From: Streptosporangium sp. NBC_01495
Lineage (GTDB): Bacteria > Actinomycetota > Actinomycetes > Streptosporangiales > Streptosporangiaceae
NCBI RefSeq assembly: GCF_036250735.1
Contig: NZ_CP109430.1
Span: 1,860,001 to 1,924,000, forward strand
Reading direction: 5' to 3'
Length of the DNA stretch: 64,000 nt
Of the stretch, positions 1 to 64,000 are shown in pieces; position 1 is the first letter of the stretch, and every line of letters starts with the position of its first letter. A program made the position numbers and the translations under genes. The notes under the pieces are model-generated. The model was not told where the DNA came from and did no database searches. It saw only the letters and a program-made list of their open reading frames with translations.

Positions 1-1083
1 GGGGCTGGAGCAGGTGACGGAGGGGGAGCCGCCGGTGCCCGTGCCGGTGAATCCGAAGGTGGTCGAGCCACCGCCCGGTATCGATCGGTTCCAGTCGACG
101 TTCTTTGCTGTGACGGTGGACCCTGACGTGGTGTGCGTGGCGTTCCACAGGCTGTTCACGGTGCTACCGCTGCCGAGCGTCCACCTCGCCGTCCAGCCGT
201 TGAGGGCGGCCGAGCCCGGGTTTCTCACGGTCACCTCGGCCTGGAAGCCGCCCGACCAGGAGCTGACAGTCCGGTAGGAGGCGGTGCACGCCCCGCCGGG
301 CCCCGGCGTCGGCGTCACGCTCGGGGTGGGAGTGGGGTTCGGGGTCGGGGTCACGGTCGGGTTGGGCGTGGAGCCCGGCCGGCCGACGCCGGTCACCTGG
401 CCGTTGCCGCCGTCGAAGACGACGTCGGAGCAGTTGTAGAAGGTCTCCGCGCTGTCGGAGCGCTTCCACACCGAGTAGATGATGTGGCGGCCCGACTTGC
501 CCGACGGGAGCGTGGCGTTCCAGTAGTAGTGGGCGTCGTTGGTGCCCGGAGAGCCGACGCTCTGCGGGTGGTCGGCCGTGTGGAAGGGCTCGCTCTCCAG
601 ATCGTCCCAGGTCAGTGCTCGGTTGGGGTTCCAGCCGTCCCTGGTGATGTAGAGGTAGAACCAGCCGGGGTGTGCGGCCCACTTGTTGTACTTGAACTGG
701 ATGGACGCGCCCGAGGTCAGATGCGTCACCGGCCAGTCGGCACTCGGGAGGTCGAACCCGCTGTAGCCGGGGTTGCCGCCGCTGCACACCTGGCCGTCGG
801 GGATGAACCCGCGCGTTCGCCCGGCCCCGTCGGACCGCAGCAGGCTGAACCAGTTGTACAGCGAGTTGGCCCCGCTCTGGGCCACCGCCGCCGAGCACGC
901 CGGGTTGATGGGCACGATGTTCCCCTGCGGGGAGAGACCGTCCTGCCAGCAGAAAAAGGTCCGGCTGCCGGGCGTCATCATGGCGCCGTGCGCCGAGGCC
1001 GGCTGGGGAATGAGGACGACGGCGAGCAGCGCGGTCATGAACGTGACCACACCGGCGACAGCCATACTTCGCCATTTACGCAC
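1..1083 (-). CDS. Lytic polysaccharide monooxygenase (AA10) with C-terminal CBM2, truncated by the window edge
   Basis: Secreted copper enzyme that oxidatively cleaves chitin or cellulose. Reading on the minus strand from GTG 1083 (preceded by AAGGGAAGG) gives a Sec signal peptide ending ASA, followed at once by His-Gly-Ala-Met-Met, so the mature N-terminus is the histidine expected for the copper brace. The AA10 domain fills roughly residues 33-210 and shows AAHPGWFYLYITRDGW and SAETFYNCSDVVFDG, both characteristic blocks. A Thr-Pro linker (PTPNPTPTPSVTPTP) leads to a family 2 carbohydrate-binding module beginning CTASY and containing the VDWN block. 361 codons are visible; the stop lies beyond position 1. 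An ATG at 1065 is a possible alternative start but would shorten the signal peptide n-region. Substrate (cellulose or chitin) cannot be decided from sequence alone. Confidence 0.93.
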   Translation of the reverse strand, partial: MRKWRSMAVAGVVTFMTALLAVVLIPQPASAHGAMMTPGSRTFFCWQDGLSPQGNIVPINPACSAAVAQSGANSLYNWFSLLRSDGAGRTRGFIPDGQVCSGGNPGYSGFDLPSADWPVTHLTSGASIQFKYNKWAAHPGWFYLYITRDGWNPNRALTWDDLESEPFHTADHPQSVGSPGTNDAHYYWNATLPSGKSGRHIIYSVWKRSDSAETFYNCSDVVFDGGNGQVTGVGRPGSTPNPTVTPTPNPTPTPSVTPTPGPGGACTASYRTVSSWSGGFQAEVTVRNPGSAALNGWTARWTLGSGSTVNSLWNATHTTSGSTVTAKNVDWNRSIPGGGSTTFGFTGTGTGGSPSVTCSSP

Positions 1084-1410
1084 AGAATTACCTTCCCTTT
1101 CGAGGGGTGACGAGTCGCTGATCAATGGCGGTGAGGCGCTCACGCGAGACGGACTCTAGGCGGCCGGTCCCGGGGTGTAAACGGAGCGCCTTTCCCGCGG
1201 TGCGGTAACGGCTCGTCGTACCAGCTCAGGGAGGATGCGAGGTGGTTTCGCCGGATGAAAGGTTCACAGTCGGAGCACGTCGCGGTGAGCTTTCGCGCGA
1301 GGGTCTCCACGGCGCGGGAGAACGCCGTGCGGGAAAACGGAAGACCGGCCGGAAGGGGGTTCCGGCCGGCCTTCGCCGCGAGGGCGGGTCCGGGATGAAA
1401 TCCCTTTCCC
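1084..1410. other. Intergenic region, no gene seen
   Basis: Between the oxygenase start and the repeat array behind the GNAT gene. The oxygenase promoter must lie here, but I see no convincing -35/-10 pair. The open frames present have biased, low-complexity translations and look like chance. Confidence 0.5.
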
Positions 1411-1539
1411 GGTGGGGCTGTCGTGTTCTTCCCGCTGCGGCTTTCTCCTTGCCGGCGGGGTTGCCGCGTTCTTCCCGTCACGGCTTTCTCCTTGCCGGTG
1501 GGGCTACCGTGTTCTTCCCGCCGCGGCCTTCTCCAGCGC
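1411..1539. repeat. Three 43-bp tandem repeats overlapping the 3' end of the GNAT gene
   Basis: The landmark GTTCTTCCC recurs at 1425, 1468 and 1511, giving a 43-bp period with a few substitutions between units. The rightmost unit contains the last codons and the TAG stop (1504-1506) of the minus-strand acetyltransferase; the other two extend downstream of it. The array therefore looks like duplication of the gene's tail. Confidence 0.85.
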
Positions 1540-1983
1540 GGGTCCCGAGAGCCGGTACCTGTCCCATTCGCCGAGCGGTTCCGCGCCGATCGCCCGGTAG
1601 AAGTCGATGGCCGGGGTGTTCCAGTCGAGCACCGACCACTCGAAGCGGCCGTAGCCGCGCTCCACGCAGATGCCCGCCAGTTCGGCGAGCAGCTTCTTGC
1701 CGTACCCGCCGCCCCGGTGGTCCGGATGGACGAAGAGGTCTTCGAGATAGATCCCGTGGGTGCCGAGCCAGGTTGAGTAGGAGACGAACCAGATCGCGAA
1801 CCCCGCGATCCTCTCCCCGTCGACGGCGATGTGGCAGAACACGCTGGGGGAGGGGCCGAAGAGCGTCTCGTGGAGCAGGTCGTCGGTGTTCTCGACCTCG
1901 TCCAGCGCTTTCTCGTACTCCGCGAGTTCACGGATCATGTCGATGATCGCCGGGACGTCATCCGGCGTTGCGGGGCGAATCAT
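1504..1983 (-). CDS. GNAT-family N-acetyltransferase
   Basis: 159-residue acetyl-CoA-dependent N-acetyltransferase of the GNAT fold, resembling the diamine/spermidine acetyltransferase subgroup. The acetyl-CoA pyrophosphate loop is visible as HPDHRGGGYGKKLL (the R/Q-x-x-G-x-G/A motif), preceded by the beta4 strand LEDLFV. The C-terminal block EWSVLDWNTPAIDFYRAIGA is the usual acceptor-side and beta6 region of this subgroup. Full family length (about 150-165 residues). Start ATG 1983 fits the canonical MIRPATPDDVPAI opening. The last residues lie inside a tandem repeat unit, so the very C-terminus may have been remodelled. Monocistronic as far as can be seen; substrate unknown. Confidence 0.9.
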   Translation of the reverse strand: MIRPATPDDVPAIIDMIRELAEYEKALDEVENTDDLLHETLFGPSPSVFCHIAVDGERIAGFAIWFVSYSTWLGTHGIYLEDLFVHPDHRGGGYGKKLLAELAGICVERGYGRFEWSVLDWNTPAIDFYRAIGAEPLGEWDRYRLSGPALEKAAAGRTR

Positions 1984-2148
1984 GCCCGAAGTCTAGGCGC
2001 GGGTCATGGCCGGACCGGGCTAGTCGGGCCAATAAACCGGATTTTTGGTGATAAAACGGGCTATGTAGGGTCGAATGGCCGTACGGGGGACTCCTCCCGT
2101 AAGTTGTCTGCTGATCGAAGTGCGGGTCGTTGAGAGAGGCGGGTCACC

Positions 2149-2367
2149 ATGTCGACAGAGCCCAACGGGGAGCGGCTGGCGGAGCTCAGGCAGGCGTTCG
2201 CGGCCATCGACACCGATGGCGACGGGTTCATCACGGAGCGGGAGTTCGGTGAGCACTTTCCCGCCCTGCCCGCCGACGCCATCGGGTCGCTGAACCAGAG
2301 CGGCGACTCCGACGGCGACGGCCGCTTCTCGTTCGAGGAGTTCGTCCGTCTGGTCTCCCGCGACTGA
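2149..2367 (+). CDS. Small EF-hand calcium-binding protein
   Basis: 72-residue acidic protein with two EF-hand loops: DTDGDGFITERE (about residues 21-32) and DSDGDGRFSFEE (about 53-64). Both keep the Asp/Asn-rich positions 1, 3 and 5, Gly at 6 and Glu at 12, so Ca2+ binding is expected. No signal peptide is visible, so it is probably cytoplasmic. ATG 2149 follows GAGAGAGG at normal spacing. Such minimal calmodulin-like proteins are common in Streptomyces and relatives as calcium buffers or sensors; the partner is unknown. Confidence 0.9.
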   Translation: MSTEPNGERLAELRQAFAAIDTDGDGFITEREFGEHFPALPADAIGSLNQSGDSDGDGRFSFEEFVRLVSRD

Positions 2368-2374
2368 TCCGCCT

Positions 2375-2437
2375 CCCGCTCCCGGAACCGGCCGGCCCTG
2401 TCCGCTCGCGGAACCGGCGGTCCCTTCCGGGAGCGGG
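2375..2437 (+). terminator. Inverted repeat downstream of the EF-hand gene
   Basis: CCCGCTCCCGGAA (2375-2387) is exactly complementary to TTCCGGGAGCGGG (2425-2437), a 13-bp stem with a 37-nt loop, starting 8 nt after the stop. There is no U-tract, as is common in high-GC actinomycetes. A related GGGAGCGGG block recurs near 2454. Confidence 0.55.
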
Positions 2438-2554
2438 AACCGGTGGTCCCGCCCGGGAGCGGGTGCCGTGTCCTTTTCCGGAAGGTCTCGCCCACCCCGC
2501 TCGGCGTCGCCGCGGGTCCGGCCGGAGCCATCGGCGGAACGGGACGGGCAGGGG

Positions 2555-2923
2555 TCAGCGCGGGACGGGGACGTGCCCGTCGGAGACCTCGCGCATCGAC
2601 TCCTCGACGGTGGAGTCGATGGGGAACGCCTCTCGCAGCCTGGTCAGGTCGAGCAGGCGGCCGAGGAATCCGTGCACGCCGACGAGGCGCAGCCAGCCTT
2701 TTTGCTCGTAGGCGCGCCGCAGGCTCGTCAGCAGCACCCAGATGCCCGTGGAGTCGCAGAATCCCAGCCCCGTCGTATCGACGACCAGGCAGATGTGACC
2801 GCGCCTCATGAAATCCGCGAGTCTCTCCTCGAGCAGGGGTGCCGAGGACTTGTCCAGATCGCCGATCAGGGTCACCACGGAGAAGTGCGGGTGTGTGTCC
2901 ACGGTTACGGAAAGTCGAGTCAT
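2555..2923 (-). CDS. STAS-domain anti-sigma factor antagonist
   Basis: About 122 residues, one STAS domain of the SpoIIAA/RsbV type. Such proteins bind an anti-sigma kinase and release a sigma factor when dephosphorylated. The phospho-acceptor region is visible as LGFCDSTGIWVLL, with Asp-Ser-Thr-Gly in the conserved position. The start at ATG 2923 (MTRLSVTVDTHPHFSVV) fits the fold; the frame stays open a further 36 codons upstream, but that part has no domain character. No cognate anti-sigma kinase or sigma gene is adjacent, so its partner must be elsewhere. Confidence 0.88.
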   Translation of the reverse strand: MTRLSVTVDTHPHFSVVTLIGDLDKSSAPLLEERLADFMRRGHICLVVDTTGLGFCDSTGIWVLLTSLRRAYEQKGWLRLVGVHGFLGRLLDLTRLREAFPIDSTVEESMREVSDGHVPVPR

Positions 2924-3223
2924 ATCGCCCCGCTGTCTACGGCAGTTGGAGACAGCGCCCTGTCGGGAGCCGTACGAAGGACGGGTGCCATTGGTCCTAC
3001 CGTACGCCCGTCGCTCATGACAGTTCAACAAGTGATTGCGAACCGTCGGCGGTCAGGAGGCCCGGCGGCCGGCCGCCGCGACCCGTTCCGGGACATCACC
3101 GTCCCAGGTCGTCGCGGTGAGAAGGGCCTCGGCGTCCTCACCGCGGACGCTCACGCGGAGTGACGGACGGCGGGCCCGCCGCGGGTGCCGTTTGCCCCAT
3201 CCGTCCCCGGGCACGCCAGGAGG
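2924..3223. other. Divergent intergenic region between STAS gene and acetate kinase
   Basis: Carries the promoters of both genes. No clear operator or hairpin was recognised. A short minus-strand reading frame ending at 3053 is discussed among the rejected items. Confidence 0.4.
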
Positions 3224-4336
3224 ATGGGAACCACTGATCCGGCGGTGCTCACCGTCAACGCGGGATCGTCGAGCCTCCAACTCCACCTCGTCCGGGACGG
3301 TCAGGTCCTGCGCACCGAGCACAGCGAGCGGAGCCCCGACCCCGGGGCGGCCGAGCGGGCGATCGCGGACTTCCTGGACGCCGCCCCCGACACCGGCCTC
3401 GCCGCGGTCGGCCACCGCCTCGTACACGGAGGAGAGGCCGTACGGCGGCCGGCGGTCGTCGACGACGGCGTGCTGGAGGCGGTGGGGGAGTACGCCGACC
3501 TCGCCCCGCTGCACGTGCCACCCGCGCTCGCGCTCGTCAAGGCCGCCCGGCGCAGGTTGCCCGGTATTCCGCACGTGCTCTGCCCCGACACCGCCTTCCA
3601 CGCCGGACTCCCCGACAGCGCCGCCACCTACGCGCTGCCCGCGGAGTGGAGGAGCCGCTACGGCCTGCGCCGCTACGGCTTCCACGGTCTGTCGTACGCC
3701 TGGGCGCTGGAGCGGGCCGCGGAGATGCTCGACAGGCCCGCGCGCACCCTCCAGGTCGTTCTGACCCACCTCGGCGGAGGCTCCTCGGTGTGCGCCGTCC
3801 GCGAGGGCCGCAGCGTGGACACCTCGATGGGGTTCACCCCGCTGGAGGGGGTCCCGATGAGCAGGCGGTCGGGGAGCGTCGATCCCGGCATGCTGCTGTG
3901 GCTGCTGTCCGATTCCCGGCTCACGCTCGACGAGCTGCGCGACGGCCTGGAACGCCGGTCGGGGCTGCTCGGGCTCTCGGACGGGAAGTCGGGCGACACC
4001 CGGGAACTGGTCGCCTCCGGGGATCCCGCCGCCGTGCTGGCCCTGGAGGTGTTCGAGCACCGGGTGAGCCGGGAGATCGCCGCCGCCGCGACGAGCCTGG
4101 ACCGGCTCGACGCGCTCGTGTTCACCGGGGAGATCGGCTGGGACCAGCCGGAGGTCCGCGAGGGCGTCTGCCACAGGCTCTCGCTGCTCGGTGTCGGGCC
4201 GCCCGCCCGTACCGACCTCGATGCCGACGGGACGGTCAGCGCGCCCGGCGCGGCCGTGCCCGTGCTGGTGGTCCGGCCCAGAGAGGAACTGCAACTCGCC
4301 CGGGAGACCCTCGGCGCGCTCGGCCGGCACCCGTGA
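3224..4336 (+). CDS. ackA: Acetate kinase
   Basis: Cytoplasmic enzyme interconverting acetate + ATP and acetyl phosphate + ADP. About 370 residues, slightly short of the usual ~400. Family blocks in order: VLTVNAGSSSLQLHL (phosphate-1 region), AVGHRLVHGGE (with the conserved Arg), CPDTAFHAGLP, YGFHGLSY (conserved His), LTHLGGGSSVCAV (phosphate-2), MGFTPLEGVPMSRRSGSVDP and a C-terminal VFTGEIGWDQPEVR in place of the usual FTGGIGEN block. The start is uncertain: AGGAGG abuts ATG 3224, while GTG 3185 and GTG 3245 are also in frame. No phosphotransacetylase or phosphoketolase gene is adjacent, although one of them usually supplies acetyl phosphate. Confidence 0.93.
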   Translation: MGTTDPAVLTVNAGSSSLQLHLVRDGQVLRTEHSERSPDPGAAERAIADFLDAAPDTGLAAVGHRLVHGGEAVRRPAVVDDGVLEAVGEYADLAPLHVPPALALVKAARRRLPGIPHVLCPDTAFHAGLPDSAATYALPAEWRSRYGLRRYGFHGLSYAWALERAAEMLDRPARTLQVVLTHLGGGSSVCAVREGRSVDTSMGFTPLEGVPMSRRSGSVDPGMLLWLLSDSRLTLDELRDGLERRSGLLGLSDGKSGDTRELVASGDPAAVLALEVFEHRVSREIAAAATSLDRLDALVFTGEIGWDQPEVREGVCHRLSLLGVGPPARTDLDADGTVSAPGAAVPVLVVRPREELQLARETLGALGRHP

Positions 4337-4346
4337 GGATCCGGCG

Positions 4347-4488
4347 CGGGATCGGGGCACCGCCCAACGGTCTCCGCCGCGAAGCCTGACGGCACGCACG
4401 GCATGTACGGCACGCGTGGGATCGGGGCACCGCCCAACGGTTTTCGCCGCGAAGCCTGACGGCATGTACGGCACGCACGGCATGCGGC
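4347..4488. repeat. Two 71-bp direct repeats downstream of ackA
   Basis: The landmark GGGATCGGGGCACCGCCCAA occurs at 4347 and 4418; the two units share most positions, including GCCGCGAAGCCTGACGGCA. They are followed by shorter GGCATGTACGGCACGCA-type repeats. Non-coding in both directions as far as I can judge. Confidence 0.85.
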
Positions 4489-4570
4489 GCGTATGGCACG
4501 CACGGGATTTCGCGGGGAAACGGTCTTCGTCGCCCTGAAATCCGGTGGGTTCGCCCCCGATCCCTCGCGG

Positions 4571-4631
4571 GGCGGCCCGCGCCTTCCGTGTCTCTGCCGT
4601 GCTGGGCCGGGACGGGAAGGCGCGGGCCGCC
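4571..4631. terminator. Long perfect inverted repeat between convergent ackA and CBM48 gene
   Basis: GGCGGCCCGCGCCTTCC (4571-4587) pairs perfectly with 4615-4631, a 17-bp G+C-rich stem with a 27-nt loop. Lying between converging genes, it is most simply a bidirectional terminator, although the long loop and repeat-rich surroundings are unusual. Confidence 0.5.
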
Positions 4632-4705
4632 ACGGTGATCGCGGAGACGGTGGAACGGTCTGTCCCGCGAAAGGACATCCCGTCCTACGAGCGGTCACCG
4701 AGGCG

Positions 4706-5098
4706 CTAGGAGGCGGCCACCGAGGCCGTGACCGGCTGCCCGGCCGAGAGCGTCTGCCGCATCGGCTTGCCGACGGTACGCGTCGCGCCGGGGCCTTCCG
4801 GCGCCTCCTGGACGTCCGCGGGGTTGATCCGGCCGCCGTGCTCGTCGTGGTGGTCGGCGTCCGCGTCGTCGAACCACACGCCGCCGTCCGCGAGGTAGCG
4901 GAAGCGGATGGGCTGCCGCGCGGGAACCATCAGGCTCACCTGGTAGGTACCGTCGTCCCTGCGTTGCATGGGATGGGCGTAGGGGTCCCAGTCGTTGAAG
5001 TCGCCGACCAGCGAGACCCCTCCGACGGTCGGGCTCTCCGCTATGGTGAAAGTCAGCTTGACCTGGCCGTTCTTGGTCGGCTTACCGCGCTTGATCAC
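4706..5098 (-). CDS. CBM48-like (isoamylase early-set) glycogen-binding protein
   Basis: 130-residue protein consisting essentially of one early-set immunoglobulin-like domain of the CBM48/AMPK-beta kind, which binds alpha-glucans. Visible landmarks are SLVGDFNDWDPYAHPM (the GxFNxW signature), GTYQVSLMVP and IRFRYLADGGVWFDD. The start is GTG 5098, chosen because a strong AGGAGG lies 6 nt upstream; the frame runs further upstream without domain character. No catalytic domain is attached, so a role in glycogen binding or as an accessory subunit is an inference. No glycogen enzyme is adjacent. Confidence 0.85.
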   Translation of the reverse strand: MIKRGKPTKNGQVKLTFTIAESPTVGGVSLVGDFNDWDPYAHPMQRRDDGTYQVSLMVPARQPIRFRYLADGGVWFDDADADHHDEHGGRINPADVQEAPEGPGATRTVGKPMRQTLSAGQPVTASVAAS

Positions 5099-5244
5099 TG
5101 AAATCCTCCTGACATCACTGTCTCCGTGCGTAACGTGCCGTGATCTTGGTTGCGGAAAGACGTGAAGATCACGCCACCTGCCGGATCGCGCCGACATGGA
5201 CGTGACGCGACCGGGAGGCCGACGCCCAGTCACGGCCGAGCCGT

Positions 5245-5260
5245 CGATCCATATGGATCG
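5245..5260. promoter_or_regulatory. Perfect 16-bp palindrome, candidate operator
   Basis: CGATCCATATGGATCG is fully self-complementary and sits in the divergent promoter region (5099-5390) between the CBM48 gene and the uridine-kinase-like gene. A second, interrupted palindrome CCGAT-N5-ATCGG lies at 5295-5309. Both fit dimeric repressor sites, but no regulator is encoded next door. Confidence 0.5.
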
Positions 5261-5390
5261 TTACCGCCTGTAGCGGCGGGACAACCCGGACAGACCGATA
5301 TTTGATCGGCATCACGTCCGACCTTGACCCGGTCGTGATGGTTGACCCGCCCCTGGCCGGAGGCGGGCGCGCGTCGGCCAGGATGGTGGG

Positions 5391-6020
5391 GTGGACATAC
5401 GGCCTATCTCCCCGTCGTCGCTGGTGGAGGAACTCGCTGACCGGGTGGCCGCCGAGCCCCGCGACTCCTGGGTGCGCGTCGCGCTGGACGGGGCTCCGGC
5501 GGCACGGCCGGAGGAGCTCGCCGACGCGCTGGCCGACCCGCTCCGGCTGCGCGGCAGGGAGGTGCTCCGCGTCTCCACCGCCGACTTTCTGCGCCCGGCC
5601 TCGCTCCGCTTCGAGTACGGCAGGACCGACCCGGACTCCTTCTACACCGACTGGTTCGACTACGGAGGGCTGGTCAGAGAGGTCCTGGGGCCGCTCGACC
5701 CCGGCCGGTCGGGGAAGGTGCTGCCCACGCTGTGGGACAGTGCCATCGACAGGGCCACCCGCGCGCCGTACGTCACGGTTCCCCCGGGGGGTGTGCTGCT
5801 GCTGGCCGGGCCCCTGCTGCTGGGCCGGGGACTGCCGTTCGAGCTGACCGTGCACCTGAGGCTCTCGCCGGGCGCGCTCGCCCGGCGCACCCCGGACGAG
5901 CGGCACTGGACGCTGCCCGCCTACGCGCGCTACGAGGAGGAGGTCGCCCCGGCGCGGGTCGCCGACGTGGTCGTCCGCGTCGACGACCCGAGACATCCGG
6001 CCCTGGTCACACCGTCATGA
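5391..6020 (+). CDS. Uridine-kinase-like P-loop protein (function unproven)
   Basis: 209 residues, matching an actinobacterial family usually labelled uridine kinase-like. Recognisable blocks: WVRVALDGAPAARPEELADA, REVLRVSTADFLRPASLRFE, DPDSFYTDWFDYGGLVREVL, LPTLWDSAIDRATRAPYVTV and GVLLLAGPLLLGRGLPFELT. The P-loop position (LDGAPAARPEELA) lacks the GxxGxGKS/T lysine, so ATP-dependent kinase activity is doubtful. GTG 5391 was taken as start with GGTGGG upstream. Monocistronic; the upstream palindromes at 5245 and 5295 are candidate regulatory sites. Confidence 0.75.
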   Translation: MDIRPISPSSLVEELADRVAAEPRDSWVRVALDGAPAARPEELADALADPLRLRGREVLRVSTADFLRPASLRFEYGRTDPDSFYTDWFDYGGLVREVLGPLDPGRSGKVLPTLWDSAIDRATRAPYVTVPPGGVLLLAGPLLLGRGLPFELTVHLRLSPGALARRTPDERHWTLPAYARYEEEVAPARVADVVVRVDDPRHPALVTPS

Positions 6021-6052
6021 GCCGTCTCCCGGCGGAGGGAACGCGAAAGCGG

Positions 6053-6190
6053 GCGGAGCCGGACTCGGAGCCGGGACGAGCGGGGCCGCAGCCGAACCGG
6101 AAGCCAGGACGAGCCCGGAGCCGGACCTCGGAGCCGGGACGAGCCCGGGGCCGGACGTGTAAGACCGAACGAGCCTGGGACCGGAGCCGG
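6053..6190. repeat. Degenerate GGAGCCGGGACGAGC repeats after the uridine-kinase-like gene
   Basis: The core CGGAGCCGGGACGAGC and its variants (GGAAGCCAGGACGAGC, GGAGCCGGACCTC) recur at least five times at irregular 15-35 nt spacing. No coding function seen. Confidence 0.65.
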
Positions 6191-6201
6191 ACGCGGGAGC
6201 G

Positions 6202-6226
6202 GGGCGTGCCCCCTTGGGACACGCCC
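6202..6226. terminator. Hairpin between convergent genes
   Basis: GGGCGTG (6202-6208) pairs with CACGCCC (6220-6226) around an 11-nt loop, placed between the converging gene ends at 6020 and 6252. Confidence 0.6.
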
Positions 6227-6251
6227 TGCCTTCGATTCTCCGGCGGCGGCG

Positions 6252-6548
6252 CTACACGCCCGCGCGCGAGGGCATCCTGCCCTCGGAGTACGAACCGCGG
6301 AGCGACTCCTGATCCGCGGAGGAGCGCGTCTCCTCGCGGGTCTCCTCCATGCGCAGCGCGATCCCCATCGCGAAGAAGGTCGGTGCCCACTCGCCGATGA
6401 AGATCCCCCAGCGGTCCGCCCGGTCGACGCCCGCCTTCTCCGCCGACTGCGATGCCAGCCACGCCACGAACGACAGGCCGACCGAGGCGACCCCGGCGCC
6501 GTACATCATGCCGGAACTCACGCCCATCTTGTGAAGCATACTGATCAT
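6252..6548 (-). CDS. Small two-TM membrane protein, unknown function
   Basis: 98 residues. Two hydrophobic segments are visible, near residues 11-35 (MYGAGVASVGLSFVAWLAS) and 50-70 (WGIFIGEWAPTFFAMGIAL), followed by a charged tail rich in Glu, Arg and Ser. ATG 6548 is preceded by GGGGGA at good spacing; a later ATG at 6539 is possible. Similar short membrane proteins of unknown role are widespread in actinomycetes. No functional motif recognised. Confidence 0.75.
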   Translation of the reverse strand: MISMLHKMGVSSGMMYGAGVASVGLSFVAWLASQSAEKAGVDRADRWGIFIGEWAPTFFAMGIALRMEETREETRSSADQESLRGSYSEGRMPSRAGV

Positions 6549-6634
6549 TTCATCCCCCTGATGACGGTTCGTTCTTATGGTTACCCCGGGAAACAATGGA
6601 TAACCGAAGGTGACAAGCCGCAGATGGGAGCTCC

Positions 6635-6907
6635 TCAAGGCATGCGGGTCCCGTCGCCCTGGGGCGTCTCGCGCGGCCCCGCGTGGTTCCGCTCGCCCCC
6701 CTCGCTCAGGCGCTTGAGAAGGTCCTCACGCCTGGCTTCGAGCTCACCGACAAGGTTCTCCTGCTGGTCGGCCTGATTGATCAGCATCGCCCGCTCGACG
6801 GCGTCGGTGGGGCCGACCTCCCCCACCTGCACGCGCAACTCGGCGACCTCGGCACGCAGTCTCTCCAGGTCCTCTTCGACCTGCCGCAGTTCTTCCTGAA
6901 GACTCAT
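6635..6907 (-). CDS. Small coiled-coil protein, unknown function
   Basis: 90 residues, almost wholly alpha-helical. Residues 1-30 (EELRQVEEDLERLRAEVAEL) show heptad spacing of Leu and Val, and a second helix near residues 45-72 (QENLVGELEARREDLLKRL) repeats the pattern. No cysteine and no signal peptide. ATG 6907 was chosen because the helical region begins there. The same-strand gene at 6252-6548 follows after 86 nt, so co-transcription is possible. Confidence 0.7.
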   Translation of the reverse strand: MSLQEELRQVEEDLERLRAEVAELRVQVGEVGPTDAVERAMLINQADQQENLVGELEARREDLLKRLSEGGERNHAGPRETPQGDGTRMP

Positions 6908-7042
6908 CCACTGCCCATACCCCTGCTCGCGGCCTCGACTCCACGGCCCCGGCCGTCGTGCCCCGGTCCCGCGACCCCGGTGACCGGGAAGAGCTCCGTG
7001 CGGTGACGGGAACCCGATCGGCCCGGCCGGTGTACCTCCCGC

Positions 7043-7720
7043 ATGAGACGAATCCTTTTCCTCCTCGCGTTCATCGTCCCCCTGCTGGCCCTCGGTGCCC
7101 CGGCGCGGGCGGGAGGCTGGGCGCTCACCGTGATGGACCCGGTCCCGGCGACGAGTCCGGACACGACGTACACCCTCGGTTTCTGGCTGCTCCAGCACGG
7201 CACCCACCCCTACGAGGGCAGCGACCTGGGTGAGGTCGCGCTGGAGTTCACCGACGGCAAGAGGAGTCTCCGGTTCCCCGGCGTGGCGCTGAAGGAGCCG
7301 GCCCACTACGCCGCCGCGGTCTCCCTGCCCAAGGGCACGTGGGAGGTGAAGGGGATCCAGGGCTGGTTCGAGCCCTACCGGATCGGCACCTTGACCGTGC
7401 CGGGACAGCTGAGGGTCGCCCCGGCTCCCAGGGAGTTCAGGCAGATGATCGCCAACCAGTCGCCGCAGGAGTACTGGGGCGTGATCCGGCCGCCGAGCGT
7501 TCCCCTCGGTGACGTCACCCCCGGCGTCCCTCCCTCCAGGGCCGCCACCCCCACACCCGTCGCCGCCCCGGCGGCGGCGCCCGCCGGAGGCTCGCCCGGG
7601 GAGACGACCACCGTCGCGATCGTGGAGCAGCGATCCTGGTGGCGGCCCTCGTACGTGGTGACGGCGCTCCTGGGGGTCGCCGCGCTCGCCGCCCTCGCCT
7701 ACCGGGTACGGCGACGCTGA
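7043..7720 (+). CDS. Secreted, C-terminally anchored protein of unknown function
   Basis: 225 residues. N-terminal signal peptide (MRRILFLLAFIVPLLALGAPARAGG, about residues 1-23), an extracytoplasmic domain of about 120 residues with WALTVMDPVPATSP and LGFWLLQHGTHPYEG, a Pro/Ala/Thr linker (about 158-188) and a C-terminal membrane helix (YVVTALLGVAALAALAYRV) ending in RRR. The topology suggests a cell-surface protein held by a single helix. The domain resembles a conserved actinobacterial group of unknown role. Divergent from the coiled-coil gene. Confidence 0.75.
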   Translation: MRRILFLLAFIVPLLALGAPARAGGWALTVMDPVPATSPDTTYTLGFWLLQHGTHPYEGSDLGEVALEFTDGKRSLRFPGVALKEPAHYAAAVSLPKGTWEVKGIQGWFEPYRIGTLTVPGQLRVAPAPREFRQMIANQSPQEYWGVIRPPSVPLGDVTPGVPPSRAATPTPVAAPAAAPAGGSPGETTTVAIVEQRSWWRPSYVVTALLGVAALAALAYRVRRR

Positions 7721-7763
7721 CCGTCGGGGCGGGGCCGGGGGAGCGGCTCGCCCACGGCCAGGG

Positions 7764-8705
7764 TCAGCGCAGCAGGGATCTCGCCGTCGGCGTCAGGTAC
7801 AGCCGCTCGGGGGGAGAGGCCAGGCGTGCCGACAGTTCGGGAAGCACGTCCTCCACCCACCTCGCCGAGTGTGCGAGCCGCTCGGCGTGCTCGTCGTACC
7901 GCTCCTGGCCCGCGAAGGCGGAGAACCACACGAAGACGTCCTCGCCGGTTCGCACCGGCAGGGCCGGATAGGTGTTCTCCGCGTGTTCGGTTCGCAGGCG
8001 GGCCAGCGGGGCGGCGCCCGTCTCCGCCAGTAGCGGTGCCACCCGGTCGTCGAAGAACCCGGCGAACTCGTCGCCGGGTATGTCCGGGTGGCAGATGGTC
8101 GCGGTGAACAACGACGGGCTCGGCCCGTCGTCCGCGACGGACCAGGCCGTCGTCGCGTCGTCCGTCGCGGGAGGGGTTGTCGCCTCGCCGTCCGTCGCCG
8201 TCTCGCTGCCTGTCGCTGTCTCGCCGTCCGTCGTCGGGCGGGTCGTCGTCTCGCCGTATGTCGCGGACCCGGCCGTGGTCTGGCCGTTCGTCGCGGAACG
8301 GGCCGTCGCCTCACCGTCCGCCGCGGGGCGGACGGCGCCCGAGAGGTCGAAGCCCGCCCCCGGGGCCGCCGGGCGGAGCAGCAGGACGTCGTCGGAGTCG
8401 ATCATCGTCCCGTTGGCCTCGTCGCGGTGGGCCTTCCACACCGGTCCCCCGTAGAAGGCCGCCAGCGCTCCGGCCCGCGACTCCATGTCGCGGAACCCGC
8501 GCAGCCAGACGAACCTTCCAGGGTCGTCCATGTCGCGGAACTGGCCGACGACGCGCATGCCCTCGGCCTCCTGGGACTCGACGAACTCCCTGTCGAACAG
8601 GGTGATCAGGTCCTCCCTCCTGCCGGGGTACAGCGTGTACCGCCTCAGTTCGAGGATCGGGCAGCAGATGTCCTCCGCCTGCCTGTGAAGGGCGTCGTTC
8701 GTCAC
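7764..8705 (-). CDS. NIPSNAP-family protein with a Thr-rich repetitive insertion
   Basis: 313 residues. The N-terminal half is a NIPSNAP/ferredoxin-like alpha-beta barrel domain (ILELRRYTLYPGRREDLITL; GQFRDMDDPGRFVWLRGF; LAAFYGGPVWKAHRDEAN). The C-terminal part (from about residue 195) looks like a second dimeric alpha-beta barrel. Between them, about residues 126-194, is a low-complexity stretch of near-repeats such as DGEATARSATNGQTTAG and DGETATGSETATDGEATTP, encoded by degenerate repeats at about 8120-8330. This looks like in-frame repeat expansion in an inter-domain linker. Start ATG 8705. Biochemical role of bacterial NIPSNAP proteins is not established. Confidence 0.85.
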   Translation of the reverse strand: MTNDALHRQAEDICCPILELRRYTLYPGRREDLITLFDREFVESQEAEGMRVVGQFRDMDDPGRFVWLRGFRDMESRAGALAAFYGGPVWKAHRDEANGTMIDSDDVLLLRPAAPGAGFDLSGAVRPAADGEATARSATNGQTTAGSATYGETTTRPTTDGETATGSETATDGEATTPPATDDATTAWSVADDGPSPSLFTATICHPDIPGDEFAGFFDDRVAPLLAETGAAPLARLRTEHAENTYPALPVRTGEDVFVWFSAFAGQERYDEHAERLAHSARWVEDVLPELSARLASPPERLYLTPTARSLLR

Positions 8706-8755
8706 CGTGGTCGGTCCTTCCCGGAACTGCTCAGTGGTGCCCGCATGCTAGGGGC

Positions 8756-8784
8756 GGGTCACTGACACCCCGCGTCAGTGACCC
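8756..8784. promoter_or_regulatory. 11-bp inverted repeat upstream of NIPSNAP gene, candidate operator
   Basis: GGGTCACTGAC (8756-8766) and GTCAGTGACCC (8774-8784) form a perfect inverted repeat with a 7-nt spacer, about 50 nt upstream of the NIPSNAP start. Operator or part of a termination signal for the PepSY gene are both possible. Confidence 0.5.
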
Positions 8785-8830
8785 GCTCCCGTGTCCGGGC
8801 ACCGCCGTCGTATCCGGCCGGTGCGGGCAC

Positions 8831-8863
8831 GGAGCCCGTGACACCCGAGGTGTCACGGGCTCC
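8831..8863 (-). terminator. Terminator hairpin of the PepSY gene
   Basis: GAGCCCGTGACAC (8832-8844) pairs perfectly with GTGTCACGGGCTC (8850-8862): 13-bp stem and 5-nt loop, 7 nt past the stop codon of the minus-strand PepSY gene. Confidence 0.75.
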
Positions 8864-8869
8864 TTCCCG

Positions 8870-9349
8870 TCAGTCGTCGTCCTGGTCGTCCCGGTCGTCG
8901 TCGGTGTCGTCGGTGTCGTTGGCGTCATCGGCGGCGTCGGCCGCCCGTTCGGCGGCGGTCTCGGTCTCCTGGTCCTGCTCCAGGATCGCGCCGGTGGTGG
9001 CGTCGATGTCGAACTCGTGCTCGACGTCACCCTGGAGGAGCTCGACCTCCCAGCTGGTGGGAGTGTCGTCGCCGTCGAACTCGGCCTTGACGAGCTTGGC
9101 GCCGGGCACCTTGTCCTGAGCGATCTTGATGGCCGCGTCCCGCTTGACCTTGGCCTCGGCCTCTCCGGGCGCGGGGGTCGCGGGGGCGGTGCCGGTCCCG
9201 GGCGTCTCGTTGACCGGCGCGGGAGTCGTCGCCGTACCGCTGGGGGCCGGGGTGGGCGTCGCGGTTCCGGCGAAGGCTACTGCGCCACCTCCGGAGACAA
9301 CGGCGAGGAGCCCGGCGGCGGCGATGGTGAGTTTCGTCGTGTTTCGCAT
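8870..9349 (-). CDS. Secreted PepSY-domain protein with acidic tail
   Basis: 159 residues. Signal peptide MRNTTKLTIAAAGLLAVVSG to about residue 27 (AFAG), then a Thr/Pro/Ala-rich linker, then one PepSY domain (about 68-125) with AAIKIAQDKVPGAKLVKAEF, TSWEVELLQGDVEHEFDIDATTGAIL. The last ~30 residues are almost all Asp, Glu and Ala (DDANDTDDTDDDRDDQDDD), which could bind cations. ATG 9349 gives a normal signal peptide; an upstream in-frame start would spoil it. PepSY domains often regulate proteases or sense envelope conditions; no partner is adjacent. Confidence 0.87.
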   Translation of the reverse strand: MRNTTKLTIAAAGLLAVVSGGGAVAFAGTATPTPAPSGTATTPAPVNETPGTGTAPATPAPGEAEAKVKRDAAIKIAQDKVPGAKLVKAEFDGDDTPTSWEVELLQGDVEHEFDIDATTGAILEQDQETETAAERAADAADDANDTDDTDDDRDDQDDD

Positions 9350-9576
9350 GTCCCAAAGCTTGCCGGGATCCCCGTTAGCGGCACGCTGCGGCAACCCTAA
9401 AGGCAGGTTAAGGCCGTCGAGCGGGTTCGGAGTCCGGTTCCGCCCCGCCGTCCCGGTCCGGTCGCCGGGGATCGCGCGGGAGCGGGGAGCCGGAGTATCA
9501 CGAATGGGGTCTTGTCGAAGTGCGGTCCGAGGATCACTGTCGGAGCAGGGGGGATCCGCAACCCTGGAGGATCGCC

Positions 9577-11070
9577 ATGACTGAAGTCACCCGGTCCCAT
9601 CCGCTCGGAGTCAGCCGCCCGGATCTCGCCGTCGCGGACCTGCCCGAGCCCGAGGAGGTCTTCGGAGTCTCCCGGCTCGGAAAGAAGGAGCTGTTCAAGT
9701 ACGCCGTCGGTCCCAGCCTCATCGCGCTCGGCATCTCCATCGGCAGCGGCGAGTGGCTGCTGGGGCCGCAGGCCGTCGGCCAGTACGGGTTCGTCGGCGT
9801 GGGCTGGGTCATCCTGGTCTCGGCCATCCTGCAGACCTTCTACAACGTCGAGTGCTCCCGTTACGTCATGGCCACCGGTGAGGCGCCGGTGGTCGGCTGG
9901 GGGCGGGTACCGCCCGGCTTCATGCTCTGGGTTCCGCTCTCGGTCTTCGTCGTGATCTTCGCGTTCATCGCCGGAGGCTGGGCCGCCTCCGCCGGGCAGG
10001 GCGTCTACGCGCTCGTCCACGGGGAGGTCGCGCCCGCCGGGGCCGAGGAGCCCCGGCTGTGGGCGATCGGCCTGCTCCTGCTCGTCTTCCTCATCACCGC
10101 CGCCGCCCGCAGGATCAGCCGGGCCCTGGAACTCGCCAACTGGGGCATGATCAGCACGATCCTGATCGCGCTGCTGGTCATCGACCTGTTCGTGGTGCCG
10201 TTCGAGATCTGGTGGGACGCGATCCGCGGCTTCGTCACCCCCGCGGCGCCACCGGCGGGGATCACCGCCACCCAGCTCGGCGCGCTGGCCGGGTTCACCG
10301 CGCTCGCCTCCGGGCTGAACTGGTACGTCATGGGCCACTACCGCGACAAGGGCTACGGCATGGGCTACCGGACCGGGTTCATCGCCGGGATGCGCGGGCC
10401 GAGGAGCGAGCTGCTGGCCAGCGGCGTGACCTTCCCCGACGACGTCGCCAACGCGGGCCGCTGGCGCCGCTGGTACCGCCTCCTGATGGTCGACATGTGG
10501 GGCGTCTTCTTCGTCGGGGCCGTCCTGGGGATGCTGCTGCCCACCATCCTGATGGCCAGGGCGGTCGAGCTGTCCGGCGAGCGGCCGACCCAGGAGAACG
10601 TCCCGACGTTCGTGGCGAGTGCCCTGGGCGACGAATACGGCCAGGCCATGTTCGTCGGCGCGCTGATCCTGGGGGTGCTGATCCTCTTCTCCACCCAGCT
10701 CGGCATCTTCGAGGCGATGGTCCGGGTGGTGACCGACGCCGCCCACGCCACCAGCCCCCGGCTGCGGGTGCTCATCGAGGGCGATCCCCGCAGGTTCTAC
10801 TACCCGTTCATGTTCGGCCTGCTGGTGGTCATCGCCGTCGTGCTGCACCTGGCGCTCCCGATAAGCCTGGTGCAGTGGTCGGCCAACATGTCCAACCTGG
10901 GCGCGCTCATCTATCCGTTCATGCTCATGTACCTCAACGCCAGGTTGCCCCGCCCGGCACGTCCCCGCTGGTGGCACTACGTGATCCTGGTGCTGAACTT
11001 CCTGTTCTTCGGGTTCTTCTTCGTCAATTTCATCGCCGACTTCATCGGTGATCCGCTGGTCACCTTCTGA
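9577..11070 (+). CDS. Nramp-like divalent metal transporter family protein
   Basis: 497-residue polytopic membrane protein with about 11 hydrophobic helices and the LeuT/APC-type arrangement seen in Nramp proteins. TM1 carries GPSLIALGISIGSGEWLLGP; the metal-binding DPGN of classical Nramp transporters is replaced by SGEW here. Typical downstream blocks include WGMISTILIALLVIDLF and ALPISLVQWSANMSNLGALI. ATG 9577 is preceded by GGAGG. Because the canonical metal ligands are missing, the substrate (metal or something else) is open. Monocistronic. Confidence 0.8.
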   Translation: MTEVTRSHPLGVSRPDLAVADLPEPEEVFGVSRLGKKELFKYAVGPSLIALGISIGSGEWLLGPQAVGQYGFVGVGWVILVSAILQTFYNVECSRYVMATGEAPVVGWGRVPPGFMLWVPLSVFVVIFAFIAGGWAASAGQGVYALVHGEVAPAGAEEPRLWAIGLLLLVFLITAAARRISRALELANWGMISTILIALLVIDLFVVPFEIWWDAIRGFVTPAAPPAGITATQLGALAGFTALASGLNWYVMGHYRDKGYGMGYRTGFIAGMRGPRSELLASGVTFPDDVANAGRWRRWYRLLMVDMWGVFFVGAVLGMLLPTILMARAVELSGERPTQENVPTFVASALGDEYGQAMFVGALILGVLILFSTQLGIFEAMVRVVTDAAHATSPRLRVLIEGDPRRFYYPFMFGLLVVIAVVLHLALPISLVQWSANMSNLGALIYPFMLMYLNARLPRPARPRWWHYVILVLNFLFFGFFFVNFIADFIGDPLVTF

Positions 11071-11372
11071 TCCCGTCCCGCCGGTCGCGTCCCCGTGTCT
11101 CCGCGTCCCCGAAGCGTTCCCGGAGCGTCCCCGGAGCGTTCCCGGACCCCTCACCCGGGGACGCGGCGCGAGGGCGGAGGGAGGGGGCGGGTGACGCCGG
11201 CTGAACCCGGCGTGCCGGTCCTGCGTACCTGCCAGTGAAAGCGACCTCGAAATCGACGGCGCGAGCCCGGACCGGAGTTGCGGTCCCGGCTCGTGGCCGG
11301 GCGCGAGCCGCCGTCGTGTCCGCACGCCCTCGATGACGCGGATCTCCACGCTGGAAGGCTGGAAGGATTGGG
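11071..11372. other. Intergenic region with short GC repeats
   Basis: Contains repeated GCGTTCCCGGAGCGTCCCC-type blocks between about 11103 and 11145, then unremarkable sequence up to the next start. No RNA gene or convincing small reading frame seen. Confidence 0.5.
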
Positions 11373-12050
11373 ATGGACGACATCACGGCCGCCGTCGGGA
11401 CTCTTCGCCCCCGCTCCGAGGACTCGTGCCCCTCGTGGTGCGAGCGCGAGCACTCCACCACGTACGTCACCCACGCGGCCGACATCGCCGAGCTGCACAA
11501 CCCCGACGGGTCCACGGTGACCGTCACGCTCTCCCAGCACGTCCAGCCGGGGTACGTGGGGGAGCGGGTGGTGCGCGTCTACACCTGCCTCGGCGAGGAG
11601 ACCGGCATCGCCGACCTGTCACCGGACTCCGCCGAGGCCGTCGGGCGCTCGATCGTCGCCTTCTCCCCCGACGGATCCATGCGCGCGTACGGGCTGGCCC
11701 TGCAGCGGGCCGCCGCGCACCTGCTGCTTCCCGGGCTGGAGATCTCCCGCGACGGTGAGGACCCGGCGGGTCCGGCCAGGGCGTCCGGCCGGGTCCCCGC
11801 CGAGTCGCCCTCGCAGGAGAAGCTGTTCCGGATCGCGTTCCTGTCCGGCTACCTCAACGTGACGAGGGCGCCGGGACCGTTGAGCGGGGGTGTGGTCGAG
11901 CGCCGTCTCAGCCAGGTGCTGTCGCCGAGGGAGACGAGCGAGCTGTGCGACATCGTGCGCGGCATGCTGTCGCGCCGTACCGCCGCGAGCCGGGGAACCT
12001 TCCGCGACGACGCCTACGAGGACTCGTACGACCTCGCGTCGGGACTGTAG
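11373..12050 (+). CDS. DUF6907-type protein
   Basis: 225 residues. The N-terminal CPSWCEREHSTTYVTH block, followed by VTVTLSQHVQPG and RVYTCLGEETGIADLSPDSAEAVG, matches the actinomycete DUF6907 group, which often accompanies XRE/DUF5753 regulators. The C-terminal half (KLFRIAFLSGYLNVTRAPG; RRLSQVLSPRETSELCDIV) is less familiar. ATG 11373 has GGAAGGATTGGG upstream. The next gene downstream, on the same strand, is an XRE-DUF5753 regulator 176 nt away with its own likely promoter. Function unknown. Confidence 0.75.
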   Translation: MDDITAAVGTLRPRSEDSCPSWCEREHSTTYVTHAADIAELHNPDGSTVTVTLSQHVQPGYVGERVVRVYTCLGEETGIADLSPDSAEAVGRSIVAFSPDGSMRAYGLALQRAAAHLLLPGLEISRDGEDPAGPARASGRVPAESPSQEKLFRIAFLSGYLNVTRAPGPLSGGVVERRLSQVLSPRETSELCDIVRGMLSRRTAASRGTFRDDAYEDSYDLASGL

Positions 12051-12116
12051 CGCCGGGGGTTTCGGACACGGTCCGCCGGGCGGAAAGCACCCGGCAAAGG
12101 GAGATTTGTCTCGATC

Positions 12117-12149
12117 TGCACTTACGGTTGCAAGTGCATACGCAAGTGC
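12117..12149. promoter_or_regulatory. GCAAGTGC repeats upstream of the XRE regulator
   Basis: GCAAGTGC occurs at 12130 and 12142 (12-bp spacing) and TGCACTT (12117) is the complement of AAGTGCA (12132). This mixture of direct and inverted copies 80-110 nt before the regulator gene is a plausible autoregulatory site. Confidence 0.45.
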
Positions 12150-12226
12150 GTGTCCAGCGGTGCTGTGCGAAACGCGCTGTATGTGTGAAACTGTGGCACC
12201 GTAGGAAGGTGCGACAGGGAGCCCAC

Positions 12227-13141
12227 ATGGCCAGACAGACCGCGGAAGACAGCGGCGAGCAAGGCGGCGTTCTCGCGTACGCGGGCGGTGGCGGCCCCAC
12301 CATCCTGCGGATTCTGCTGGGCGCCCAGCTGCGGAGGCTGCGCGTCGCCAAGGACATCACCCGCGAGCAGGCCGGTTACGCCATCCGTGCCTCCCACGCC
12401 AAGATCAGCCGGCTGGAGCTCGGGAGGGTCGGCTTCAAGGAACGCGATGTCGCGGACCTGCTGACGATGTACGGGGTGACCGATACCCAGGAAAGGGCCC
12501 CGCTGCTCACGCTGGCCCGTCAGGCCAACGCCCCCGGCTGGTGGCACAAGTACGGAGACCTGCTGCCCAACTGGTTCGAGGTCTACGTCGGGCTCGAAGA
12601 GGCCGCCTCGATCGTCCGGACCTACGAGGTGCAGTTCATCCCCGGCCTCCTGCAGAGTCCCGAGTACGCGCGGGCCGTCATCATGCTCGTGCACGGCGCC
12701 GCCTCCCCGGACGAGGTCGACCGCCGCGTCTCGCTCCGCATGGCCCGCCAGGAGCGTCTGACCAGGCCGGACGCCCCGACGCTCTGGGCCGTGATGGACG
12801 AGGCCGTGCTGCGGCGGCCCATCGGCGGGCCCCACGTGCTGCGCGCCCAGATCGACCACCTGCTCGAAGCGGTCGAGATGCCCAACGTCAAGCTGCAGAT
12901 CATGCCGTTCGAGCGGGGCGGCCACGCCGCGGCCGGCGGCCCGTTCTCCATCCTGCGCTTCCCCGAGCGGGACCTGCCCGACGTGGTCTACATGGAGCAG
13001 CTCACGAGCGCCCTCTACGTGGACAAGCTCGAGGAGACCGACCACTACATGCAGGTCATGGACCGTCTGTGCATCCAGGCGTACTCCGTCTCCGAGAGCA
13101 AGCGGTTCCTGCGCGACCTCCGTGCGGAACTCCCGGACTGA
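12227..13141 (+). CDS. XRE-family regulator with DUF5753 domain
   Basis: 304 residues. N-terminal helix-turn-helix (about 27-85: LGAQLRRLRVAKDITREQAG, SHAKISRLELGRVG), then a DUF5753 sensor-like domain to about residue 290, with VRTYEVQFIPGLLQSPEYAR, LRMARQERL and LQIMPFERGGHAAAGGPFSI. This architecture is a hallmark of filamentous actinomycetes, where these regulators usually pair with a small DUF397 protein; none is present here. ATG 12227 is preceded by AGGGAG. It is followed 145 nt later by a methyltransferase gene on the same strand. Confidence 0.92.
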   Translation: MARQTAEDSGEQGGVLAYAGGGGPTILRILLGAQLRRLRVAKDITREQAGYAIRASHAKISRLELGRVGFKERDVADLLTMYGVTDTQERAPLLTLARQANAPGWWHKYGDLLPNWFEVYVGLEEAASIVRTYEVQFIPGLLQSPEYARAVIMLVHGAASPDEVDRRVSLRMARQERLTRPDAPTLWAVMDEAVLRRPIGGPHVLRAQIDHLLEAVEMPNVKLQIMPFERGGHAAAGGPFSILRFPERDLPDVVYMEQLTSALYVDKLEETDHYMQVMDRLCIQAYSVSESKRFLRDLRAELPD

Positions 13142-13286
13142 TTAGGTTCGGCATGCTTTCAAGGGGATTGCGATGCCTGATGGCTTGAGGCCATCTTGTC
13201 CAGTTATCTGGCGAAATATCAGTTCATGATCTGAAGGCGCCGATCGCTCGTCTACCATGCGGGAAAGACGTGGTGAAGGCGAGGAT

Positions 13287-14099
13287 ATGACTGAGCACGA
13301 GCAGGCTCCGCCGGGAATCGACCCTACGATCCCGAGTGTGGCTCGTATGTACGACTACTACCTGGGGGGTAAGGACAACTTCGCCTCCGACCGGATCGCC
13401 GGTGAGAAGATCGTGGAACTCGTCCCCAACGTCAAGGACGTGGCGCGCTCCAACCGCGCCTTCCTCGGGCGTACCGTGCGGCATCTCGCCGCCGCGGGGA
13501 TCCGCCAGTTCATCGACATCGGCACGGGTCTGCCGACGCAGGAGAACGTGCACCAGGTCGTCCTGCGCGAGGCGCCGGACTCCCAGATCGTGTACGTCGA
13601 CAACGACCCCATCGTGCTCGTCCACGCCCGCGCACTCCTCGCCGACAACGCGCGGACCATCGTGATCCCCGGCGACCTGCGGGAGCCGGGGGCGATCCTC
13701 GACCACCCGGACGTCCGCGAGCGCATCGACTTCGACCAGCCGGTCGCCGTCCTGATGGTGTCCATCCTGCACTTCGTCGGCGACGACAAGGAGGTCTCGG
13801 GCATCGCCGCCTCCTTCGGGGAGCGGCTGGTCCCCGGCAGCCACGTGGTGATCTCCCACGTCACCTCCGGCGACCTCACCGAGGACCAGGTCCGCCAGGG
13901 CCGCGGTGTCTACGGCACGACCACCGCGGGCGGCATCTTCCCCCGTACCCTCACCCAGATCCGCGGCCTGTTCGACGGGCTGGAGATGCTCGAACCCGGC
14001 CTGGTGCCCGTCTACGACTGGCGGCCCGACTCCGGCGACGTCGTCATCCCGCCGGGAGCCGGTGCCATCACCGTCGGAGCCGTCGGGCGGGTTCTGTAG
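13287..14099 (+). CDS. DUF574-family SAM-dependent methyltransferase-like protein
   Basis: 270 residues. Family landmarks: the opening IPSVARMYDYYLGGKDNF, the Rossmann SAM-binding strand RQFIDIGTGLPTQENVH, acidic strand end VYVDNDPIVLVHARALL, and LMVSILHFVGDD. These proteins are abundant in actinomycetes and often sit near XRE/DUF5753 regulators, as here. GGCGAGG precedes ATG 13287; an upstream in-frame start at 13257 is less likely. Substrate unknown. Confidence 0.9.
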   Translation: MTEHEQAPPGIDPTIPSVARMYDYYLGGKDNFASDRIAGEKIVELVPNVKDVARSNRAFLGRTVRHLAAAGIRQFIDIGTGLPTQENVHQVVLREAPDSQIVYVDNDPIVLVHARALLADNARTIVIPGDLREPGAILDHPDVRERIDFDQPVAVLMVSILHFVGDDKEVSGIAASFGERLVPGSHVVISHVTSGDLTEDQVRQGRGVYGTTTAGGIFPRTLTQIRGLFDGLEMLEPGLVPVYDWRPDSGDVVIPPGAGAITVGAVGRVL

Positions 14100-14105
14100 G
14101 AGCGT

Positions 14106-14137
14106 CCCGTCCGCGTTCCTCCGGGGGCGCGGACGGG
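14106..14137 (+). terminator. Hairpin terminator after the DUF574 gene
   Basis: CCCGTCCGCG (14106-14115) pairs perfectly with CGCGGACGGG (14128-14137), 10-bp stem and 12-nt loop, 7 nt after the stop codon. Confidence 0.7.
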
Positions 14138-14312
14138 AACCCCGGGGAACGCGTGGATGCCCGAGGTCCGGGGATCCCCGGAGCGGGGCCGAGATCACGG
14201 TCGGTCCCGCTCCCCGAGTTCTACGGGTACCTCCGAACCCCTTTGGGCACCCTAGGCCGACACCGGGCCGGGGAACGGTGAACCCGCCGGGGCCGGTGAG
14301 CGTATCTGAAGG

Positions 14313-14774
14313 ATGTTGACACATTCGCGCCAGACCGGTGTCGCCAGGAACGCCCGGGTGGTCGCCACGGTGATTCTCGCCCTGTCCTTCTCCCTCGCCT
14401 GCAGCGCGGAACAGCCCGCGAGCGCCCCCGCCGCCGCGGCCGGAAACGCGGCCCCCGCGGGTCCGCCTCCAACCGTCGAGCAACTCGCCAAGAAGGTCGA
14501 CTGCAAGCCCCAGATCCAGGTCGACGCGGTCGACATCCGGACGGGAGCCTGCAAGACCTCCGTCGGCCAGTTCTTCATCAGCACCTTCGTCACCCAGTCC
14601 GGCAAGGACCAGTGGATGGACCAGGCGCCGGAGTACAACCCCCACCTGGTCGGGGAGCTGTGGACCGTGCTCGGCGCCAGGAAGGTCCTGGACGAGTTGC
14701 GCGTGACGCTCGGCGGGGACCTGCACCTGACCGACCACCGGGTGAGCCCGACCCCCACGCCGCCCGCCGGGTGA
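14313..14774 (+). CDS. Putative lipoprotein, unknown function
   Basis: 153 residues. Signal sequence with a lipobox (LSFSLAC, lipidated Cys at about residue 30), an Ala/Pro-rich spacer, then a small domain with VDCKPQIQVDAVDIRTGACK containing two cysteines that could form a disulfide, and QFFISTFVTQSGKDQWMDQA. Membrane anchored on the outer face of the cytoplasmic membrane. ATG 14313 is the only reasonable start for the signal peptide. Similar lipoproteins of unknown role occur in related genera. Confidence 0.78.
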   Translation: MLTHSRQTGVARNARVVATVILALSFSLACSAEQPASAPAAAAGNAAPAGPPPTVEQLAKKVDCKPQIQVDAVDIRTGACKTSVGQFFISTFVTQSGKDQWMDQAPEYNPHLVGELWTVLGARKVLDELRVTLGGDLHLTDHRVSPTPTPPAG

Positions 14775-14785
14775 CGGGCGAGGCC

Positions 14786-14819
14786 GGCCCGCACCGGGCG
14801 AGCGCGCCCGGTGCGGGCC
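14786..14819 (+). terminator. Strong hairpin terminator after the lipoprotein gene
   Basis: GGCCCGCACCGGGCG (14786-14800) pairs perfectly with 14805-14819: 15-bp stem with AGCG tetraloop. A second hairpin, CCCTCCC-TTCC-GGGAGGG, follows at 14843-14860. Confidence 0.85.
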
Positions 14820-14886
14820 GGGGCCTCGGTGCCGCCCGAAGGCCCTCCCTTCCGGGAGGGCGAGACCTTCGCGGGACTGTCACTTG

Positions 14887-14955
14887 CCGTAGCGCTGCTA
14901 GATGTGCGAGCTACGTTATTAATAGCGGAGATCGACTTAATAGCGGCGCTAGAAC
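14887..14955. promoter_or_regulatory. AT-rich island with direct repeats, candidate control region
   Basis: Within very GC-rich surroundings, TTAATAGCGG occurs twice (14919 and 14937, spaced 18 bp), flanked by TAGCGCTGCTAG (14890) and AGCGGCGCTAG (14942). The rest of 14861-15233 holds no gene I can support; a weak 75-codon frame from 14960 has poor composition. Confidence 0.45.
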
Positions 14956-15233
14956 AAGCATGATGCCCACCCGGGAGCGCCGTGAGCGGGCGCGGCGCCA
15001 TCGGCTGATCGTGACGGTCGCCCGCGAGCCGGCCGGGGCCGAGGGGGGAGGCGGTCACGACGCGCCGTCTCGCCGAGCGGCCCTGGTTCCTCGGGTTCCT
15101 CCTCGCCCGCCGACGATGGCCGGTGACTCCGCGCACGCGTTTCCGGTCGGGACCTCAGGGAGGGCGAACTTTATCCCTGAATGAAATAGATACGGCATTG
15201 CCTGCTGATTCGTCGGTCCGTAGCATCCGTCCC

Positions 15234-15458
15234 ATGTCCATCACACGTGAGTTCGCCTACGCATCGTCCTCGCGTCCCGCTGACGGCGAGTGCGTGTGGT
15301 ATCGCTCCAAGGGCGATCTCTACGACCTGATTCGCACGGGCAGCGACGGAGATTTCCGGTATCACGCTTTCCACGCCCGCGACGGCCGCTATCTCCAGGC
15401 CTTCGCCTCCTGGCAGGACGGCCTGGAGTGGATCAGGGAGCGTGTCGAGGGCGAGTAG
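15234..15458 (+). CDS. Small hypothetical protein
   Basis: 74 residues, no cysteine pattern or membrane segment. Visible sequence includes DGECVWYRSKGDLYDLIRTG and YLQAFASWQDGLEWIRERVE; the aromatic-rich middle and acidic helix at the end suggest a compact alpha/beta fold. ATG 15234 was chosen because the upstream extension has no protein-like composition; no clear Shine-Dalgarno is seen. Convergent with the next gene. Function unknown. Confidence 0.6.
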   Translation: MSITREFAYASSSRPADGECVWYRSKGDLYDLIRTGSDGDFRYHAFHARDGRYLQAFASWQDGLEWIRERVEGE

Positions 15459-15567
15459 GGCGGTCCGGAGGCAGAGCTCCGATCAGGTGACCGGGTTGGC
15501 CCAGGCCCCCGGGGATCGGCCCGCCCCGCTCCGGCGGGACCGGCGGCCGGTTCTGCCGGGGGAGGGA

Positions 15568-16752
15568 TCAGGGCACCAGGCGCAGCGCCGGGCGATGGTC
15601 GGGCAGGTCGAGCAGCTCGCGCACCCGGGAGACGGGCCAGGCCAGCTGGGCGGCGAGCTGTGCCATGGTCAGGCCGGTCTCGGAGACGGCCAGGTCGAAG
15701 GCCCGGCGCAGCAGCACGGGCTGTTCGCCGGGGTAGCCGCTGATCGGCTCGGCGGCGAAGCCCGGCTGGTCGCGCAGCGTCTTGAGCCGCTGGTAGGCGC
15801 GGCTCGCCGCCGAGTCGGAGATCAGGCCGACCTCGCGGCAGCGGTACAGCAGGGAGTCGACCGACACGCCCCAGGTGTGCTTGAGCTCGACCAGCCTGCG
15901 CAGGTCGAGGCGGCCGGGCAACTCGGGCAGGATGCTGTCGCGCGGGGTGAGGAACTCGGCGGCGAAGACGTCGGCCTCCCGCTCCTGCTGGGTGTCTCCC
16001 GAGGCGGTGTCGCCGTGCAGCACCAGGTGACCCAGCTCGTGGGCCGCGGTGAACCGGTAGCGGTGGATGTCGTCGAACCGGTTGGCGGTCAGCACCACGA
16101 TCGGGCGGGGCAGCTGGGAGGTGGAGAAGGCGTCCACCGTGGTGGCGTCCTCGTCGGGCGGCGGGAAGACCACGACGATCCCGTGGGCCTCCATGTGCCG
16201 GACGATGTGCGACAGCGGGCCGGTGCCCAGCCCCCAGAGCCGCCGCAGGGCGCGGGCGGCCTGGGCGGGATCGCCGGGCAGCTCCACGCCGGAGTGGACC
16301 TCGCCGCCGGAGAAGCCGGGGAGGGCGACGTGCGGCAGTCTGACCTGCCTCTCCAGGGCGTGGGCCAGCTCCCACACCTGCTCGACGAAGGCCGCGGCCT
16401 TGGCCCGCTGGTGCGCGCGGGTGGAGCGCAGGCTCCTGAAGTGCGCCATGGACCCGTCCAGCTTGCCGTGCGGGCGGCCCAGCAGGAAGAACGCCGGTGG
16501 CACGCCGAGCGCGTCGGCCAGCCGGGGGACGAGGTCGGGCCGGGGACGGGTCATGCCCGTCTCGTACTGCCCCACCGCCGCGGGAGTGACGCCGATCCGC
16601 TCGGCCAGGTCCTTCTTCGTCATCCCCGCCAGCTGCCGCGCCTGGGTCAGCCGCCCCTGGTCGAACGCGTCGGCGACGGCCTGCGGGCTCGGCCCGCCGC
16701 TCCCGGAGACGCCGGGAGCGCCGAACAGAGGGGTCTGGTTACGGTTGCTCAT
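15568..16752 (-). CDS. XRE regulator fused to ImmA/IrrE metallopeptidase
   Basis: 394 residues. N-terminal XRE helix-turn-helix (about residues 34-90: RLTQARQLAGMTKKDLAERI, AAVGQYETGMTRP), a helical linker, then an ImmA/IrrE zinc metallopeptidase domain with FTAAHELGHLVLHG (HExxH) and downstream EREADVFAAEFLTP supplying the third ligand. Such proteins cleave a partner repressor, often in mobile-element or stress control. The start ATG 16752 overlaps the end of the preceding gene by 14 nt, so the two are translationally coupled. The natural target may be that partner or the protein's own DNA-binding half. Confidence 0.92.
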   Translation of the reverse strand: MSNRNQTPLFGAPGVSGSGGPSPQAVADAFDQGRLTQARQLAGMTKKDLAERIGVTPAAVGQYETGMTRPRPDLVPRLADALGVPPAFFLLGRPHGKLDGSMAHFRSLRSTRAHQRAKAAAFVEQVWELAHALERQVRLPHVALPGFSGGEVHSGVELPGDPAQAARALRRLWGLGTGPLSHIVRHMEAHGIVVVFPPPDEDATTVDAFSTSQLPRPIVVLTANRFDDIHRYRFTAAHELGHLVLHGDTASGDTQQEREADVFAAEFLTPRDSILPELPGRLDLRRLVELKHTWGVSVDSLLYRCREVGLISDSAASRAYQRLKTLRDQPGFAAEPISGYPGEQPVLLRRAFDLAVSETGLTMAQLAAQLAWPVSRVRELLDLPDHRPALRLVP

Positions 16753-17710
16753 TGTCGCCGGTGACCATGGTTTCCTCGGGTGCCTCGCTGCTTACGGGGA
16801 AGATCTTGCCATTCTTCCGCTCGGCCGGGGACCTCGTGCTCAACGCGAGGGCCGGTACGAGGCCGTCGTCGAAGCGTGACGCGGCACCGGGCTCCGCCGC
16901 CCACGGGTCACGGACGGCGCCGGGAGAGGCTGCGGGCAGCGGGATCGGCTCGTGGTGCAGCCACCGGATCCTGCCGAACTCGTCGATGAGCTCCGCCTCG
17001 CCCCAGTGGAGCCGCAGCAGGCCGGCCTGCGCGTTGCCCGCGTAGGCGACGGGGACCAGCCGGGTGTCGCCGGGCAGCCCGGTGAGCGCGGGGCGCACCG
17101 TGGCCGGTCCGTCCGCCCCGGCGGACAGGTCCAGCTCCTCCTGGGCGGCCTCCTCCCCGAGCGCCAGGTCCAGCTCCTCCTGGCGATAGGAGGTCGCCGG
17201 GCCGAACCGGTCGAACAGCTCGCGGACCAGCGAGGAGACGCGGCCGTCGCCGACGCGGGCCTCGGAGATCGGCGTGCGGTCGTCCTCGGCGTAGCGGAAG
17301 GGCAGCAGCAGGTTGCCGCGCAGCACCACCAGGTGGTGCGGCGAGCCGTGCGGCCTGACCAGCTGGAAACCCGGCTCGTCGCGCAGCCCCTCGGCGAGCG
17401 CCTCGTAGCGCCTGGCCATCATGGTGAAGCCGTAGGTGTATCGCTTGTCGCTGTGCCCGGAACTCTGCGCGTCCTGCGCGTTGCCCATCGCCTCCAGCAG
17501 CGACGCGGCCAGCTGCCGCCGTACGGCATCGGCGCGGTCGCCGAACCGCTCGCTCGCCCAGCCGGACACCCGGCCAGACACCTGGCCCGAGGTCCGGTCC
17601 GCCCCCTGCTCCGGCCCCCGGTCCGACCCTGCCCGGTCCGCCCCCGCCCGGCCCGGCTCCTCCCGGTGCGACAACGACTCCTGGTGCGACAACGACGACT
17701 CCGCGCCCAT
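16739..17710 (-). CDS. Unknown protein coupled to the ImmA/IrrE gene
   Basis: 323 residues. N-terminal ~70 residues are low-complexity and charged (GADRTSGQVSGRVSGWASER); the conserved part begins near LEAMGNAQDAQSSGHSDKRY and includes YGFTMMARRYEALAEGL, HHLVVLRGNLLLPFRYAEDD and SLVRELFDRFGP. Downstream, GDTRLVPVAYAGNAQAGLL and RIRWLHHEPIPLP complete the fold. No catalytic motif was recognised. ATG 17710 has GGAGG 6 nt upstream. It is first in a two-gene unit with the ImmA/IrrE protein, with which it overlaps by 14 nt, which suggests it is the partner or substrate of that peptidase. Confidence 0.8.
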   Translation of the reverse strand: MGAESSLSHQESLSHREEPGRAGADRAGSDRGPEQGADRTSGQVSGRVSGWASERFGDRADAVRRQLAASLLEAMGNAQDAQSSGHSDKRYTYGFTMMARRYEALAEGLRDEPGFQLVRPHGSPHHLVVLRGNLLLPFRYAEDDRTPISEARVGDGRVSSLVRELFDRFGPATSYRQEELDLALGEEAAQEELDLSAGADGPATVRPALTGLPGDTRLVPVAYAGNAQAGLLRLHWGEAELIDEFGRIRWLHHEPIPLPAASPGAVRDPWAAEPGAASRFDDGLVPALALSTRSPAERKNGKIFPVSSEAPEETMVTGDNEQP

Positions 17711-17860
17711 CGGTGGCCTCCGCTCACACTTCGCTCCGCGTCGGGCGATCGTCGCCGACACTTCATTTCCGCGCATCATACTCCCGCGAAGGCTCTAGTT
17801 GATGTTGCGTGTCTCTCGTGTCGGGCGTAAAGGAACTGCGAACTGTCGGTGGGGCAGGCG

Positions 17861-18073
17861 ATGATGAGTCCCATCATGGTCATCACCCCCTCCCTCCCCT
17901 TCGCGGCCACGACGTCCCCGAGCGGCGACATCGTGGTCTTCTACGTCGGCACCGAGCCCCGCATGACGCCGGAGCAGGCGCTCGCGTTCGCCGACGTGCT
18001 CCGCGACCTCGCGGCCGGAGCGCGACGTCCCGTCCTGGCCGGAGCGTCGGCCGGCGCGCATCGGATGTCCTGA
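17861..18073 (+). CDS. Small hypothetical protein
   Basis: 70 residues. VITPSLPFAATTSPSGDIVV and TPEQALAFADVLRDLAAGAR are the visible features; the second looks like an amphipathic helix. GGGGCAGGCG precedes ATG 17861. Divergent from the ImmA partner gene. No functional motif. Confidence 0.55.
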   Translation: MMSPIMVITPSLPFAATTSPSGDIVVFYVGTEPRMTPEQALAFADVLRDLAAGARRPVLAGASAGAHRMS

Positions 18074-18144
18074 CCCGGGCGGGGCCGGAGGGGGCCGTGG
18101 GGTATTCGCGGTAATCCCTTTCACTCTCCGTGGTCATTGCGTAA

Positions 18145-20490
<2,346 letters not shown>

Positions 20491-20571
20491 ACGGCACGTT
20501 CACCGGGTAGCCGGGTAAGGGGACAGAGCGGGTACGGGTCGTCGTGCCCGCCCTCCCGCGTCCGGCCTCCC

Positions 20572-20770
20572 GCGAACCGTGGGCGAACGGGACGGGAAAC
20601 GGGACCGCGAGTTCTCTTCCCGGTCCGACGCGATCCGGCCCGGGTGGGAACGGATCGTGCGAGTCGCGGATGGACCGAACAGGAGGGCGGGATCATGCGA
20701 GCCGTGGGCGAACCGGACGGGAAGCGGGATCGTGCGGGTGGGTTCTCCTCCCGGTCCGACGCGATCCGGC
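20572..20770. repeat. Two ~70-bp direct repeats upstream of the PPOX gene
   Basis: A block running from GCGARCCGTGGGCGAACSGG to CCCGGTCCGACGCGATCCGG occurs at 20572-20641 and again at 20697-20770 with small differences. The second copy ends 14 nt before the start codon of the next gene, so it may contain its promoter. 20491-20783 otherwise holds no gene. Confidence 0.8.
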
Positions 20771-20783
20771 GAGGAACGCTCCG

Positions 20784-21200
20784 GTGAGGGACGACGAGGC
20801 CAGGCGGCGGATGGCGGGCGAACGCGTCGCACGGCTGGCCACGGTGAGCGGTGACGGGACACCGCATCTGGTGCCGGTCACGTTCGCCGTGGACGGCGAC
20901 CGGGTGATGACCGCCATCGACCACAAGCCGAAGACCACGACCGACCTGCGACGCCTGCGCGACATCCGGGAGAACGCCCGGGTGTGCGTCCTCGCCGATC
21001 ACTACGACGACGACTGGACCCGGCTGTGGTGGGTGCGCGCCGACGGCGAGGCGACCGTCCTGGACACCGGTGCCGTGCGGGCCGCGGCCATAACGGCGCT
21101 CGCCGGGAGATATTCCCAGTACCGGGAGCGCGCTCCCGAGGGGCCGGTGATCCTGATCGAGGTGACTCGCTGGTCCGGATGGTCGTACTCCGGGAACTGA
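20784..21200 (+). CDS. PPOX-class F420-dependent oxidoreductase (TIGR03668-like)
   Basis: 138 residues, split-barrel flavin/deazaflavin-binding fold. Landmarks: ERVARLATVSGDGTPHLVPV, VMTAIDHKPKTTTDLRRLRD, NARVCVLADHYDDDWTRLWW and the C-terminal ILIEVTRWSGWSYSGN, typical of the TIGR03668 subgroup that uses coenzyme F420. GTG 20784 follows GAGGAA. Likely cytoplasmic reductase; substrate unknown. F420 use agrees with the F420-type luciferase-like enzyme at 33423-34343. Confidence 0.88.
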   Translation: MRDDEARRRMAGERVARLATVSGDGTPHLVPVTFAVDGDRVMTAIDHKPKTTTDLRRLRDIRENARVCVLADHYDDDWTRLWWVRADGEATVLDTGAVRAAAITALAGRYSQYRERAPEGPVILIEVTRWSGWSYSGN

Positions 21201-21266
21201 CGGACGGTTCGCCCGCGCGAGGAGGGACGCGGCGACGGCGACGACCCTTGATCGCGCGGGGCCTCG

Positions 21267-21416
21267 CGAACCGGCGGTCACTTCTACGGCCGTACGGGGT
21301 CTCGTGAACCGCCGGTCACCTCGACGGCCGTACGAGGTCCATGAACCGGCGGTCACCTTCACGGCCATACGAGGTCCGTGAACCGGCGGTCACCTTCACG
21401 GCCGCTCGTCGGCGCC
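21267..21416. repeat. Four 37-39-bp tandem repeats overlapping the 3' end of the SARP regulator gene
   Basis: GAACCGGCGGTCAC begins units at 21267, 21306, 21343 and 21380; each continues with ACGGCCGTACGAGGTC or a close variant. The last unit includes the TGA stop (21396-21398) and final codons of the minus-strand regulator. Confidence 0.88.
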
Positions 21417-24400
21417 GCGCGGGCGCCGGGAGGCGTCGATGTTCGCCAGCAGCTCGAGGGCGCGGGCCTCGCCCGGCGCGTGGCCGGTCTCCCGGTGCAC
21501 CGCGAGGGCCTGCTCGGCGTCGCGTCCGGCCCGCTCGGTGTCGTGGCGTCCGTGGTGGGCGCGTGACCGCGCGGTCAGGGCCTGGCCCTCGTGCATCCGG
21601 TATCCGGCGCCGCGCGCGATGACCAGCGCCAGGTCGGCGTGCCGCAGGGCCGCGTCGTGCTCGCCGAGAGAGGTCGAGCGGGCCGCGAGCCCCAGCAGCG
21701 CCTTCATCTCGGGGTATCTGGTGCCCGCCGCGCGGGCCGTCCGCAGCGCCTCCTCCTGATGCCGCCCGGCGGCCACGAGGTCGCCGAGGTGCTGGTGAAC
21801 GGTGCCGAGCGTGTTGAGCGCGTCCGCCACCAGGCGCCGATGGCCGGTCTGCCACGACGCGTCCAGCGCCGTCCCGGCGAGGTCGAGCGCCTCCGCGAGC
21901 CGTCCGGCGTCGCGGTGGACCGCGGCGAGGTTGCGCATGGTGTCGGCCTCGTTCCCGCGGTTGCCCACCTGCCGGTGCAGCGCGAGCGCCGCGACGAGGT
22001 CCTCGCGGGCGGCGTCCAGCCGTCCCAGGGCGTGCTTCGCCTCGCCCAGCGCGGCGAGGTTGTTCGCCTCGCTGCCGCGGTGCCCGAGGCGGCGGCTCAT
22101 GGCCAGCGACGCCTCAAGGCAGTCGGCCGCCTCGCGCAGGCGGCCCATCTCGAGGTAGACGCAGCCCAGGTTGCCGAGGTTGACGTTCTGCCCGCCCTCG
22201 AGTCCCAGCTCGCGGTTGAGTTCGAGCGACAGCCGCAGGTCGTCGCTCGCCTGGGCCAGCATCCCGAGGTCGGCGTGGGTGGCGCCCAGGTTGCCGAGGA
22301 CGGCGATCTGGCCCTCGCGCCAGCCGCTGCGCCGGGCCAGCTCGAGGGCGAGCGTGTAGTACCGGAGGGCCTGGCGCTGCCGTCCCTGGAAACCGTGCAG
22401 GCCGGCCAGGCTGAGCCGCAGCATGGTCTGCGCCCTCAGATTCCCCGCGCTCTCGGCGGCGGCGAGCCCCGCCTCCACCACGGTCGCCCAGTCGACGGCG
22501 CTGTGGCGGAGGAAGAAGTATCCGCGAAGCGTGTCCGCGATGAGCCAGGCCAGCTCGTGCGGCCCGTGCGCGGCGGTGAACGTGACGGCCGCCACCAGGT
22601 TGGCCACCTCGCCGTCCAGCCAGGCGGACGCCGCCGCGTGGTCGTCGAAGCCGCCGGGCGACGGCGCGACCTCGGCGGGCGGCAGCTCCAGGCGCATGAA
22701 CTGCGGGTACAGCAGCCGGGCGGCGACATCCGAGGTGGCCAGGTAGTGCCGGTGCAGGCGGGTGAGCGCCGCCCGGCGCAGGTCCTCGGTCTCCTCGCTC
22801 TCCGCGTACTCCGCCGCGCACAGCCGCAGCAGGTCGTGCTGGGCGAACCGGCCGGGTGCCGGCTCGTCCACCAGATGCGCCGACGTCAGGACGCCCACCA
22901 GCCCGGCGGCCTCCGCCGGTGTGGTGTCCAGCAGCGCCGCCATCGCCGGCACGGTGGCGTCGGGCCCGGTGACGAGCCCGAGCAGCCGGAAGAGCCGCCG
23001 CGCCGGGACGGGCAGGACGGCGTACGACAGCTGGAAGGCGGCCCTGACCGCCGACTCGGGGTCACCGGGAACCTGGAGGGCGCTGAGCCTGTTGCCCTCG
23101 CGCAGTTCCCTGCCGTACTCCGCCAGCGTCCGGTGCCGGCTGCCGAGGAGGTTGGCGGCGGCGATCCGCAGGGCCAGCGGGAGGTGCCCGCAGAGCGTGG
23201 CGAGATCGAGCGCGGCCGAGGGTTCGGCGCGCAGCCGGGCGGAACCGAGCAGGCGGTTCAGGAGGGTGTGTGACTCCCGGGCGGTCAGCACGTCCAGGAC
23301 CACCCGGTGCGCCCCGTCGCGCGCGACGAGCCCGCCGAGGGCGTCCCTGCTGGTGATGACGGCGACCGAGCCGGTGTCTCCCGGCAGCAGCGGCCTGACC
23401 TGGTCGGGGCCTGCGGCGTTGTCCAGCAGGACGAGCACGCGCCTGCCCGACAGCAGGGTCCGGTAGAGCGCGGCGGCCTCCTCCTGGTCGGAGGGTACCT
23501 GGTCGGGCGGCACGCCCAGCGAGTGCAGGAACCGCGACAGCACGTCGATCGGGCGCAACGGGCCGTCGGCCGCGTACCCGCGCAGGTTCACGTGCAGCTG
23601 CCCGTCGGCGAACCGGTGCCGTACGCGGTGTGCCCAGTGCACCGCGAGGGCGGTCTTGCCGACCCCCGCCGTTCCCGTGATCACCGCGATCGTCGGATTC
23701 TCCTCGGATCTCCCCAGCAGCCTGTCCAGCTGCCGCAGCGGTGCCACGCGCCCCGCGAACGCGGGTACCGCGGCGGGCAGCTGGGCGGGAACCGCCACCG
23801 CCCCCGAGGACGGTGCCGCCTGCGGGGCGGCCGGGACGCCGAGGGGCGCCGACTGGCGGCGGCGAAGGATGTCCAGGTGCGCCGCGCGCAACTCGGTGCC
23901 CGGCTCGACGTTCAGCTCACCGGCGAGCCTGGCGCGGATGTCGGCGAACAGGCGCAGCGCCGCGACCTGCTCGCCGCAGCCCGCGAGCGCCGTCATGAGC
24001 CGGGCGGCGAGCCCCTCGTGCAGGGGTTCGTCGTTCACGAGCGGCCACAGTGACGCGGCGACGCGCCGGTGGTCGGCCTCACCGTCCGCGGCGTCGGCGT
24101 AGCCGAGCGCCGCCTCGACACGGCGACGGGACGCCGCCACCGCGGCGGGGTGGTCGCGGAGCGCGCCGGGCGACCCGGCCAGTACGGGGCCGCGCCAGCA
24201 TCCCAGCGCCTCGGCCAGCAGTTCCCGCGCCCCGGCGCGGTCTCCCGCGGTCCGCGCCCGTTCGGCCTCGGCGCGCAGCGCGTCGAACCTGCCGAGGTCG
24301 AGTCGCCCGTCGGCCACGTCGAGGACGTACCCGTCCGGAGTGCGGAGGATCGTCCGCGCCGCCTCCCCGGCCGCCCGCGAGGGCTCCAGCGAGCTCCGCA

Positions 24401-24914
24401 GCCGGCCGACGTAGACCTGGATCAGGTTGCCGCACGTCCGCGGCGGGTTGTGCTCCCACAGCACGTCGACGATCTCCCCGGTCGAGACGGGCTGCCCCGG
24501 CCGCAGCGCCAGGAGCCCGAGCAACGCGCGGGGCATGGCCGAACCGACCTCCAGCGCGGCGCCGCCCCGCCGCACCGACAGCGCGCCCAGCACGCCGATC
24601 CACAGGTCGTCCCCGCCGTCCGGGCCGTTCCCGCCGCCCGCGCGGTCCAGTGGGTCGCGGGCGGCCGGTTCCCGATCGGCGAGCTCGAAGGCGGCCAGCA
24701 GCCCGGCCCGCTCGGCGTCACGGATCGGCAGGGCGGCGACCAGACGCTCCAGGGAGGTGCGGTGCGGGCGGGCGACCCTGCCCCGCTCGATGTCGCGGAT
24801 CGTGCGGACGCTCACCCCCGCCCGGACCGCGAGGTCACGCTGACTCCATCCGGCGGCGGCCCGCCGGCTCCGAAGCGCCTCTCCCGCCGAAACCTGTACC
24901 GATCGTCTCTGCAT
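21396..24914 (-). CDS. SARP/AfsR-like regulator: HTH, BTAD, NB-ARC and TPR domains
   Basis: About 1172 residues. In order: an XRE-type helix-turn-helix (AGWSQRDLAVRAGVSVRTIR, residues 20-60), an OmpR-like winged helix and BTAD (about 100-360; LWIGVLGALSVRRGG, GNLIQVYVGRLRSSL), an NB-ARC/STAND ATPase (GTAGVGKTALAVHW Walker A; RRVLVLLDNA Walker B; about 400-640), and a long C-terminal TPR array. The extra N-terminal XRE domain is unusual for SARP proteins. Start uncertain: ATG 24914, or GTG 24938 with GGCGGAT upstream. It is divergent from the peptide operon at 25147-29175 and is its likely activator. The C-terminus ends inside a tandem repeat. Confidence 0.9.
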   Translation of the reverse strand: MQRRSVQVSAGEALRSRRAAAGWSQRDLAVRAGVSVRTIRDIERGRVARPHRTSLERLVAALPIRDAERAGLLAAFELADREPAARDPLDRAGGGNGPDGGDDLWIGVLGALSVRRGGAALEVGSAMPRALLGLLALRPGQPVSTGEIVDVLWEHNPPRTCGNLIQVYVGRLRSSLEPSRAAGEAARTILRTPDGYVLDVADGRLDLGRFDALRAEAERARTAGDRAGARELLAEALGCWRGPVLAGSPGALRDHPAAVAASRRRVEAALGYADAADGEADHRRVAASLWPLVNDEPLHEGLAARLMTALAGCGEQVAALRLFADIRARLAGELNVEPGTELRAAHLDILRRRQSAPLGVPAAPQAAPSSGAVAVPAQLPAAVPAFAGRVAPLRQLDRLLGRSEENPTIAVITGTAGVGKTALAVHWAHRVRHRFADGQLHVNLRGYAADGPLRPIDVLSRFLHSLGVPPDQVPSDQEEAAALYRTLLSGRRVLVLLDNAAGPDQVRPLLPGDTGSVAVITSRDALGGLVARDGAHRVVLDVLTARESHTLLNRLLGSARLRAEPSAALDLATLCGHLPLALRIAAANLLGSRHRTLAEYGRELREGNRLSALQVPGDPESAVRAAFQLSYAVLPVPARRLFRLLGLVTGPDATVPAMAALLDTTPAEAAGLVGVLTSAHLVDEPAPGRFAQHDLLRLCAAEYAESEETEDLRRAALTRLHRHYLATSDVAARLLYPQFMRLELPPAEVAPSPGGFDDHAAASAWLDGEVANLVAAVTFTAAHGPHELAWLIADTLRGYFFLRHSAVDWATVVEAGLAAAESAGNLRAQTMLRLSLAGLHGFQGRQRQALRYYTLALELARRSGWREGQIAVLGNLGATHADLGMLAQASDDLRLSLELNRELGLEGGQNVNLGNLGCVYLEMGRLREAADCLEASLAMSRRLGHRGSEANNLAALGEAKHALGRLDAAREDLVAALALHRQVGNRGNEADTMRNLAAVHRDAGRLAEALDLAGTALDASWQTGHRRLVADALNTLGTVHQHLGDLVAAGRHQEEALRTARAAGTRYPEMKALLGLAARSTSLGEHDAALRHADLALVIARGAGYRMHEGQALTARSRAHHGRHDTERAGRDAEQALAVHRETGHAPGEARALELLANIDASRRPRGADERP

Positions 24915-24938
24915 GACTGCGCGTCTCTCCCGTCGCAC

Positions 24939-25146
24939 ATCCGCCGATCACGCGTATTGCTGCCGGAGTTCCTGCCGGTTCTGCCGCTCGCCCACCCTCG
25001 CCCGCCCGCCCGGTGGCGGAGTACGGCCTGCTCGGCGTGGTGCCGGTCGGCTCGCGGATTTGTTAAGAATCTTTGCAGTAAAGCACACGGTGCCCCTCTC
25101 TAACGTCGTCGTCGAGGACAGCGGCTCGCACAGGCGGGAGAGAACC
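24939..25146. promoter_or_regulatory. Divergent control region of the SARP gene and the peptide operon
   Basis: An AT-rich island, TTGTTAAGAATCTTTGCAGT, at about 25059-25078 stands out from GC-rich flanks, about 70 nt before the operon's first start codon. It is the best candidate for the operon promoter. Clear SARP heptamer repeats were not recognised. Confidence 0.45.
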
Positions 25147-25713
25147 GTGGGGTATGTCGCGATCGCGTGCGGTGTCGTGCAGGCCGTCGTGTTCGTCGCC
25201 GCCGTGGCGGGCAAGGCGCGTGACGCGGAGGCGTTCCGCGCGTTCGCCCGCTCCCTGGTGGAGACGCGGCTGGTCACACCCCGATGGCGTACGGGCGTCG
25301 CCACCGGGGTGATCCTCGCGGAGGTGTCGGCGGTGCTGCTGCTCGCCACACCGGGCGCGGCGGCCCCCGGCTTCGCCGTCGCCGCCGCGCTCTGCGCGGT
25401 CCTCACCGGCGGGGTCGCGGCGACCCTCCTGCGCCGGGTGCGGGCGTCCTGCCTGTGCTTCGGCGCCCGGTCGAGTCCGATGGGGTGGCCCCACCTGGTC
25501 CGCAACGCGCTCCTGACGGCCGTCGCCGTCCTCGGTCACGCGGCCGTGACCGTGGCCGCGGTTCCGTCCGCGATCCGCGTGGAGGGCGCCGCGGTGGCCG
25601 TCCTCGCGGGGCTGGCCGGGGCGCTCCTGCTCATCCGGTTCGACGATCTCGTGCACATCTTCCAGCCGCCCGGCTCTCCGGCCGGCCCTCCAGACAGGAG
25701 CGTGCTCCGATGA
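25147..25713 (+). CDS. MauE/DoxX-like redox-associated membrane protein
   Basis: 188 residues with about four membrane helices (VAIACGVVQAVVFVAAVAGK; GVILAEVSAVLLLA; FAVAAALCAVLTGGVAATLL; AVAVLAGLAGALLLI). The family hallmark is a cytosol/exterior loop with CLCFGARSSPMGWPHLVRN. MauE is needed for maturation of the disulfide-rich methylamine dehydrogenase small subunit and is related to DoxX/VKOR-type quinone-linked redox proteins. GTG 25147 is preceded by GGGAG at 7-8 nt. First gene of an operon; its stop overlaps the next start by 4 nt. Role inferred: passing electrons from disulfide formation to the membrane. Confidence 0.85.
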   Translation: MGYVAIACGVVQAVVFVAAVAGKARDAEAFRAFARSLVETRLVTPRWRTGVATGVILAEVSAVLLLATPGAAAPGFAVAAALCAVLTGGVAATLLRRVRASCLCFGARSSPMGWPHLVRNALLTAVAVLGHAAVTVAAVPSAIRVEGAAVAVLAGLAGALLLIRFDDLVHIFQPPGSPAGPPDRSVLR

Positions 25714-26270
25714 CGTACCTCGTCGCCGCCGTCGTTCTCTGCTTGACGCTGACGGTGCTCAATCTCGTCGTGCTGCTGGGGGTCGTCGCGCGGCTGCGCC
25801 TCCTCGGCGCGGCCCGGCCCCCCGGGTACGGGCACAGTCACGGCCACGGGCACGGCCGCGGAGAGACGCCCGCACCGGTGCTGCCGCCCGGCGCCACACC
25901 GGCGGAGTTCACGGCGACCGCCCTCGACGGGGTGCCCGTCGACGGGCGAGGCGCCCGCCTGGTCGGATTCTTCACACCCCAGTGCTCGCTCTGCCACGAG
26001 CGGCTGCCGCAGGTGATCGAGTACGCCGAGCGCGGCGGGTTCCGGCGCGAGGACGTGTTGGCGGTGGTGATCGGCGATCCTGAGGAGACGAGCGAGCTCG
26101 CGGCCAGGCTCGGACCGGTGGCGCGCGTCGTCGTCGAGGAGATCGACGGCCCGGTGTACCGGGCGTTCGCGGTGAACGGCCTGCCCGCGATGTACCTGAT
26201 GGACGACCGGGGCGCGGTCCGCGCGTCGGGCACCGACCTGACCGGCTTCCCGGTCGTCACACCGGCGTGA
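25710..26270 (+). CDS. Membrane-anchored thioredoxin-like (TlpA/MauD-type) protein
   Basis: 186 residues. A single N-terminal helix (VAAVVLCLTLTVLNLVVLLG) anchors a thioredoxin-fold domain outside the cytoplasm. The redox-active motif is FFTPQCSLCHERLP (CSLC) and the cis-Pro loop is GLPAMYL. A His/Gly-rich stretch (GHSHGHGHGRG, about 40-50) could bind metal. ATG 25710 overlaps the MauE stop. Paired MauE and MauD-like proteins suggest disulfide formation or isomerisation of the cysteine-rich peptide encoded at the end of the operon. Its TGA overlaps the first possible start of the ABC gene, within a tandem repeat. Confidence 0.87.
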   Translation: MTYLVAAVVLCLTLTVLNLVVLLGVVARLRLLGAARPPGYGHSHGHGHGRGETPAPVLPPGATPAEFTATALDGVPVDGRGARLVGFFTPQCSLCHERLPQVIEYAERGGFRREDVLAVVIGDPEETSELAARLGPVARVVVEEIDGPVYRAFAVNGLPAMYLMDDRGAVRASGTDLTGFPVVTPA

Positions 26271-26518
26271 GCGCGGCCCAGGACCCGGCTCGGGGGAGTG
26301 GGGCGGCCCCGGTTCCGGACGGCGGTGGTGATCCGGTTCGGAGTATCGGCGTGAGTGCGGCCCAGGACCCGGCTCGGGGGAGTGGGGCGGCCCCGGTTCC
26401 GGACGGCGGTGGTGATCCGGTTCGGAGTATCGGCGTGAGTGCGGCCCAGGACCCGGCTCGGGGGAGTGGGGCGGCCACGGCTCCGGGCAGCGGTGGTGAT
26501 CCGGTTCGGAGGAGCGGC
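26267..26518. repeat. Three 84-bp tandem repeats spanning the thioredoxin/ABC gene junction
   Basis: Units begin at GTG 26267, 26351 and 26435; a fourth GTG at 26519 begins non-repeated sequence. Each carries GGCGTGAGYGCGGCCCAGGA and ends GGTTCGGAGKAKCGGC. 84 is divisible by three, so the ABC frame stays open and gains 28-residue repeats. Confidence 0.93.
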
Positions 26519-28435
26519 GTGAGCCGGTCCACGGGTGGAACCCCGAGCCCGCCTCCGGGCGACGGGAACCCGGTCCAGGGCGCCGGCGGGGGCGCGGGCA
26601 CCAACCCGGCCCCGGGGGTGCGCGCCGGACTCGGGCACGCGCGCCGGGCGGCGGCGCTGGCCTGGACGAGCGGTCGCGGGCACGTGGTGGGGCAGGTCGT
26701 GCTCGCCTGCGCCGCGGGACTGGTGCCCGTCCTGACGGCCTGGTTCACCAAACTCGTCCTGGACGGGCTGACCGGTCCCGGCGCCACGGTCTCCGCGCTG
26801 CTCCCGTACGCGGTCGCCCTGCTGGTGCTGGGGGCGCTGGCCGGAACCGTGCCGCACCTGGCGGGCTACGCCGAGGCGGAGCTGGAGCGCCGGGTGAACC
26901 TGGTGGCCAGGGACCGCCTCTACACGGCCGTCAACCGGCTGCCCGGCCTCGTACGGCTGGAGAACCCGGGCTTCCAGGACAGGCTGCACCTCGCCGAGCA
27001 GGCGAGCCGGTCGGGTCCCGGACGGCTGGTGACGAGCGCTCTCGGTCTCGCGCAGGCGGGCATCGTGATCGGCGGGTTTCTCGCGACCCTCACGACGGTG
27101 AGCCCCGTCGCCGCGGGCCTGGTCCTGCTGGCCGTGGTGCCACTCGTCCGCGTGCATCTCGACCTGAGCCGGGAGCAGGCCGCCATGCTCTGGAGCACCG
27201 GCCACGGCCAGCGCCGCGAGCTGTTCTTCGCCCGGCTGCTGAGCATGCCGCACGCGGCCAAGGAGGTGCGTCTCTTCGGCCTCGGTGACTTCTTTCGCGA
27301 CCGCATGCTGGCGGAGCTGCGCGCGGTCAGCGCCGAGCAGCGCCGCGTCGGGCTGCGCCAGCTGCGCGGCCAGGGCACGCTCGCCCTGCTGGCGGCGGCG
27401 ATCGCGGGCGCCGGGCTGGTGTGGATCATCGGCGAGGCGGTGGCTGGACGGGCCACGGTGGGGGATCTCTCCGTGTTCGTGGCGGCCGTCGCCGGAACGC
27501 AGGGCGCGCTGGCCGCCGGGGTGCGGCGCCTCGCCGCGGCACACCAGTCGCTGCTGCTGTTCGACCACTACGAGGCGGTACGCGGGGCCGAGCCGGACCT
27601 GCCGCTGCCGTCCCGCCCGATGGCCACCTCCGCCCTCGGCCACGGCGTCGAGCTGCGGGACGTCTGGTTCCGCTACGGGCCCGAGCAGCCGTGGATCCTG
27701 CGCGGAGTCACCCTGTCCATCCCGTTCGGGCGGTCGCTCGCGGTCGTCGGCCTCAACGGGGCGGGCAAGAGCACCCTGGTCAAGCTCCTGTGCCGCTTCC
27801 ACGACCCCGAGCGGGGATCCATCCTGTGGGACGGCGTCGACCTGCGTGACCTGGACCCGGCAGCGCTGCGCGAGTGCGTCGGGGCCGTGTTCCAGGACTT
27901 CGGCGAGTACGACCTGAGCGTCGCGGAGAACATCGCCGTCGGGGACCTCTCCGCGCTCGGCGACCGCCCGCGTGTCGAGGCGGCGGCCGTCCGGGCGGGT
28001 GCGGACGCGATGATCCGCCGGCTGCCGCACGGGTACGACACGTTGCTGACCAAGGTGTTCTTCCGCGGCTCCACCGGCGACGAGGAGCAGGCCGGGGTGA
28101 CCCTGTCCGGCGGGCAGTGGCAGCGGGTGGCCCTGGCCCGCGCCCTGCTGCGGGACCGGTGCGACCTCATGATCCTCGACGAGCCCAGCTCGGGGCTCGA
28201 CCCGCACGCCGAGCACGAGGTGCACACCATCCTGCGCGAGCACCGGACCGGCCGGACCACACTGCTGATCTCGCATCGGCTGAGCGCCGTCCGCGACGCG
28301 GACGTGATCGCCGTCCTCGCCGACGGGCGGATCGCGGAACTCGGCGGCCACGACGAGCTGGTACGCGCGGGCGGCCGGTACGCGGAGCTCTTCGAGATCC
28401 AGGCGCGCGGGTACGCCACGGCGGTCGCCCCGTGA
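26267..28435 (+). CDS. ABC exporter (TMD-NBD half transporter) with repetitive N-terminus
   Basis: Up to 722 residues. Transmembrane domain about residues 135-430; nucleotide-binding domain about 460-715 with Walker A GLNGAGKSTLVKLL, signature LSGGQWQRVALARALL, Walker B CDLMILDEPSSGLD and H-loop LLISHRLSAV. Type IV exporter half, expected to dimerise. It lacks an N-terminal C39 peptidase domain, so leader removal must be done by another protein, plausibly the S26 peptidase just downstream. The first ~84 residues are three 28-residue repeats (MSAAQDPARGSGAAPVPDGG...) and three further in-frame GTG codons (26351, 26435, 26519) are alternative starts. Proposed cargo: the peptide encoded at 28996. 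Confidence 0.9.
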   Translation: MSAAQDPARGSGAAPVPDGGGDPVRSIGVSAAQDPARGSGAAPVPDGGGDPVRSIGVSAAQDPARGSGAATAPGSGGDPVRRSGVSRSTGGTPSPPPGDGNPVQGAGGGAGTNPAPGVRAGLGHARRAAALAWTSGRGHVVGQVVLACAAGLVPVLTAWFTKLVLDGLTGPGATVSALLPYAVALLVLGALAGTVPHLAGYAEAELERRVNLVARDRLYTAVNRLPGLVRLENPGFQDRLHLAEQASRSGPGRLVTSALGLAQAGIVIGGFLATLTTVSPVAAGLVLLAVVPLVRVHLDLSREQAAMLWSTGHGQRRELFFARLLSMPHAAKEVRLFGLGDFFRDRMLAELRAVSAEQRRVGLRQLRGQGTLALLAAAIAGAGLVWIIGEAVAGRATVGDLSVFVAAVAGTQGALAAGVRRLAAAHQSLLLFDHYEAVRGAEPDLPLPSRPMATSALGHGVELRDVWFRYGPEQPWILRGVTLSIPFGRSLAVVGLNGAGKSTLVKLLCRFHDPERGSILWDGVDLRDLDPAALRECVGAVFQDFGEYDLSVAENIAVGDLSALGDRPRVEAAAVRAGADAMIRRLPHGYDTLLTKVFFRGSTGDEEQAGVTLSGGQWQRVALARALLRDRCDLMILDEPSSGLDPHAEHEVHTILREHRTGRTTLLISHRLSAVRDADVIAVLADGRIAELGGHDELVRAGGRYAELFEIQARGYATAVAP

Positions 28436-28517
28436 CCGCGCCTTCCTCGGCGGGACCGCTGTGGCGTACCCGTGCGGGCGGAGGGCGTCCGGTGGCCGCG
28501 TTTCCTGGGGGTGCCGG

Positions 28518-28976
28518 GTGACCGCGCTCGTGCCGGGGGTGTGCGCGGCGGCCCTCCTCGTGCTCGTTCTGGTTTTGCTGGTGCTGCGGCGGCACTTTCT
28601 CACGGTCACCGTCAGCGGCCGGAGCATGGAACCCACGCTGCGCGACGGCGATCGCGTCCTGGTGCGCAGGGCGGGCATCCGCGCGGTGCGCGCCGGAGCG
28701 CTCGCGGTGATGGCCGCGCCCGCCGAGATGGGGCGGGACTGGATGGTCAAGCGGGTGGTCGCGGTGCCCGGCGACCCGGTGCCGCACCGGGAGGTCCCGG
28801 CCCTGTCCGCCACCCGTGACCGCGTCGTACCCGCCGATCGCCTCGTCGTCGTCGGTGACAACCTCGCGATCAGCCTCGACTCGCGCAGGTTCGGCTACGT
28901 ACACGCCCGGCAACTGCTCGGCGTGGTCGTCCGCCACCTGCCACCGTCTCCGAGCCGGCACCTCGCCGGCCGGTGA
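28518..28976 (+). CDS. S26-family signal peptidase
   Basis: 152 residues with one N-terminal membrane helix (ALLVLVLVLLVL). The catalytic serine block is SGRSMEPTLRDGDRVLVRR and the general-base lysine block is DWMVKRVVAVPGDPV; the closing VVVGDNLAISLDSRRFGYV is the usual box E. GTG 28518 has GGGGG upstream; the frame opens earlier at 28461. It lies between the exporter and the cysteine-rich peptide and is shorter than housekeeping LepB, consistent with a dedicated processing peptidase cutting at the Ala-Gly-Ala site of that peptide. Confidence 0.9.
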   Translation: MTALVPGVCAAALLVLVLVLLVLRRHFLTVTVSGRSMEPTLRDGDRVLVRRAGIRAVRAGALAVMAAPAEMGRDWMVKRVVAVPGDPVPHREVPALSATRDRVVPADRLVVVGDNLAISLDSRRFGYVHARQLLGVVVRHLPPSPSRHLAGR

Positions 28977-28995
28977 GTGAAAAGGGAGAACAGCA

Positions 28996-29175
28996 ATGAT
29001 CAAGTTCGCGCAGCGGGCCGGAGAGCGGCTCCTCACCCACCTTCTGCCCAGCACCACCGCCGGGGCGATCTGCATTCCCCAGACCTACTGCAGCCACTGC
29101 GGGGGCGGCTGGTACAAGCGTCACTGGATCTTCGCCGACTGCTCCTCCGACTACACCGCCTGCGGAGACTGCTGA
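28996..29175 (+). CDS. Cysteine-rich 59-residue peptide precursor, probable secreted disulfide-rich product
   Basis: Small open frame, ATG 28996 preceded by AAGGGAG. Residues 1-24 form an amphipathic, positively charged leader (MIKFAQRAGERLLTHLLPST then TAGA). Cleavage after Ala-Gly-Ala at residue 24 would release a 35-residue core starting ICIPQTYC, with six cysteines at 26, 32, 35, 49, 56 and 59, two tryptophans (39, 44) and a GGGWYKRHW turn. The end is YTACGDC. Six cysteines plus MauE- and MauD-like redox partners imply three disulfides formed outside the cytoplasm. Last gene of the operon, 19 nt after the signal peptidase. I know short actinomycete proteins with a similar LLxPxTTAxA leader but no established function. 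Confidence 0.85.
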   Translation: MIKFAQRAGERLLTHLLPSTTAGAICIPQTYCSHCGGGWYKRHWIFADCSSDYTACGDC

Positions 29176-29200
29176 CGGAACGCGGGAAGCGGGATACCGG

Positions 29201-29229
29201 GGGCTGGGCGGCGGTGAGCCGTCCAGCCC
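29201..29229 (+). terminator. Terminator hairpin of the peptide operon
   Basis: GGGCTGGGCGGC (29201-29212) pairs with GCCGTCCAGCCC (29218-29229), a 12-bp stem including one G-U pair, with loop GGTGA. It lies 25 nt after the peptide stop codon. Confidence 0.75.
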
Positions 29230-29491
29230 TTCCCGGCGTGTTCCCGCGGGCCACGTGAGCGGGCTCCGGCGCGGGACGCGCGCCACGGTCTCCGAGGAGG
29301 TCGTCGCGCTCGCGGCGCCGACCGGATTCGGAACGAGCCAACAAAGGCGCCGCGCTGCCGTAGCGCGAGGTGTGGTTAACAGTATAGAAATACGACACAT
29401 CTTCGTTTAAGGCTTGACGTAAGCCCGGCGGCGAGAGCGCTCTCTCGACATCCCGGTGACGTCACGCCGCCCGTTCTCGATAGGCAGGTCG

Positions 29492-30719
29492 ATGAGAACA
29501 GCTCGTGACCAGGATGTACGCGCGACCTCGCGCGCACGCAGAGGCATCTCCTTAGCCCGTCTCCTCGCGCTGGCCGCCTCCATTGGACCAACGATGTCTG
29601 GAACCAGGTGTTCTCCGGCGTGGTGGGCGCTCCTCCGCAGGGCTTCCCGAACCCGCCCTACACGACGCTGCCCACCAGCCCCGTGACGCGGGAGAAGCCC
29701 TTCCTGTACATCGACGACACGGGCGCCTACCGGGTCTTCGTCCCGGCCCTGCGCCACAACACCTCGGGCACGACCTGGTCCGACGGCCGGCAGCAGCAGG
29801 GATCGTCGCTGCCGATCCGCGACTTCTTCATCGCGAAGCCGACCGACAGCGCGTCCAGGATCAACCAGCAGCTGTCGCGCGGCAAGCACCTCCTGCTCAC
29901 CCCGGGCGTCTACCACCTCGACCGGGCGCTGCGCGTCAAGCACAAGAACACGGTCGTGCTCGGCCTGGGCATGCCGAGCCTGGCCCCCGACACCGGCGAC
30001 GCGGCACTGCGGATCGAGGACGTCGACGGCGTCCGGATCGCGGGCGTGCTCGTCGACGCCGGGCGCCGCGAGTCCGAGACGCTCGTCGAGGTCGGCGACC
30101 GCCACAGCCACCGGGACCACTCCAGGAACCCGATCTCGCTGCAGGACGTCTTCTTCCGCATCGGCGGACCCTGGGTGGGCAAGGCGAAGACGAGTCTCGT
30201 GATCAACAGCGACGACACGCTCATCGACAACATCTGGGCATGGCGCGGGGACCACGGCAACGGGATCGGCTGGACGCAGAACACGGCCGACACGGGCGTC
30301 GTGGTCAACGGCGACGACGTGACGGCGTACGGCCTGTTCGTCGAGCACTACCAGAAGTACCAGACGATCTGGAACGGCGAGAGAGGCCGGACGATCTTCT
30401 ACCAGAGCGAGATCCCCTACGACCCGCCGAGCCAGGCCGCCTGGAACAGCCCGACCGGTAAGGGCTGGGCCTCCTACAAGGTCGACCGCAGGGTGCGGAA
30501 CCACGAGGCGTGGGGCATGGGCGTCTACTCCTACTTCAACCAGGGCGTGGACATCCGCGCGGACCGCGGGATCGAGGTCCCGAAGACGCCGGGGCCAAGT
30601 TCCACAACATGGTGACGGTCTTCCTCGACAGCAGCGGCGGCATCGAACGGACGATCAACGACGTGGGCACCCCCGTCGTCGGGTCGTACGGGACGAGCAA
30701 CGTCGTCAGCTACCCCTGA
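29492..30719 (+). pseudogene. Decayed secreted beta-helix-type protein gene (internal deletion and frameshift)
   Basis: ATG 29492 starts a plausible signal region (RRGISLARLLALAASI) in one frame; after about 29585 the family homology continues in another frame with NDVWNQVFSGVVGAPPQGFP. That frame then carries EKPFLYIDDTGAYRVFVPAL, LLLTPGVYHLDRALRVKHKN and YGLFVEHYQKYQTIWNGE, matching a conserved actinomycete secreted family that is sometimes labelled adenylyl cyclase without basis. Full-length members have about 200 more residues before this point, so an internal deletion is likely. Near 30591, a run of four G (one short) shifts the frame; the proper ending KFHNMVTVFLDSSGGI...VVSYP continues in the other frame to 30719. 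The frameshift could be a sequencing error; the deletion is harder to explain that way. Confidence 0.8.
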
Positions 30720-30746
30720 CCTGACCTGACCCGTTCCAGGAACGCG

Positions 30747-30780
30747 GTGCGCCGGCCCGGAGTCCTCCGGGCCGGCGCAC
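30747..30780. terminator. Bidirectional terminator between convergent genes
   Basis: GTGCGCCGGCCCGGA (30747-30761) pairs perfectly with TCCGGGCCGGCGCAC (30766-30780): 15-bp stem, 4-nt loop, between the ends of the pseudogene and the membrane-protein gene. Confidence 0.9.
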
Positions 30781-30781
30781 G

Positions 30782-31117
30782 TCATCTCTCCTGCGTGGGG
30801 GACACGTCCTTCCGCGGCCCGCGCAGCAGGAACCACAGGAGCGAGGCCTGGACCAGCCCGGCGACGGTGAGCAGCAGCAGGTGCGTGCCGTCGGGAACGG
30901 CCTCCCCGGGGATCATCATCACCAGCCACGAGAGCGGCAGGGTCACCAGGATCAACATGACCGCCGACAGGCCCTGGTTCTCCGGTCGGCGCATGCCGAC
31001 CAAGACGACGACGAGGCCGGCGATGACGAGCAGGACGTAGAGGCTGCTGACGACGAAGGCGAGGGTGCCCCGCCTGTACCGGGACACCGGGCGGAACACA
31101 CTGCGAATTGATGCCAT
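30782..31117 (-). CDS. Small membrane protein resembling the SCO4225 family
   Basis: 111 residues with three to four hydrophobic helices: LAFVVSSLYVLLVIAGLVVV, LSAVMLILVTLPLSWLVMMI and LLLLTVAGLVQASLLWFLL. The central LPLSWLVMMIPGEAV and the closing LVQASLLWFLLRG resemble small streptomycete membrane proteins of the SCO4225 type. The start ATG 31117 precedes a basic N-terminus (MASIRSVFRPVSRYRRG). Function unknown. Confidence 0.75.
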   Translation of the reverse strand: MASIRSVFRPVSRYRRGTLAFVVSSLYVLLVIAGLVVVLVGMRRPENQGLSAVMLILVTLPLSWLVMMIPGEAVPDGTHLLLLTVAGLVQASLLWFLLRGPRKDVSPTQER

Positions 31118-31394
31118 GACTTTGACTCTGCCCCAGGATCGCCATCGAGACCTCGGGACGAATACCTGACCTGTCCCGGTACGGATACTCAGCGCCGACG
31201 GAGCGGGCGTTGCCTGTTCCTCGCGTACCGGCTGTGGCCGCGGAAGTAGCCCGGATCGCCTCGGCGGGGCGTACGGGGCGGGGGCCTTTTGCAGGATCAC
31301 GGAAATACTTGGGGGAACGCCTGATTCCGGCGGCATGAAAGTCCTTCGGGCCCAGCGGGTAGGGGGCCGTCCCGGCTCCAGAACGGCTGATCGC
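31118..31394. other. Intergenic region, nothing recognised
   Basis: Upstream of the small membrane protein and downstream of the next minus-strand gene. AT-richer stretches near 31300-31335 could hold a promoter. No hairpin or gene supported. Confidence 0.4.
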
Positions 31395-31829
31395 TCAGCC
31401 CAGAAGCTCCGGAGGCGGCGGGGGAGTCATGACGCGGACAAATCCCAGCCTCGCGCTGGGCGGCATCGCCCGATGGTTCACCCCGTCAGTGATGGAGTCG
31501 CATCCGCCCAGTTCCGCACGCAGACGGATCTCGCCGACGCCTTCCTGCCTGATGAGCCAGAGTTCCCAGAACGTGGGCGCGGGGCACCGTCTGGTCCCGT
31601 TCGGTGCCCCGCTTTTCCTGATCTCCGCTATGAGGATGTGCGCGACATGACCGGAAACCACGCGGGAGCCCACCAGCGTGGCCTGCTCCATGCCCGTGTG
31701 CGTGTGGTAGGCGCAGGCTCTGACAACGGCCGGTGCGCCGGTGAGATCCAGCAAGGTTCGCTCTGGATTGTCCGGTAAGGCGAGCGTCGGGGGACAGTCG
31801 TACGGCTCCCCGGTCAACGAGTGCGACAT
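31395..31829 (-). CDS. Hypothetical protein
   Basis: About 144 residues from ATG 31829 (MSHSLTGEPYDCPPTLALPD). Protein-like stretches include TLLDLTGAPAVVRACAYHTH, VAHILIAEIRKSG and CPAPTFWELWLIRQEGVGEI. A proline-rich end (TPPPPPELLG) closes it. No domain recognised, and GC skew at third positions is weaker than in neighbours, which could mean recent acquisition or a false gene. The frame extends to 31976 but that part is not convincing. Confidence 0.45.
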   Translation of the reverse strand: MSHSLTGEPYDCPPTLALPDNPERTLLDLTGAPAVVRACAYHTHTGMEQATLVGSRVVSGHVAHILIAEIRKSGAPNGTRRCPAPTFWELWLIRQEGVGEIRLRAELGGCDSITDGVNHRAMPPSARLGFVRVMTPPPPPELLG

Positions 31830-32039
31830 GGTCACGTCCAGCTGTGTACGGGTCCGGAAGTGGACGTAAGCATCTGACGAACCGTGACTTCTGTCCATGC
31901 TCGGCCGGGCACGCGGGGTGGCCGGTCGTCCTCGGGCGGATCGTAGGGAGGCCGCGTCGGAAAACCGGGCGCTCACCCGTTCAGGTCCTCCTGGGACGGC
32001 ATGTACAGGACCCGAGGCGCCTTCGATCAGGTCCGGGTA

Positions 32040-32327
32040 TCAGCGCTGGTCAGGGTCGCTCCGCCACGTCTCGAATTGGAGGGCGGGTGAATCCGCGGAT
32101 TCCTGGAACTGCTTCGCCCTGTTCACGCAGTCGGGGCAGATGGGTTCCTCAACCGATCTGGCCGTCGCCTCCGGTGTCGGCTCGCGGAGGCCGCCCAACA
32201 CCGTCATGCCGGGAGGAAGAGCGGTCTCGGGATCGATCGTGATCGTCGTGACGCTCGCGGGGATGAAACCGAAGGTGCGCTTGCATACGTAGCATCTGCC
32301 GATTGTCGTAATCTGCTCATCTGCCAT
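32040..32327 (-). CDS. Small CxxC-CxxC putative zinc-ribbon protein
   Basis: 95 residues. Two cysteine knuckles, GRCYVCKRTFGF (about 10-13) and EPICPDCVNRAKQ (about 68-71), are spaced as in zinc ribbons. Between them lies TITIDPETALPPGM. A conserved actinomycete protein of this shape exists but its role is unknown. ATG 32327 lies about 10 nt after AGGAGG; the upstream frame contains only short SDRESM-type repeats and looks non-coding. Confidence 0.75.
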   Translation of the reverse strand: MADEQITTIGRCYVCKRTFGFIPASVTTITIDPETALPPGMTVLGGLREPTPEATARSVEEPICPDCVNRAKQFQESADSPALQFETWRSDPDQR

Positions 32328-32466
32328 ATGGCGTCTGTCCTCCTCCACAGCACCGTACATCCTGGCCGGTTTCCTCAGATGTGACGCCGCCTCTCGTGCG
32401 CGTGCAGGCGGTCGACAGAGATCGCTTGACGGCGGGTGAACTCCGCGCGGACGCGCACGACCTCTC

Positions 32467-32520
32467 CTGTCACTCATGGACTCCCTGTCACTCATGGACT
32501 CCCTGTCACTCGTGGGCTCC
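32467..32520. repeat. Three 18-bp tandem repeats
   Basis: CTGTCACTCATGGACTCC at 32467 and 32485, then CTGTCACTCGTGGGCTCC at 32503. Located in the divergent region between the zinc-ribbon gene and the methyltransferase gene. Confidence 0.9.
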
Positions 32521-32614
32521 GGTATCGCACGGGTGATCACCCCGGAGGCTCGTCGTTTCCGGGTGCTTCCTGATCGGGCGCTGTTCGTGTTCCCCGGGGG
32601 GTTATGGTGATCCG

Positions 32615-33256
32615 ATGTCGGACTTTTCCCCGCGGGACACGCGGTTGCGCCGTTACTGGGACCGGCAGGCCGACTCCTACGACCGGCGGATGGCGCTGGC
32701 CGAGCACCGCTTCTTCGCCGACACCCGTCCCTGGCTGTGTGGGCAGGCGGTCGGCGACGTGCTGGAGGTGGCGGTCGGCACCGGTCTGAACCTCGCCCAC
32801 TACCCCGACGACGTGCGGCTCACCGGTGTGGAGTGGAGCGCCTCGATGCTGGCGATGGCCCGGCGTCGAGCTGGCGACCTCGGCCGGACGGTCGATCTGC
32901 GGCAGGACGACGCGCGGGCGCTGAGCTTCGCCGACGGGCGTTTCGACACGGTCGTGTGCACGTTCGCGATGTGCGGGTTCCCCGACGAGCGGGTGGTGCT
33001 CGCCGAGATGTCACGGGTCCTGCGGCCGGGCGGGTTGTTGCTCCTGGCCGACCACGTGGCGTCGTCGGCCTGGCCGGTCCGGGTGCTGCAGGGGCTGGTG
33101 GACGCGGTCACCGTACCGCTGTCCGGGGAGCACTACCGCCGCCGGCCGGTGCGCCGGGTGCGCGCGATGGGATTCACCGTCGAGCGTCACGAGCGCTTCA
33201 AGCTCGGAGTCATCGAGCGGTTCGCGGCCAGAAAACCCGGCGGCGCCGACGTCTGA
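32615..33256 (+). CDS. Class I SAM-dependent methyltransferase
   Basis: 213 residues. Rossmann-fold landmarks: motif I DVLEVAVGTGLNLAHYPDDV, motif II LTGVEWSASMLAMARRRA, motif III RQDDARALSFADGRFDTVVC, and LRPGGLLLLADHV. Overall closest to the UbiE/phosphatidylethanolamine-type small methyltransferases (DRQADSYDRRMALAEHRFF opening). ATG 32615 chosen; Shine-Dalgarno GGGGGG is distant. The last codon and stop lie in the first unit of a 24-bp tandem repeat. Substrate unknown. Confidence 0.88.
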   Translation: MSDFSPRDTRLRRYWDRQADSYDRRMALAEHRFFADTRPWLCGQAVGDVLEVAVGTGLNLAHYPDDVRLTGVEWSASMLAMARRRAGDLGRTVDLRQDDARALSFADGRFDTVVCTFAMCGFPDERVVLAEMSRVLRPGGLLLLADHVASSAWPVRVLQGLVDAVTVPLSGEHYRRRPVRRVRAMGFTVERHERFKLGVIERFAARKPGGADV

Positions 33257-33370
33257 TCGCGAGCGGCCGGTGACGTCTGACGGTGAGTGGCCGGTGGGCT
33301 CTGACCATGGGTGACCGGTGGGGCCTGATCGTGAGTGACCGGTGGGGTCTGACCGCGAGTGACCCGTGGG
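33251..33370. repeat. Five 24-bp tandem repeats starting at a stop codon
   Basis: Units at 33251, 33275, 33299, 33323 and 33347 with consensus GTCTGAYCGTGAGTGACCGG followed by TGGG. The first unit provides the final Val codon and TGA of the methyltransferase gene. Confidence 0.93.
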
Positions 33371-33422
33371 GTCCAGGCGCGAGACCCTTCTCCACGGCAC
33401 CGGCGTCCGGCCGGCCCGCTCG

Positions 33423-34343
33423 TCAGCGGATGAGAACCGGGGCGAGCGACCGGAGGGTGTCCAGACACCCCTGCACATTGTCGGCCAGAGGCTGGACGCA
33501 CACGTGGTCGGCTCCGGCCTCGTGGTGAGCGCGGACCCGCTCGGAGATCGTCTCGGGGTCACCCCAGCAGACGATCGCGTCGACGAGAGCGTCGCTGCCG
33601 CCGTCGACGAGATCGGCGTCGGGCCAGCCGAGCGTGCGCAGATGGTTCAGATAGTTGGGCAGCTTCAGGTAGAACGCCATGTAGTCCCGGGCGATCGTCC
33701 GGGCCCGGTCGGCGTCGGTCTCCAGGACCACCGCCTGCTCGGGAACGAGCAACAGGTCGGGGCCGATGGTCTCCCGGGCCATGGCGGTGTGCTCGGGGGT
33801 GACGAAGTAGGTGTGCGCGCCGTGAGAGCGCTCGGCGGCCATTCGCAGCATCTTCGTCCGCAGCGCGGCGAGTACCCGGGCCGGCGGCTCGGGCAGGGGC
33901 GCGTCGTAGGGCGCCCGGTCCATGGCGTCGAGGTACGCGCGCATGGTCTCGGTAGGTCGCCCGTACTCATGTCCGCGGATGGTGACCAGCGGGGCGTGGC
34001 TCACGCCGAGGCCGAGGACGAAGCGACCCGACGACATCTCGGCCAGGGCGTTCGCCCCGGCGACCGCGGCGGCCGCGTCCCGCCCGTAGATGTTGGCGAT
34101 ACCGGTGGCGACCATGAGCTTCCGGGTGCCGGAGAGCAGGATCGCGGAGTTGACCAGGGACTCCTTGCCGCCGGGAACCTCGGCGATCCAGAGAGCCCCG
34201 TAACCGAGATCCTCGATGGCCGCGGCGACCCCGCGGCTCGTGGCGGCCGATTCCCCGCCCAGGAGCGAGAGCCACACGCCGACCTTGCCCAGGCGCTGCT
34301 TGAGTATGGGCAGGTCGACCACTGGGATACGTCGCTTCTGCAT
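33423..34343 (-). CDS. LLM-class F420-dependent oxidoreductase (TIGR03620-like)
   Basis: 306 residues, luciferase-like TIM barrel using coenzyme F420. Visible features: LGKVGVWLSLLGGESAATSR, AAAIEDLGYGALWIAEVPGG, VATGIANIYGRDAAAAVAGA, RFVLGLGVSHAPLVTIRGHE and the closing GADHVCVQPLADNV, typical of TIGR03620. ATG 34343 has GGAAAGG upstream. Likely cytoplasmic redox enzyme in secondary or xenobiotic metabolism; substrate unknown. Monocistronic. Confidence 0.9.
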   Translation of the reverse strand: MQKRRIPVVDLPILKQRLGKVGVWLSLLGGESAATSRGVAAAIEDLGYGALWIAEVPGGKESLVNSAILLSGTRKLMVATGIANIYGRDAAAAVAGANALAEMSSGRFVLGLGVSHAPLVTIRGHEYGRPTETMRAYLDAMDRAPYDAPLPEPPARVLAALRTKMLRMAAERSHGAHTYFVTPEHTAMARETIGPDLLLVPEQAVVLETDADRARTIARDYMAFYLKLPNYLNHLRTLGWPDADLVDGGSDALVDAIVCWGDPETISERVRAHHEAGADHVCVQPLADNVQGCLDTLRSLAPVLIR

Positions 34344-34842
34344 GGCGGGCCTTTCCGGAGAGCCTGGCTGAGGCGGTCGTCGTGCTGACCGGGGAGCCCG
34401 CCTTCGGCAGCGCGCCTCGTGCTTCCATGGTTGTTGAACACCCGTCCCCGGTGCCGGTCACGATCAGAGCCTTCCTGACCACGGGTGCGGGAGAACTCCC
34501 TCAGCACGCCGACTTATCCGATTCCAGACCGAACCTGTTGTCTTTCCACGGAGTGAGCAAGGGATTCCAACGTCATGACGTGGAGCGGAGTGGCCTGTGT
34601 CGCGTCCGGAATCGAGGGGAGCGAGGGACACCACGACTTCCGGCTGTCCGCGCTCGATCGAGGGTCGCGTTGCTCTGACCACGTTCGCTCGTGAGCTTTG
34701 GCGCTCAGCCAGACCGCGCGTCCCCAGCGGGCGTCGGCCGGCGGATTGTGCGCGTCCGGATGAGGAGGTGGGTCGATGCACGAGATCTTTCCGCCGGGCG
34801 TCACCCAGGCGGGTCCGATACCTGCCGGGCCGACACGGTCGA
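34344..34842. other. 500-bp gap with possible gene relic
   Basis: No full gene supported. On the minus strand near 34482 a short frame opens with VRKALIVTGTGDG, reminiscent of the start of a DJ-1/PfpI protein, but it loses similarity within about ten codons. The remainder has chance frames only. Confidence 0.35.
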
Positions 34843-35469
34843 CTACAAGGCCAGCAGCATGGAGATGAGCACGAAAGCGGCGAAGAGGGCGACGATGATG
34901 CCCAGGCCGAACAGGAAGCCGGACCCTCCGCGCCTTTTCGCGTTGGGGCCGCCAAGGTCGATCACGACGGTTTTGGCAATCACGTCATGGAGGCATCGGC
35001 GGTTCGAATCGCCGAATATCCACATCATGTCGACCAGATTGAGCAGCACCCCGATATACGGCACCGACGTCATGGCAGGGTGGACAAGAGCGCGGATTCC
35101 CGCATTACGGAGGCTCGGTGGTTCTCCGGTCGCGCTGGACACCACCTTCAAGCGGAAGAGTCGCTTGCCGAGCGTCTGGCCCCACAGCGCGTGCTGTACC
35201 CAGAAGTAGACGGTGAAGAGGGCGGTGACCGCGACTTCGATCGGCCAGTTGGGATTCCCCGCGTAGGGGTTGAGATAACGGATGAGGGCCGATTCCTCAG
35301 ACACCTCGACATCTTCAAGCAGTGAATAAACCGGCGAGATCGCTATGAGACAGATCAGACCGTCGATAAGGGAGGCCGCAAAACGGTAACGCCTAGCGGC
35401 GAGAGTCGGTGTTGCCGGAACTTGGGGGGCGATCGTCATGCCAGTCAGTGTGCCGGACAATTCTGACAT
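34843..35469 (-). CDS. RDD-family membrane protein
   Basis: About 208 residues, with hydrophobic segments at the RDD domain (RRYRFAASLIDGLICLIAIS; IEVAVTALFTVYFWVQHALW; GVLLNLVDMMWIFG) and a C-terminal helix (LFGLGIIVALFAAFVLISML). The family signature appears as RRYRFAASLIDG and GQTLGKRLFRLKVVSS; the third conserved Asp region is NRRCLHDVIAKTVVI. ATG 35469 or ATG 35439 could be the start; neither has a clear Shine-Dalgarno. RDD proteins are implicated in ion or small-molecule transport, but most are uncharacterised. Confidence 0.82.
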   Translation of the reverse strand: MSELSGTLTGMTIAPQVPATPTLAARRYRFAASLIDGLICLIAISPVYSLLEDVEVSEESALIRYLNPYAGNPNWPIEVAVTALFTVYFWVQHALWGQTLGKRLFRLKVVSSATGEPPSLRNAGIRALVHPAMTSVPYIGVLLNLVDMMWIFGDSNRRCLHDVIAKTVVIDLGGPNAKRRGGSGFLFGLGIIVALFAAFVLISMLLAL

Positions 35470-35913
35470 GCGAGACCAAGGTAGCGGAAGGTTACGGGGC
35501 GGTGCGTTGGCCGGGTACGGCGAGTGCATGTTGCGGCTGCGGCCCGAGACGCCGTCTGCCGGGACCGGTGCCCACGTCATACGCCCGACGCGAGCGAGGA
35601 TGGGCCATACGACGGCGCGGAGTGCCGCCTTCTTGATTGGAAAGGAGAGGCCGATCCGCACACGTTCCGGATTCTGAAAGTGCTTTTCCCGAGACCAACG
35701 GCAGGCGGTCTCCGCTCAAGGCCGGCGAAAGTACCGGCCGATGTCAGGCAACCTCATCACGAACCACCATTTGACGCTCTGCAGTCTCTGTCGCCTGCTC
35801 AACCAAGTCGGTAGACGGGGATGCGGGACGAAGATCCACACATCGGGAACGCGGGCTTGGCCCGCTTCTCCCGTCTCTCCGGTCATGACGGTGGACGTTC
35901 GGCGTACGCCACA
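35470..35913. other. Divergent intergenic region, nothing recognised
   Basis: 444 bp between the RDD gene and the ADP-ribosylglycohydrolase. GC content is lower than average in parts, and open frames on both strands have no domain character. It must contain both promoters. Confidence 0.4.
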
Positions 35914-36873
35914 ATGAAGGAGATGTCCCCTGATCCTCTTGCGCGAGCCACCGCATCTCTTCACGGACTTGCTTTGGGCGACGCCTTCGGTTCCCAGTTC
36001 TTCGTCCCGGCCAACCGCCACGCCCTGTCCGACCACCTGCTTCCGCCCGCCCCCTGGCAGTGGACCGATGACACCGAGATGGCGTGTTCCGTCTACCGCG
36101 TCCTGGCCGATCACGGCGTCATCGACCAGGATCGGCTCGCCGCCGGCTTCGCCACCCGTCACGACTTCGACCGCGGGTACGGCCCGGCCACCAACCGGAT
36201 GCTCCGCCTCGTCCGCGAAGGCGGTGACTGGCGGACGCTCTCGACCGAGCTGTTCGACGGCAAGGGCTCGTGGGGCAACGGCGCCGCGATGCGGGTGGCG
36301 CCGCTCGGAGCCTGGTTCGCCGATGATCTCGCGCAGGTCGTCCACCAGGCCGCCCTGTCGGCGCGGGTCACCCACGCCCACCCCGAAGCGGTGGCCGGCG
36401 CGATAGCCGTGGCCGTGGCCGCGGCGACGGCCGCCACGGAGCCCGATCTCCCGTCAGGGCGTTTCCTGGACAGGATCACAGAGCACGTGCCCGCGAGCAT
36501 GGTCCGCGACGGCATCGCCGAGGCCCGGAGACTCCTCACCATCAGTGATCCCGCCCTCGCCGCCACGATGCTGGGCAACGGGCGGCAGGTCAGCGCGCAC
36601 GACACGGTGCCCTTCACCCTCTGGGTCGCCGCTCGCGAACGCCGGGACTTCGAAGCGGCCATGTGGACCACCGCGGCAGCGGGTGGTGACGTCGACACCA
36701 CCTGTGCGATCGTCGGCGGCATCGTCGCGGCCTCCGGGAGCGCCCGCCCGCCTGCGGAGTGGAGAAGGCGATGCGAGCCGCTACCGGACTGGGCAGGCGC
36801 CCCGTCCCTCGGCCGCGAGCCGGGCGCCTCAGACGTAGGGCTGGAGCGCCGGGGGAGCGGTGATCGATCCTGA
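35914..36873 (+). CDS. ADP-ribosylglycohydrolase family protein
   Basis: 319 residues, all-helical ARH fold with a two-Mg2+ centre; hydrolyses ADP-ribose from proteins or related substrates. Motifs: HGLALGDAFGSQFF near the N-terminus, WTDDTEMACSV (TDD metal ligands), SWGNGAAMRVAPLGAWF, and GGDVDTTCAIVGGIVAA (DxDT metal ligands). All key acidic residues are present, so it should be active. Start chosen at ATG 35914; ATG 35923 is also possible. The C-terminal ~25 residues are low complexity. Related enzymes regulate nitrogenase reductase or reverse toxin-added ADP-ribose, but no partner ADP-ribosyltransferase is adjacent. Confidence 0.9.
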   Translation: MKEMSPDPLARATASLHGLALGDAFGSQFFVPANRHALSDHLLPPAPWQWTDDTEMACSVYRVLADHGVIDQDRLAAGFATRHDFDRGYGPATNRMLRLVREGGDWRTLSTELFDGKGSWGNGAAMRVAPLGAWFADDLAQVVHQAALSARVTHAHPEAVAGAIAVAVAAATAATEPDLPSGRFLDRITEHVPASMVRDGIAEARRLLTISDPALAATMLGNGRQVSAHDTVPFTLWVAARERRDFEAAMWTTAAAGGDVDTTCAIVGGIVAASGSARPPAEWRRRCEPLPDWAGAPSLGREPGASDVGLERRGSGDRS

Positions 36874-36912
36874 TCCCGTGGGAAGGCACTGGAAAGGATC
36901 AGCCGCAAACGA

Positions 36913-37497
36913 TCAGTGCCAGCCGTGGACAGCCGCCCTGTCCTCGCTGTTGGGATCGTCGGCCGTGTCGGGCGCCGGCAGGTCGGGCTGACGGCGCAGG
37001 GCCGGCCAGTCTGTGGCGGGAACGTATGCGGACGGCCGGGGCGCTGCCGTCATCTTCTCCGGCTCCGGCGGGGCATGCAGGACGGGGTCGAAGACGTCCC
37101 GGATCGGCCAGAACCGTAGCAGCACATGCTCGGTCTGCGGATCCTCATAGAACTCGTGGCCTTTGCCCCAGACAGACGGGACCCGGTAGGTGCGCAGGCC
37201 GTACAGGAAGTACGAAGGCCCCAGCAGCAGCCGGTCGGGCCACGCCTCGCTTCCCACACTGACGATTCCCGAACCGGTGAGGTAGGCGTTCTCCCCGGTC
37301 AGCACCCAAGGAGCGTCGGCCGCCGGTGGTTCGGCATCCCAGACCTCCACGCGTACATCAGCTCTACCGTGAGTGATGTCGCATTCGATGTCCAGGTGGT
37401 TCGACACCCTCAGGTGTGGATGGGAGATCGCGAAATCGTCCAGATGCGGCCCAAAGTCCCCCCACGTGGAAGCGTCCGTACTCGACGTCGTCCTCAT
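36913..37497 (-). CDS. Hypothetical protein, possibly 5'-frameshifted
   Basis: 194 residues from ATG 37497, which has GGAGG 7 nt upstream. Protein-like blocks: LDDFAISHPHLRVSNHLDIE, SYFLYGLRTYRVPSVWGKGH and EHVLLRFWPIRDVFDPVLH. No known domain recognised. In another frame upstream, coding character continues (SSGGRPVAEVLRRINYEDDV, then EYGRFHVG) and would join at a run of six G (plus-strand C run 37458-37463) if one base were removed. So either this gene is complete with the good ribosome site, or a longer gene is broken. Confidence 0.65.
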   Translation of the reverse strand: MRTTSSTDASTWGDFGPHLDDFAISHPHLRVSNHLDIECDITHGRADVRVEVWDAEPPAADAPWVLTGENAYLTGSGIVSVGSEAWPDRLLLGPSYFLYGLRTYRVPSVWGKGHEFYEDPQTEHVLLRFWPIRDVFDPVLHAPPEPEKMTAAPRPSAYVPATDWPALRRQPDLPAPDTADDPNSEDRAAVHGWH

Positions 37498-37953
37498 AGT
37501 TGATCCTCCGCAGCACCTCTGCCACCGGTCGTCCTCCCGACGAGTGCAAGCCCATAGGAGAACCGACGGTAAACCTCAGGACCGACAGAAGATCATCCCA
37601 CGCATATCCACATGGCCGGACTCGTCGAACGAGCTGCACGATCACCATGTACGCGATCTCGGTTTGAGCATACGCAGCACGGACGGTTTAACTCCCCGAA
37701 GGAAGGTCCACCCGTAGATTGTCCCGCCGCGCCACCGCGGTCTCCTCCAGGTCCATGTCTGTGGATGCCTGAATCACAGTACTCGTCAGGTGTGTCCTCC
37801 TTGATCACGAGTTACACCGTTTTTCTACAGTCCCGGCGAAGGTAGATGATGCGGGCCAAGGCATGCAGCCCTTGATGCAGATCAGTTCGGCCACGCTGGC
37901 ATAGATCGACGCCCTGTCCGCGTCCTTGCTTGGTGACATCGCGAGGAGGACAG
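37498..37953. other. Gap of 456 bp, possible 5' part of the preceding gene
   Basis: 37500-37648 may code in the minus-strand frame described for the 36913-37497 gene. The rest (to 37953) has lower GC than its surroundings and no gene I can support; it contains the promoter of the sigma-factor gene. Confidence 0.35.
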
Positions 37954-38466
37954 GTGGATCCAGGATTTGAGGCGGACTTCAGGGAGTTCGTCATCGATCG
38001 ATCAGGGGCGCTGTTCCGTACCGCGTACTTGCTGACCGGTGACCGGCACGCCGCTGAGGACTTGATGCAGTCGGCGTTGGCGAAGACAGCGATGAAGTGG
38101 CGCGGCCTGCACGACCCCGCGGCCATCGAGGGTTACGTCCGCCGTGTCATGTACCACGAGCAGGTGAGCTGGTGGCGGCGCCGTTCCCGCGTCGCGGAAG
38201 TGTCCACCGGATGGCTGCCCGAACAGATCGGCGACGGGCACGCCGAGATGGTGGATCTTCGTCTGGTGATGCGGGCGGCTCTTGCCCGGCTGACACCCCG
38301 GCAGCGGACCATGCTCGTGCTGCGCTACTTCGAAGACCTGTCCGAGACCGAGATCGCGCGGCTGCTCGGTGTCAGGGTGGGGTCCGTGCGTAGCCAGATT
38401 TACCGGTCGTTGGAGCGTCTGAAGAAGGCCGCACCTGAACTGAGCACCGTGAGGGAGTTCGGATGA
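37954..38466 (+). CDS. SigE-family RNA polymerase sigma factor (ECF)
   Basis: 170 residues. Region 2 (FREFVIDRSGALFRTAYLLT; GDRHAAEDLMQSALAKT) and region 4 helix-turn-helix (LARLTPRQRTMLVLRYFEDL, LLGVRVGSVRSQIYRSLERL) are both complete, as is usual for the actinobacterial SigE-type (SACE_1367-like) group. GTG 37954 is supported by AGGAGG at 5-6 nt spacing; a GTG at 37930 is less likely. Its end overlaps the next gene by 4 nt (ATGA), so both are translationally coupled. The partner's short cytoplasmic N-terminus may control it. Confidence 0.93.
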   Translation: MDPGFEADFREFVIDRSGALFRTAYLLTGDRHAAEDLMQSALAKTAMKWRGLHDPAAIEGYVRRVMYHEQVSWWRRRSRVAEVSTGWLPEQIGDGHAEMVDLRLVMRAALARLTPRQRTMLVLRYFEDLSETEIARLLGVRVGSVRSQIYRSLERLKKAAPELSTVREFG

Positions 38467-39437
38467 ACATCGAGGATCTGCTGCGCGAAACCCTTTCCGA
38501 CATGGCCCATGAGGAGCAGCCACCCCCACCGGGCCGATTCTTCCAGGTCAACCGGGGTCGATCCCGTCGGCGCAGCCTCTCCCTGGTGGCGGCGGCCGCC
38601 GTAACCGTGATGGCGGTCGGATCTACACTCGTGGTCCAGGGGCTGTCCTCTCGGGCGACGGCCCCCAAGGACTTCACCGGGCAGGGCTCCGGCGAGACTC
38701 TTGCAAAGACCGAGCAGAGACAGACCACCCTGACCGTGAAAGAAGGACTGCGGCTCGCGCAGATCTTGAAGCAGTTGTCGACCGCCACCGGCAGACCGCT
38801 CGTGGAGTTCGAGCGGGCCGCCAAGGACGGCAGGGCGCTCGGCCTTCCGGCCTACGCCAAGGGGGCGCTGGAGGGATTCGCCTTCCCCGCGACCTATGAG
38901 GTCTCGCCCACATCGAGCCCCGACGAACTCCTCGCCGCGATGGTGACACGCTTCAATCGCGTCGCCGAGAACAGCAACCTGGTGGACGGCGCCAGGCGTG
39001 TCGGCCGTACGCCACTGGAGATCATGACCATCGCCAGCATCGTCCAGGCCGAGTCGACCAACAGGCGCGACATGCCCAAGATCGCGCGGGTCATCTACAA
39101 CCGGCTGAACCACACGCCCGAGATGAGGCTGCAAGTGGCCAGCCCGACCATGTACGCCATGAACAAGTTCGGCATCAAGGCCTCGAACGAGGATCTCAAG
39201 AGCCGGTCGCGGTACAACACCTATGCGCGCCTCGGCCTGCCGCCCGGTCCCATCTGCAACCCGGGCGCCGACGCCATCGAGGCCGCCCTGAAGCCGGCCG
39301 CCGGGTCCTGGCTGTACTTCGTGACGACCGATCCGGAGAAGGGCATCACGAAGTTCGCCGACTCCGAATCCGAGTTCATCAAGCTGGTCGAGGAACGCAA
39401 GAACGAGGAACGCAAGAAGAACCACAGGACCGGGTGA
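38463..39437 (+). CDS. MltG-like endolytic transglycosylase with anti-sigma-like N-terminus
   Basis: 324 residues. Residues 1-40 (MNIEDLLRETLSDMAHEEQP) resemble the cytoplasmic tail of membrane partners of SigE-type sigma factors. One membrane helix follows (SLVAAAAVTVMAVGSTLVV, about 38-60). The outer part is a YceG/MltG domain (about 90-320): LEGFAFPATYEV, TIASIVQAESTNRRDMPKIA with the expected catalytic Glu, VIYNRL, YNTYARLGLPPGPICNPGAD and AGSWLYFVTTDPEKGITKFA. MltG cleaves nascent glycan strands and sets their length. Coupling to a sigma factor suggests that cell-wall synthesis status is signalled to transcription; this is inference. Confidence 0.88.
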   Translation: MNIEDLLRETLSDMAHEEQPPPPGRFFQVNRGRSRRRSLSLVAAAAVTVMAVGSTLVVQGLSSRATAPKDFTGQGSGETLAKTEQRQTTLTVKEGLRLAQILKQLSTATGRPLVEFERAAKDGRALGLPAYAKGALEGFAFPATYEVSPTSSPDELLAAMVTRFNRVAENSNLVDGARRVGRTPLEIMTIASIVQAESTNRRDMPKIARVIYNRLNHTPEMRLQVASPTMYAMNKFGIKASNEDLKSRSRYNTYARLGLPPGPICNPGADAIEAALKPAAGSWLYFVTTDPEKGITKFADSESEFIKLVEERKNEERKKNHRTG

Positions 39438-39649
39438 TGGAGCGGCGCGCCGCAGTCCTCGATTCACCGATCGGGCACACTCCCTCTCCTCGTACCTCCA
39501 GCGGGTCACGGCGACGCTCGGTCTGTGCGGCTGCCGCCGCATCCCTCGCGTCGCCAACGTCGTTCAGGCGGCGTGGCTCGGTGCGGCGGGTCGCATGGGG
39601 ACGGCGGGTGCTGGGTGCGGCGCGCGGCCCTGAGTGAACCGCGCCGGGG

Positions 39650-39854
39650 TACATCAAGCTCCGCGGGGCGAAGTCCGGCGGTGAGATCGACCGGCGTTCG
39701 GCGGTCAACCCGGCTCAGGCCCGTGAGCCGCTGACCGCGGTGACCTACGTGGGCCGGTCGCGGGGTGGAGGTGATGCTCAGGGTCTACGCCAAGTGCATC
39801 GACGGCTGGCGCGAGGTGGCGAACCAAAGAATCTTGGCCGCGCTCGTCACATGA
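39650..39854 (+). pseudogene. Tyrosine-recombinase (integrase) remnant
   Basis: Two pieces of an integrase C-terminus are readable in different frames: YIKLRGAKSGGEIDRRSAVN with PAQAREPLTAVTYVGRSRG from 39650, then VEVMLRVYAKCIDGWREVAN with QRILAALVT and a stop from 39765 to 39854. The first matches the NP(A/R)QAREL-LTAV-TYVG region and the second the RVYAKCIDG end of phage/ICE integrases of actinomycetes. The catalytic middle is missing, so the gene is dead. It lies about 240 nt from the 3' end of tRNA-Arg, the usual integration target. Confidence 0.75.
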
Positions 39855-39873
39855 CACGGATCATGCGCCGTGG

Positions 39874-39901
39874 AAGGACCCCGGGACACCTCGGGGTCCT
39901 T
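39874..39901. terminator. Hairpin after the integrase remnant
   Basis: AAGGACCCCG (39874-39883) and CGGGGTCCTT (39892-39901) pair perfectly around an 8-nt loop. Confidence 0.75.
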
Positions 39902-40090
39902 CGCCGTTCCGGCCCCGGAATCGCTCCCCGGGACTCCGGAATCCTCGGTCTCACCTGGGAAAACGGGGCCGGACCCATTCCGCGTATGGTCCGCGACCGG
40001 TGGCATACGGCCGCTTTCTGCCGCCTGAGGGGGTCGGGTCACGGACAAGCAAAAGACCAGGTCAGCGCGTGGATGACCTGGTCTCGGCTG

Positions 40091-40164
40091 TGCACCCTGC
40101 AGGATTCGAACCTGCGACCGTCGGATTAGAAGTCCGATGCTCTATCCAGCTGAGCTAAGGGTGC
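40091..40164 (-). tRNA. tRNA-Arg (anticodon TCT)
   Basis: Minus-strand sequence begins GCACCCTTAGCTCAGCTGGA and folds into a full cloverleaf: acceptor GCACCCT/AGGGTGC, D-loop AGCTCAGCTGGATAGAGC, anticodon arm CGGACTTCTAATCCG (loop TTCTAAT, anticodon TCT), T-arm GCAGGTTCGAATCCTGC. Discriminator base A; CCA is not encoded. The 3' end faces the integrase remnant. Confidence 0.95.
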
Positions 40165-40493
40165 TCCCGCTCAATTGTGCATGATCCGGGGAGTGCCCAC
40201 GTATCGGTTTTGGGTTGGTGTCGTGAGGATCACTCTGTGGATTCCCCGTCCTTCGGAGGGAGTGAACGCTCACCCGCTCCGGTCCAGGTGGGTGATGGCC
40301 CTTCGGGGTGGCGGAACCGCGACGGTGGAGGATTCTTCCGTCCGGTTGACCTGGTCGTTCTCCCGCCGGGCGTGGCGGGGGCGGGGGCCGGGTGTTCGAA
40401 GGGGGTAGGAGGGCTTCCGGATGGGCCTTCCGGTGGGAGCGGTCTGCCCGAATCGTTCTCCTGGAGGAGCGGGGCGGTCTAGGCTCGTATGCC
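40165..40493. other. Intergenic region between tRNA-Arg and phosphotransferase
   Basis: The tRNA promoter should lie just right of 40164. Nothing else recognised; frames on both strands are chance. A short CTTCCGG duplication occurs near 40413-40432. Confidence 0.4.
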
Positions 40494-41300
40494 ATGTTCG
40501 TCGCCACGGTCCAAGAGGAGATTCCCCTTCTGGGCGGTGATGTCACCGACGGGGTGGTGCGGGTCGGGGACACCGTCCGACGGCCCAGCAGGGCCTCCAC
40601 GGGTTCGGTACACGCGCTCCTGCGTCACCTGGAGCACTCCGGGTTCGAGGGCGCCCCTCGGGCGCTGGGGGTGGACGAGCGGGGCAGGGAGATCCTGAGC
40701 TATGTCGAGGGGGAGTCCGCTGCCAGGCCGCTGCCCTCGTACGCGCTCACCGGGGAGTCCCTGGCCGCGCTGGCGCGGCTGTTGCGCGGGTTCCACGACG
40801 CGGCCGAGGGTTTCGTCCCGCCGCGGGGGGCCGTCTGGGAGGCCGGGTCCAACGACGACGCGGCACCGAGGCTGATCGGGCACTGCGACGTCAACCTCGA
40901 CAATGTGATCTTTCGTGACGGGCTCCCCGCCGCGCTGATCGACTTCGACATGGCCCGGCCGACGACCCGGCTGTTCGACGTGGTGACCACGCTGCGTCAC
41001 TGGGCGTCGATCGCCGATCCCGTCGATCTGGAGCCGCGCCAGCGCCGCCTCGACGTCGGCCCCCGGCTCCGCCTGTTCTGTGACGCGTACGGTCTGGCGC
41101 CCCGTGACCGCCGCCGCCTGCTGGATCTCGCCCGGCTCCGCTTCGACCGCTCGTACCACGCGATGCGGGTCAAGGCCGAGGGGCAGGGAGAGAGCGGCGG
41201 ATGGGCCCGGATGTGGGCCGGTGGGGCGGGGGAGCGCATCCGGCGGGCCCGCGTGTGGCTGGAGACCCACCAGGATGAGCTTCATGAGCATCTCGTTTAG
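40494..41300 (+). CDS. Aminoglycoside phosphotransferase (APH)-family protein
   Basis: 268 residues with a protein-kinase-like fold. The catalytic loop is LIGHCDVNLDNVIFRDG (HxDxxxxN) and the metal-binding block is AALIDFDMARPTTRLFD. N-terminal lobe elements include RRPSRASTGSVHALLRHLE. Family members phosphorylate small molecules such as antibiotics, choline or homoserine; there is no evidence here for a specific substrate. ATG 40494; no strong Shine-Dalgarno. The 3' end overlaps the cobD start by 26 nt, suggesting an operon, although a role in cobalamin synthesis is not implied. Confidence 0.87.
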   Translation: MFVATVQEEIPLLGGDVTDGVVRVGDTVRRPSRASTGSVHALLRHLEHSGFEGAPRALGVDERGREILSYVEGESAARPLPSYALTGESLAALARLLRGFHDAAEGFVPPRGAVWEAGSNDDAAPRLIGHCDVNLDNVIFRDGLPAALIDFDMARPTTRLFDVVTTLRHWASIADPVDLEPRQRRLDVGPRLRLFCDAYGLAPRDRRRLLDLARLRFDRSYHAMRVKAEGQGESGGWARMWAGGAGERIRRARVWLETHQDELHEHLV

Positions 41301-42258
41301 GCGGTTGGCGGCCACGGTCAGGGGAAGGCGGCCGGGGGTGGCCGAGGGGGTGGGGATGCTCGCCGGGGTCGCGATCGACGCCGTGCTCGCCGATCCCCGG
41401 CGCGGGCACCCGGTCGCGCTGTTCGGCACCGTCGCCGCCGGGGTGGAGAAGCGGGTGTACGGCGACGACCGGGCTCGGGGCGTCCTCCACGTGGCCCTGT
41501 GTGTCGTTCCGGTGGCGCTGCTCGGCCACGTCGCGACCCGGCCGGGCAACCCGGTGGTGCGGGCGGTGCTGAGCGCGGCGGCGACGTGGGCGGTCATCGG
41601 CGGTACGACGCTGGGCCGCGAGGGCGCGGCCATGGCCGGATTCCTGGAGGACGGCGATCTCGCGGGGGCGCGGGGGCGGCTGCCGCACCTGTGCGGGCGC
41701 GACCCGTCCGGGCTCGGGGAGTCCGGGCTCGCCAGGGCCACCGTCGAGTCGATCGCGGAGAACACTTCGGACGCGGTGGTGGCGCCGCTGTTCTGGGGGG
41801 CGGTGGCCGGGGTACCCGGCCTGCTCGCGTACCGGGCCGTCAACACGCTGGACGCGATGGTGGGCCACCGGAACGCGCGCTACGAGCGCTTCGGGTGGGC
41901 CGCGGCCCGCCTCGACGACGTCGCCAACTTCGTGCCCGCCCGGATCACCGGACTGCTCACCGCGCTCGGCGCCCCCCTGATCGGGGGTTCGGCGCGGCGG
42001 GCGGCGGCGGTGCTGCGCAGGGACGGCCACCGCCACCCCAGCCCCAACGCGGGCCGTTGCGAGGCCGCCTTCGCGGGGGCGCTGGACCTCACGCTGGGCG
42101 GGGTCAACGTGTATGGCACCCGAGTGGAGCACCGGCCGGAGATGGGCGACGGCCCCGGGCCCTCGGTCGCGGACATCCGCCGGGCCGTACGGCTGGCGCG
42201 GGCGGTGGGCTTCGGGGCCGCGGCCCTGGCGGTCCTGGCGATCCTGCGGCGCCGGTAG
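41275..42258 (+). CDS. cobD: Adenosylcobinamide-phosphate synthase CobD/CbiB
   Basis: 327-residue integral membrane protein that attaches aminopropanol to adenosylcobyric acid in cobalamin synthesis. Family blocks: GVAIDAVLADPRRGHPVALF, LGREGAAMAGFLEDGDLAGA, LPHLCGRDPSGL, ATVESIAENTSDAVVAPLFW, YRAVNTLDAMVGHRNARYER and NAGRCEAAFAGALDLTLGG. These are full and intact. ATG 41275 follows AGG; ATG 41284 is an alternative. Overlaps the preceding phosphotransferase end. cobQ, the preceding step in the pathway, lies downstream on the same strand after a 341-bp gap. Confidence 0.95.
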   Translation: MSFMSISFRRLAATVRGRRPGVAEGVGMLAGVAIDAVLADPRRGHPVALFGTVAAGVEKRVYGDDRARGVLHVALCVVPVALLGHVATRPGNPVVRAVLSAAATWAVIGGTTLGREGAAMAGFLEDGDLAGARGRLPHLCGRDPSGLGESGLARATVESIAENTSDAVVAPLFWGAVAGVPGLLAYRAVNTLDAMVGHRNARYERFGWAAARLDDVANFVPARITGLLTALGAPLIGGSARRAAAVLRRDGHRHPSPNAGRCEAAFAGALDLTLGGVNVYGTRVEHRPEMGDGPGPSVADIRRAVRLARAVGFGAAALAVLAILRRR

Positions 42259-42599
42259 GCCGTCCCAAAAGGGCGCGAAGGGCTCAAGGGCAGGAGGGCT
42301 GGGCGACGGACGCCGGGTACCGGGGGAACCAACCAGGGGAGATCAAAGAGCCGGTGGAGGGGCAAAGGAGCATGCCGGGGGATCAAAAGGCCGGGGGCGA
42401 GGGAGCATGCGGGAAGGGCCAAGGGGGCCGGGTGGGTTGGCGCTGAGGCCGTTCGGGAGTCCGGGTGGGCGGTGTGGCCGCCGGAACGGCATGCTGTCGG
42501 CATGATGGTTGATTCCCCCGGAGAACCGGCTGTGGTTCTGATCTGTCCTGATGTCACGTGCTGTGCCGGGTTCACCGCTCCCCGGGCCGGAGCGAAGGC
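42259..42599. other. Intergenic region between cobD and cobQ
   Basis: G-rich with many AGGGxxAAGGGG-like runs (about 42280-42440) on the plus strand. No cobalamin riboswitch consensus (B12 box) recognised and no small gene supported. Confidence 0.45.
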
Positions 42600-44108
42600 G
42601 TGAAGGGGGCGCTGCTGGTCGCGGGGACGACCTCCGACGCGGGCAAGAGCGTCGTCACCGCCGGGATCTGCCGCTGGCTGGCCAGGCAGGGGGTGAAGGT
42701 CGCGCCGTACAAGGCGCAGAACATGTCGCTCAACTCCTTCGTCACCGCCGACGGCGCCGAGATCGGCCGGGCCCAGGCGATGCAGGCCGCCGCGTGCGGG
42801 CTGGAACCCAGTGCGGACATGAACCCGATCCTGCTCAAGCCGGGCAGCGACCGGCGCAGTCAGGTCGTGGTGATGGGCAGGCCGATGGCCGAGGTCGACG
42901 CGATGGAGTACTGGGACGTCAAGGAGCGGCTCCGCCAGGTCGCGGTGGACGCGTTGGAGCGGCTGCGGGGCGCGTACGACGTGGTGGTCTGCGAGGGGGC
43001 GGGCAGTCCGGCGGAGATCAACCTGCGCAGGGGCGACATCGCCAACATGGGCCTGGCCCGTGCCGCGAACCTGCCGGTCATCGTGGTCGGCGACATCGAC
43101 AGGGGCGGGGTCTTCGCCGCGCTGTACGGGACGGTGGCGCTGCTGGAGCCCGCCGACCAGGCGCTGATCGCCGGATTCGTGATCAACAAGTTCCGGGGGG
43201 CGCCCGAGATCCTCGAACCGGGGCTCGACATGATCAGGGAGCTGACCGGCCGCGAGGTGTACGGGGTGCTGCCCTGGCTGGACGGCCTCTGGCTGGACGT
43301 CGAGGACTCCCTGGCCCTGGACAACCGGCCCGCGATCGGGACGCGCGCCCCGTACGGCAGGCAGACCCTGCGGGTGGCGGTGGTGCGGCTGCCGCGGATC
43401 TCCAACTTCACGGACGTGGACGCGCTGGCCTCGGAGCCGGGGGTGGCGGTCCGCTTCGTGACCTCCCCCGGCGAGCTGGACGACGCCGACCTGGTGGTGC
43501 TGCCCGGCTCCCGGGCCACGGTCTCCGACCTGGCGTGGCTCCGCGCCACCGGCCTGGCCGCGGCCCTGCCGGGGCGGGCGGTGCTGGGCATCTGCGGCGG
43601 TTACCAGATGCTTGCCAGGACCATTCGCGACGACGTCGAGTCGGGGGCGGGCCTGGTCGAGGGGCTGGGGCTGCTGCCCGCGTCGGTGGAGTTCGCCGCG
43701 GACAAGACGCTGGGCCGCCCGGTCGGCGCCGCGTACGGCTGCCGGGTCTCCGCGTACGAGATCCACCACGGCGTGGTGACGGCCGACGGAGGCGAGCCCT
43801 TCCTGGACGGCTGCCGTGACGGCTCGGTGTGGGGTACCACCTGGCACGGCGCCCTGGAGAACGACGGTTTCCGCCGGGCCTTCCTCGCCGACGTGGCCGC
43901 CGTCTCCGGCCGTGACTTCACCCCGGCGCCGGACGTGTCGTTCGCCGCCCTGAGGGAGGAGAGGCTGGACGCTCTCGGCGACCTGATCGAGCGGAACGTC
44001 GACACCGGCGCCCTGCTCCGGCTGCTGGAGGACGGGGCGCCCCGGGGGCTGCCGTCGCTGCCGCCCGGCGGGGGTTCGCGCGAGGCTCCGGACTTCTCCA
44101 CCGGTTGA
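42600..44108 (+). CDS. cobQ: Cobyric acid synthase CobQ
   Basis: 502 residues. Amidates four side-chain carboxylates of adenosylcobyrinic a,c-diamide using glutamine and ATP. N-terminal dethiobiotin-synthetase-like ATPase domain starts [20 protein letters not shown] (P-loop) and includes [29 protein letters not shown] and [19 protein letters not shown]-terminal class I glutamine amidotransferase domain shows [26 protein letters not shown] (nucleophile Cys) and the EIHHG block with the catalytic His. GTG 42600 is preceded by GGAG; a TTG/ATG 14 codons upstream is less likely. Operates just before CobD. Confidence 0.96.
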
Positions 44109-44176
44109 ACCGGCGGACCGGCTCGACCAGCGGACCAGCGGACCAGTGGGCCGGTGAATCGGTGTTCCTCCCGCTG

Positions 44177-44220
44177 GTCGAGCCGGTCGAGCCGGTCGAG
44201 CCGGTCGAGCCGGTCGAGGG
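44177..44220. repeat. Five 9-bp tandem repeats
   Basis: GTCGAGCCG repeated from 44177 (last unit GTCGAGGGG), in the 241-bp gap between cobQ and the SHOCT gene. On the plus strand it would read as a Val-Glu-Pro run, but no gene context supports translation. Confidence 0.9.
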
Positions 44221-44349
44221 GAGTGGTTTCTCGCCTTCCGGGATCGAAGGCCGACGAATCGCCCCAGCCGACGAAAAAGAGAAAGTTTCTCCGCCGGGTA
44301 AACTCGATATTCCCCCACCGGATCCGATGGGGGGCATGGGAGGCCGACG

Positions 44350-44568
44350 ATGTCCCGCATCCTGGTGTTGTTCTTCGTCATCGCCGTGATCGCGGTGGTG
44401 GTGCTCGGCGTGACCCTGCTGGTCCGCGCGTCCGCGGCACGGGCGTCCGCGGCTCGCGCGTCCGTCGCCGACAATCCCCGCGAGATCCTCAAGCGCCGCT
44501 ACGCGGCCGGTGAGATCGACGAGGACGAATACCTCCGCCGCATGTCGGGCCTCTCCCAGGACTGGTAA
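44350..44568 (+). CDS. SHOCT-domain small membrane protein
   Basis: 72 residues. A single N-terminal membrane helix (ILVLFFVIAVIAVVVLGVTL) is followed by an Ala/Arg/Ser linker and a C-terminal SHOCT motif (NPREILKRRYAAGEIDEDEY then LRRMSGL). ATG 44350 follows GGGAGG. SHOCT domains mediate oligomerisation; the protein's role is unknown. Confidence 0.9.
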   Translation: MSRILVLFFVIAVIAVVVLGVTLLVRASAARASAARASVADNPREILKRRYAAGEIDEDEYLRRMSGLSQDW

Positions 44569-44695
44569 CCTCGCGAGCCGTCCGCGGCTCCCGACGATCT
44601 CCGGGGAAGTGATGGATTTTGTCGGCGTATCACTGCCTTTTCGGTGATCCTCGGTAATCCTTGGGGGGAAACTCCACAGCGTGCCGAGGAGCAGG

Positions 44696-47600
44696 ATGCC
44701 CGGACTCGAAGCCATCGCCGCCGCCGCGGGCAAGGCCGTGGTGGAACGCGCCGTACGGGAGGGGCTCGCCGCCCGGACGGCCAGAGCGGAACGGGGCGCC
44801 GACCTCACCACCCTCATCCAGAGCGGGTTTCCCGACCGGTTCCTGCGGCGCAGCCTCGAACGGCAGCTGGAGGCGATCGCCGACGGGGTGGAGAGACGGC
44901 TCGCGGTGCTCGTCGAGCGGGAGTACGGCGGGCTCGCCGAGAACGACCGGACGGCCGTCCTGCACGAGGTGGTGGCGACCGTCCAGGCCGCCGACCTCTC
45001 CGACGGGGCGCTCCTGGCCGCGGACATGGACCCGATCAAGCTCGCCAAGGCCATCCGGGCCGGCCTGCCCGACCCGGCCAGGCAACTGGGTGAGGCCGGG
45101 GCACGCCTCTTCGACATGCTGCTGGACGAGTGCCTCGACTGCCTGGTGCGGATCGTCCAGCAACTCCCGCAGTACCTGCCCCGGGTGGGAACCGAGCTTC
45201 TCGGCCGCGTCTCGGCCGTCGACGACCGCCTCGCCACCCTCGGCCAGCAGGTCTCCTCGGTGCTCGCCCGCCTCCCGGCCCGCTCCCTCGACGCGCCCTC
45301 GGGTACCCGGGACGACGACGAGTTCCTGCGCCGCTATCTCGGGCACATCAGCACGACCCTCGACGAGGTCGAGCTGTTCGGCGTCCGGGTGGAGACCTAC
45401 CGCCCCCGAGCCACGCTGAGCGTCGCCTACATCAGCCTCAACGCGTGTCCCGACGAACTCGACCGGGGCGGGGGTCTTCCGCGCGCCCGTTTCGCCGAGC
45501 TGACCGAGGCGGAGGTTCGCCACGAGCCCGTCACGTCACGGGTGGAGAGCGCGCTCGGCCGGTTCCGACGCGTGCTGCTCAGGGGAGGCGCGGGTTCCGG
45601 CAAGAGCACGTTGCTGCGCTGGCTCGCGGTGACGGCTGCCCGTGGCGGCCTCACCGGTGATCTGGCCGGGTGGAACGACTCCGTCCCGTTCGTGATCAAG
45701 CTTCGCAGCCACGGTGCGGGGAACCTTCCCGCTCCCGAGAACTTCCTCGCCGACGTCGCGCGGCCGGTCGCCGGGCTGATGCCCGAGGGCTGGGCGCACC
45801 GGGTTCTCGGTTCGGGACGGGCACTGCTGATGGTGGACGGTGTGGACGAGCTGAGCCCGCGGCACCGCCCGGCCGTCAGGCGGTGGCTGGACGGTCTTCT
45901 CGCGGCCTACCCGGAGATCCGGGTCATCGTGACCTCCCGTCCGGCGGCGGCCGACGCCCGGTGGCTGGAGGAGGAGGGGTTCTCGTCGGTGACGATGGAG
46001 CCGATGACCCCGGTCCACCTGCGGGAGCTCGTACGGCAGTGGCACACCGCCATGAGGGGTTCGGGGAACCTGCCGTTCGCGGCCGAGAAGCTCGACGAGT
46101 ACGAGGGCGCGCTGCTGGCCAGATTCGAGAGCAGCCCGTACCTCCAGACGCTCGCCTCGACGCCGCTGCTCGCGGCGATGTTGTGCGCCCTGAACCTCGA
46201 CCGGGGCAAGCAGCTGCCGCGCAACCGGATGGGACTGTACGCGGCGGCGCTCGAACTCCTGCTCCAGCGCCGGGACGCCGAGCGGGGGATCGTCTCCGAG
46301 GTCGTCCTGGAGCCGGAGCAGAAGGTGCGGGTCCTGCAGGACCTGGCCTGGCAGCTCGGGGTGTGGGGCCGGTCCGAGCTGTCCAGGGCGACGGCGTTGA
46401 AGCGGGTCGAGGAGAAGATCCAGACCATGCCCCGGGTGGACTGCACCGCCGAGGTCCTGCTGGACCATCTCCTCCAGCGCAGCGGTGTCATCAGGGAACC
46501 GGTTCCCGGGCGGATCGACTTCGTGCACCGCACGGTGCAGGAGTATCTCGCCGCCAAGCAGGCGGCCGACGGCGCCGACGTGGAGCCGTTGATCGAGCGG
46601 GCACATCTCGACCAGTGGCGCGAGACCGTGGTGATGGCCGCCGGGCACGCCAACGCGCCGCTGCGCGAGGAACTGCTGAGGGGGCTGCTCCGCCGTGTCG
46701 CGGCGGACGACGAGCACGCGCGGCGGCTGTGCCTGCTCGTGATCGGCTGCCTGGAGACGATCCAGGAGCTGCCGCGCGCCCTCTCCGGGGCCGTCGAGGA
46801 GTGCTTCGCGGCGGTGATCCCGCCTCGCGACGAGAGCGAGGCGGGAGCTCTCGCCTCGGCGGGGGAGGAGGTTCTGCGGCGCCTTCCCGACGACCTCGCC
46901 GGGTTGTCCTCCCTGGAGGCGGCGGCCACGGTGCGGACCTGCTGGCTGATCAACGGCGCGGAGGCGCTGGAGCGGCTCGCCCGATACTCCGGCGACTCCA
47001 GCTTCTTCGTGCAGCGCGAGCTGATCACGGCGTGGGACTACTTCGATCCGGAGGAGTACGCCCGGCGGGTGATGGCCGACTCCCCCCTCATCGACAGGGG
47101 GTCCGGCGGACACGCGAACGTGGAGAACCCGAGGCTCTTCCCCCACCTTCGGCACCTGCGCAATCTGGAGGACCTGTGGATCGCCCCCCGCGGTGAGAGT
47201 CTCGAATTTCTCGGAGACGTGGGTTCGTTGCGGAGCCTGAACGTCCCCGGGCTCGCCGGGCCGGGGGCGCTCGACGTGCTGAGCCGTCAGCCCGGTCTGG
47301 AGGAACTGTGGGTGAGTCTCAGGGCGGAACCGGTCGACTCGCGGTGGCCCCCCATGCCGCCCTCCCTGCGGAAGGCTCACCTGTTCCGTGACGATCCAGC
47401 GCCCGACCTCAGGTTCCTCGACCGTTTCCACATGGTCGAGGAGCTCAGCCTCGACCGGCTCGACGAGATCGCCGACTTCACCCCGCTGGCATCGCTGACC
47501 GAGCTGAGGGTGCTGTCCCTCTTCGACTGTCATCGCCTTTCCGACCCGGCCGTGTTCGGCGGGCTTCTCCGCCTGACGGAGCTCGAACTCACCTATCCGG

Positions 47601-47995
47601 CCCTCGACGGGATCGCCGGGCTCGTCGACAACTGCCCGAACCTCCGGCGGATCGCGCTACGCCACGTCCCCTCGCTCGACGACATCACCCCGCTCGCGTC
47701 GCTCGCCCTTGAGGAGGTCACGCTCTCCCACTGCGTCAACCTCGTCGATCTCACACCGCTCTCCGGGCTGCGAGAACTTCGGAAGGTCAGCATCAGGTAC
47801 TGCGAGAAGATCCATGATCTCTCGCCCCTGAAGCCGCTGAGGAGACTGAAGCGGGTCAACCTGATCGGGTTGCCCGGTGCCGTCGACGTCACGCCGTTGG
47901 CGGGAAAGCGCGACCTGGTCGTCAAAAGCGACGACGGGCAGGAGCTTCGCAACGCCGACCTGCTCGATCCGACGGCGATGATCTATCGCCTGTAG
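44696..47995 (+). CDS. NACHT-type STAND NTPase with LRR C-terminus (candidate anti-phage bNACHT)
   Basis: 1099 residues. N-terminal helical effector/adaptor region (about 1-270, rich in LExQLEAIADGVERRL-type helices), NACHT ATPase (about 285-560) with Walker A VLLRGGAGSGKSTLLRWLA, Walker B ALLMVDGVDELSPRH, sensor VIVTSRPAA and winged-helix region with IDFVHRTVQEYLAAKQAADG, then a helical spacer and leucine-rich repeats (about 780-1090: LRHLRNLEDLWIAP, LTELRVLSLFDCHRLSD, LRELRKVSIRYCEKIHDLSP). Related bacterial NACHT proteins protect against phage. ATG 44696 has GAGGAG upstream; GTG 44681 is also in frame. It ends directly against the converging acyltransferase gene. No toxin domain recognised, so the effector step is unclear. 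Confidence 0.9.
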   Translation: MPGLEAIAAAAGKAVVERAVREGLAARTARAERGADLTTLIQSGFPDRFLRRSLERQLEAIADGVERRLAVLVEREYGGLAENDRTAVLHEVVATVQAADLSDGALLAADMDPIKLAKAIRAGLPDPARQLGEAGARLFDMLLDECLDCLVRIVQQLPQYLPRVGTELLGRVSAVDDRLATLGQQVSSVLARLPARSLDAPSGTRDDDEFLRRYLGHISTTLDEVELFGVRVETYRPRATLSVAYISLNACPDELDRGGGLPRARFAELTEAEVRHEPVTSRVESALGRFRRVLLRGGAGSGKSTLLRWLAVTAARGGLTGDLAGWNDSVPFVIKLRSHGAGNLPAPENFLADVARPVAGLMPEGWAHRVLGSGRALLMVDGVDELSPRHRPAVRRWLDGLLAAYPEIRVIVTSRPAAADARWLEEEGFSSVTMEPMTPVHLRELVRQWHTAMRGSGNLPFAAEKLDEYEGALLARFESSPYLQTLASTPLLAAMLCALNLDRGKQLPRNRMGLYAAALELLLQRRDAERGIVSEVVLEPEQKVRVLQDLAWQLGVWGRSELSRATALKRVEEKIQTMPRVDCTAEVLLDHLLQRSGVIREPVPGRIDFVHRTVQEYLAAKQAADGADVEPLIERAHLDQWRETVVMAAGHANAPLREELLRGLLRRVAADDEHARRLCLLVIGCLETIQELPRALSGAVEECFAAVIPPRDESEAGALASAGEEVLRRLPDDLAGLSSLEAAATVRTCWLINGAEALERLARYSGDSSFFVQRELITAWDYFDPEEYARRVMADSPLIDRGSGGHANVENPRLFPHLRHLRNLEDLWIAPRGESLEFLGDVGSLRSLNVPGLAGPGALDVLSRQPGLEELWVSLRAEPVDSRWPPMPPSLRKAHLFRDDPAPDLRFLDRFHMVEELSLDRLDEIADFTPLASLTELRVLSLFDCHRLSDPAVFGGLLRLTELELTYPALDGIAGLVDNCPNLRRIALRHVPSLDDITPLASLALEEVTLSHCVNLVDLTPLSGLRELRKVSIRYCEKIHDLSPLKPLRRLKRVNLIGLPGAVDVTPLAGKRDLVVKSDDGQELRNADLLDPTAMIYRL

Positions 47996-49030
47996 TCAGG
48001 CCGTGGAGGCGGGGGTCGGCTGGTTCTCGGTGATCCAGGCGTCGATCTCCTCCCACTGGTCGAAGAGCCAGCGGACCTGCTCCTCGCGGTCGCGCGGCAC
48101 GTCGGCGGCCTGGATCCGCCACCACTTGGCCTTGATCCGGGCGCTGAGCGGGAGGCGGGTCCAGATGTCCCCGAAGGTGACCAGGTCGTCGAGGCCGGTG
48201 TGCGCGACGAAGACCACGTCCGCCTCGGGGCAGGCCTCGATGGCGGCGATGGCGCCGTTGGGGCGGGGGGCCATCAGGTGCTCCAGCTTGCGGGCCCGCG
48301 CGGCCTCCTCGGCCAGGCCCTTCTGCTCCAGCCGCAGGATGGCCCGCCAGCGGCGCTTGGGGGTGAAGTTGCCGCCCTCCGGAAAGATCACCAGTGCGTC
48401 GTCGGCGTCCATGTCGGAGGACAGGCGGCGGATCTCGGCGAGGACGCCGCTCTCGGCGACCTTGCGGGGGACGAAGGCGTTGGGGAGGCGGTTGATCACC
48501 ACGTCCAGCGAGGGGTCGAACTGCAGGGCGGCCTTCATCACGATCCTCGGGCGCCTGCCGTACCGGGCGAGAAGGTGGTGGACGAGCAGGAACGAGTCGC
48601 CGGGGCCCGCGTGGCGGGACAGGACGATGACGGGGCGGGTGAGGCGCCGGGAGATCTCGTCGGAGGTCGGCGGCGGCTCGTCGATCTCGACGCTCAGGCG
48701 GAAGATCCGCACCGCGGCCTCGTAGATCTTGGACAGCAACCACTGGATCAGCTCGTAGTGCCGCTCCTGGTACTCGTCGCGGCTGAGCCGGCCGCCCAGG
48801 CCGTTCGCCACCCACAGCCACAGGCAGGCGCACAGCGCCATCGACTCCAGCGTCAGCCACGCCATCGCGAACCAGACCAGCCGGGTGCCGCGCCGCTGCG
48901 GGGGCGGCAGGCGCAGCGAGGCCGCGGTCACCACCAGCAGCCAGATCGGGAGCGTGAGCACCGCGACGACGGTGAGCACGATGACGAGCGGGGCCAGGAC
49001 CAGGCGGCGGACGATGCGAGGAGGCAGCAC
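47996..49030 (-). CDS. 1-acyl-sn-glycerol-3-phosphate acyltransferase (PlsC-like)
   Basis: 344 residues. Membrane segments near the N-terminus (IVRRLVLAPLVIVLTVVAVL; WFAMAWLTLESMALCACLWL) precede the acyltransferase domain: block I VLSRHAGPGDSFLLVHHLL (HxxxxD), block II around RRPRIVMKAALQFDPSLD, block III FPEGGNFTPKRRWRA, and block IV region GAIAAIEACPEADVVFVAHT. Phospholipid synthesis or remodelling at the membrane is likely; the acceptor is not determined. GTG 49030 is supported by CAGGAG. Only a zero-nucleotide gap separates its stop from the NACHT gene stop. Confidence 0.9.
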   Translation of the reverse strand: MLPPRIVRRLVLAPLVIVLTVVAVLTLPIWLLVVTAASLRLPPPQRRGTRLVWFAMAWLTLESMALCACLWLWVANGLGGRLSRDEYQERHYELIQWLLSKIYEAAVRIFRLSVEIDEPPPTSDEISRRLTRPVIVLSRHAGPGDSFLLVHHLLARYGRRPRIVMKAALQFDPSLDVVINRLPNAFVPRKVAESGVLAEIRRLSSDMDADDALVIFPEGGNFTPKRRWRAILRLEQKGLAEEAARARKLEHLMAPRPNGAIAAIEACPEADVVFVAHTGLDDLVTFGDIWTRLPLSARIKAKWWRIQAADVPRDREEQVRWLFDQWEEIDAWITENQPTPASTA

Positions 49031-49164
49031 GAGTGGCTCCTGCCTGTGTGGATGCGCGGTGTGGTGCGTGTGTGGATGCCGGTGTGACTCAGGTGGGTAC
49101 TGATATGGACGTACCCCTGTGAAGTACCCCAATGCGGACGTACAACGCGGGCGGATGGCGTGGG

Positions 49165-49998
49165 TCAGGTGGGCGAGTGCCGGGCCAGGTAGTCGGCCGA
49201 GGCCCGGTACGCGCGATCGATGTATTCAGATATATGCGATATATCCCGATAGCGCAGCTGGGAGAGGTCCATTCCCGGACGGGCCTCGCCTCCGGACGGC
49301 ATGACGTGGACCTCGATGTCGTCCGGCAGGGTGGCCATCTCCTCGGTGAAGCGGTGCCGCCGGGCGATCTCGAAGGCGGTCATGCCGACCTCCCACGGGC
49401 GCCGGGGCACCACCAGGGGACGCTCGATCCTGCCCACGTGCAGCACGTAGACCCGCCGGGCGCCGAGCGCGACGGCCCGGCCGACCGGGATGCTGTGCAC
49501 CAGCCCGCCGTCGAGGTAGTGGCCGTCGCCGATGCGGACGGGCGGTAGCAGCCCGGGGACGGCGCAGGAGGCGAGGACCGCCTCGACCAGGGGGCCCTCG
49601 GTGAACCAGTGCGCGGCTGCGCGCTCGACGGAGGCGGCCACGCACTGGAACGGCACGGAGAGATCCTCGATGCGGGAGACCGGGAGCGTCCGGGCCAGCA
49701 GGTCGCGCAGCGGTTCGGAGGGGTGCAGGTGGGTGCCGCTCCTGGCGAGGGTGGACAGCCGGGTCACCCAGGACCCCGCGAACGCCGTACGGACGATGTC
49801 CGAACTCCACAGCGTGGTCAGGCGCGCGACCGCGTCACCGGGGGAGGCGGCGAACACGACGCCGTTCAGCGCGCCCACGGACGTGCCGACGATCACGTCG
49901 GGCTTGATGCCCGCCTCGTCGAGCGCCCGCAGCATGCCCACCTCGTGGGCGCCGAGGAGGCCCCCGCCACCCAGTACGAAGGCAGTGTCCAGGCTCAT
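49165..49998 (-). CDS. Patatin-like phospholipase
   Basis: 277 residues. Catalytic dyad and oxyanion hole are visible: FVLGGGGLLGAHEVGMLRAL (glycine-rich oxyanion loop), VIVGTSVGALNGVV (GxSxG nucleophile) and YLDGGLVHSIPVG (DGG). Acts on lipid acyl esters in or near the membrane. ATG 49998 follows GGTGAG. The 3' end (about 49220-49250) is unusually AT-rich for this chromosome and encodes YRDISHISEYIDRAYR. Divergent from the ABC transporter operon. Confidence 0.92.
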   Translation of the reverse strand: MSLDTAFVLGGGGLLGAHEVGMLRALDEAGIKPDVIVGTSVGALNGVVFAASPGDAVARLTTLWSSDIVRTAFAGSWVTRLSTLARSGTHLHPSEPLRDLLARTLPVSRIEDLSVPFQCVAASVERAAAHWFTEGPLVEAVLASCAVPGLLPPVRIGDGHYLDGGLVHSIPVGRAVALGARRVYVLHVGRIERPLVVPRRPWEVGMTAFEIARRHRFTEEMATLPDDIEVHVMPSGGEARPGMDLSQLRYRDISHISEYIDRAYRASADYLARHSPT

Positions 49999-50136
49999 GG
50001 GCTCACCATAGCCCCGCGCCGGAGCACCGGATTCGGGGTGCGGCCGGGTGGGTTCCGGATCCGCGCAACGAAGGGGCGGCCAGCTGTCCGGGTCCGGCCA
50101 TGACCCCGGCGGCGGCGAGAGGGCACGATCTGAGGC

Positions 50137-51066
50137 ATGACAGCGGTGGTGGAGACCGAGGGGCTCACCAAGTTCTACGGCGGGCGCCGGGGACTTGAGG
50201 ATCTCGACCTGGAGATCCGGGCCGGGGAGGTGTTCGGGTATCTCGGCCCGAACGGCGCGGGAAAGACGACGACGATCAGGCTGCTTCTGGACGTCATCCG
50301 CCCCACCAGGGGCCGCAGGACGGTCCTCGGCGGGGATCCCCGCGAGGTGGGTGTGCGGAGCCGGATCGGTTACCTGCCCGGCGAACTGGCCCTGGAGGGC
50401 AGGGAGAAGGCGGGGGAGTTCCTCGCCTTCCTCGGCGCGGTGCGCGGCGGCGTGCCCAAGGGGCGGATCGAGGGGCTGGCCGAACGGCTGGAGGCCGACC
50501 TGTCGGTGCCCATGGGCAGGCTCTCCAAGGGCAACAGGCAGAAGGTCGGGCTCATCCAGGCCTTCATGCACGAGCCGGAGTTCCTGATCCTCGACGAGCC
50601 GACCAGCGGCCTGGACCCGCTGGTGCAGCAGGAGTTCCTGGCGATGGTCCGCGAGGTCCGCGCCTCGGGCCGCACCGTGCTGATGTCCTCCCACGTGCTG
50701 GCCGAGGTCGAGGACGTCTCCGACCGGGTCGGCATCGTGCGCGGCGGCAGGCTGGTCGCGGTGGAGGACGTCTCCGCGCTCAGGGAGAAGGCGGTGCGCC
50801 GGGTGGAGTTCCACTTCGACGCCCCGGTGCCCCGCGAGGCGTTCGAGGACCTGCCCGGCGTCCGGGACCTGCGGGTGGAGGGGGCCGGGCTGCGCTGCAC
50901 CATCGACGGCCGCCCGGACGCGCTGATCAAGGCGGCGGCGAGGTTCACCGTGGTGCACATGGTCAGCGCCCAGCCCGACCTGGAGGAGATCTTCCTCACC
51001 TACTACAGCCAGAGCGAGGAAGGGGAGGCGCGCGATGCCCACACTGGTGTCGAAGAGCCTGCGTGA
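50137..51066 (+). CDS. ABC transporter ATP-binding protein (ABC-2 exporter type)
   Basis: 309 residues. Walker A YLGPNGAGKTTTIRLLLDV, signature GRLSKGNRQKVGLIQAF (variant of LSGGQ, common in this drug-exporter subgroup), Walker B FLILDEPTSGLDPLVQQEFL and H-loop LMSSHVLAEVEDV. The C-terminal ~90 residues form an accessory domain (DLEEIFLTYYS). Overlaps the permease gene by 32 nt. Start ATG 50137. Likely exports a lipid, drug or peptide; substrate unknown. Confidence 0.94.
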   Translation: MTAVVETEGLTKFYGGRRGLEDLDLEIRAGEVFGYLGPNGAGKTTTIRLLLDVIRPTRGRRTVLGGDPREVGVRSRIGYLPGELALEGREKAGEFLAFLGAVRGGVPKGRIEGLAERLEADLSVPMGRLSKGNRQKVGLIQAFMHEPEFLILDEPTSGLDPLVQQEFLAMVREVRASGRTVLMSSHVLAEVEDVSDRVGIVRGGRLVAVEDVSALREKAVRRVEFHFDAPVPREAFEDLPGVRDLRVEGAGLRCTIDGRPDALIKAAARFTVVHMVSAQPDLEEIFLTYYSQSEEGEARDAHTGVEEPA

Positions 51067-51838
51067 CTACCGGCGGCCGCTGCTCGGCTGGACCGTCGGG
51101 ATCAGCGCGTTCTTCGCGCTGTACCTGTCGTTCTACCCGAATATCGCGAGCAACCCCGACATCTACGGGGCCGCGGGGCTGGCCAAGTTCCCCGGGGCCA
51201 TGCGCGACCTCATGGGCGGCCTGGAGGGCGGCTTCACCAGCGGCTCCGGCTTCCTGCAGGCGCTGGTCTACCAGCTGTTCGGGCCGCTGCTTTTCATCAT
51301 GTGCGCCGCGGTGATCGGCAACCGGGCGATCGCCCAGCCCGAGGAGTCGGGCACGCTGGAGCTGGTCCTGACCCTCCCGATCGACCGCAGGCGGCTGGTC
51401 CTGGAGCGCTTCGCCGCCCTGGCCCTCGCGCTGCTCGGCGTGGCGGCGGTCACCTTCCTCGTCGTGCTGGGCCTGGCGGCGGCCGTCGGCCTGGGCGTCC
51501 CCGCCGGCAGGATCCTCGCCGGTCACGTCGGCGTCTTCCTGCTCGCTCTCTTCTTCGGCACCCTCTGCCTGACGGTCGGCGCCGCGACGGGACGCAGGGG
51601 GGTCGCCCTGGCGGTGGTCGGGGTGGTCGCGGTGGCCGGATACGTGGTCGAGACCATGGGCAAGGATGTGGCCGGGGTGTCCTGGCTGCGCTGGATCTCG
51701 CCGTTCCACTACTACCTCGACGGGCGGCCGATCCAGCTGGGCTTCCCGGCATGGGACTATCTCGTGCTGGCCGGGGCGACCGTCGCGCTGCTCCTGGTCG
51801 CGATGCCGGCCTTCGACAGGCGTGACGTGGGAGTCTGA
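51035..51838 (+). CDS. ABC-2 type permease
   Basis: 267 residues with about six membrane helices: WTVGISAFFALYLSFY, FGPLLFIMCAAVIGN, ALALALLGVAAVTFLVVLGL, HVGVFLLALFFGTLCLTV, GVALAVVGVVAVAGYVV and VLAGATVALLLVAMPAF. NRAIAQPEESGTLELVLTLP with the conserved E-rich coupling loop identifies the ABC-2 fold. Start ATG 51035, inside the ATPase gene; stop TGA overlaps the next gene's ATG by one base. Confidence 0.93.
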   Translation: MPTLVSKSLRDYRRPLLGWTVGISAFFALYLSFYPNIASNPDIYGAAGLAKFPGAMRDLMGGLEGGFTSGSGFLQALVYQLFGPLLFIMCAAVIGNRAIAQPEESGTLELVLTLPIDRRRLVLERFAALALALLGVAAVTFLVVLGLAAAVGLGVPAGRILAGHVGVFLLALFFGTLCLTVGAATGRRGVALAVVGVVAVAGYVVETMGKDVAGVSWLRWISPFHYYLDGRPIQLGFPAWDYLVLAGATVALLLVAMPAFDRRDVGV

Positions 51839-52956
51839 TGGACGAGCTGCTCGGCGGCCATCTCCGGACGTTACGGGAGGCGGCCGCCACCGGCAGGCTG
51901 CCCGGCCGGGCCGAGCTCGACGACTGCCGCGCCGCCGGTGCGCTGGCCGCCGAGCGGGGCGCGTCCGTGCGGGCCCTGGTGGAGACCGCCCTGGCCATGG
52001 CCGAGTCGGTGAGCCCCGTCCCGCTCCCGGCCCTGCGGCGTACGGTCTCGGCCCTGATGGAGGGGTACGAGAACGCCCAGCGGTCGGCGCTGCGCCAGGA
52101 GGAGTCGGCGCGCAGGGAGTTCGTCGACGACCTGCTCCAGGGCCGCGCCGACAGGCTCGCCGAGCGGGCCGAGCACTTCGGGCTCCGCCTGGCCGAGACG
52201 TACGTGGTCGCCGTCGCCCGTCCCGCCGGAGCCGCCCGCCCGGCCGGAATCCCCGGAACCCCCGGAACCTCCGGAACCTCCGGAACCGCTGGAGGAGCCG
52301 CCACGGCCGCCGGCCCGGGGGACGGCGAGCTCGCGGGGGAGGCCGAGGGGACGGCCCGGCGGATCGAGGACGCGCTGGTCGCCAGGTTCGGCTCGCACAA
52401 CGTGCTGGTCGCGGTCCGCGACGGGACGCTCGTGTGCGTCGCGCCGGGCAGTCTCACCGTCGCGAACGGCGAGTTCACCCACCACGTGCGCCAGGCGTTC
52501 GCGCCCGGCTGGCGGGTCGGGCTCGGCCGGGCGCACCGGGGCCCCGGCGGGGTGGTCACCTCCTACCGGGAGGGCGCCAACGCCATCGAGCTCGGCGACC
52601 GGCTGGGACTGCGCGCCCCCGTGCTCAAGGCCGCCGACCTGCTGGTATTCCCGGTGCTGCTGCGGGATCGCGCGGCCATCGAGGACCTGGTGACGAGCGT
52701 GCTCAGCCCGCTGCTGGAGGCGCGGGGCGGTCCCGAGCCGCTGCTCGCCACGCTGGAGGCCATCTTCGCCTCCCAGGGCAACCAGACCGCCGCCGCGCGC
52801 AGGCTCGGCGTCAGCACCCGGGCGGTGACCTACCGACTGGAGCGGATCCGCCGTCTCACCGGGTTCTCGCCGGACGACTCCACCCAGCGTTTCACCCTGG
52901 AGACGGCGGTCCTGGGCGCCCGCCTCCTGGACTGGCCCGCCCACCCGCTGCACTGA
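51838..52956 (+). CDS. PucR/CdaR-type transcriptional regulator
   Basis: 372 residues. Long sensor region with a low-complexity stretch (GTPGTSGTSGTAGG, encoded by 9-bp repeats near 52240-52290), then the PucR-type C-terminal helix-turn-helix TLEAIFASQGNQTAAARRLG followed by VSTRAVTYRLERIRRLTGF. GTG/ATG 51838 overlaps the permease stop (TGATG), so the regulator belongs to the exporter operon and probably controls it. The last eight codons and stop (DWPAHPLH*) are the first part of the large 66-bp repeat array. Confidence 0.9.
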   Translation: MDELLGGHLRTLREAAATGRLPGRAELDDCRAAGALAAERGASVRALVETALAMAESVSPVPLPALRRTVSALMEGYENAQRSALRQEESARREFVDDLLQGRADRLAERAEHFGLRLAETYVVAVARPAGAARPAGIPGTPGTSGTSGTAGGAATAAGPGDGELAGEAEGTARRIEDALVARFGSHNVLVAVRDGTLVCVAPGSLTVANGEFTHHVRQAFAPGWRVGLGRAHRGPGGVVTSYREGANAIELGDRLGLRAPVLKAADLLVFPVLLRDRAAIEDLVTSVLSPLLEARGGPEPLLATLEAIFASQGNQTAAARRLGVSTRAVTYRLERIRRLTGFSPDDSTQRFTLETAVLGARLLDWPAHPLH

Positions 52957-53692
52957 TCGGACACTGACCGGTCCGCCCGCCCGTCGCGCTGAACGGACTG
53001 GCCCGCCCACCCGCTGCACTGATCGGACACTGACCGGTCCGCCCGCCCGTCGCGCTGAACGGACTGGCCCGCCCACCCGCTGCACTGATCGGACACTGAC
53101 CGGTCCGCCCGCCCGTCGCGCTGAACGGACTGGCCCGCCCACCCGCTGCACTGATCGGACACTGACCGGTCCGCCCGCCCGTCGCGCTGAACGGACTGGC
53201 CCGCCCACCCGCTGCACTGATCGGACACTGACCGGTCCGCCCGCCCGTCGCGCTGAACGGACTGGCCCGCCCACCCGCTGCACTGATCGGACACTGACCG
53301 GTCCGCCCGCCCGTCGCGCTGAACGGACTGGCCCGTCCACCCGCTGCACTGATCGGACACTGACCGGTCCGCCCGCCCGTCGCGCTGAACGGACTGGCCC
53401 GCCCACCCGCTGCACTGATCGGACACTGACCGGTCCGCCCGCCCGTCGCGCTGAACGGACTGGCCCGCCCACCCGCTGCACTGATCGGACACTGACCGGT
53501 CCGCCCGCCCGTCGCGCTGAACGGACTGGCCCGTCCACCCGCTGCACTGATCGGACACTGACCGGTCCGCCCGCCCGTCGCGCTGAACGGACTGGCCCGT
53601 CCACCCGCTGCACTGATCGGACACTGACCGGTCCGCCCGCCCGTCGCGCTGAACGGACTGGCCCGCCCACCCGCTGCACTGATCGGACACTG
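52931..53692. repeat. 66-bp tandem repeat array, 11 full units plus a partial one
   Basis: ACTGGCCCGCCCACCCGCTG recurs every 66 bp at 52931, 52997, 53063 and so on to 53657. Units are almost identical; the only variant I saw is C to T in GCCCGYCCAC in units at 53327, 53525 and 53591. Unit 1 supplies the regulator's last codons and TGA. Since 66 is divisible by three, long repetitive frames stay open on the minus strand; I do not regard them as genes. GACCGGTC in each unit is an 8-bp palindrome. 53693-53766 is non-repeated. Confidence 0.97.
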
Positions 53693-53766
53693 ATCGGACC
53701 GGCCCGGCCCCGGCCATCCACCACGCTGACCCGGCCCGCCCGTCCGCCGCGCCGACCGCCGTGCCG

Positions 53767-54729
53767 TTACGGGATCAGGAGCACCTTGCCGGTCGTACGG
53801 CGGGCCTCGAGGTTCTCGTGGGCGCGGGCGGCCTCGGCGAGCGGGTAGCGCTCGGAGATGTGCACCCGCAGCTGCCCGGAGGCCACCCAGCCGTAGAGGT
53901 CGGAGGCGCGCCAGACGAGCTCGTCGCGGGTGGCGATGTAGGAGCCCAGCGTCGGACGGGTCAGGAAGAGGGAGCCGTTCCTGGCGAGGATCTGCGGGTC
54001 GACCGGCGGGACCGGGCCGCTGGCCTGGCCGTACAGCGCCATCATGCCGCGCGGTCGCAGCGAGGCGACGCTCTCGTCGAAGGTGGCCGCGCCCACGCCG
54101 TCGTAGACGACGTGCACGCCGGAGCCGGTCAGGTCGCGGACCGCGTCGGCGAAGCCCTGGTAGCGGAACACCTCGTCGGCGCCCGCCTGGCGGGCCAGGA
54201 TCTCCTTCTCCTCGGTGGAGACCGTGCCGATCACCCGGGCGCCGCGCAGCTTGGCGATCTGGGTGAGCAGCAGGCCCATGCCCCCGGCGGCGGCGTGTAC
54301 CAGGACGTCGTCGCCCGCCTTCACCTCGTACGTGGAGTGCGTCAGGTAGTGGGCGGTCAGTCCCTGGAGTGTGACGGCCGCCGCGACCTCGGCCGTCACC
54401 CCCTCGGGTACGGCGAGCAGTTTGGAGGCGGGCACCACGGTCCTGGAGGCGTAGCTGCCCGGCACGCTCGACCACGCCACGGTGTCGCCGACGGCGACGC
54501 CGCGGACGTCCTCGCCGACCGCGGCGACGGTGCCCGCGCCCTCCTCGCCGGGGACGAAGGGCAGGGAGAGCGGGTAGCGGCCCATCCGGTGGTAGACGTC
54601 GATGAAGTTCACCCCGGAGGCGGCGACGTCGACCAGGACGTCGCCGGGATTCACCTTGGGATCCGGGTGATCGTCGGTGTAGGTGAGAGCCTCGGGCCCG
54701 CCGGTGGCGGAGATGACTATGGCGCGCAT
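53767..54729 (-). CDS. Zinc-independent quinone oxidoreductase (MDR family)
   Basis: 320 residues, medium-chain dehydrogenase/reductase fold of the NADPH:quinone oxidoreductase type. N-terminal catalytic domain with VLVDVAASGVNFIDVYHRMG and LPFVPGEEGAGTVAAVGEDV; NADPH-binding VLVHAAAGGMGLLLTQIAKL; then LFLTRPTLGSYIATRDEL and C-terminal HENLEARRTTGKVLL. No structural or catalytic zinc cysteine cluster is present, as expected for QOR. ATG 54729 follows GGAG. Convergent with the repeat array, divergent from nothing nearby; the kinase gene lies upstream on the same strand. Confidence 0.93.
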   Translation of the reverse strand: MRAIVISATGGPEALTYTDDHPDPKVNPGDVLVDVAASGVNFIDVYHRMGRYPLSLPFVPGEEGAGTVAAVGEDVRGVAVGDTVAWSSVPGSYASRTVVPASKLLAVPEGVTAEVAAAVTLQGLTAHYLTHSTYEVKAGDDVLVHAAAGGMGLLLTQIAKLRGARVIGTVSTEEKEILARQAGADEVFRYQGFADAVRDLTGSGVHVVYDGVGAATFDESVASLRPRGMMALYGQASGPVPPVDPQILARNGSLFLTRPTLGSYIATRDELVWRASDLYGWVASGQLRVHISERYPLAEAARAHENLEARRTTGKVLLIP

Positions 54730-54795
54730 CGTGCTGAACTCCTTTGGTCGGTCAGGTGCCCCGATCGTCCCCGGCGGCGTGCGGATCACTCGCCG

Positions 54796-56724
54796 TCAAG
54801 GCTGTTTGGTGGAGGCGGGGCCGTGCAGAGTGAAGTTGTCGAACGCGGCCCTGAGGACGGCGTCGCTGTTCTCGCCCACCCGGGCGATCACGCCGACCAG
54901 CCCGTTGGGCAGCGGGTTGGTGTCGAGGAACGACTGGGTCTGCTCGTCGTTGACCCACATGGTGAGCTGCACGCCCCCCTCGACGCCGGTGCACTCCGCC
55001 GCGAGCCGGATGGCCTCGTCCTTGGGCAGGTCGACCTTGACGGGCTTGGTGAGCTCGCCCCCGGCGCTCTTGACGGTCTTGCGGATGCGGGCGTTGCCCG
55101 AGGTGTCGAGCAGGAACTCGTACCGCGTCGCCTTGTTGTCGTCCTCACCGCGGCAGAACAGCCCGTACTCGCCCATGCCGATGGTGCCGGAACGGATCGT
55201 GATGTCGGAGCCGAGCAGGATCCTGGCCGGTGTGACCGGGATGGGGCTGGCCGTGGGGTCGGGGGTGGCCGGGGGAGCGGACACGAAGGGGATCGGGGCC
55301 TGCTCCCGCCTGACGGGGGAGTAACCGCTGACGTCGACGGCGTAGTACCCCTCGGGGGCGTAGCCGTACGTGCCGGTCATCGGGTTGTAGGTGCCGCCGC
55401 TCCAGCCGGTGCCGCTCTGGGTGAAGTCGTCCTGGTAGAGCAGGGTGAGGTTCTCCGGCGGGCCGCCGGGAGCGAGCGCGAGGCGCAGCCCGATTCCTCC
55501 GGCCACCACCAGCAGGGCCGCCACGGCCACCCCGACGGCCAGCCTCCGCCGCCCGGCCGCCCGGCCGAGCCAGGAGGGCCCGGTGTCGCCCCGCGGCGGA
55601 CCGGGGAGGGTGTGGCCGGGGCCGTCGTGCGCGGCGCCGGGCGCGGCATGGCCGGAACCCGGCCACGAGACGCCGGAGACCGGGTGACCACCTTGCGCGG
55701 ACGGCACGGTGTGGGCCGCGTGACCCCGGCCGGGATCGGCGCTCTGTCCCGGGTGACCCCAGCCGGAGGCGGGATCCTGTCCCGGATGGCTCCAGCCAGG
55801 ATCGGAGGGCGTACCGGGAGGGCCCGAGGGGCCGGTCCCGGTCCAGGGGGCGCCGCCCGGCGTTTCCCCAGGTCCCTGCCAGGAGACCTGGACCGAGTGG
55901 GCGGCCTGCTCCGGCGCGGCGGACCGGCCCACCAGGTGGTCGAGGAGCTGCTGTGAGGTGGGCCGGTGCCGCGGGTCCTTGGCCAGGGCGTAGGTGACCA
56001 GCTCGCGCAGCGCGGGCTCCATGCCCTCCAGGGAGGGCTCGGTGTTGAGCACCTGGTACAGCACCGCGGGCAGCGCCTCGCCGCCGAACGGCGCCCGCCC
56101 GCTGGAGGCGAAGGCCATCAGGCAGCCCCACGAGAACACGTCGCAGGCGGCCGAGACCGGCTCGCCGCGCAGCACCTCGGGCGCCATGTAGCGGGGGGTG
56201 CCGAGGATCTCGCCGGTCCCGGTCATCCCGCCGAGGGTGTCCAGCGCGCGGGCGATACCGAAGTCGATCACGCGGGGGCCGATGGGGGAGAGCAGCACGT
56301 TGGACGGCTTGAGGTCGCGGTGCACCACTCCGGCGCCGTGGATGGCGGTCAGCGCGGTCGCCACCCCGACGGCCAGCGCGTCGAGGCTGGAGCCGCGGAG
56401 CGGCCCGCCGGAGTCGACGGCCTCCTCGAGATTGGGGCCGGTGACGTACTCGGTGACGACGTAGAGCTGGCCGTCGTCGAGCGCCGCCTCGATGACCGCG
56501 GCCGTGCAGAACCTGCGGACCCGCTGTGCCGCGTCGGCCTCCCTGCGAAAGCGCATCCGGAACCGTTCGTGCTGGCTGTACTCCGGATTGATGACCTTGA
56601 TGGCGACCTGCTGCCCGTCAGGGGACTCGCCGAGATAGACCGTGCCCATCCCGCCGCGGCCCAGCTGACTGAGCACGCGGTATCGGCCTATCTGCTGGGG
56701 TTCGTCGGGACTGAGGTTGCTCAC
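54796..56724 (-). CDS. Membrane Ser/Thr protein kinase
   Basis: About 642 residues. Kinase domain (about 14-275): glycine loop LGRGGMGTVYLGES, lysine in VAIKVINPEY, catalytic loop VVHRDLKPSNVLL, DFG in VIDFGIARAL, and GTPRYMAPEVL. A Gly/Pro/Ser/His-rich linker of about 110 residues leads to one membrane helix (LAVGVAVAALLVVAGGIGLR) and an extracellular domain of about 210 residues (LLYQDDFTQSGTGWSGGTYN; DNKATRYEFLLDTSGNARIR), resembling a jelly-roll sensor, not PASTA. Start GTG 56724 (VSNLSPDEPQQ) fits family practice; ATG 56742 is possible. Signal and targets unknown. Confidence 0.92.
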   Translation of the reverse strand: MSNLSPDEPQQIGRYRVLSQLGRGGMGTVYLGESPDGQQVAIKVINPEYSQHERFRMRFRREADAAQRVRRFCTAAVIEAALDDGQLYVVTEYVTGPNLEEAVDSGGPLRGSSLDALAVGVATALTAIHGAGVVHRDLKPSNVLLSPIGPRVIDFGIARALDTLGGMTGTGEILGTPRYMAPEVLRGEPVSAACDVFSWGCLMAFASSGRAPFGGEALPAVLYQVLNTEPSLEGMEPALRELVTYALAKDPRHRPTSQQLLDHLVGRSAAPEQAAHSVQVSWQGPGETPGGAPWTGTGPSGPPGTPSDPGWSHPGQDPASGWGHPGQSADPGRGHAAHTVPSAQGGHPVSGVSWPGSGHAAPGAAHDGPGHTLPGPPRGDTGPSWLGRAAGRRRLAVGVAVAALLVVAGGIGLRLALAPGGPPENLTLLYQDDFTQSGTGWSGGTYNPMTGTYGYAPEGYYAVDVSGYSPVRREQAPIPFVSAPPATPDPTASPIPVTPARILLGSDITIRSGTIGMGEYGLFCRGEDDNKATRYEFLLDTSGNARIRKTVKSAGGELTKPVKVDLPKDEAIRLAAECTGVEGGVQLTMWVNDEQTQSFLDTNPLPNGLVGVIARVGENSDAVLRAAFDNFTLHGPASTKQP

Positions 56725-56761
56725 CTTTGTACCTAACCGCATACGCCGTCACATGAGTGAT

Positions 56762-57424
56762 TCAGCCTATCGATCTCTTGCCACTCGCCAGCAATCGCAA
56801 CAGCGGCACGTCCACTTTTTCCAGACTGTCCACGGTCAGCACGTCCTCCGCCACCGGATCGCCGGAGACCGACACCACCCGGCACCCCGCCGCGCGGGCC
56901 GCCGCGAGCCCGGTCGGGCTGTCCTCCACGGCCACGCAGTCGGCGGGGTCGAGGCCCAGCCCGGAGGCCGCCCGCAGGTACGGGTCCGGCAGCGGCTTGC
57001 CGCGCGCGGTGTCCTCGGCGGCCAGCACCAGGGCGAACCGCTCCGCCCCGACGCTGCGCAGCACCATGTCCACGATGAGCCGCGGCGAGGCGCTGACCAG
57101 CGCGGTGGGCACGCCCTCCGCCTCCAGGTCGTCCAGCAGCCGGATCGCACCGGGTAGCGGTGTCACCCCGCCGGAGACGTGCCCGGCGAAGGCCTCGGTG
57201 AGCCGCGCCCCGATCCCTTCCACATCCGCTGTGGCGGGCGCGCGCCGCGCGAGGTAGCCGGCCGCGTCCTCGACCAGGCGGCCGAGGACGTGGCCGGCGT
57301 CGGCCTCCGTCAGTTCCAGGCCCAGCTCGGCGGCGACCGCCACGCACGCCTGCCACCACATTCCCTCGGTGTCGACGAGCGTGCCGTCCATGTCGAACAG
57401 GACGGCCCTGAGCTCACCCGACAC
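56762..57424 (-). CDS. HAD-superfamily phosphatase
   Basis: 220 residues. Motif I AVLFDMDGTLVDTEGMWW, motif II TALVSASPR, motif III with lysine TARGKPLPDPYLRAAS, motif IV VAVEDSPTGLAAARAAG. The cap is of the beta-phosphoglucomutase/phosphatase type. GTG 57424 overlaps the end of the ABC ATPase gene by 11 nt, so it is co-transcribed as the last gene of the importer operon; it may dephosphorylate the imported compound. Substrate unknown. Confidence 0.92.
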   Translation of the reverse strand: MSGELRAVLFDMDGTLVDTEGMWWQACVAVAAELGLELTEADAGHVLGRLVEDAAGYLARRAPATADVEGIGARLTEAFAGHVSGGVTPLPGAIRLLDDLEAEGVPTALVSASPRLIVDMVLRSVGAERFALVLAAEDTARGKPLPDPYLRAASGLGLDPADCVAVEDSPTGLAAARAAGCRVVSVSGDPVAEDVLTVDSLEKVDVPLLRLLASGKRSIG

Positions 57425-58517
57425 CCGCGACGTCCTCCGACTCGGAGGGGGTCGCGGAGTTCGCGGGGTCTGTGAGAACGGGAGCGGGGGCGGTGCGCGC
57501 CGCGACGAGCACGGGCCGCTGCACGAGGGCGACGTCCACCCGCGTGCCCGGCGCCAGGCGTACCGCGTCGTGTCCCGGCACGTCGCTGAGAACCTCCAGC
57601 TCGCCCACCCGCACCCGCAGCCGCGCGGTGGAGCCGCGGAAGGACGACGCCACGATCGTGGCGCCCCCGTCGGGGGAGGGCGTGACCAGCACGGCCTCGG
57701 GGCGCACCAGCACGTCGACGTCGGGCGAGGACGGCAGGGGACCGTCCACCGGCATGAGCTTCCCCATGACGGTGACCTCCTGGCCGGACAGGCGGCCGGG
57801 GACGTGGTTCATCGCGCCGACGAACTCCGCCACGAACGGGGTGGCGGGCCGGTCGTAGACCTCGGCGGGCCGGCCGCACTGCTCCAGCCGCCCGGCGCGC
57901 AGCACCGCGACCTTGTCGGCGACCGACAGGGCCTCCTCCTGGTCGTGGGTGACGAAGATGGTGGTGATGCCCAGTTCGAGCTGGAGCCGCCGGATCTCCT
58001 CGCGCAGCGAGACGCGGACCTTGGCGTCCAGCGCGGACAGCGGCTCGTCGAGCAGCAGCACGCGCGGCTCCAGCGCCAGCGCCCTGGCCAGGGCGACGCG
58101 CTGCTGCTGGCCGCCGGACAGCTCGTGCGGGTAGCGCTGGGCGTGCGTCGGCAGGCCGACCAGCTCCAGCAACTCGTCCGCCCGCGCGTGCCGCTTCGCG
58201 GTCGGCACCTTGCGCACCCGCAGCCCGAAGGCCACGTTGTCCCTGGCGTTGAGGTTGGGGAACAGGCTGTAGGACTGGAAGACCATGCCCGCGTCGCGCC
58301 GGTTGGCGGGGACCCGGGTGATGTCCTTGCCGTCCACGAGCACCGCTCCGGCGTCGGGGTGCTCGAAACCGGCGACGCAGCGCAGCGCCGTGGTCTTCCC
58401 GCAGCCGGAAGGGCCGAGCAGGGCCATCAGCTCGCCCTGTTCGACGGTGAGGTCCAGGCCGTCCAGGGCCACCGTACGGCCGAACGCGCGGCGCAGCCCC
58501 CGGAACTCGACGGTCAT
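57414..58517 (-). CDS. ABC importer ATP-binding protein
   Basis: 367 residues. Walker A LLGPSGCGKTTALRCVAGFE, Q-loop FQSYSLFPNL, signature ELSGGQQQRVALARAL, Walker B RVLLLDEPLSALDAKVRVSL and H-loop FVTHDQEEALSV; a TOBE-like C-terminus follows (about 270-340). This is the spermidine/iron/phosphonate-type importer subgroup. ATG 58517 has GGAAGG upstream and overlaps the second permease stop (ATGA). Third step of a five-gene operon with binding protein, two permeases and HAD phosphatase. Confidence 0.94.
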   Translation of the reverse strand: MTVEFRGLRRAFGRTVALDGLDLTVEQGELMALLGPSGCGKTTALRCVAGFEHPDAGAVLVDGKDITRVPANRRDAGMVFQSYSLFPNLNARDNVAFGLRVRKVPTAKRHARADELLELVGLPTHAQRYPHELSGGQQQRVALARALALEPRVLLLDEPLSALDAKVRVSLREEIRRLQLELGITTIFVTHDQEEALSVADKVAVLRAGRLEQCGRPAEVYDRPATPFVAEFVGAMNHVPGRLSGQEVTVMGKLMPVDGPLPSSPDVDVLVRPEAVLVTPSPDGGATIVASSFRGSTARLRVRVGELEVLSDVPGHDAVRLAPGTRVDVALVQRPVLVAARTAPAPVLTDPANSATPSESEDVAGVG

Positions 58518-59368
58518 CGACGTTTCCTTCCCGCACCCGAGAGGGTGAGCAGCAGCAGCCAGATGAGGAGCAGGCTGATGATCGACAGGGCGACGGAGAG
58601 CTGCCCGTCGTTCCCGGAGATGGTCACGATCCAGACCGGGAACGTCTCGTAGCCGAGCAGAGCGGCGACGGTGTACTCGCCGAGCACCAGCGCGAGGGTG
58701 AGGAACGAGGCGCTGGCGATGGAGGAGCGGATGTTGGGGATGATCACGCGGAACAGCACGTACGGCCACGAGGCGCCCAGGTTGCGGGCCGCCTCCACCA
58801 GCGTCCGCACGTCGATCGCGCGCAGCCCGGCGTCCAGCGACCGGTAGGCGAACGGCAGCGTCAGCATCACGTACGCGAGCACCAGGACGAACGGGAACCT
58901 CTCGTCCTGGATGGCGATCAGCGTCGCCCAGAACGGGGTGGCGGCCAGCGCGTCGACGCCGTCGCGCAGCGCCGTGCTGATGCCGACCACGTAGGTGATC
59001 GGCGGTACGACCAGCGGGAGCGTGGAGATCAGCTCCAGCACCGGCCGCAGCCGGGGCGCGCCGAGCCGTACGGCCAGCATCGCCGGAAGGGTGAGCAGCA
59101 GCACCGCGACGATGGTCGCGGCGGCGAGCGCCAGGGAGAGCAGCAGGCTGGGCAGGAAGCCGGGCGCCGACAGGATCCGCCCGTAGGCGGCGAGCGAGAA
59201 GCCCTGGCCCTCCGAGTAGACGGTGAACCAGAAGGACACCGCCATCGGCACGACGAAGTAGAGCGCCGCGACGACCAGTACGATCCCCCGCCAGGCCCGC
59301 CGCTGCCCGGGGCGGGCGGTGGCGGCGGGGCCCGGGGTGACGTCGGGCAGCGTGGCTACCGCAACCAT
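58514..59368 (-). CDS. ABC importer permease (second)
   Basis: 284 residues with six membrane helices, e.g. IVLVVAALYFVVPMAVSFWF, FLPSLLLSLALAAATIVAVL and ISLLLIWLLLLTLSGAG. The EAA loop, which contacts the ATPase, is VEAARNLGASWPYVLFRVII. ATG 59368 follows GGAG. Pairs with the first permease, with a 13-nt overlap. Confidence 0.93.
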   Translation of the reverse strand: MVAVATLPDVTPGPAATARPGQRRAWRGIVLVVAALYFVVPMAVSFWFTVYSEGQGFSLAAYGRILSAPGFLPSLLLSLALAAATIVAVLLLTLPAMLAVRLGAPRLRPVLELISTLPLVVPPITYVVGISTALRDGVDALAATPFWATLIAIQDERFPFVLVLAYVMLTLPFAYRSLDAGLRAIDVRTLVEAARNLGASWPYVLFRVIIPNIRSSIASASFLTLALVLGEYTVAALLGYETFPVWIVTISGNDGQLSVALSIISLLLIWLLLLTLSGAGRKRR

Positions 59369-60234
59369 CGGGAGCTCCTCTTCTGCAGCGGCAGGTAGAC
59401 CGCCATCACCAGCAGCGCGATGACGATCATGTCGAGGCTCAGGGCGAGCGCGACGTTCTCGTACCCGATGAGGACGTCCCCGGTGAGGGCCTCGGCGATC
59501 TGCAGGGTGACCAGCGGGACCGTGCTGCCGACCATGGCGTAGGCGGTGGCATAGGCGGCGAACGCGCCGCCGAACAGCAGGACGAGGCCGCCGAGCAGGG
59601 CCGGGGTCAGCACCGGGATGCCGACGTAGCGCCAGAACTGCCAGGTGGTGGCGCCGTTGTTCTGCGCCGCCTCCCGCCACTGCGGGCGCAGGCCGTCCAG
59701 CGCCGGGGTCACGACGAGCACCATCAGCGGCACCGAGAAGTACATGTAGACCAGGGCCAGGCCCCAGAAGTTGTACAGCACTCCCGGGCCGAGACCCAGC
59801 GCGGTGGTGATCACCCCCGAGTTGCCCAGGGTGGCGATCCAGATGAAGGCGAGCGGCACGCCGCCGAAGTTGGACAGCACGCCGGAGAAGGTCAGCACGG
59901 CCTCGCGCAGCGCCGTGAACCGGGAGGTGATCACGGCCTGGGCCAGGAACGTCCCGGCGACCGCGGCGGCGACCGCCACCACGGCCGACAGCTGGACGCT
60001 GCTGAGCAGGGCGTTCAGGTAGGGCCCCTGGAGGCTCCTGGCCAGGTTGGCGGTGCCGAAGGAGGACACCTTGGTCGCCGGGTCCTTGACGGTGAACGCG
60101 CCGGCCAGCAGCGTGAGCGCCGGGATCCCGAAGGCCACCGCCGTCACGACCAGCAGCGGCAGGGCTCCCAGCCAGTTCTTGGAGCGAGGACGGCCGCCGC
60201 GCGGGGCGGCGGCCGTGACAGCCGGGACCGTCAT
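59356..60234 (-). CDS. ABC importer permease (first)
   Basis: 292 residues with six membrane helices (ALPLLVVTAVAFGIPALTLL; AVVAVAAAVAGTFLAQAVI; MIVIALLVMAVYLPL). EAA-like loop: REAAQNNGATTWQFWRYVGI. Start ATG 60234, overlapping the binding-protein stop by 4 nt. Typical pair of BPD-type importer permeases. Confidence 0.93.
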   Translation of the reverse strand: MTVPAVTAAAPRGGRPRSKNWLGALPLLVVTAVAFGIPALTLLAGAFTVKDPATKVSSFGTANLARSLQGPYLNALLSSVQLSAVVAVAAAVAGTFLAQAVITSRFTALREAVLTFSGVLSNFGGVPLAFIWIATLGNSGVITTALGLGPGVLYNFWGLALVYMYFSVPLMVLVVTPALDGLRPQWREAAQNNGATTWQFWRYVGIPVLTPALLGGLVLLFGGAFAAYATAYAMVGSTVPLVTLQIAEALTGDVLIGYENVALALSLDMIVIALLVMAVYLPLQKRSSRWLR

Positions 60235-61400
60235 CCCGAGACCGCGGCGCCCCAGCCTCCGGCCAGGACCTCCTTGGCCTTGTTGACCTGTGCCTCCGTC
60301 GGGAAGGTGGGCTCACCCTCGACCGGCGGGAGGTTGGCCTCCGCGGCCGCGTCGACCGTGCCGTCGGCCTTCATCGCGGGCAGCAGCACCGGGCGGGCGA
60401 AGCCGCCGAGGTAGAGGTTCTGGCCCTCGGGGCTGTAGAGGAACTCCTGCCACAGGCGCGCGGCGGCCGGGTGCGGGGCGTCCTTGTTGATGGCCTGGGC
60501 GTAGAGCTGGAAGTACTTGCCGTCGCTGGGGATGACGGTCTTCCAGTCGAGACCCTTCTCCGCCATCTTGGGGGCGTAGGCGGCGTTGTTGTAGTCCCAG
60601 TCGAGGCTGATCTGGGTCTCGCCCTTCTCGATGGTGGCCGGGGTGGTCTCCACGGGGTTGAAGTTTCCGGCCTCCTTCAGCTTCTTGAAGAAGTCCAGGC
60701 CGGGCTGGATGTCGTCGAAGGAGCCGCCGTTGGCGAGGGCCGCCGCGTACACACCCGCGAACGCCGAGCCCGACTTGGTCGGGTTGCCGTTCAGCGCGAC
60801 CTTGCCCTTGTACTCGGGCTTGAGCAGGTCGGCGTAGGTCTCCGGGCACTTGGCGATCTTCTTGGCGTCGCAGCCGATGGAGACGTAGCCGCCGTAGTCG
60901 TTGAACCAGAGGCCACTCGCCTCCTTCTGGTTCTCGGGGATCTTGTCCCAGGTCTCGACCTTGTACGGCGCGAACAGGCCCTCGGCGGCACCGCTGATCG
61001 CGAAGGACTGGCCGAGGTCGAGCACGTCGGGGGCGCGGTCCTGGCCCTTGCGGGTTTTCACCGCGTTGATCTCGTCGGCGCTGGCGGCGTCGGGGGTCTC
61101 GCTCTCGATCTCGATGCCGTACTTCGCCTTGAAGGCCTCGATGATCTTTCCGTAGTTGGCCCAGTCGGGCGGGAGGGCGATGACGTGGAGCTTGCCCTCC
61201 TTCTTGGCGGCCTCGACGAGCTTGTCCAGCCCGCCGAAGTCGGCCGCGGAGGTGGCGGTTCTGGCGTCCACTCCGGCCGCGGAGCCTCCGTCGGAGGCGC
61301 CCGCCGACGGTGCCGCCGTGGTGGGGGCGGCTCCGCACGCTGTGGCGCCCACCAGGAGGAAGGCGGCCAGGCCTGCAAAGCGAACTCGGGATGCGATCAC
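60231..61400 (-). CDS. ABC importer solute-binding lipoprotein
   Basis: 389 residues. Signal sequence with lipobox (LLVGATAC, Cys near residue 22), then a periplasmic-binding-protein fold of the iron/spermidine/2-aminoethylphosphonate type: KLVEAAKKEGKLHVIALPPD, FKAKYGIEIESETPDAASAD, VLDLGQSFAISGAAEGLFAP, LNGNPTKSGSAFAGVYAAAL, ISLDWDYNNAAYAPKM and FLYSPEGQNLYLGGFARPVL. GTG 61400 is preceded by GGGAG. The HAD phosphatase at the end of the operon and the GntR/UTRA regulator opposite would fit uptake of a phosphorylated or phosphonate compound, which is not proven. Confidence 0.93.
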   Translation of the reverse strand: MIASRVRFAGLAAFLLVGATACGAAPTTAAPSAGASDGGSAAGVDARTATSAADFGGLDKLVEAAKKEGKLHVIALPPDWANYGKIIEAFKAKYGIEIESETPDAASADEINAVKTRKGQDRAPDVLDLGQSFAISGAAEGLFAPYKVETWDKIPENQKEASGLWFNDYGGYVSIGCDAKKIAKCPETYADLLKPEYKGKVALNGNPTKSGSAFAGVYAAALANGGSFDDIQPGLDFFKKLKEAGNFNPVETTPATIEKGETQISLDWDYNNAAYAPKMAEKGLDWKTVIPSDGKYFQLYAQAINKDAPHPAAARLWQEFLYSPEGQNLYLGGFARPVLLPAMKADGTVDAAAEANLPPVEGEPTFPTEAQVNKAKEVLAGGWGAAVSG

Positions 61401-61428
61401 TGTGTCTCCCAAGGGGGTGTCGCGCAAT

Positions 61429-61457
61429 ATTTCACGAAAGTAGACGAACTTGTACAA
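61429..61457 (-). promoter_or_regulatory. Promoter of the ABC importer operon with GntR-type operator
   Basis: Reading the minus strand: -35 TTGTAC, 17-nt spacer, -10 TGAAAT, about 29 nt before GTG 61400. The -35 lies in the perfect palindrome TTGTACAA (61450-61457), a form recognised by GntR/HutC-type repressors. The divergent gene at 61969 encodes such a regulator. Confidence 0.6.
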
Positions 61458-61710
61458 ACAAGCTAGACCTCCTGTGTCGTGAATCAGTTGCTGTTTGGTG
61501 AACGGGTGGAGTACGGCGGTGAAATGCGCGGACCCGGGCTATGTGCGTCATTAATGCTTGTTTAGGGTGGGGCTGAGCCGGACGCCAGGTGTGCGCAGCG
61601 AGGGATTCCGCTGACGCGCGCCGGGCCCGGACGCGAGAGAGCGGCTTGAGAGGCGAGGCGAGATTGCGCGGTCACCGGGTGTTCGCGGATGCGTGGGAAA
61701 GGGCCCTGAG

Positions 61711-61965
61711 GTTCGCGGGCGCACCGGAGGGGACGTGGGCGTCCGCGGGTCGTCCGGAGAGGGCGCGGGTGTTCGCGGGGACGCGGGCGTTCGCGGGTCG
61801 TCCGGAGAGGATGCGGGTGTTCGCGGGGACGCGGGTGTCCGCAGGTTGTTCGGGGAGGGCGTGGGTGTTCGCGGGTCGTCCGGAGAGGGTGGGGCGTCCG
61901 GAAGGGACGCGGACGGGCACGCGGGGAGGGGCTCTCGCGTTCGCGGGCGCACCGGAGGGGACGCG
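61711..61965. repeat. Imperfect 48-bp and shorter repeats upstream of the GntR gene
   Basis: GCGGGTCGTCCGGAG-type units begin near 61745, 61793, 61841 (degenerate) and 61871. The block GTTCGCGGGCGCACCGGAGG occurs on both sides (about 61714 and 61940). Continuing open frames across it are low-complexity and not accepted as coding. 61458-61710 has no gene. Confidence 0.8.
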
Positions 61966-61968
61966 GAG

Positions 61969-62724
61969 GTGACGGCCAGGTACATGGGCATCGCGGAGGA
62001 ACTGCGCGACGCGATCATGCGAGGCGAGTATCCCGTGGGCGCCCAGCTGCCTTCCGAGGCCGAACTGGCCGCCCGCTTCGCGGCCTCGCGCGGCACGGTC
62101 CGCCAGGCGGTCGCCGTACTCGCCACCGAGGGCCTGGTCGGGTCCCGGCAGGGGGCCAGGCGCATCGTGCTCGGCCGCGAGCGCAGCCAGAGCTTCGCCG
62201 AGCTGCACAGCTTCGCCCAGTGGGCGCGGGCGATGGGCTACCGCGTCAGCGGGCAGGTGCTGCAGCAGCGCCGCAGGGGCGCCGGGGCCACCGAGGCCGT
62301 ACGGCTCGCGCTCCAGCCGGGCGAGCCGGTGCTCTCCGTGCTGCGGCTGCGCTCCCTGGAGGGCGAGCCGGTGATGCTGGAGCGCACGGTCTACGCCGGA
62401 TGGATCGCCCCGGCCGTCGAGCGCATCGAACCCGGCTGCGAGTCGGTCACCCAGGCCCTCTACGAGAGCGTCGGCCTCGTCTTCGCCTACGGCGAGCACC
62501 TCATCGACGCGGTGGCCGCGGGCGTCCAGGACTCCAGGCTGCTGGCCGTGCGCAGGGGCAGCCCGCTGCTGCGCCAGCGCCGGGTCACCACCACCCACGA
62601 GGGACGGCCCGTCGAGTGGTCCGACGACCGCTACCGCGCGGGCAGCGTGACCTTCAGCATCCGCAACTCGGTGGACGCCAACCCGCTCGTCCGGCAGATG
62701 GGTGACTTGCGCCCGGCCCCGTGA
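61969..62724 (+). CDS. GntR-family regulator with UTRA domain
   Basis: 251 residues. GntR winged helix (IAEELRDAIMRGEYPVGAQL; AARFAASRGTVRQAVAVLAT; GLVGSRQGARRIVL) then a UTRA/HutC effector domain (about 85-245: FAQWARAMGYRVSGQVLQQR; LRSLEGEPVMLERTVYAG; VRRGSPLLRQRRVTTTHEGR). GTG 61969 follows GGAGGGG at about 7 nt. It lies opposite the ABC importer operon and is probably its repressor, via the TTGTACAA site. Confidence 0.92.
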   Translation: MTARYMGIAEELRDAIMRGEYPVGAQLPSEAELAARFAASRGTVRQAVAVLATEGLVGSRQGARRIVLGRERSQSFAELHSFAQWARAMGYRVSGQVLQQRRRGAGATEAVRLALQPGEPVLSVLRLRSLEGEPVMLERTVYAGWIAPAVERIEPGCESVTQALYESVGLVFAYGEHLIDAVAAGVQDSRLLAVRRGSPLLRQRRVTTTHEGRPVEWSDDRYRAGSVTFSIRNSVDANPLVRQMGDLRPAP

Positions 62725-62736
62725 GAACGTATGTTC
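62725..62736 (+). promoter_or_regulatory. LexA/SOS box
   Basis: GAAC-GTAT-GTTC followed by GA matches the actinobacterial SOS box (GAAC-N4-GTTC) exactly. It starts immediately after the GntR stop codon and 61-72 nt upstream of the DUF6504 start. Confidence 0.75.
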
Positions 62737-62796
62737 GATACGCCAGACCCGTCTTCCCCCGGGTGCTCATCCGAAAGCCGCGGGAGAAGAAGCGTC

Positions 62797-63063
62797 TTGA
62801 GCAGACTTTACGGTGACCCCATCGAGGTGTGGATTCGCGACGGGCAGCCCATCCAGTTCGTCTGGCGCGACCGCCTCTACACCGTCCATCGGGTCCTCGA
62901 CCACTGGGTCGTCGCGCGCGAGTGGTGGAAGATCTCCGACAGCGATCCCGGCGAGCGCCGGTTCTGGCGGGCCGAGGCCGCCTCGGGTGGCCGGGTCGGC
63001 ACCTACGAGCTCAGGTTCGACACCGCGGGCGAGGGCTGGCTGCTGATCAGGGCATGGGACTGA
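62797..63063 (+). CDS. DUF6504-family protein, probably SOS-regulated
   Basis: 88 residues. The full family pattern is visible: LSRLYGDPIEVWIRDGQPIQ, FVWRDRLYTVHRVLDHWVVA, REWWKIS and TYELRFDTAGEGWLLIRAWD. TTG 62797 was chosen because the domain begins there and GGGAGAAG precedes it; ATG 62731 lies inside the SOS box and would add low-complexity sequence. As I recall, members of this family tend to sit near the mutagenic repair genes imuB and dnaE2 in actinomycetes; no such genes are present in this window, and the next gene to the right is unrelated. Confidence 0.88.
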   Translation: MSRLYGDPIEVWIRDGQPIQFVWRDRLYTVHRVLDHWVVAREWWKISDSDPGERRFWRAEAASGGRVGTYELRFDTAGEGWLLIRAWD

Positions 63064-63205
63064 CGCCCCGCCGACGGATGCCCACGGAGGCGGAAGGTCG
63101 ACGCCCCGCCGGCGGACGGCCGGATGGGTGCCGATGGACGCCGATGGAGACGGGCGGCCGACGCCCCGCTCCGGCGTGCCTCACACCGGGCGGGGCGGCC
63201 TTCGC

Positions 63206-63988
63206 TCACTGCCCGGCGGGGTGGACCTCCTGGGACCGGTCCTGCCCGGAGGGCTCCGGCGAGGGCGCGTCGGGGGCGACGGGCGAGGGGGACGGGGAGG
63301 TCCCGGCGGGCAGGTGCGGGACCGGCTCCGCCGGGGGCGGCGGGAGGTGGCGCTCCACCTTGATCCGCCGCCGGTGCCTGGAGCCCGCGACCTGGATACC
63401 GGTGATCTGCCGTACGGTCATCGCGCACAGCAGGGCGGCGACCGCGACGGCGATCAGCTCGGTCGGCCCGAAACCGGTCAGGTTCGTGCCCCCCTGGGAC
63501 GCCCCCGGCCACAGCCGTGCCAGCACCAGGGCGAACGCGACCAGCCAGCTCAGCCACCAGGCGGTGAGCAGCGCCGCCCAGCGGAGACGGCGGTCCAGCG
63601 GCGGACGGGAGGCCCACCACAGCCGGTCGGCCAGCACGGCGGGCGCGACCAGGTTGACCACCGGCACGAACCAGCTCACCAGGACCGGTGCCACCGCGGG
63701 CCGGTCGGCGTTCTGCCGGGCGCGGAGCAGCCAGTTCAGGTACGCGGCGACGGCGGCGATCGCGGCCGCGGCGAAGAACATGATCAGGATGGCGAAGACG
63801 GTGACCGCGCCGAAGACCGCGTCGGCGCCGGGGGCGTGGGGGTCGCCGTCGAGCTCGGCTATCTCCAGGACGAGGCGCCGGCCACGGACCTGTTCGAACA
63901 CCGCCAGGGCGGCGGTCGCGATCACCAATGTGGTGAGAGTGACATAGACGGCCGAAGCCGACTTCTGTAGAGATGGGATAGAGCGCAT
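63206..63988 (-). CDS. DUF4328-domain membrane protein
   Basis: 260 residues, complete, ending within the window. Four to five membrane helices; the DUF4328 signature is LNWLLRARQNADRPAVAPVL then VSWFVPVVNLVAPAVLADRL and WWASRPP. C-terminal ~50 residues are cytoplasmic and Pro/Ser/Glu rich (HLPPPPAEPVPHLPAG). ATG 63988 follows GGGGAG. Function unknown; widespread in actinomycetes. Confidence 0.9.
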   Translation of the reverse strand: MRSIPSLQKSASAVYVTLTTLVIATAALAVFEQVRGRRLVLEIAELDGDPHAPGADAVFGAVTVFAILIMFFAAAAIAAVAAYLNWLLRARQNADRPAVAPVLVSWFVPVVNLVAPAVLADRLWWASRPPLDRRLRWAALLTAWWLSWLVAFALVLARLWPGASQGGTNLTGFGPTELIAVAVAALLCAMTVRQITGIQVAGSRHRRRIKVERHLPPPPAEPVPHLPAGTSPSPSPVAPDAPSPEPSGQDRSQEVHPAGQ

Positions 63989-64000
63989 GTATATCTCCCC

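What the first reader, a model, noticed from the sequence alone, without database searches (positions are those of the whole stretch)
25147..29175. Operon for a secreted six-cysteine peptide with its own redox, export and processing genes
Five tightly spaced genes encode a MauE-like membrane redox protein, a membrane-anchored CSLC thioredoxin-like protein, an ABC exporter lacking a C39 peptidase domain, an S26 signal peptidase and a 59-residue peptide with an LLPSTTAGA leader and a 35-residue, six-cysteine core. The gene order suggests translocation, leader cleavage after Ala-Gly-Ala and oxidative folding outside the cytoplasm. Seen: motifs, order, overlaps. Known: MauE and MauD are needed for maturation of a disulfide-rich subunit. 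Inferred: peptide function (antimicrobial, signal or structural).
Basis: partly seen in the sequence, partly recalled or inferred. Interest (0 to 1): 0.93.

Follow-up and report, generated by a model that had tools for sequence, protein, structure and literature searches.

The report
Disulfide-rich peptide with maturation cassette
Actinomycete bacteria carry a four-gene cassette that probably exports, trims and oxidatively folds small cysteine-rich peptides sharing one leader but having very different mature parts, and the window holds one such cassette with its peptide.

Summary
In detail: window 25147-29175 holds a MauE protein, an anchored CxxC TlpA/MauD-like protein, an ABC exporter without C39 domain, an S26 peptidase and a 59-residue precursor with six core cysteines. 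A leader profile found 148 precursors (143 distinct) at 130 loci, 140 of the 147 outside the window near three or four cassette genes, and in 27 of 29 genera among 80 named loci. Leaders are alike (Pro at -7, Ala-x-Ala at the inferred boundary); cores are unrelated apart from cysteine. Cysteine number is even in 76 of 78 core clusters; cores evolve faster than leaders. The leader has no hydrophobic signal core. Best mechanism: export by the ABC protein, cleavage by S26, disulfide formation by TlpA/MauE; no step is shown by experiment. A SARP-type regulator is near in nearly half of the loci, suggesting a specialised metabolite. decRiPPter (PMC7794033) already flagged mauE-containing candidate RiPP families in Streptomyces; the common leader, the S26 link and the class-wide spread are additions that I did not find in print within the searches named.

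The parts
25147..25713 (+). MauE-like (PF07291) polytopic membrane redox protein, CxCFG motif
   Evidence: Pfam E 4.4e-22; C102, C104, F105, G106 invariant in 13 aligned cassette MauE proteins
25710..26270 (+). Membrane-anchored TlpA/MauD-like thioredoxin-fold protein, CSLC motif
   Evidence: weak MauD/TlpA-type matches; C92, C95, R28, R30 invariant in 13 aligned relatives; one N-terminal hydrophobic segment
26267..28435 (+). ABC exporter (membrane and ATPase parts in one chain), no C39 domain; true start may lie downstream of the repeat-built first part
   Evidence: 47-56% identity to 19 cassette relatives
28518..28976 (+). S26 (type I) signal peptidase, one N-terminal hydrophobic segment, Ser36/Lys78
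   Evidence: Pfam E 2.3e-23; S36 invariant, K78 nearly invariant in 14 aligned relatives
28996..29175 (+). Precursor peptide, 59 aa: leader residues 1-24 (28996-29067), core residues 25-59 (29068-29172) with six cysteines; boundary inferred
   Evidence: leader profile 22.6 bits against a control maximum of 11.2
21396..24938 (-). Divergent SARP-type regulator (HTH, Trans_reg_C, BTAD, NB-ARC, TPR); probable pathway regulator (inferred)
   Evidence: Pfam BTAD E 5.5e-27; similar protein within 6 kb of the ABC gene in 33 of 73 and 32 of 65 loci

Best explanation
The operon makes a ribosomal, leader-guided, disulfide-bonded secreted peptide. The 59-residue precursor has a 24-residue leader that is not a Sec signal. 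The leader is recognised by the ABC exporter, which moves the reduced precursor across the membrane. The membrane-anchored S26 peptidase, active site outside, cuts after Ala-x-Ala and frees a 35-residue core. The anchored TlpA-like protein, recycled by MauE, forms or shuffles three disulfides. The divergent SARP-type protein probably controls expression. The product is probably a specialised metabolite that acts on other cells (antimicrobial or competitor-directed), since cores diversify fast while the leader and machine are kept. Shown by sequence: the genes, their linkage, leader conservation, even cysteine numbers, missing signal core, difference in selection. Inferred: each step of transport, cleavage and folding, and the function.
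For: Linkage: of 76 neighbourhoods L031-L106 (16 chosen by precursor hits, 60 by TlpA hits), 61 have MauE, TlpA, ABC and S26 together, 13 have three of the four, one has two, one none. Second set: of 80 loci fetched with the ABC alignment alone, 62 hold a precursor at 12 bits or more by a leader profile trained on the first set; the reversed-sequence control peaks at 11.7 bits; 5 of these 70 precursors had a core already in the first set. Disulfides: even cysteine number in 76 of 78 core clusters, 47 of 47 in the second set; in that set CxxC in 73 of 74 TlpA hits, CxCFG in 55 of 58 MauE hits, Ser and Lys motifs in 66 of 73 S26 hits. Leader/core: 42% against 21% identity outside shared cysteines, shuffled cores 20%; pooled dN/dS 0.29 against 0.64 over 42 pairs with no precursor used twice. 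Cleavage: Pro at -7 in 96% of 53 representatives; Ala-x-Ala/Ser at the boundary in 143 of 148, but the boundary was sought with that motif in mind. S26 link: loci with S26 within 5 kb of ABC have a 12-bit precursor in 112 of 124, those without in 6 of 14 (Fisher p 8e-5, relatedness not modelled); three loci with MauE and thioredoxin-part hits in one open frame and no S26 match have Cys-rich ORFs whose N-terminal part lacks Ala-x-Ala before the first cysteine. Export: best 11-residue hydropathy of 148 leaders is at most 1.75, median 0.96. Regulation: SARP-type protein in 33 of 73 loci, about 0.05 expected per locus from 45 BTAD matches in the window's 11.1-Mb genome.
Against: No experiment. I saw no gene that looks like a dedicated immunity gene among the neighbour clusters, though that scan covered only ORFs of 110 residues or more, in long second-set loci plus the window, and was judged by eye. 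Some loci without a nearby S26 keep Ala-x-Ala (L117, L126); at some loci with ABC and redox genes I found no convincing precursor (L073, L166). One locus has two 7-cysteine precursors (L039). TlpA-like proteins are often reductants (recalled), so the redox direction is open. The structure model of the precursor is too weak to use (mean pLDDT 60.8, pTM 0.31).
Confidence: 0.75

Rival explanations
1. The peptide leaves by Sec or Tat and is cut by a general signal peptidase; the cassette S26 and ABC serve something else.
For: The inferred boundary obeys the -3/-1 rule of ordinary signal peptidases; a few loci keep Ala-x-Ala without a nearby S26 (L117, L126).
Against: None of 148 leaders reaches a mean hydropathy of 1.8 over 11 residues (threshold mine; maximum 1.75), and 146 of 148 have a charge at -16 to -10. 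ABC, S26 and precursor occur together at 112 loci of the 138 tabulated.
Confidence: 0.1
2. The cysteines bind a metal or cofactor, or become thioethers, and the redox pair keeps them reduced.
For: TlpA and MauD relatives include reductants (recalled); even cysteine numbers also suit paired ligands.
Against: Cores show no similarity beyond cysteine and cysteine numbers run from 4 to 12. I recognised no cyclase-like or radical-SAM-like gene among the neighbour clusters found at five or more loci, but these were read by eye, not scanned against families.
Confidence: 0.1
3. The peptide is a signal, developmental or envelope component rather than a weapon.
For: No immunity gene recognised (limits above); broad but patchy spread in actinomycetes (34 of 393 class genomes).
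Against: Fast, near-unrelated cores, several cassettes per genome (three TlpA hits in G000, six in G165), carriage on plasmid records of the exporter gene and SARP linkage suit a specialised metabolite better.
Confidence: 0.3

Closest known systems
mauE/mauD-containing candidate RiPP families of decRiPPter (Kloosterman et al. 2020, PMC7794033; section 7 read in full, other passages)
   Same: mauE homologue (three families, one also with mauD), a small Cys-rich predicted precursor, a disulfide role suggested; the strict filter asked for a transporter, a peptidase and a regulator
   Different: Reported for Streptomyces only, precursors with at least 8 Cys; in what I read no shared leader, no S26/Ala-x-Ala step and no experiment on these families. 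Whether their clusters are this cassette was not tested (supplements were not available).
Actifensin and relatives (Actinomyces defensin-like bacteriocins, PMC6989792; passages seen)
   Same: 37-residue six-Cys secreted peptide with three disulfides, cut from a 32-residue leader, ABC genes nearby, variable homologues
   Different: In the passages seen its locus has ABC genes, a subtilisin-like protease, a LuxR-type regulator and unknown genes, no MauE or S26; different cysteine spacing and leader
TMcin of Staphylococcus (PMC13252029, preprint; passages seen)
   Same: ABC transporter, leader protease and disulfide catalyst (DsbA-type) dedicated to one bacteriocin
   Different: Leader removed by an intramembrane S2P-type metalloprotease; one disulfide; transmembrane peptide; other phylum
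Methylamine dehydrogenase maturation by MauE and MauD (recalled; summarised in PMC7794033)
   Same: MauE and a MauD-type protein linked to a disulfide-rich secreted polypeptide
   Different: Substrate is an enzyme subunit; no ABC/S26 partner recalled; other mau genes were not searched for here
C39-type (PCAT) bacteriocin exporters (recalled; mentioned in PMC13252029)
   Same: Export and leader removal linked to one exporter
   Different: Here the proposed protease is a separate S26 protein and the exporter has no C39 match

Membership tests
RiPP (ribosomal peptide with leader, modification and proteolysis) | Genetically encoded precursor with conserved leader and variable core | tested here: met
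   42% leader against 21% core identity, shuffled cores 20%
RiPP (ribosomal peptide with leader, modification and proteolysis) | Post-translational modification and leader removal occur | not testable with these tools
   Only indirect: even cysteine numbers, redox and protease genes beside the precursor
decRiPPter mauE candidate families | mauE homologue beside a small Cys-rich precursor | tested here: met
   PF07291 E 4.4e-22 in an operon with a six-Cys precursor
decRiPPter mauE candidate families | Precursor with at least 8 cysteines | tested here: not met
   Window precursor has 6; 8 to 12 in 67 of 148 family members
Sec-type secreted peptide | N-terminal signal with hydrophobic core | tested here: not met
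   No 19-residue window above 1.6 in the precursor; 0 of 148 leaders reach mean hydropathy 1.8 over 11 residues, maximum 1.75; simple hydropathy only, no signal-peptide predictor was run
S26 type I signal peptidase | Catalytic Ser and Lys, membrane anchor | tested here: met
   S36 invariant, K78 nearly invariant in 14 sequences; one hydrophobic N-terminal segment
PCAT / C39 bacteriocin exporter | C39 peptidase domain on the exporter | tested here: not met
   No C39 match in Pfam scans of the window exporter
Actifensin-type C6 defensin | C-X5-12-C-X3-C-X9-10-C-X4-5-C-X-C (as printed in PMC6989792) | tested here: not met
   Window spacing is C-x5-C-x2-C-x13-C-x6-C-x2-C
Known protein families for the precursor | Match to a Pfam or NCBIfam model, or to PDB sequences by profile | tested here: not met
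   0 of 54 scanned precursors match at E 0.01; 0 PDB sequences at E up to 1

The most novel reading that the evidence does not exclude
This is a large class of bacterial disulfide-rich peptides in which one Sec-independent machine (ABC exporter, S26 leader peptidase, TlpA/MauE folding pair) accepts almost any cysteine-rich core behind a fixed leader, giving actinomycetes a fast-evolving arsenal comparable to animal venom or plant defensin families. The S26 enzyme would then be a dedicated leader peptidase for ABC-exported substrates rather than a Sec signal peptidase.
Probability: 0.5. Interest if true: 0.88.

Novelty: new variant of a known kind. Interest (0 to 1): 0.76.

Why it matters
It gives a simple rule (leader motif plus cassette) that here found 148 Cys-rich precursors; the 54 tested match no Pfam or NCBIfam model. 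If the machine tolerates such varied cores, the leader could be a handle for making disulfide-rich peptides in bacteria. It also makes a testable case for a signal-peptidase-type enzyme working downstream of an ABC exporter, and for MauE with a TlpA-like protein as a folding pair in Gram-positive bacteria. Streptomyces clavuligerus plasmid pSCL4 carries a copy with two precursors listed as hypothetical proteins, so a well-known antibiotic producer can be used for the test.

Tried and rejected
PF07291 across the class matches 211 of 393 genomes and ranks other MauE proteins first, so it was not used to find cassettes; the TlpA alignment was far more specific (34 of 393). The precursor alone finds only close kin with confidence (2 of 16 genomes in the genus); in the family search at E up to 1 234 of 341 genomes had some match, mostly weak and unchecked. 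I fetched 16 neighbourhoods chosen among the better hits.

A phylum-wide sample gave 2 of 396 genomes, the window's own and one of the same class, so I make no claim outside Actinomycetes. Phage records: no match of the exporter at E 1e-60. Rfam: nothing at gathering scores in 20000-34000.

The AlphaFold2 model of the precursor (14-row alignment) has mean pLDDT 60.8 and pTM 0.31; no fold search was run on it. The second structure job was not used.

Two '5-cysteine' counts seem to come from my own trimming of the leader end; with another boundary rule one search gives none. A recalled lead to fulvocin C gave nothing useful in the listing; no family model matched the precursors.

Literature. Exact words MauE and RiPPs meet in three papers, of which only PMC7794033 fits by title. 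I did not open other listed papers, among them PMC13192320 and PMC6429109 (each holds a word beginning MauE) and PMC12668002 (holds DoxX and RiPP). The library holds open-licence papers only, so absence from print is not shown.

Results against the reading: 18 of 80 second-set loci had no precursor at 12 bits. Searches show likely sub-threshold precursors in nine (L108, L109, L112, L136, L150, L159, L167, L182, L183); five were set aside as near contig ends (L145, L148, L152, L155, L185); four have none that I found (L119, L166, L175, L186). In the first set 9 of 76 loci had none at 12 bits (L040, L052, L069, L073, L087, L090, L104-L106). Seven of the 147 precursors outside the window have fewer than three cassette genes within 6 kb. 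For the S26 test 11 loci near contig ends and 7 without an ABC hit over 300 bits were dropped; four loci counted as 'no S26 within 5 kb' (L070, L093, L139, L149) do have an S26 match further away, so the p value is only a guide. Of the 12 loci with S26 but no 12-bit precursor, 11 have a weaker candidate. Relatedness between loci was not modelled in any p value.

Full report
What is there. MauE and TlpA overlap by ATGA, TlpA and ABC by GTGA, ABC and S26 are 82 bases apart, S26 and precursor 19 bases. The precursor is MIKFAQRAGERLLTHLLPSTTAGA|ICIPQTYCSHCGGGWYKRHWIFADCSSDYTACGDC (bar = inferred cut). Domain assignments are; neither library matched the precursor.

Conservation. A search with the precursor in 341 family genomes gave close kin (76, 65 and 56% identity) and weak full-length hits with another core. 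Of sixteen neighbourhoods chosen from these, 11 hold all four other genes, three more hold three (L034, L036, L041), one has broken pieces (L040) and one has no convincing cassette (L043); all four are present even beside hits with E of 0.01 to 0.02 (L046, L042). The TlpA alignment then found 64 places in 34 of 393 class genomes; 60 fetched regions cover 62 of the 64 places. Over all 76 neighbourhoods 61 have MauE, TlpA, ABC and S26 within 5.5 kb of TlpA, 13 have three, one two, one none; TlpA is there by construction in the 60. The window's own genome has three cassettes (L068 and L093 are the other two), each with a different precursor.

The precursor family. A 22-column leader profile built from 70 pattern-chosen leaders scores most family members from about 15 to 39 bits; the same loci read backwards reach 11.2. 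There 62 of 80 loci hold a precursor at 12 bits or more against a control maximum of 11.7, in 27 of 29 genera, among them Streptomyces, Nonomuraea, Micromonospora, Amycolatopsis, Nocardia, Actinoplanes, Pseudonocardia and Nocardiopsis. Together the sets give 148 precursors, 143 distinct, at 130 loci; of the 147 outside the window 116 have four and 24 have three cassette genes within 6 kb.

Leader and core. In 53 core-cluster representatives Ala is at -3 in all, Ala or Ser at -1 in all, Pro at -7 in 96%, Asp at -15 in 81%, Arg at -14 in 77%. Part of this is by construction, because the boundary was set with an Ala-x-Ala rule; with the rule the boundary motif is present in 143 of 148. Cores share little beyond cysteine: 21% identity against 20% for shuffled cores. 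Among 42 close pairs, no precursor used twice, pooled dN/dS is 0.29 for leaders and 0.64 for non-Cys core positions, so these evolve as genes and cores change faster. In the pair window/G006 the core has more non-synonymous than synonymous change per site (0.27 against 0.15).

Disulfides. Over 148 precursors the core has 4 (6), 6 (73), 7 (2), 8 (54), 10 (12) or 12 (1) cysteines; clustered at 50% identity, 76 of 78 are even. Parity was not used in finding them, though the seed choice asked for at least 4 Cys. The two odd ones lie at one locus (L039).

Cleavage and export. Leaders lack a strong hydrophobic core (median best 11-residue hydropathy 0.96, maximum 1.75), so a Sec signal is unlikely; no dedicated predictor was run. 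S26 nearby goes with a leader-type precursor: 112 of 124 loci against 6 of 14 (with the limits told in Tried and rejected). Three loci with MauE and thioredoxin-part hits in one open frame and no S26 match (L104-L106) have Cys-rich ORFs with another kind of leader, without Ala-x-Ala before the first cysteine. This fits S26 as the leader protease but is correlation.

Gene order. The commonest orders are precursor-MauE-TlpA-ABC-S26 (40 precursors) and MauE-TlpA-ABC-S26-precursor, the window's order (17); 131 of 142 precursors examined are on the ABC strand.

Regulation and spread. A protein similar to the window's SARP-type regulator lies within 6 kb of ABC in 33 of 73 and 32 of 65 loci; the window's genome has 45 BTAD matches in 11.1 Mb, about 0.05 per such interval. 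The two measures differ in method, so the enrichment is approximate. Twenty-nine plasmid records (26 Streptomyces, 2 Embleya, 1 Nonomuraea) hold a related ABC gene; of these I looked at two. On pSCL4 of S. clavuligerus two precursors, annotated as hypothetical proteins, precede MauE, a hypothetical protein in TlpA position, ABC and S26; SNP1 of S. nigrescens has one precursor.

Known or new. decRiPPter reported three candidate families with mauE, one also with mauD, in Streptomyces, with precursors of at least 8 Cys, and suggested a part in modifying the precursor, with disulfides in mind (PMC7794033). That is the closest prior work that I found. The conserved leader, S26 link, parity, core diversity and class-wide spread were not in what I read. 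Pfam and NCBIfam match none of 54 precursors. I therefore call it a new variant of a known kind (RiPP-like secreted peptides), not a new kind.

Noticed in passing
window 26263-26523: An 84-bp unit repeated 3.1 times (96% matches) spans the TlpA end and the ABC start, giving the ABC protein a repetitive N-terminus or several alternative starts.
   Followed up: partly
L068 and L093 (own genome, about 5.32 and 5.60 Mb): Two more cassettes, with an eight- and a six-cysteine precursor, in the window's genome.
   Followed up: yes
L104-L106: MauE and thioredoxin-part matches in one open frame, no S26 match, and upstream Cys-rich ORFs whose leader lacks Ala-x-Ala; perhaps a sister system with another leader protease.
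   Followed up: partly
L087 7553-7657: A 34-residue Cys-rich ORF with no recognisable leader between TlpA and ABC in a congener of the window, at a locus with no S26 match.
   Followed up: no
L040: A cassette copy whose MauE and ABC matches lie in several frames, with a precursor-like ORF still readable; looks like a decaying copy.
   Followed up: no
window 29456-30615: Downstream ORFs suggest a protein whose start may lie in another frame than its body (read by eye); no Pfam match for the body.
   Followed up: no
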